A DNA stretch of 14,722 nt from Deltaproteobacteria bacterium RIFOXYA12_FULL_61_11 (lineage in GTDB: Bacteria; Bdellovibrionota_F; JAHFAK01; YA12-FULL-61-11): positions 1 to 14,722 of the forward strand of contig MGSU01000072.1 of the NCBI GenBank assembly GCA_001799195.1. The letters run 5' to 3'. Of the stretch, positions 1 through 14,722 are shown in pieces; the first letter of the stretch is position 1; every line of letters starts with the position of its first letter. The notes below the pieces were generated by a model. That model was not told the origin of the DNA, made no database searches, and saw nothing but the letters and a program-made list of their open reading frames with translations. Made by a program: the position numbers and the translations under genes.

Positions 1-1682
1 AACACGGCCTCGGTCCGGCGATCGATCGAGGCGGTGGCCTCGTCGAGGATCAGGAGGTCTGCTCGGCGCAATACCGCGCGGACCAAAGCCAGGATCTGGC
101 GTTCCCCCTGCGAGAGGTTGTCGCCACGCTCGCTGAGCTGGGTGTGCAGTCCGTTCGGCAAGCGATCGAGGAAGGTGTGCAGGTCGAGGCGGTGACAGAC
201 CTCCCGCACGGAGGCTTCGGAGATGCCGGGATCGAAGAGGCGAGCATTGTCGAGGAAGGAGCCGGGAAAGACCAAAACCTCTTGCAGGACCAGGCCGAAG
301 AGCGCCCGGTAGGAACGCAAGGGGAAGGCCCCGAGGTCATGCCCGTCGAGAGAGAGCCGGCCCGCCTCGGGTTCCCAGAAGCGCAGGGCGAGGTTGACGA
401 TGGTGGTCTTCCCCGAGCCGGTGTCGCCGACCAGGGCCAGGCGTTCGCCGCGAGCGAGGGAGAAGGAGAGGTCTTGGAGGACCCAGGGCGAGGTCGGGGA
501 ATAACGGAATGAGACCTTCTCGAAGGCCAGGGTCCGCCAGGCCGGCACGGAGGGATCGGTGCGGTCCGAGGGGGAGGTTTCCGCGGTTCGGCCATGCAGC
601 TCGCGTATCCGTCCGGCGGCGACCATGGCCTCCTGCAGGATGGTGAGATTGGTCGATAGGCTCTGGATGGGTTCGAAGATGCGCCGGATGTAGGTCATGA
701 ACAGGATCACGGTGCCGAGGCTGATGGCTCCGCCGAGGGCCAGGGTACCACCGAACCACAGGGCTGCGGAGAGACCGAGCGCCTCGAAGAGGATGATGCT
801 GTTGTGGAACAAGATGTTGCCCAACTCGACCCGGCGATGGACGTCGAGTTCCCTCTCCGAGAGCCGCGCGGTGCGTTCGATCGCCCAGGGTTCTACGTCC
901 AGGGCCTTGACGAGCGCACGGTTCTGGGCCAGCTCGGACATGGTGGCCACCGCCACGGCAAAGCTCTCGCGGTGCCGGCGCAAGAGGGGAATGAGCCGGA
1001 GTTGGACCAGCCGGGTGAGCGCGAGCAGCAAGGGGAGGAGCAGGGCGGCGATGGCGAAGAGCCGGGGATCGATGGCGATCATCACGGTCACGATGCCGAG
1101 CAGTAAGAGCACATCCGAGACGAGCTTGAGCAAGGCGGTGGACAGCAGGTTGCCGAGCTTCTCCCCGTCGCTGTCGATGCGTGAGACCAGCTTCCCGCCC
1201 GGCATGTGCTCGAAGAAGGAGAGCGGCAGGGTGAGGACGTGCCGGAAGAGGGCTGCCTTGATGGTACACAGGACCGATTGGCCCACGCGGGTCAAGGTGA
1301 GCATCTCCACGTAGGTCGCTCCGACGATGAGTAGTTGCAAGAGGAAATAGCCGGCCACCGTGACCGCCAGTCCCCACAGGTCGTGGTTCGGAATATCCTG
1401 GTCGATGGCGTGACGGATCAACAGCGGAGCGCTGACCCCCGCACCGCTGATGCCGAGCACCAGCAGGAAGGCCAGGCCGAGTACGGTGCGGTAGGGACGG
1501 AGGTACGAGGCGAGGAAGAACAGGTCCCTCCAGGAAGAAGGGACCTCGGGCTCGTTCGAGCGACTGGAGGAGGTGAGGGTTTTGGGCAGAACGCCTCCTG
1601 CTCTAGGAACGGCTGGCGGTGCAAGTGCCCACGGCCATGCGCTCGAAGTTGGTGCGGACGAGTGCCACTTGTTCAGCCGCAC
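1..1682 (-). CDS. ABC exporter half-transporter (TMD-NBD fusion), 3' end cut by window
   Basis: This gene encodes an inner-membrane ATP-driven exporter with an N-terminal transmembrane domain and a C-terminal nucleotide-binding domain (MsbA/LmrA-like architecture); the substrate cannot be told. Read on the minus strand it stays in one frame for 560 codons and runs off the left edge. Motifs visible: the start of the membrane domain (SWRDLFFLASYLRPYR), hydrophobic helices, Walker A GDTGSGKTT (about 428-402), Q-loop LFGLVLQEV, signature NLSQGERQ, and Walker B LLILDEATASID close to the window edge. No ATG lies in frame near the N-terminus. The best start is GTG at 1682, which overlaps the stop of the upstream gene by 10 nt and adds a Pro/Ser/Ala-rich leader of about 45 residues before the first helix. 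That leader is unusual, so the exact start is uncertain. Overlap with the upstream gene implies co-transcription. Half-transporters work as dimers. Confidence 0.88.
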   Translation of the reverse strand, partial: MRLNKWHSSAPTSSAWPWALAPPAVPRAGGVLPKTLTSSSRSNEPEVPSSWRDLFFLASYLRPYRTVLGLAFLLVLGISGAGVSAPLLIRHAIDQDIPNHDLWGLAVTVAGYFLLQLLIVGATYVEMLTLTRVGQSVLCTIKAALFRHVLTLPLSFFEHMPGGKLVSRIDSDGEKLGNLLSTALLKLVSDVLLLLGIVTVMIAIDPRLFAIAALLLPLLLALTRLVQLRLIPLLRRHRESFAVAVATMSELAQNRALVKALDVEPWAIERTARLSERELDVHRRVELGNILFHNSIILFEALGLSAALWFGGTLALGGAISLGTVILFMTYIRRIFEPIQSLSTNLTILQEAMVAAGRIRELHGRTAETSPSDRTDPSVPAWRTLAFEKVSFRYSPTSPWVLQDLSFSLARGERLALVGDTGSGKTTIVNLALRFWEPEAGRLSLDGHDLGAFPLRSYRALFGLVLQEVLVFPGSFLDNARLFDPGISEASVREVCHRLDLHTFLDRLPNGLHTQLSERGDNLSQGERQILALVRAVLRRADLLILDEATASIDRRTEAV

Positions 1683-2755
1683 TGACCGCGGTAGGTGTAG
1701 GTGAACGTCAGTTCGGCACCGGACAGTTCGGTCCAATCGGCGAGCACCCGGTGTGCCCCCTTCCATTCGCCCGAGGCGAGGTCTTTGTGTACCTTTTCAA
1801 GGGAGTTGTCACCGAAATGGAAGGTGCCGTTCCGAACGTGGAGCACCTTTTCACTCTGGAGGCAGCGCAGGGTCAGTCCTCGCAGCAAGTAGTCGTCGAG
1901 TTCCTGACCCTTGTTCTTGGTTGAACCGTAGGGATCGAAGAGGCGCACGGTCCCGCCGTCATCGGCGAAGAGGGAGAGAGGGAGGAGTAGTTGTTGCGGC
2001 CGGAAGCCGGGCAGCTTTTCCTCGCGGGTGCGCTGGAAATTCAGTTCAGGCCCGCCGAAGGGTTTTCCGCCCACGGTAAGCAACAGAGGAGTATAGAGGT
2101 CGGCCGTCTCGAATTCCAACACCGCGAAGGCCTCGCGGCGATCTTCTGGTACCTCGTCTTCGCGGATGGCGCCGTTGCGGTGGGGGAGGCGTTGGATGAA
2201 GGTGAGGAAGTTATCGGTCATATTGGTGAGGGCGCCGGACAGGTAGATCGGCTCCTTCCAACCCCAATAGGCCACCTGGTCCGTGGTGAGGCCCAGCGCG
2301 GCCAGGTAGTACTCGCGGCTGTAATGGCTGGAACAAGTGCCCATGGTGATCCATTCCAGGTTGTTGCTGGGGCAGTAGTCACCGGGCAAGTTCTCGATCT
2401 CCTCTTCGATCATCTCGGCGGTCACCTTGACGTAGCCATCGCTGGCTGGGTCATACACCCAGAACCGGTTGTTCTCGTCCGGAACGCCGTTGGAGTGGCC
2501 ATTGAAAAAAATAGCGATGGTGCCGGGGTCGGAGATGTACTCCAGGAGCTCGCGCAGCGTGGTGCGGTTGTCCTGGACAAGGCGATAACCGCGGTGGCCC
2601 AGGATGGTTTCGATGGTCCGGGCGGTCTCGGAATCGTACAAGGTGTTGAGGTTGTCATACTCGTACCCGGTAAGGAAGTAGATGGTCGAGCCGGCCGCAG
2701 CATAGTCGCTGCACAGCGCAGAGCACAGGAGAAGGAGCATGAGGCGGTGGTACAT
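1673..2755 (-). CDS. Secreted caspase-like/C13-like putative cysteine peptidase
   Basis: A 360-residue protein with a clear signal peptide: MYHRLMLLLLCSALCSDYAAAG, with cleavage probably after the Ala run near residue 21. The mature part has an alternating strand-helix pattern and two motifs that suggest a caspase-fold (clan CD, C13/legumain-like) His-Cys dyad: His87 in IAIFFNGHSNG and Cys141 in ITMGTCSSHYS. I identify the dyad from spacing and context only. The C-terminal half (from about residue 200) matches nothing I recognise. The reading frame stays open upstream to 2899, but the ATG at 2755 directly precedes the signal peptide and is the natural start; an ATG six codons later (M6) is an alternative. 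It ends within the start of the ABC exporter gene, so the two are probably one operon. The protein is expected in the periplasm or outside the cell. Peptidase activity is inferred, not shown. Confidence 0.72.
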   Translation of the reverse strand: MYHRLMLLLLCSALCSDYAAAGSTIYFLTGYEYDNLNTLYDSETARTIETILGHRGYRLVQDNRTTLRELLEYISDPGTIAIFFNGHSNGVPDENNRFWVYDPASDGYVKVTAEMIEEEIENLPGDYCPSNNLEWITMGTCSSHYSREYYLAALGLTTDQVAYWGWKEPIYLSGALTNMTDNFLTFIQRLPHRNGAIREDEVPEDRREAFAVLEFETADLYTPLLLTVGGKPFGGPELNFQRTREEKLPGFRPQQLLLPLSLFADDGGTVRLFDPYGSTKNKGQELDDYLLRGLTLRCLQSEKVLHVRNGTFHFGDNSLEKVHKDLASGEWKGAHRVLADWTELSGAELTFTYTYRGQCG

Positions 2756-2950
2756 GGGGGCTCTTTCGAGGGTTGTTTCCTCGTGCTGACCAAGGCAAGA
2801 GCGGTGCCAGGTGTTCGGGGCTGATTGTCGTGTGATATCTGCTTCTTGGAAAAGGTTCTGCGTGCGTGGTCGGCGCCGAAAGGCCACCGCCACCGCCATG
2901 GTGCCCCCAGGCTCGGGACCCCGGAGGTCGGCAACCTGCTCCCGTATCCC

Positions 2951-3186
2951 TCAGTCTTGGGTGGATTGCAGGTTGTTTTTCACCGTAGGGGTGGCGCCGA
3001 CGGGGGATCCCCGCCACGGTGAGTGCAAGGATGCACACCTCCAGGTGGTGCGCAGGAGGCAGCACCGTCGGGCGCAAGCATGAGCATGGTGGGGGCGACA
3101 GCAAGCATGCGGGCCTCCAAGCGACGCGCAGGATGCAGCGGCGTCGGTGTGAGAGGCGACAGGACCCCTTGTCACCCCAAGACTGA
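2951..3186. repeat. Repeat-rich non-coding segment bounded by inverted repeats (MITE-like?)
   Basis: The 534 bases between the divergently placed peptidase-like and antitoxin genes (2756-3289) hold no convincing gene. Open frames there are short and lack supporting ribosome sites. Within it, TCAGTCTTGGG at 2951-2961 is exactly complementary to CCCAAGACTGA at 3176-3186, and the match continues to about 14 bp if one G is skipped. Inside lie two imperfect direct copies 76 bp apart (3025-3071 and 3101-3147, about 36 of 47 identical by eye) and a hairpin-capable stretch with CACCGT at 2981-2986 against ACGGTG at 3016-3021. The layout resembles a small non-autonomous element, but no target-site duplication is visible at its ends. 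Confidence 0.4.
3025..3147. repeat. Pair of imperfect 47-bp direct repeats, 76 bp apart
   Basis: Copy 1 spans 3025-3071 and copy 2 spans 3101-3147. The best-conserved core is GCGCAGGA.GCAGC..CGTCGG, identical at 19 of 22 positions (3050-3071 and 3126-3147). CCTCCA upstream of the core is also shared. The period of 76 is not a multiple of three, which argues against a repeated protein segment. A further short copy of GCAAGCATG occurs at 3074-3082 and again at 3101-3109. Confidence 0.55.
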
Positions 3187-3213
3187 TCACTTACCTGCTC
3201 TCCGCAATCGAAC

Positions 3214-3242
3214 TTGACTTAGTCTACTACTTGATTTACTAT
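3214..3242 (+). promoter_or_regulatory. Putative promoter of the toxin-antitoxin pair
   Basis: TTGACT at 3214-3219 and TACTAT at 3237-3242 are separated by 17 bases, fitting a sigma-70 promoter with a good -35 and a moderate -10. The region is AT-rich against a GC-rich background. The ten-mer ACTTGACTTA at 3212-3221 recurs as ACTTGATTTA at 3229-3238, 17 bp apart, so both copies overlap promoter elements. Such a repeat could be an operator for the antitoxin, as type II antitoxins usually autoregulate. This is a prediction from sequence only. Confidence 0.5.
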
Positions 3243-3289
3243 CAACCCATCTTCTGGCTCATATCCTGTCCGATTGAATGAGGACGCGC

Positions 3290-3529
3290 ATGATTTACCT
3301 CAATATTCATGAAGCCAAGACCAACTTGTCCAGATATCTCGAAAGAGTAGAGAGCGGCGAAACGATCATGCTGTGTCGGCGCAATACGCCCATTGCTCAG
3401 ATAACACCACTATCGCCAAAACGATCGACCCCAAGACCAATCGGCTTGAGCAAGGGTGAGGTTGCAGTGACCCCTGCCTTTTTCGAACCCCTGCCGGAGA
3501 GTCTGATTGCCGCATTTTACGGTGACTGA
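3290..3529 (+). CDS. Phd/YefM-family antitoxin
   Basis: A 79-residue protein beginning MIYLNIHEAKTNLSRYLERV, the usual opening of Phd/YefM antitoxins (a strand followed by the EAK..LS..L helix), then ETIMLCRRNTPIAQITP, the second half of the DNA-binding domain. The C-terminal tail (LSKGEVAVTPAFFEPLPESLIAAFYGD) would bind and mask the toxin. An in-frame ATG at 3278 exists, but GAGG at 3280-3283 is well placed for the ATG at 3290 and the family N-terminus starts there. The stop lies one base before the ATG of the toxin, the classical antitoxin-toxin order. The protein probably neutralises the PIN toxin and represses its own promoter together with it. Confidence 0.9.
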   Translation: MIYLNIHEAKTNLSRYLERVESGETIMLCRRNTPIAQITPLSPKRSTPRPIGLSKGEVAVTPAFFEPLPESLIAAFYGD

Positions 3530-3530
3530 C

Positions 3531-3926
3531 ATGCAACCCCGGCGCTATCTCTTGGATACCTGTGCCTTTCTATGGATAGCCAGCGACGATCCAAACCTGT
3601 CGCCGAAAGTACGCGAGGCCTTCAAGGATCCCGAAAACGACATCTTTTTGAGCGCGGCCTCGACCTGGGAAATCGCGATCAAGGTGCACTTGGGAAAACT
3701 TTCGATCAAAGGGCCGCTCAAGGAGCGCATTCCCGAGATCCGCGACCTGCATGGCATCTCTCCTCTACCGATCGAGGAAGAAGATACCCTGGCAATCGGA
3801 CTCTTGCCGATCCTTCACAAGGATCCTTTCGATCGCGTCTTGATCGCCCAGGCCTTGACCAAGGGTTTGTGCATCCTCACTCCGGACCCGGATATTCGTC
3901 GCTATCCGATCTTGACGATGTGGTAG
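3531..3926 (+). CDS. PIN-domain toxin (VapC-like ribonuclease)
   Basis: A 131-residue PIN-domain protein. Acidic residues expected to bind metal in this fold are visible: Asp9 in RRYLLDTCAFLW, Glu47 in SAASTWEIAIK, Asp98 and Asp101 in HKDPFDRVLIAQA, and Asp118/Asp120 in LTPDPDIRRYP. The STWEIAIKVHLGKL and HKDPFDR strings are typical of the PIN subgroup paired with Phd-type antitoxins. VapC family members are ribonucleases, many cutting tRNA or rRNA; the target here is unknown. The frame is open back to 3507, but ATG 3531 directly follows the antitoxin stop and gives the family's usual N-terminus. With the antitoxin it forms a type II toxin-antitoxin module beside the CRISPR locus, possibly an island-stabilising element. 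Confidence 0.9.
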   Translation: MQPRRYLLDTCAFLWIASDDPNLSPKVREAFKDPENDIFLSAASTWEIAIKVHLGKLSIKGPLKERIPEIRDLHGISPLPIEEEDTLAIGLLPILHKDPFDRVLIAQALTKGLCILTPDPDIRRYPILTMW

Positions 3927-3933
3927 CTCGGCA

Positions 3934-4485
3934 GTGCCGGTTCTTTTCCACCTCATGTTTTGTTTCTTCATCTGCATCGTCGCACTGCCCTCGACCCGGG
4001 CACAAGATGTTCCGCCGGCGCCTGGGCTGCACAAGTCGGTTGCGTCGATGGAGAAGAGTGAGGCCAAGGGATACTTCACCAAGGTCAAGAACGTCACCTT
4101 GGCCATGCTCAAAGATCCGAGCGCGCAACCCGTCATGCTGGTCTTGGCCTTCGACAGCGCGATCAAGGGGGAACCCCGCGTCGTCCATCGTTTGCCGATC
4201 ACCGAGATCGCCACTGTGGAACCGGACGGCGTGCGGTACATGGCCAGGCTCGAACAGGAAGAGGAAGTAGGTCTGACGCGCCGGCTCATCGTCGCCTTGA
4301 TCGAACGGACCATTTTCCTGGAGACCCTGGAGATGGGGGCCGAGGAGCCGGGTGCACCGCTCTGTCCGGGTGAGAACACCCCTCCGCTCATCCTGTGGGA
4401 CGCCAGGGTCATCGATGGCTACGGCATGTGCGGCGCCCAAGACGCACGTATGGCCCTGACCGGATCACCCAGAACGGTCGACTGA
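3934..4485 (+). CDS. Small secreted protein of unknown function
   Basis: I do not recognise a family. The 183-residue product starts with a likely signal peptide (MPVLFHLMFCFFICIVALPSTRA, cleavage before QD), so it should be exported. The mature part is mixed alpha/beta with no repeats or further membrane segments. Cys residues in LCPGEN and GMCGAQ near the C-terminus could form a disulfide. The start is GTG at 3934, only 7 nt after the toxin stop, with no strong ribosome site; ATG at 3955 would keep most of the hydrophobic segment and is an alternative. Close spacing suggests it may be transcribed with the toxin-antitoxin pair. After its TGA stop, the same frame stays open for about 65 codons, so a nonsense-truncated gene cannot be excluded. 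Confidence 0.6.
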   Translation: MPVLFHLMFCFFICIVALPSTRAQDVPPAPGLHKSVASMEKSEAKGYFTKVKNVTLAMLKDPSAQPVMLVLAFDSAIKGEPRVVHRLPITEIATVEPDGVRYMARLEQEEEVGLTRRLIVALIERTIFLETLEMGAEEPGAPLCPGENTPPLILWDARVIDGYGMCGAQDARMALTGSPRTVD

Positions 4486-4866
4486 ACCCGAGGTTCGCTC
4501 TGGTCGAATACCCCCACCATAAACAACCTCGCAAAAACCGACAGCCCCGCGTTGGATTCGGAATGGTTGGTAGTTGTTCCCACCGCCGTTCATTTCTTAC
4601 GAAAGGATAGCCGGGGCGACCGGCGGCGATGTCGGCTTGAAAAAAAATTACCGAGACGGACACCAAATGTCCCCGAGGGGTGAGAGGTTGGGGCACCAGT
4701 GAATTGATCCATGGAGGAGCTATGATGAGGATCCCTATCCAGCTCTTTCGCTTCTGTGCGACCTGGACGATGCGACCACCTCCTGGGTGTCCTGCAACTA
4801 ACCGGGGTTAACTTTCGGCAACGGCTCTGCTACCGACGAGGGAATCAGGTTCGACGAGGGATGAGC
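4486..4866. other. 381-bp interval without a confident gene
   Basis: No recognisable gene, RNA or repeat is seen. The interval has an A-rich tract near 4639-4650, which is the wrong sense for a + strand intrinsic terminator, and a small frame with a good ribosome site at 4722-4811, listed separately. Two fragments read like protein in frames broken by stops: one continuing from the upstream gene (4486-4680) and one at 4703-4860. They may be remnants of decayed coding sequence, or chance in GC-rich DNA. Any promoter for the WYL regulator and cas operon should lie here, but no clear -35/-10 pair was found. Confidence 0.45.
4722..4811 (+). CDS. Possible 29-residue small ORF upstream of WYL gene
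   Basis: GGAGG at 4713-4717 stands 4 nt before an ATG at 4722 and 7 nt before a second ATG at 4725. The frame encodes MMRIPIQLFRFCATW then a Pro/Arg-rich tail and stops at TAA 4809-4811. It could be a leader peptide or the surviving start of a broken gene. The only support is the ribosome site; no homology is recognised. Confidence 0.25.
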   Translation: MMRIPIQLFRFCATWTMRPPPGCPATNRG

Positions 4867-5871
4867 ATGGGCAGCGAGTGCGCCGGGATGGGCGGACAGT
4901 TCTACCTGCAGTGGCTGATGCTCGAGCTGCTCGCGAGCAAGGGGCGGAGTTACAGTATCGCCGAGCTTGCCTTGTCTCTGGCTGACTGCCGCGGCGGAGA
5001 GGTCGAAGAGAGCTTCAAGCGGCGGCTGCGCCGGACCATGGACCTGCTCAGCCGGATCCACCCGATCTGCGAGGAGCGAGCTGGCCGCGAGCTGCGCTTT
5101 TCCATCCCCGACGATCTTAAGACTCTCACCGTGCCGCTCACCTACCCCGAGCTGTACTCGCTGCTGGTCTCCGAGGAGCTGCTCGGGATTTTTAAGAACA
5201 CCGTGTTCTGCAGCAACTTCGAGCGCTTCTTCGCCCGCCTGCGCGCTTCCCTCGGGAGCCGCTTCGCCGAGCTGCTCGAACGCGGCCGGGGCAGCTTCGT
5301 GCAGAGCTACACCCTGCCTCAGGACTACGCCGACAAAATGGACGTGGTCCTTGACCTCACCCGCGGCATCCTCGAGCACAGGAGCGTGGTTCTCACTTAC
5401 CAGAGCCTCGACGCCGCCGAACCGGACCGCCGCCTGTTCGACCCGTACACCCTGTGGCTGCGCGACTCCTTCCTCTACTGCATTGGTCTGTGCAACAAGC
5501 ACGGCGCGGTGCGCGTGTTCAAGGTCAAGCGCATCCTCCACGCCACCTTGCAGCGCAAGCACTTCGTTTTAGAACACCCCTTCGACCTGAAAGGCTCGCT
5601 GCGCAGCAACTTCGGGATGATCTGGGACACACCGGCTACCTACCGCCTGATCTTCACACCGCGTTCCGGCACCCTGGCCCGCGAGGAGCTGGCCGAAAAG
5701 GACCACACCGCCACCCTCCTGCCCGACGGCCGGGTGGAACTTGAGTTCACCCTGGGTGGCAGCCTCGAGATTGCCCGCTGGGTCCGCGGCTGGGGCAACG
5801 AGGTCGAAGTGCAAGAACCCGCCGAGCTGGCCGCAAGGCTGCGGGCGGAGGCGGAGGAGAGGGTGGGGTGA
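4867..5871 (+). CDS. WYL-domain transcriptional regulator, cas-linked
   Basis: A 334-residue regulator with three parts: an N-terminal winged helix-turn-helix region (about 10-80, FYLQWLMLELLASKGRSYSIAELA), a WYL domain (about 165-230, with RRLFDPYTLWLRDSFLYCIGLC and AVRVFKVKRI) and a C-terminal WCX-type extension (about 255-330, LEIARWVRGWGNEVEVQEP). WYL proteins are ligand-sensing regulators often linked to CRISPR and other defence loci; some bind nucleic acid ligands. Lying 93 bp upstream of cas3 on the same strand, it probably controls the cas operon, its own gene, or both. Start choice: GAGGG at 4856-4860 sits 6 nt before the ATG at 4867, while ATG 4861 abuts it; the frame is open back to 4756 but those residues do not resemble the family. 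Whether it represses or activates cannot be told. Confidence 0.85.
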   Translation: MGSECAGMGGQFYLQWLMLELLASKGRSYSIAELALSLADCRGGEVEESFKRRLRRTMDLLSRIHPICEERAGRELRFSIPDDLKTLTVPLTYPELYSLLVSEELLGIFKNTVFCSNFERFFARLRASLGSRFAELLERGRGSFVQSYTLPQDYADKMDVVLDLTRGILEHRSVVLTYQSLDAAEPDRRLFDPYTLWLRDSFLYCIGLCNKHGAVRVFKVKRILHATLQRKHFVLEHPFDLKGSLRSNFGMIWDTPATYRLIFTPRSGTLAREELAEKDHTATLLPDGRVELEFTLGGSLEIARWVRGWGNEVEVQEPAELAARLRAEAEERVG

Positions 5872-5964
5872 AACATGAATAATCATTGAGCGAGGAACAA
5901 TTCGTTTGCCAAAGATGTTTCGGCTACGTAGGACAGAAGACACGAATCAGCTGCAAGGTACTTC

Positions 5965-8205
5965 ATGAAGGAGCAGAGCGCGTTCTGCAACCAACCGCTC
6001 GCCTACGCCCACTCGTTGCCGGACCGCCCCGAGACGACCTGGCACCCGCTCGAAGCTCATCTCGAGGCCGTGGCCAAGCTCGCCTGCGAGTTCGCGGCGC
6101 CTTTTAGCGCGAGCGGCTGGGCCAACCTTGCCGGGCTGTGGCATGACCTGGGAAAATTCGCCCCTGAGTTCCAGGAGTATCTCAGGAGGTCGAACGACGC
6201 GCATCTCGAGTCCAAACCCGGCCGGGTCGATCACTCCAGTGCCGGGGGGCGGCATGCAGTGAAGAGCGTTGGCCCGCTGGGCCGCGTCCTGGCCTACGTG
6301 ATCTGCGGCCACCACGCCGGCCTCCCCGATTGGTCGAACGAGCATCACCAACATGCAGACCTCGAGCATCGTCTTGCTGAAAAGCAGCACCTCGAGCGTG
6401 CACAACGAGGGGAAATCCCTGGTTGGCTCCTCGACCAACCCCTGCCCACCGAGAAAGCCAAGGGTGGTACGGAATTGTCCCTCTCACTGTGGCTGCGCAT
6501 GCTCTTCTCCTGCCTGGTAGACGCTGATTTCCTGGACACCGAGGCCTTTGCCGACCCGGAGAAGGGGAAGCAGCGCAAGAGATATCCCTCCCTTGCTGAG
6601 CTGCTTCCAATCTTCGACACCTTCATGGACACAATAACCAAGTCAGTGCAGCCAAGCACAGTCAACGAGCTGCGCGCCGAGCTGCTCGCTGCCTGCCAGA
6701 ATAGAGCAACCGAAGCACCGGGGCTGTTTACCCTGACTGCTCCGACCGGAACTGGTAAAACGCTGTCCTCGTTGGCTTTTGCCCTCAATCACGCCGTGAA
6801 GCACGGCAAACGCCGTATCATCTACGTCATCCCCTACACCAGCATCGTGGAGCAGACCGCCGACCAGTTCCGCAAAATTTTCGGCAATGCGGTGGTCGAA
6901 CACCACAGCAACCTCGACGTCGACGATCCGGCCAAGGACAATCCGCGTAGCCGACTGGCCTGCGAGAACTGGGACGCGCCACTCATCGTCACCACCGCGG
7001 TACAGTTCTTCGAGAGCCTCTTCTCCAGCCGAACCAGCCGCTGCCGCAAGCTGCACAATGTTGTGAACAGCGTGGTGATTCTCGATGAAGTCCAGCTTCT
7101 CCCCCCGGATTTCCTTACTCCCGTTCTCGAGGCAATCCAGGAACTCGGCCGCAACTACAAGGTGACCTTCGTGCTCGGCACAGCGACTCAGCCGGCATTT
7201 ACACCGCGTCAAGGTTTCGAATTCAACTTCAATGGCTTGCCTGGGTTGCGCGAAATTTGTACCGCACCAAGGAGACTGCACGATGCACTCCGGCGCACCC
7301 GCGTCGAGCTGATCGACCATCTGGACGTGCCTCTGCCCTGGCTTGACCTAGCCGAAAAATTACTTGGACATGAACGCGTGCTGTGCATCGTCAACCGTCG
7401 CGACGATGCCCGGAAGCTCTACGAATTGCTGCCGAAGAAGGATTCCTATCACCTCTCCGCGCTCATGTGCGGTCAGCACCGCAGCGAGGTTATCGCCAAG
7501 ATCAAGGCGGCGCTGGCTTCCGGTGAGCCCGTGCGCGTGGTCAGCACCCAGCTTATCGAGGCCGGCGTGGACCTCGATTTCCCCGTGGTGTATCGCGCCC
7601 TGGCCGGGCTCGATTCCATCGCCCAGGCCGCCGGGCGCTGCAACCGGGAGGGCCGGCTCGAGCTCGGACAGGTCTTCGTCTTTCAACCGGACAGTGCAAT
7701 TCCGGTCGGCCACCTCCGCCAGGCAGCGGAGATAGGGAGACAGCTTCTCATAGAGCCTTGCGGGGACCGGCTGGCGCCGGAGCGCTTCGAGCACTTCTTC
7801 CGCCAGCTCTTCTGGATCCACGGCGAACGGCTCGATCGGCACAACATCCTTGGATACTTGCGCAATGACAGTGAGCTGAGAATCAGCTTCCGCAGCGCGG
7901 CCGAACACTTCCACCTTATCGATGAGCAAGGCCAGGCCACTGTTGTGGTCTTGCACGGCGAAGAAGGCGCGCGACTCGGTGCGTTCCTCGTCCGCCTTGG
8001 CGCCGAACGCTTCCTCTTGCGCAAGCTGCAACGCTACACCGTCAACGTACCGCGAAGGATGCATCATGAACTTCTCCAGCGTGGAGCCATCGAGGAAGTC
8101 CATCCCGGCATCTACCTTCAGCGGCAAGGTGGTTTGTATGACCAGAATCTCGGCCTGTGCGCCGACCTCGCCGGTATCTTCGAACCCGATCAACTGATTT
8201 GTTGA
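5965..8205 (+). CDS. cas3: Cas3 helicase-nuclease, type I-C
   Basis: The 746-residue target-degrading enzyme recruited by Cascade; it unwinds DNA 3' to 5' and cuts it with the HD nuclease. HD domain: His60-Asp61 (LWHDLGKF), His90 (DHSSAGG), His116-His117 (CGHHAG) and Asp186 (LVDADFLD). Helicase: Walker A TAPTGTGKT (258-266, Lys265), Walker B-like LDEVQLLP (374-377; a Gln ends the box where other subtypes have His), GTATQP (405-410), motif V VSTQLIEAGVDLDFP (526-540) and motif VI QAAGRCNREG (554-563). All expected residues are present, so it should be active. HD and helicase are fused in the usual order and length. ATG 5965 is preceded by AAGG at 5955-5958. It is the first cas gene; the 93 bp upstream holds no clear promoter and it may be read through from the WYL gene. 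Confidence 0.97.
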   Translation: MKEQSAFCNQPLAYAHSLPDRPETTWHPLEAHLEAVAKLACEFAAPFSASGWANLAGLWHDLGKFAPEFQEYLRRSNDAHLESKPGRVDHSSAGGRHAVKSVGPLGRVLAYVICGHHAGLPDWSNEHHQHADLEHRLAEKQHLERAQRGEIPGWLLDQPLPTEKAKGGTELSLSLWLRMLFSCLVDADFLDTEAFADPEKGKQRKRYPSLAELLPIFDTFMDTITKSVQPSTVNELRAELLAACQNRATEAPGLFTLTAPTGTGKTLSSLAFALNHAVKHGKRRIIYVIPYTSIVEQTADQFRKIFGNAVVEHHSNLDVDDPAKDNPRSRLACENWDAPLIVTTAVQFFESLFSSRTSRCRKLHNVVNSVVILDEVQLLPPDFLTPVLEAIQELGRNYKVTFVLGTATQPAFTPRQGFEFNFNGLPGLREICTAPRRLHDALRRTRVELIDHLDVPLPWLDLAEKLLGHERVLCIVNRRDDARKLYELLPKKDSYHLSALMCGQHRSEVIAKIKAALASGEPVRVVSTQLIEAGVDLDFPVVYRALAGLDSIAQAAGRCNREGRLELGQVFVFQPDSAIPVGHLRQAAEIGRQLLIEPCGDRLAPERFEHFFRQLFWIHGERLDRHNILGYLRNDSELRISFRSAAEHFHLIDEQGQATVVVLHGEEGARLGAFLVRLGAERFLLRKLQRYTVNVPRRMHHELLQRGAIEEVHPGIYLQRQGGLYDQNLGLCADLAGIFEPDQLIC

Positions 8206-8215
8206 AGGAGGAATC

Positions 8216-8899
8216 ATGACCGACACCCGACCGCGCAGCGCGCCCTTCAGAATTGTGGTCTGGGGCGACAACGCCTGTTTCACCAGGCCGGAGATGAAGG
8301 TCGAGCGCGTCTCGTACGACGTGATGACACCCTCTGCCGCGCGTGGCATCCTCGAGGCCATCCTGTGGAAACCGGCCATTCGCTGGATCGTGGAGCGCAT
8401 CGACATCCTCAACCCCATCAAATGGGCCTCGGTGCGGCGCAACGAGGTTGGTGCGGTGATGTCACCGCGCACCGACGGTCTCTTAGTGGAGGAGAATCGT
8501 CAGCAGCGCGCTGGTCTGTTCCTACGCGATGTCCGCTATGTACTGCACGCCCGGTTCGAGCTGACCGCCAAAGCCGGACCCGAAGACAGCGTGATCAAGT
8601 TCCAGGAGATGTTCCTGCGTCGCGCCGAAAAGGGCCAGTGCTTCCACAGACCCTACCTTGGCTGCCGCGAGTTCGCCGCTGAGTTCGCCCTGCTCGCGCA
8701 GCACGAGGGCCCATCCCAGCCGATCGACCACAGCCAAGACCTCGGCTTCATGCTCTACGACCTGGAGCACGACCCCGCTGCTCAGATCGAAGGCAACCAT
8801 CACTGCGGACCGAACTGCCGGGCGGCTTTTTTCCGGGCCGAACTCAGACACGGCAGCCTACTCGTGCCCCCCCCTGACAGCCCGGAGGTGCGGCGATGA
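8216..8899 (+). CDS. cas5c: Cas5c (Cas5d), pre-crRNA processing endoribonuclease
   Basis: A 227-residue RAMP protein. In type I-C, which lacks Cas6, Cas5c cuts the repeat hairpin to make crRNA and stays on the crRNA 5' handle in Cascade. Family signatures: FRIVVWGDNACFTRPEMKVE, VSYDVMTPSAARGILEAI, DILNPIKW, and YLGCREFAAEF near 147-157. Tyr34 in VSYDV lies where the catalytic Tyr of studied Cas5d enzymes is found; His111 in YVLHARFEL is a candidate for the catalytic His, but I cannot align the Lys partner with certainty. A strong ribosome site (AAGGAGG, 8205-8211) precedes ATG 8216, ten bases after the cas3 stop. The end overlaps cas8c by ATGA, implying coupled translation. No cas6 is present in the window, in keeping with this role. 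Confidence 0.95.
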   Translation: MTDTRPRSAPFRIVVWGDNACFTRPEMKVERVSYDVMTPSAARGILEAILWKPAIRWIVERIDILNPIKWASVRRNEVGAVMSPRTDGLLVEENRQQRAGLFLRDVRYVLHARFELTAKAGPEDSVIKFQEMFLRRAEKGQCFHRPYLGCREFAAEFALLAQHEGPSQPIDHSQDLGFMLYDLEHDPAAQIEGNHHCGPNCRAAFFRAELRHGSLLVPPPDSPEVRR

Positions 8900-10665
8900 T
8901 ACTGCAAGCGCTTGCCGCGTACTATCAGAGGCTTTCCAAAGATGGTTCCAACCAGGTCGCCCCACGAGGCTTCCAACACAAAGAGATTCCCTTTCTCCTC
9001 ATTCTCGAGCCTGATGGCACCTTTTCTACCCTCATCGATACCCGAACCAAAGTCGGGAAGAAACTCTTGGCTCGACAATTCCTCGTTCCACAAGAGAAAG
9101 GTCGTTCCGGTTCGCGGGCTTGGCAGACCGCCAATCTGTTGTGGGACCATTATGGGTACGTCCTGGGCTGGCCAAAAAGCGACACGGCCGAGCACCGCGA
9201 CATGGCCGCAAAGCAACATGTCGCCTTCAAAGCCGAGCTTGCGGTACTCGTAACGAAGTACCCTGAGGACCATGAACTGACAGCCGTGATGAACTTCCTG
9301 AATTCTGATCATAAAACTCTGGTCTTCCAGCATCCGCTGTGGGCTGATTGCGCCAAGATACCAGGGTGTAATCTCAGCTTCATCGTTACGGGACAAGAAG
9401 AACTGGTTTGTCAGAATGGTTCGGTGCGCGACTACCTCACCGCGATCGGTACGACTAACCCTGAGGAAGACGATGAAGAGGCTGGGGAGGTGTCTTCGGC
9501 CCCTGCCTTCTGCCTCGTTAGCGGCGACCTCGCACCGGTCGCACGGCTCCATCCCCGCACCCCGATCGCCGGTGCCAAGAGCAATGCCAAAATCGTAGCT
9601 TTCCAGAAAAATATGGGCTTCGACTCCTACGGCAAGGAGCAATGTCACAACGCGCCGACCAGCGCACAGGCCGCCTTTGCCTACACCACTGCACTCAACA
9701 CGCTGCTCGGCAAGACCTCCCGGCAGAAACTCGGTGTCGGCGACGCCACTACGGTTTTTTGGGCCGAGGAAAAACATCACTTCGAGGACCTCTTCGCCCA
9801 GCTCTTCGACGAACCGGGCAAGGAGAACCCCGAGCAGCTCAACCAGGCTATTAGGACATTGTATCGTTCTCCCGAGAGCGGAACACCGCCGCTCGAAAAC
9901 GACCTGACCCGCTTCTACGTGTTAGGGCTGGCACCCAATGCGGCGCGCATCGCCATACGCTTCTGGCACGCCGGCACGGTCGGCCGCACCGCGGCCAGCA
10001 TTAGGCAACACTTCGAGGATTGTGCGCTTGCCCATCGTGCCCATGAACCAGAACACCTCTCTCTCTGGCGCCTGCTCGTCTCGACCGCCGCCCTTAGGAA
10101 AAGTGAGAACATTCCGCCAAACCTCGCCGGGGAAATGATGCACGCGATCCTCGCAGGTACGAATTACCCGCAGTCGCTCCTCGCGGCCACGCTGCGCCGT
10201 TGCCGCGCCGAGCGCGAAATTACCTATCCGCGCGCCACACTGCTCAAGGCGGTGCTGGTGCGCAGCCATCGATTGTCCAATGCAACCACCACGGAGGTCG
10301 GTATGTCGCTCGATGAAAGCAATCCCAACGTCGGTTACCGTCTCGGCCGGCTCTTCGCCGTTTTGGAAAAAATCCAGGAGGAAGCTAGCCCGGGGATCAA
10401 CGCCACCATCCGCGACCGCTTCTACGGCGCAGCTTCAAGCACGCCGGTCACAGCCTTCCCTCACCTTCTGAAGCTCAAGAATCACCACCTGTCCAAGCTC
10501 GAGAACCGCGGCCGGGCGGTCAACCTGGAAAGGCTGCTCGGCGCTATCTTCGATCCGGTCGTGGATTTTCCCTCGCATCTTGCGATGCAGGACCAGGGCC
10601 GCTTCGCCATCGGCTATTATCACCAGCGCCAGGCACTGTTCACCAAACAAGACAAGAATACCTGA
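8896..10665 (+). CDS. cas8c: Cas8c (Csd1), large subunit of type I-C Cascade
   Basis: A 589-residue subtype-defining large subunit that recognises the PAM and helps open the target DNA. It begins MILQALAAYYQRL, the standard Csd1 start, followed by RSGSRAWQTANLLWDHYGYVLG (split here only as a landmark) and the conserved NPNVGYRLGRLFAVLEK region near residue 480. GGAGGTG at 8884-8890 precedes the ATG, which overlaps the cas5c stop (ATGA). Length is usual for the family. The C-terminal 120 residues are predicted to be made a second time from an internal start as Cas11c. No frameshift or missing segment is seen. Confidence 0.95.
   Translation: MILQALAAYYQRLSKDGSNQVAPRGFQHKEIPFLLILEPDGTFSTLIDTRTKVGKKLLARQFLVPQEKGRSGSRAWQTANLLWDHYGYVLGWPKSDTAEHRDMAAKQHVAFKAELAVLVTKYPEDHELTAVMNFLNSDHKTLVFQHPLWADCAKIPGCNLSFIVTGQEELVCQNGSVRDYLTAIGTTNPEEDDEEAGEVSSAPAFCLVSGDLAPVARLHPRTPIAGAKSNAKIVAFQKNMGFDSYGKEQCHNAPTSAQAAFAYTTALNTLLGKTSRQKLGVGDATTVFWAEEKHHFEDLFAQLFDEPGKENPEQLNQAIRTLYRSPESGTPPLENDLTRFYVLGLAPNAARIAIRFWHAGTVGRTAASIRQHFEDCALAHRAHEPEHLSLWRLLVSTAALRKSENIPPNLAGEMMHAILAGTNYPQSLLAATLRRCRAEREITYPRATLLKAVLVRSHRLSNATTTEVGMSLDESNPNVGYRLGRLFAVLEKIQEEASPGINATIRDRFYGAASSTPVTAFPHLLKLKNHHLSKLENRGRAVNLERLLGAIFDPVVDFPSHLAMQDQGRFAIGYYHQRQALFTKQDKNT
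10303..10665 (+). CDS. cas11c: Cas11c small subunit, internal translation product within cas8c
   Basis: GGAGG at 10293-10297 lies 5 nt before an ATG at 10303 in the same frame as cas8c (codon 470). Translation from there gives a 120-residue, largely helical protein beginning MSLDESNPNVGYRLGRL. In studied type I-C systems the small subunit Cas11c is translated independently from inside cas8c at about this point and is required for a functional Cascade, so the site is very probably used. There is no separate cas11 gene in the operon. What is seen is the start signal and frame; production of the protein is inferred from the family. Confidence 0.85.
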   Translation: MSLDESNPNVGYRLGRLFAVLEKIQEEASPGINATIRDRFYGAASSTPVTAFPHLLKLKNHHLSKLENRGRAVNLERLLGAIFDPVVDFPSHLAMQDQGRFAIGYYHQRQALFTKQDKNT

Positions 10666-10689
10666 ACAAGTAACGAAAGGAGGAAACCC

Positions 10690-11556
10690 ATGAACCAGCC
10701 CCTGCAACACCGCTACGATTTCGTCCTGCTCTTCGACGTCCTGGATGGAAACCCCAACGGTGACCCTGACGCCGGTAACCTGCCACGGGTCGACCCCGAG
10801 ACCGGGCACGGCCTGGTCACCGATGTCTGCCTCAAGCGCAAGGTGCGCAACTACGTGCAGCTCGTGAAGGGCTGCACTGCACCCTTCGATATCTTCATCA
10901 AAGAAAAAGCGATCTTGAACAACCTTATCGACCAGGCTCACGATCAGGCCGAGGTACAAACCAAAGAAAAGGGGGAGAAAACCGAGGCAGCAAGGCACTA
11001 CATGTGCAGCAAGTATTATGATGTCCGCACCTTTGGTGCGGTGATGTCCACGGGGAAAAATGCAGGCCAGGTCCGCGGACCCGTGCAGCTCACCTTCTCC
11101 CGCAGCGTGGGCCAGATCGTCCAACTCGAGCATAGTATCACCCGCATGGCCGTGGCCACCGAAGCTGAAGCGGAAAAACAAAGCGGCGACAACCGCACCA
11201 TGGGCCGCAAGTTCACCGTGCCCTATGCCCTGTATCGTTGCCACGGCTTCATCTCGGCGCCGCTGGCCGCTCAAACCGGTTTCGGCGAGGCAGACCTTGC
11301 ACTGTTCTGGGAAGCACTGAAGAACATGTTCGAGCACGACCACTCCGCGGCCCGCGGGCAGATGGCCACGCGCAAGCTGGTCGTCTTCAAACACGCATCG
11401 ACCCTGGGCAACGCGCCCAGTCACGTGCTCTTCGACAAGGTCAAGGTCGCGGCCAGGACGCAGGGCGAGGTCATTCGCTCGTACGCCCAGTACGAGATCA
11501 CCCCGCCCACAGCGACCGAACTGCCGCAGGGAGTGAGCATGGAGGTGCTGGTGTGA
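10690..11556 (+). CDS. cas7c: Cas7c (Csd2), crRNA-coating backbone subunit
   Basis: A 288-residue RAMP protein that polymerises along the crRNA to form the Cascade backbone and displays the guide for pairing. The N-terminal string [20 protein letters not shown] (residues 8-27) and later [15 protein letters not shown] are characteristic of Cas7/Csd2, as is [10 protein letters not shown] followed by [11 protein letters not shown]. An excellent ribosome site (AAAGGAGG, 10676-10683) precedes ATG 10690, fitting the high copy number needed (several per complex). Its stop overlaps the start of the DinD-like gene (GTGA), and GGAGG near its end serves that next gene. The sequence appears intact. Confidence 0.96.
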
Positions 11557-12416
11557 GCGACATTCTCGAAGCCGCTGAGAACGTGAACCAGAAGTCCATG
11601 GGCCTGGTCGTCTTCAAGAGCAAGCAGATACGCCGCCTTTTTCATGAAGGCGCTTGGTGGTTCTCTGTCATCGACGTCTGTGCTGCGTTGATAGATAGTC
11701 CTGACCCAGGTGCCTATTGGAGAAAGTTAAAACAACGACTTAAGGAAGAAGGCCTCGAACCCGTGACATTTTGTCACGGGTTGAAAATGCGAGCTGCCGA
11801 TGGGAAGCAACGCGAAACCGACTGCGCCACCACCGAGGGCTGCTTCCGTATCATCCAGTCCATCCCCTCGCCCAAGGCTGAGCCGTTCAAGCGCTGGCTG
11901 GCCAAGGTCGGCTACGAGCGCGTGCAGGAGATCGAGGACCCGGAGCTGGCCACGGCGCGGACCAAGGAAATCTACCGGGCCAAGGGTTACTCGGAGGCCT
12001 GGATCGAGAAGCACCTGCGCGGGATCGCGGTGCGGGCGGAGTTGACCGACGAGTGGCAGAGACGTGGTATAGAAGAACAACCCGAGTACGCCATCCTGAC
12101 CGCCGAGATCAGCAAGGCCGCCTTCGGGCTTACTCCATCCGAATACAAAGACTTGAAGGGTCTCGAGCGCGAAAACCTGCGCGACCACATGACCGACCTC
12201 GAGTTGATCTTCTCGATGCTGGGCGAGGCTGCGACCACCGAAATCGCCAGGAAACAGGATGCCCAAGGGTTTGCCGAAAACAAGGTTGCGGCCAGGAAAG
12301 GCGGCACCATCGCCGGGGAAGCCAGGACGCAGCTCGAGAAGGAAACCGGGGGACGAGTAGTGTCGCCGGAAAACTACCTTGCCGAACCGGAAAGCCGCAA
12401 GAGGCTGAAGGGATGA
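11553..12416 (+). CDS. DinD-like protein with BRO-N domain, embedded in cas operon
   Basis: A 287-residue protein of the DinD (DNA damage-inducible protein D)/BRO-N family. The BRO-N-like part spans about 18-120: [41 protein letters not shown], then [22 protein letters not shown] and [20 protein letters not shown]. The C-terminal half ([57 protein letters not shown]) matches DinD-type proteins in layout and length (E. coli DinD about 274 residues). E. coli DinD inhibits RecA by dismantling its filaments; whether that applies here is unknown. The start is GTG at 11553, 7 nt after GGAGG (11541-11545), overlapping the cas7 stop; the end overlaps cas4 (ATGA). Both junctions imply coupled translation with cas genes, which is not the usual I-C gene order. 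Bases around 11630-11780 are more AT-rich than neighbours, hinting at separate origin. Confidence 0.88.
11758..11782. promoter_or_regulatory. Perfect 11-bp inverted repeat inside the DinD-like gene
   Basis: Arms AACCCGTGACA (11758-11768) and TGTCACGGGTT (11772-11782) are perfectly complementary and separated by TTT. The codons spell EPVTFCHGL. The element could form a very stable RNA hairpin or be a dimeric protein-binding site. The VT.CH peptide naturally yields part of the palindrome, but the outer bases do not follow from the protein and appear chosen. No T-run follows, so it is not a standard terminator. Confidence 0.55.
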
Positions 12417-13048
12417 CAACATATCCCGAAGAAGACCTGCTCCCCATCTCGGCCTTGCAGCACCTGGCCTTCTGTGAGCGTCAATGCGCCTTGATCCACC
12501 TGGAGCATCTCTGGGGCGAGAACCGCCTGACCGCCGAGGGGCGACTGTTGCACGAGAAAGCCCACGAGGGTCCGGATGAGGCACGCAACGACGTTCGCAC
12601 CGAGCGAGGGGTGGCGCTGCGTTCCTCGAGCCTCGGCCTCTTCGGCATCGCGGACGTGATCGAATACCGGCAAAGCATGTCGGGCACCTGGCAGCCGTAT
12701 CCGGTCGAATACAAACGCGGCAGACCGAAAGCAAACCGCTGCGATGAACTGCAGCTCTGCGCCCAGGCGCTGTGTTTGGAGGAGATGAACAAGGTCGCGA
12801 TCCCAACCGGCGCGCTCTTTTATGGGCAACCGAGGCGGCGCAAAGAAATAACCTTCGACGAGGTCCTACGAACCTTGACCAGGGATTGTGCAAGGCGACT
12901 GCATACCCTATTCGAGCGTGGCCGAACCCCGCCCGCCCGGTTCGAGAAGAAGTGCGAGAGCTGCTCACTCATGCACCTGTGCCTGCCCAAGGTAACCGGG
13001 GTCGGCAAAGACGTGCAGAGCTATCTCAGAAGGATGCTGGCGGAATGA
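12413..13048 (+). CDS. cas4: Cas4 RecB-family nuclease for spacer acquisition
   Basis: A 211-residue nuclease that trims prespacers and sets PAM choice and orientation with Cas1-Cas2. RecB motifs: His48 (LLHEKAH), Asp81 (GIADVIEY), Glu99-x-Lys101 (VEYKRGR) and the following DELQLCAQA helix. The iron-sulfur cysteines are Cys21 (FCERQC) with Cys181, Cys184 and Cys190 (CESCSLMHLC), so a 4Fe-4S cluster is expected. It begins with an ATGA overlap with the DinD-like gene and ends with an ATGA overlap with cas1. The product is of normal length and complete. The frame is open upstream to 12053 but that part lies inside the preceding gene. Confidence 0.95.
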   Translation: MTTYPEEDLLPISALQHLAFCERQCALIHLEHLWGENRLTAEGRLLHEKAHEGPDEARNDVRTERGVALRSSSLGLFGIADVIEYRQSMSGTWQPYPVEYKRGRPKANRCDELQLCAQALCLEEMNKVAIPTGALFYGQPRRRKEITFDEVLRTLTRDCARRLHTLFERGRTPPARFEKKCESCSLMHLCLPKVTGVGKDVQSYLRRMLAE

Positions 13049-14076
13049 AGAAGCTGCTCAACACTCTCTTCGTCACTACCCAGGGCGCCTACCTGGCAAA
13101 AGAGGGTGAGACTATCCAGGTACGGGTAGAGCAGGAAACCCGATTGCAGGTCCCAATCCATACCCTCGCTGGGGTGGTCTGCTTCGGCCAGGTCTCGGTC
13201 AGCCCCTTCCTCTTAGGCATGTGTGCCGAGCACGGGGTCGGGGTGAGTTTCCTCAGCGAGCGCGGCCGCTTTCTGGCACGGATGCAGGGGCCGGTCAGCG
13301 GCAACGTGCTGCTGCGGCGCGAGCAATACCGCCGGGCCGACGACGAACGGCAAGCGACAACCCTGGCCTGTTCGTTTGTTCTCGGCAAACTGGCCAACTG
13401 CAAAACCGTGCTCCTGCGCGCGGTGCGCGACCACGGTGAGAAACCGGGGAGCACCGACCTCGAAGCTGCCGCACATCGTTTGCGCGCTTCGATCACCCAG
13501 GTCCAAGCGGCCGACAGCCTGGAGCGAGTACGCGGCATCGAGGGCGAAGCCGCCCTGACCTATTTCGGGGTCTTCGATGCGCTCATCACCGGAGAGAAAG
13601 AAGCCTTCTTCTTCCGCGGGCGCAACCGTCGTCCACCGCTCGACAACGTCAACTGCCTGCTTTCCTTCGTTTATACCCTGCTTGCCCACGACGTGGCCTC
13701 GGCCCTCGAGACCGTGGGTCTGGACCCGGCGGTGGGCTTCCTGCACCGCGATCGGCCTGGGCGGCCGGGCTTGGCCCTGGACGTGATGGAAGAATTGCGC
13801 CCCGTACTGGCGGATCGCCTGGTGCTGTCCCTGATCAACCTGGGTATGATCAAGAGCAAGGGGTTCAGCGCTTCCGAAAGTGGCGGGGTACGCATGGACG
13901 ATGACACCCGGAAAGAGGTGCTGGTGGCGTACCAGAAGCGCAAGCAAGAGGAAATGGTGCACCCCTTCCTGGAGGAGAAGGTACCGTTGGGTATGCTGCC
14001 CTTCATCCAGGCCCTGCTCCTGGCTCGGCACCTGCGCGGTGATGTGGAGGCCTATCCACCGTTCCTGTGGCGCTGA
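13045..14076 (+). CDS. cas1: Cas1 integrase, type I-C
   Basis: A 343-residue metal-dependent integrase that inserts new spacers at the leader end of the array as a complex with Cas2. Expected metal ligands are present: Glu166 in RGIEGEAA, His234 in AVGFLHRDRPGRPG, and Asp246 with Glu249 in LALDVMEEL. The N-terminal beta domain (MKKLLNTLFVTTQGAYLAKE) and the family C-terminus (HLRGDVEAYPPFLWR) are typical of I-C Cas1. Its ATG overlaps the cas4 stop. No substitution at the active site is visible, so acquisition should be possible in principle, which contrasts with the very short array downstream. Confidence 0.97.
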   Translation: MKKLLNTLFVTTQGAYLAKEGETIQVRVEQETRLQVPIHTLAGVVCFGQVSVSPFLLGMCAEHGVGVSFLSERGRFLARMQGPVSGNVLLRREQYRRADDERQATTLACSFVLGKLANCKTVLLRAVRDHGEKPGSTDLEAAAHRLRASITQVQAADSLERVRGIEGEAALTYFGVFDALITGEKEAFFFRGRNRRPPLDNVNCLLSFVYTLLAHDVASALETVGLDPAVGFLHRDRPGRPGLALDVMEELRPVLADRLVLSLINLGMIKSKGFSASESGGVRMDDDTRKEVLVAYQKRKQEEMVHPFLEEKVPLGMLPFIQALLLARHLRGDVEAYPPFLWR

Positions 14077-14085
14077 GGTGCAGCC

Positions 14086-14376
14086 ATGATGGTCTTGGTC
14101 AGTTACGACGTCGCCATCACCTCGCCGGGAGGTGCGCGCCGCCTGCGCCGGGTGGCCAAGGTGTGCGAGAGTCATGGGCAACGTGTGCAGTTTTCGGTCT
14201 TCGAGTGCCTGGTCGACCCAGCGCAGTGGACCATGCTCCGCTCTCGGTTGGAACACGAGATCGACCCGCAGCTCGACAGCCTGCGCTACTATTTCCTCGG
14301 CGCCAATTGGCGGAACCGAATCGAGCACGTCGGGGCCAAGAAGACCTTCGACCAGGAGGGACCGCTCATCGTGTAA
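14086..14376 (+). CDS. cas2: Cas2, structural partner of Cas1
   Basis: A 96-residue ferredoxin-like protein that forms the central dimer of the Cas1-Cas2 integration complex. MMVLVSYDVA opens the first strand, with Asp8 the conserved acidic residue of the family; QFSVFECLVDPAQW and LDSLRYYFL follow as expected. GAGGTG at 14075-14080 lies 5 nt before ATG 14086 and 8 nt before a second ATG at 14089, so either Met may be used. It begins 9 nt after the cas1 stop and is the last gene of the operon; the leader starts directly after it. Confidence 0.96.
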   Translation: MMVLVSYDVAITSPGGARRLRRVAKVCESHGQRVQFSVFECLVDPAQWTMLRSRLEHEIDPQLDSLRYYFLGANWRNRIEHVGAKKTFDQEGPLIV

Positions 14377-14558
14377 AACCTTGCGCGAACCCCAAGTGCA
14401 CGCCGATTCCCCGGCGGCTTCGCGATCTTATAACACATTGTTATTTGAAAACTTATCCAATGATGCTCGACAAGAGGTTGCACCATCTTGTAGTTGTCAC
14501 CTCGGTTCGCGTGAGCGGCTCGGGAACCCCACTGCCCACGCGGATTGTTTTTTGTGCG
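14377..14558 (+). promoter_or_regulatory. CRISPR leader
   Basis: The 182 bp between cas2 and the first repeat. It should contain the promoter of the array and the signals for spacer integration. Visible structure: GCGCGAA at 14383-14389 pairs with TTCGCG at 14419-14424, a stem often seen after cas2 in I-C loci. An AT-rich stretch (about 14425-14460) follows, containing the perfect inverted repeat ATAACA-CAT-TGTTAT (14430-14444). No convincing -35/-10 pair could be fixed. Repeat orientation (ATTGAAAC at the 3' end) agrees with the leader being on this side. Confidence 0.75.
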
Positions 14559-14656
14559 GTCGCCCCCCCCGCGGGGGCGTGGATTGAAACCCGTGATTGT
14601 CCTAGACTTTTCCGAGCGTCGCAAGTCGCCCCCCCCGCGGGGGTGTGCGTCAGCAA
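14559..14656 (+). CRISPR. Minimal type I-C CRISPR: one intact repeat, one spacer, one degenerate repeat
   Basis: Repeat 1 (14559-14590, 32 nt) is a typical I-C repeat: GTCGC, a C-run, a G-run, then GTGGATTGAAAC. Its stem is CGCCCCC/GGGGGCG. The spacer is 34 nt (14591-14624), a normal I-C length. Repeat 2 (14625-14656) is identical over its first 19 bases, then has C to T at position 20 (a wobble pair in the stem) and loses the GATTGAAAC end entirely. That marks the distal end of the array. No further repeat follows in the remaining 66 bases. One crRNA can be expected at most. Confidence 0.9.
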
Positions 14657-14671
14657 AGAGGGGATAGGTGC

Positions 14672-14718
14672 TTGACCTTTCCTGGCGGTGTGATATTGTA
14701 GATGAACGTCTACAATAT
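14672..14718 (+). promoter_or_regulatory. Promoter with overlapping operator for a gene beyond the window
   Basis: TTGACC at 14672-14677 and TATTGT at 14694-14699 are 16 bases apart, with TG at 14691-14692 forming an extended -10. The perfect inverted repeat ATATTGTAGA (14693-14702) and TCTACAATAT (14709-14718), with spacer TGAACG, covers the -10 and the expected transcription start. This is the arrangement of a repressor-controlled, often autoregulated, promoter. The regulated gene would start to the right of the window and cannot be identified. Confidence 0.55.
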
Positions 14719-14722
14719 TGAG

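Follow-up and report, generated by a model that had tools for sequence, protein, structure and literature searches.

The closest described counterparts of the gene analyzed here belong to PDC-S13, the same family, which PADLOC lists in its library of known and candidate anti-phage defense proteins with candidate status only and with no function attached. The PDC families reportedly originate from a 2024 preprint by Payne et al. on defense genes embedded in immune systems. A more distant relative, Escherichia coli DinD, has been named among the regulators of RecA filaments (PMC4457935). Genes of other families have been described in defense loci, with RhuM open reading frames found between cas1 and cas9 in the type II-C system of B. 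fragilis (PMC5704556) and RhuM and Fic/DOC genes inside restriction-modification operons (PMC3710099). A structural parallel is provided by Deinococcus radiodurans DdrC, the product of a radiation-induced gene under the DdrO/IrrE regulators, which binds single- and double-stranded DNA, shields it from nucleases, anneals strands and circularizes linear DNA (PMC5436757).

The window (the whole stretch of DNA that was analyzed) is one entire contig of 14,722 bases that carries a complete type I-C operon, comprising cas3, cas5c, cas8c, cas7, cas4, cas1c, cas2 and an I-C repeat, with a DinD-like gene located between cas7 and cas4. Its features are as follows:

5965-8205, + strand, cas3
8216-8899, + strand, cas5c
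8896-10665, + strand, cas8c/csd1
10690-11556, + strand, cas7/csd2
11541-11545, + strand, GGAGG Shine-Dalgarno-like site within cas7, 7 nt ahead of GTG 11553
11553-11556, + strand, GTGA overlap of the cas7 stop and the gene start (GTG start only)
11553-12416, + strand, DinD-like/Bro-N gene (PADLOC candidate PDC-S13), 287 aa counted from GTG 11553
11598-11600, + strand, alternative ATG start, the site used by relatives
11625-11906, + strand, Bro-N domain, aa 25-118
11688-11831, + strand, variable, exchanged Bro-N segment, aa 46-93 (from protein and operon comparisons)
11832-12386, + strand, conserved C-terminal part (aa 94-278), remotely similar to the C-terminus of E. coli DinD
12413-12416, + strand, ATGA overlap of the gene stop and the cas4 start
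12413-13048, + strand, cas4
13045-14076, + strand, cas1c
14086-14376, + strand, cas2
14559-14590, + strand, I-C repeat, one intact copy (degenerate copy at 14625-14647)

Although the cas3 product passes the cas3 domain cut-offs, it stays below those of the listed full-length Cas3 models of NCBI. The I-C repeat recurs in a second array elsewhere in the same genome, on a different contig (14 matches, G000:C148:8554-9429), the end of which it nearly reaches. Upstream of the operon lie a Phd/YefM-like antitoxin gene followed by a PIN-domain (VapC-type) toxin-like gene (3278-3926) and, immediately before cas3, a gene for a WYL/WCX-domain protein (4861-5871) that is a possible regulator of the operon.

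A first-pass annotation of this DNA had described a DinD-like open reading frame between cas7 and cas4, preceded by a Shine-Dalgarno site inside cas7 and coupled to its neighbors at both junctions. The coordinates and the strand of the frame are correct, and the GGAGG motif is where it was placed. The downstream overlap is likewise sound and does not depend on the choice of start codon, the TGA of the gene occupying 12414-12416 and the ATG of cas4 beginning at 12413; cas4 and cas1 are joined by an overlap of the same stop-start kind (13045-13048). The upstream GTGA overlap, on the other hand, exists only if GTG 11553 is used, and it hinges on the start choice because members of the family start about 15 codons downstream, at the equivalent of ATG 11598. 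Residues 1–15 of the protein are not conserved and residues 1–14 are modeled at a pLDDT below 50. Given the later start in the relatives and the poorly modeled first residues, the overlap with cas7 is likely rather than certain.

The Bro-N domain that had been proposed for the product is clear (E 3.5e-13) and is the sole domain found; the Pfam family Virulence_RhuM gave no match to the window protein. The PADLOC model PDLC04920 (PDC-S13) matches the protein over its full length (E 3e-121, aa 17-282 of 287), while PDLC04919 matches it at 6.7e-5. Since PDLC04920 also recognizes E. coli DinD (E 2e-16 over aa 122-250), which for its part matches a sister PDC-S13 model at E 2e-121, the two proteins are remotely homologous. 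The kinship is nevertheless distant: the NCBI DinD equivalog model NF008573 scores 488 bits on E. coli DinD and has no hit to the window protein, indicating a remote relative rather than DinD itself, and direct BLAST of E. coli DinD against the family returned nothing better than E 0.005. On these profile comparisons, the protein is a remote member of the DinD superfamily, sharing with E. coli DinD a Bro-N domain and, through PDLC04920, a homologous C-terminal part, so that the earlier DinD call holds as remote homology and fails as an assignment to DinD proper. The genetic setting differs as well, as dinD of E. coli K-12, unlike the gene in the window, is located outside any defense operon. 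As a separate observation, the product of E. coli dinD (L029:3261-4085) is matched from end to end by a PADLOC model for type I specificity subunits (E 3e-114), a hint that fusions of DinD and HsdS exist.

When 84,980 species genomes were scanned, more than 570 relatives were recovered, and many of the best 80 of these sit in cas operons from varied phyla. The genome search proposed beforehand for cas neighborhoods containing the gene thus shows that numerous genomes have the arrangement, and the idea that it is unique to one genome was rejected. The source genome itself contains a second copy, 75% identical and on another contig. This copy lies immediately ahead of a Cas9d-like gene in a locus (L030:1817-8708, contig C209) of the order gene-cas9-cas1-cas2-array, with a type II cas1 and an array of 20 copies; the Cas9d-like protein scores 323 bits, under the model cut-off of 375.

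For an unbiased estimate of linkage we used 345 Desulfobacterota genomes, 36 of which carry the family, in 49 places. In 14 of the 36 carrier genomes a Cas1 was encoded on the contig of the gene and no more than 9 kb away, against a chance expectation, computed from genome size and Cas1 number, of 0.26 genomes (P about 7e-20); the strands agreed in all 14, and in 13 the Cas1 gene was the downstream one. In a tree of 94 proteins the window protein falls inside a group of 18 rows, 17 of them cas-linked, and the cas-linked label requires 10 changes on the tree compared with 25.5 in shuffles (5 versus 23.7 on a tree of the C-terminal part only). A cas-linked clade of DinD-like proteins, which the first-pass annotation had asked about, therefore exists; neither this result nor the recurrence of the arrangement refutes that annotation. 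Among the cas-linked rows of the tree the CRISPR subtype switches at least 7 times, which makes movement of the gene from one CRISPR type to another probable. The viral collections hold few relatives, IMG/VR contributing 12 loci and phage records 4, making a phage origin of the family unlikely. Some copies in cas loci are degraded or duplicated, namely L053 with an internal stop, L081 with a second fragment and L178 with two copies in a row.

The positions occupied by the relatives are diverse, covering I-B, I-C, I-E and type II cas loci as well as type I, III and IIG restriction operons. The order cas7-gene-cas4 occurs in the window and in seven further loci (L052, L079, L098, L099, L129, L164, L178), and cas4-gene-cas1 in nine (L050, L053, L057, L061, L063, L065, L077, L101, L172). 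Elsewhere the gene lies ahead of cas3 (L060, L081, L162, L166, L167), ahead of cas9 (L030) or, in eleven type I-E loci, ahead of cas1e (L051, L054, L055, L067, L068, L069, L074, L091, L104, L163, L176), and an annotated record, the type I-B locus on plasmid pACLO of Arcobacter cloacae LMG 26153, reads cas7-cas5b-cas3-ATPase-cas4-gene-cas1b-cas2. In type III restriction loci the relatives are inserted between the methylase and the helicase/nuclease genes (L066, L073); others accompany type IIG-like systems (L056, L116), and one adjoins hsdM with hsdS and hsdR downstream (type I restriction, L064). Many other relatives outside cas loci neighbor unrelated or unassigned genes. Residence of PDC-S13 within known defense operons is thus confirmed for both cas and restriction loci. 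The gene is not bound specifically to CRISPR, to the adaptation step or to the boundary between cas7 and cas4: its positions vary and restriction operons are hosts too. The restriction, pre-cas3 and pre-cas9 positions also weaken the notion of a dedicated Cas1/Cas4 partner.

As a control for the junction itself, we surveyed 79 Cas1c loci from the same 345 genomes, 75 of which have interference genes on the locus. No insert separates these genes from cas1 in 40 of the 75, and the other 35, some of which carry two inserts, contain a four-helix-bundle gene (11), RhuM (8), DinD-like (7), Fic (3), HEAT-nuclease (3) or other genes (7). A few kinds of gene, several of which PADLOC lists as candidates, make up most of the inserts, and the possibility that the junction is special to the DinD-like gene was rejected by this control. 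RhuM and Fic genes use the same I-C slots as the DinD-like gene but belong to different protein families. The names of the inserts are backed by Pfam and PADLOC, except that of the four-helix-bundle gene, whose Pfam match is below threshold (weak 23S_rRNA_IVP) and which has no PADLOC match; this gene, of about 190 aa, is the commonest insert of the I-C junction (11/75; L231, L218, L240 and others). A HEAT-repeat protein with a PD-(D/E)XK nuclease domain (PADLOC HEAT_CxxC_PDDEXK) occupies the cas7-cas4 junction in L282, L250 and L281, in one case together with the DinD-like gene. The occupied junction between interference and adaptation modules is a place in which to seek further genes of this sort.

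Comparison of the family members reveals two parts with contrasting histories. Residues 94–278 are strongly conserved, whereas residues 46–93 are not. In the sister I-C operons L057 and L061 the two proteins are 98% identical over aa 94-278 and only 42% identical over aa 46-93. DNA identity between these operons is about 70-93% in cas7, cas4, cas1 and the C-terminal part of the gene, but 47-60% in the ~200 nt with which the gene begins, the only other drops being at intergenic gaps and beyond cas2. The same pattern is observed for the proteins of L067 and L106 (95% versus 50%). When the type of segment is placed on the C-terminal tree it requires 16 changes, compared with 18.2 in shuffles, so it hardly tracks phylogeny. 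These alignments indicate that the Bro-N segment is swapped between near-identical operons, a behavior that hints at a fast-changing recognition function. The C-terminal part, in turn, is as constrained as Cas1, with a dN/dS of 0.025-0.06 against 0.033 for cas1 and 0.048 for cas4 (one pair).

A structure model of the window protein (pLDDT 85) had one significant fold match in the PDB by Foldseek, D. radiodurans DdrC, which covers most of the protein, including both domains (E 3.1e-7, probability 1.00); a PDB sequence search returned no match, and the two proteins share only ~15% sequence identity. The VIA comparison with DdrC gave a Z of 12.2, in a range that mostly helical models can attain by chance (up to about 13), and an rmsd of 15.5 Å, so only parts of the two structures superpose and the domain arrangement of the model probably differs from that of DdrC. 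DdrC is also the top, although weak, fold match of E. coli DinD, a result that is supporting only since the DinD model is poor (pLDDT 58). The predicted DdrC-like fold does support a DNA-binding role for the window protein, and it provides a concrete biochemical starting point in the form of DNA ends, nicks and RecA. The first-pass annotation had suggested a role in DNA repair from the antagonism of RecA by E. coli DinD; that inhibition is not transferable as evidence across so remote a kinship, and overall the role proposed there finds only partial support.

We consider it about an even chance that the gene encodes an independent DNA-binding antiviral candidate, embedded in DNA-cutting immune systems with which it is co-expressed and co-inherited, rather than a dedicated Cas component. 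The observations behind this reading are its residence in defense operons, co-direction, sharing of slots, constraint, segment exchange and predicted fold. The rarity of the family in phages speaks for it too; the many relatives beside unrelated or unassigned genes and the partial superposition on DdrC speak against it. The product would bind DNA: its changeable Bro-N segment would recognize a DNA site or a protein that is specific to the phage, and its conserved C-terminal part would bind or hold DNA, possibly DNA ends; by analogy with E. coli DinD, the latter might possibly interfere with RecA. Replication or repair of the phage would then be blocked once DNA has been cut by the surrounding system or that system has failed. 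Antiviral activity of the family has candidate standing, as a PADLOC listing is no proof of activity. More tentatively, the DdrC/DinD-fold protein may be a module common to CRISPR and restriction, in which an exchangeable segment picks the phage-specific target and a constant domain acts on breaks, the whole being a modular antiviral protein that evolution re-targets and that is carried inside other immune systems.

The main rival to this embedded antiviral gene is an accessory for repair control, which would bind the breaks made by its host system (Cas3, Cas9 or a restriction enzyme) and either block RecA-dependent rescue of the invader or guard the ends of the host. Every host system with an assigned identity cuts DNA, the predicted fold is that of a protein with the protective, annealing and circularizing activities reported for DdrC, and the listed RecA regulator DinD is a remote homologue. 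We nonetheless regard such an accessory as a doubtful, if possible, explanation: the relationship to DinD is remote, the gene is absent from most I-C operons, and a generic end-binder would not need a Bro-N segment that varies between near-identical operons. That variation, in operons of about 70-93% identity, also argues against a BRO- or antirepressor-type protein that regulates transcription of a resident phage or of its own operon. The Bro-N domain and the N-terminal half, which weakly matches phage anti-repressor families, are what such a regulator would predict, but with a mid-operon location, a stop-start overlap and a C-terminal part that matches only one weak phage-regulator profile (phrog_2657), we find it unlikely.

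The points against the remaining two alternatives leave them, like the regulator, less likely than repair control. A spacer-acquisition factor working with Cas4-Cas1-Cas2 would account for the fact that, in several subtypes, the gene often comes immediately before cas4 or cas1; it is very unlikely in view of the copies ahead of cas3 and cas9 and of the presence of the same family in restriction operons, which have no adaptation step. A neutral or selfish hitch-hiker that lands in gene junctions by chance would be expected to show a patchy distribution and the degraded and tandem copies described above, yet a dN/dS as low as that of cas1, the co-direction with cas1 in 14/14 genomes and the concentration of the family in defense operons make it highly improbable. 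If the reading as an embedded antiviral gene is right, some apparent CRISPR accessory genes would form a second immune layer, mobile among unrelated systems, with the cas operon as carrier.

A literature search, with the preprint by Payne et al. outside its reach, found no paper joining DinD or Bro-N with cas operons, and within the same scope no report turned up of the family's spread over cas types, of the slot in I-C loci, of a DdrC-like fold or of exchanged segments. In relation to known systems, then, the cataloguing of the family as a defense candidate and the existence of embedded genes of this sort are already established, and the analysis presented here adds its occurrence across four CRISPR types, a common slot in I-C loci, a predicted DdrC-like fold and the exchange of the Bro-N segment.
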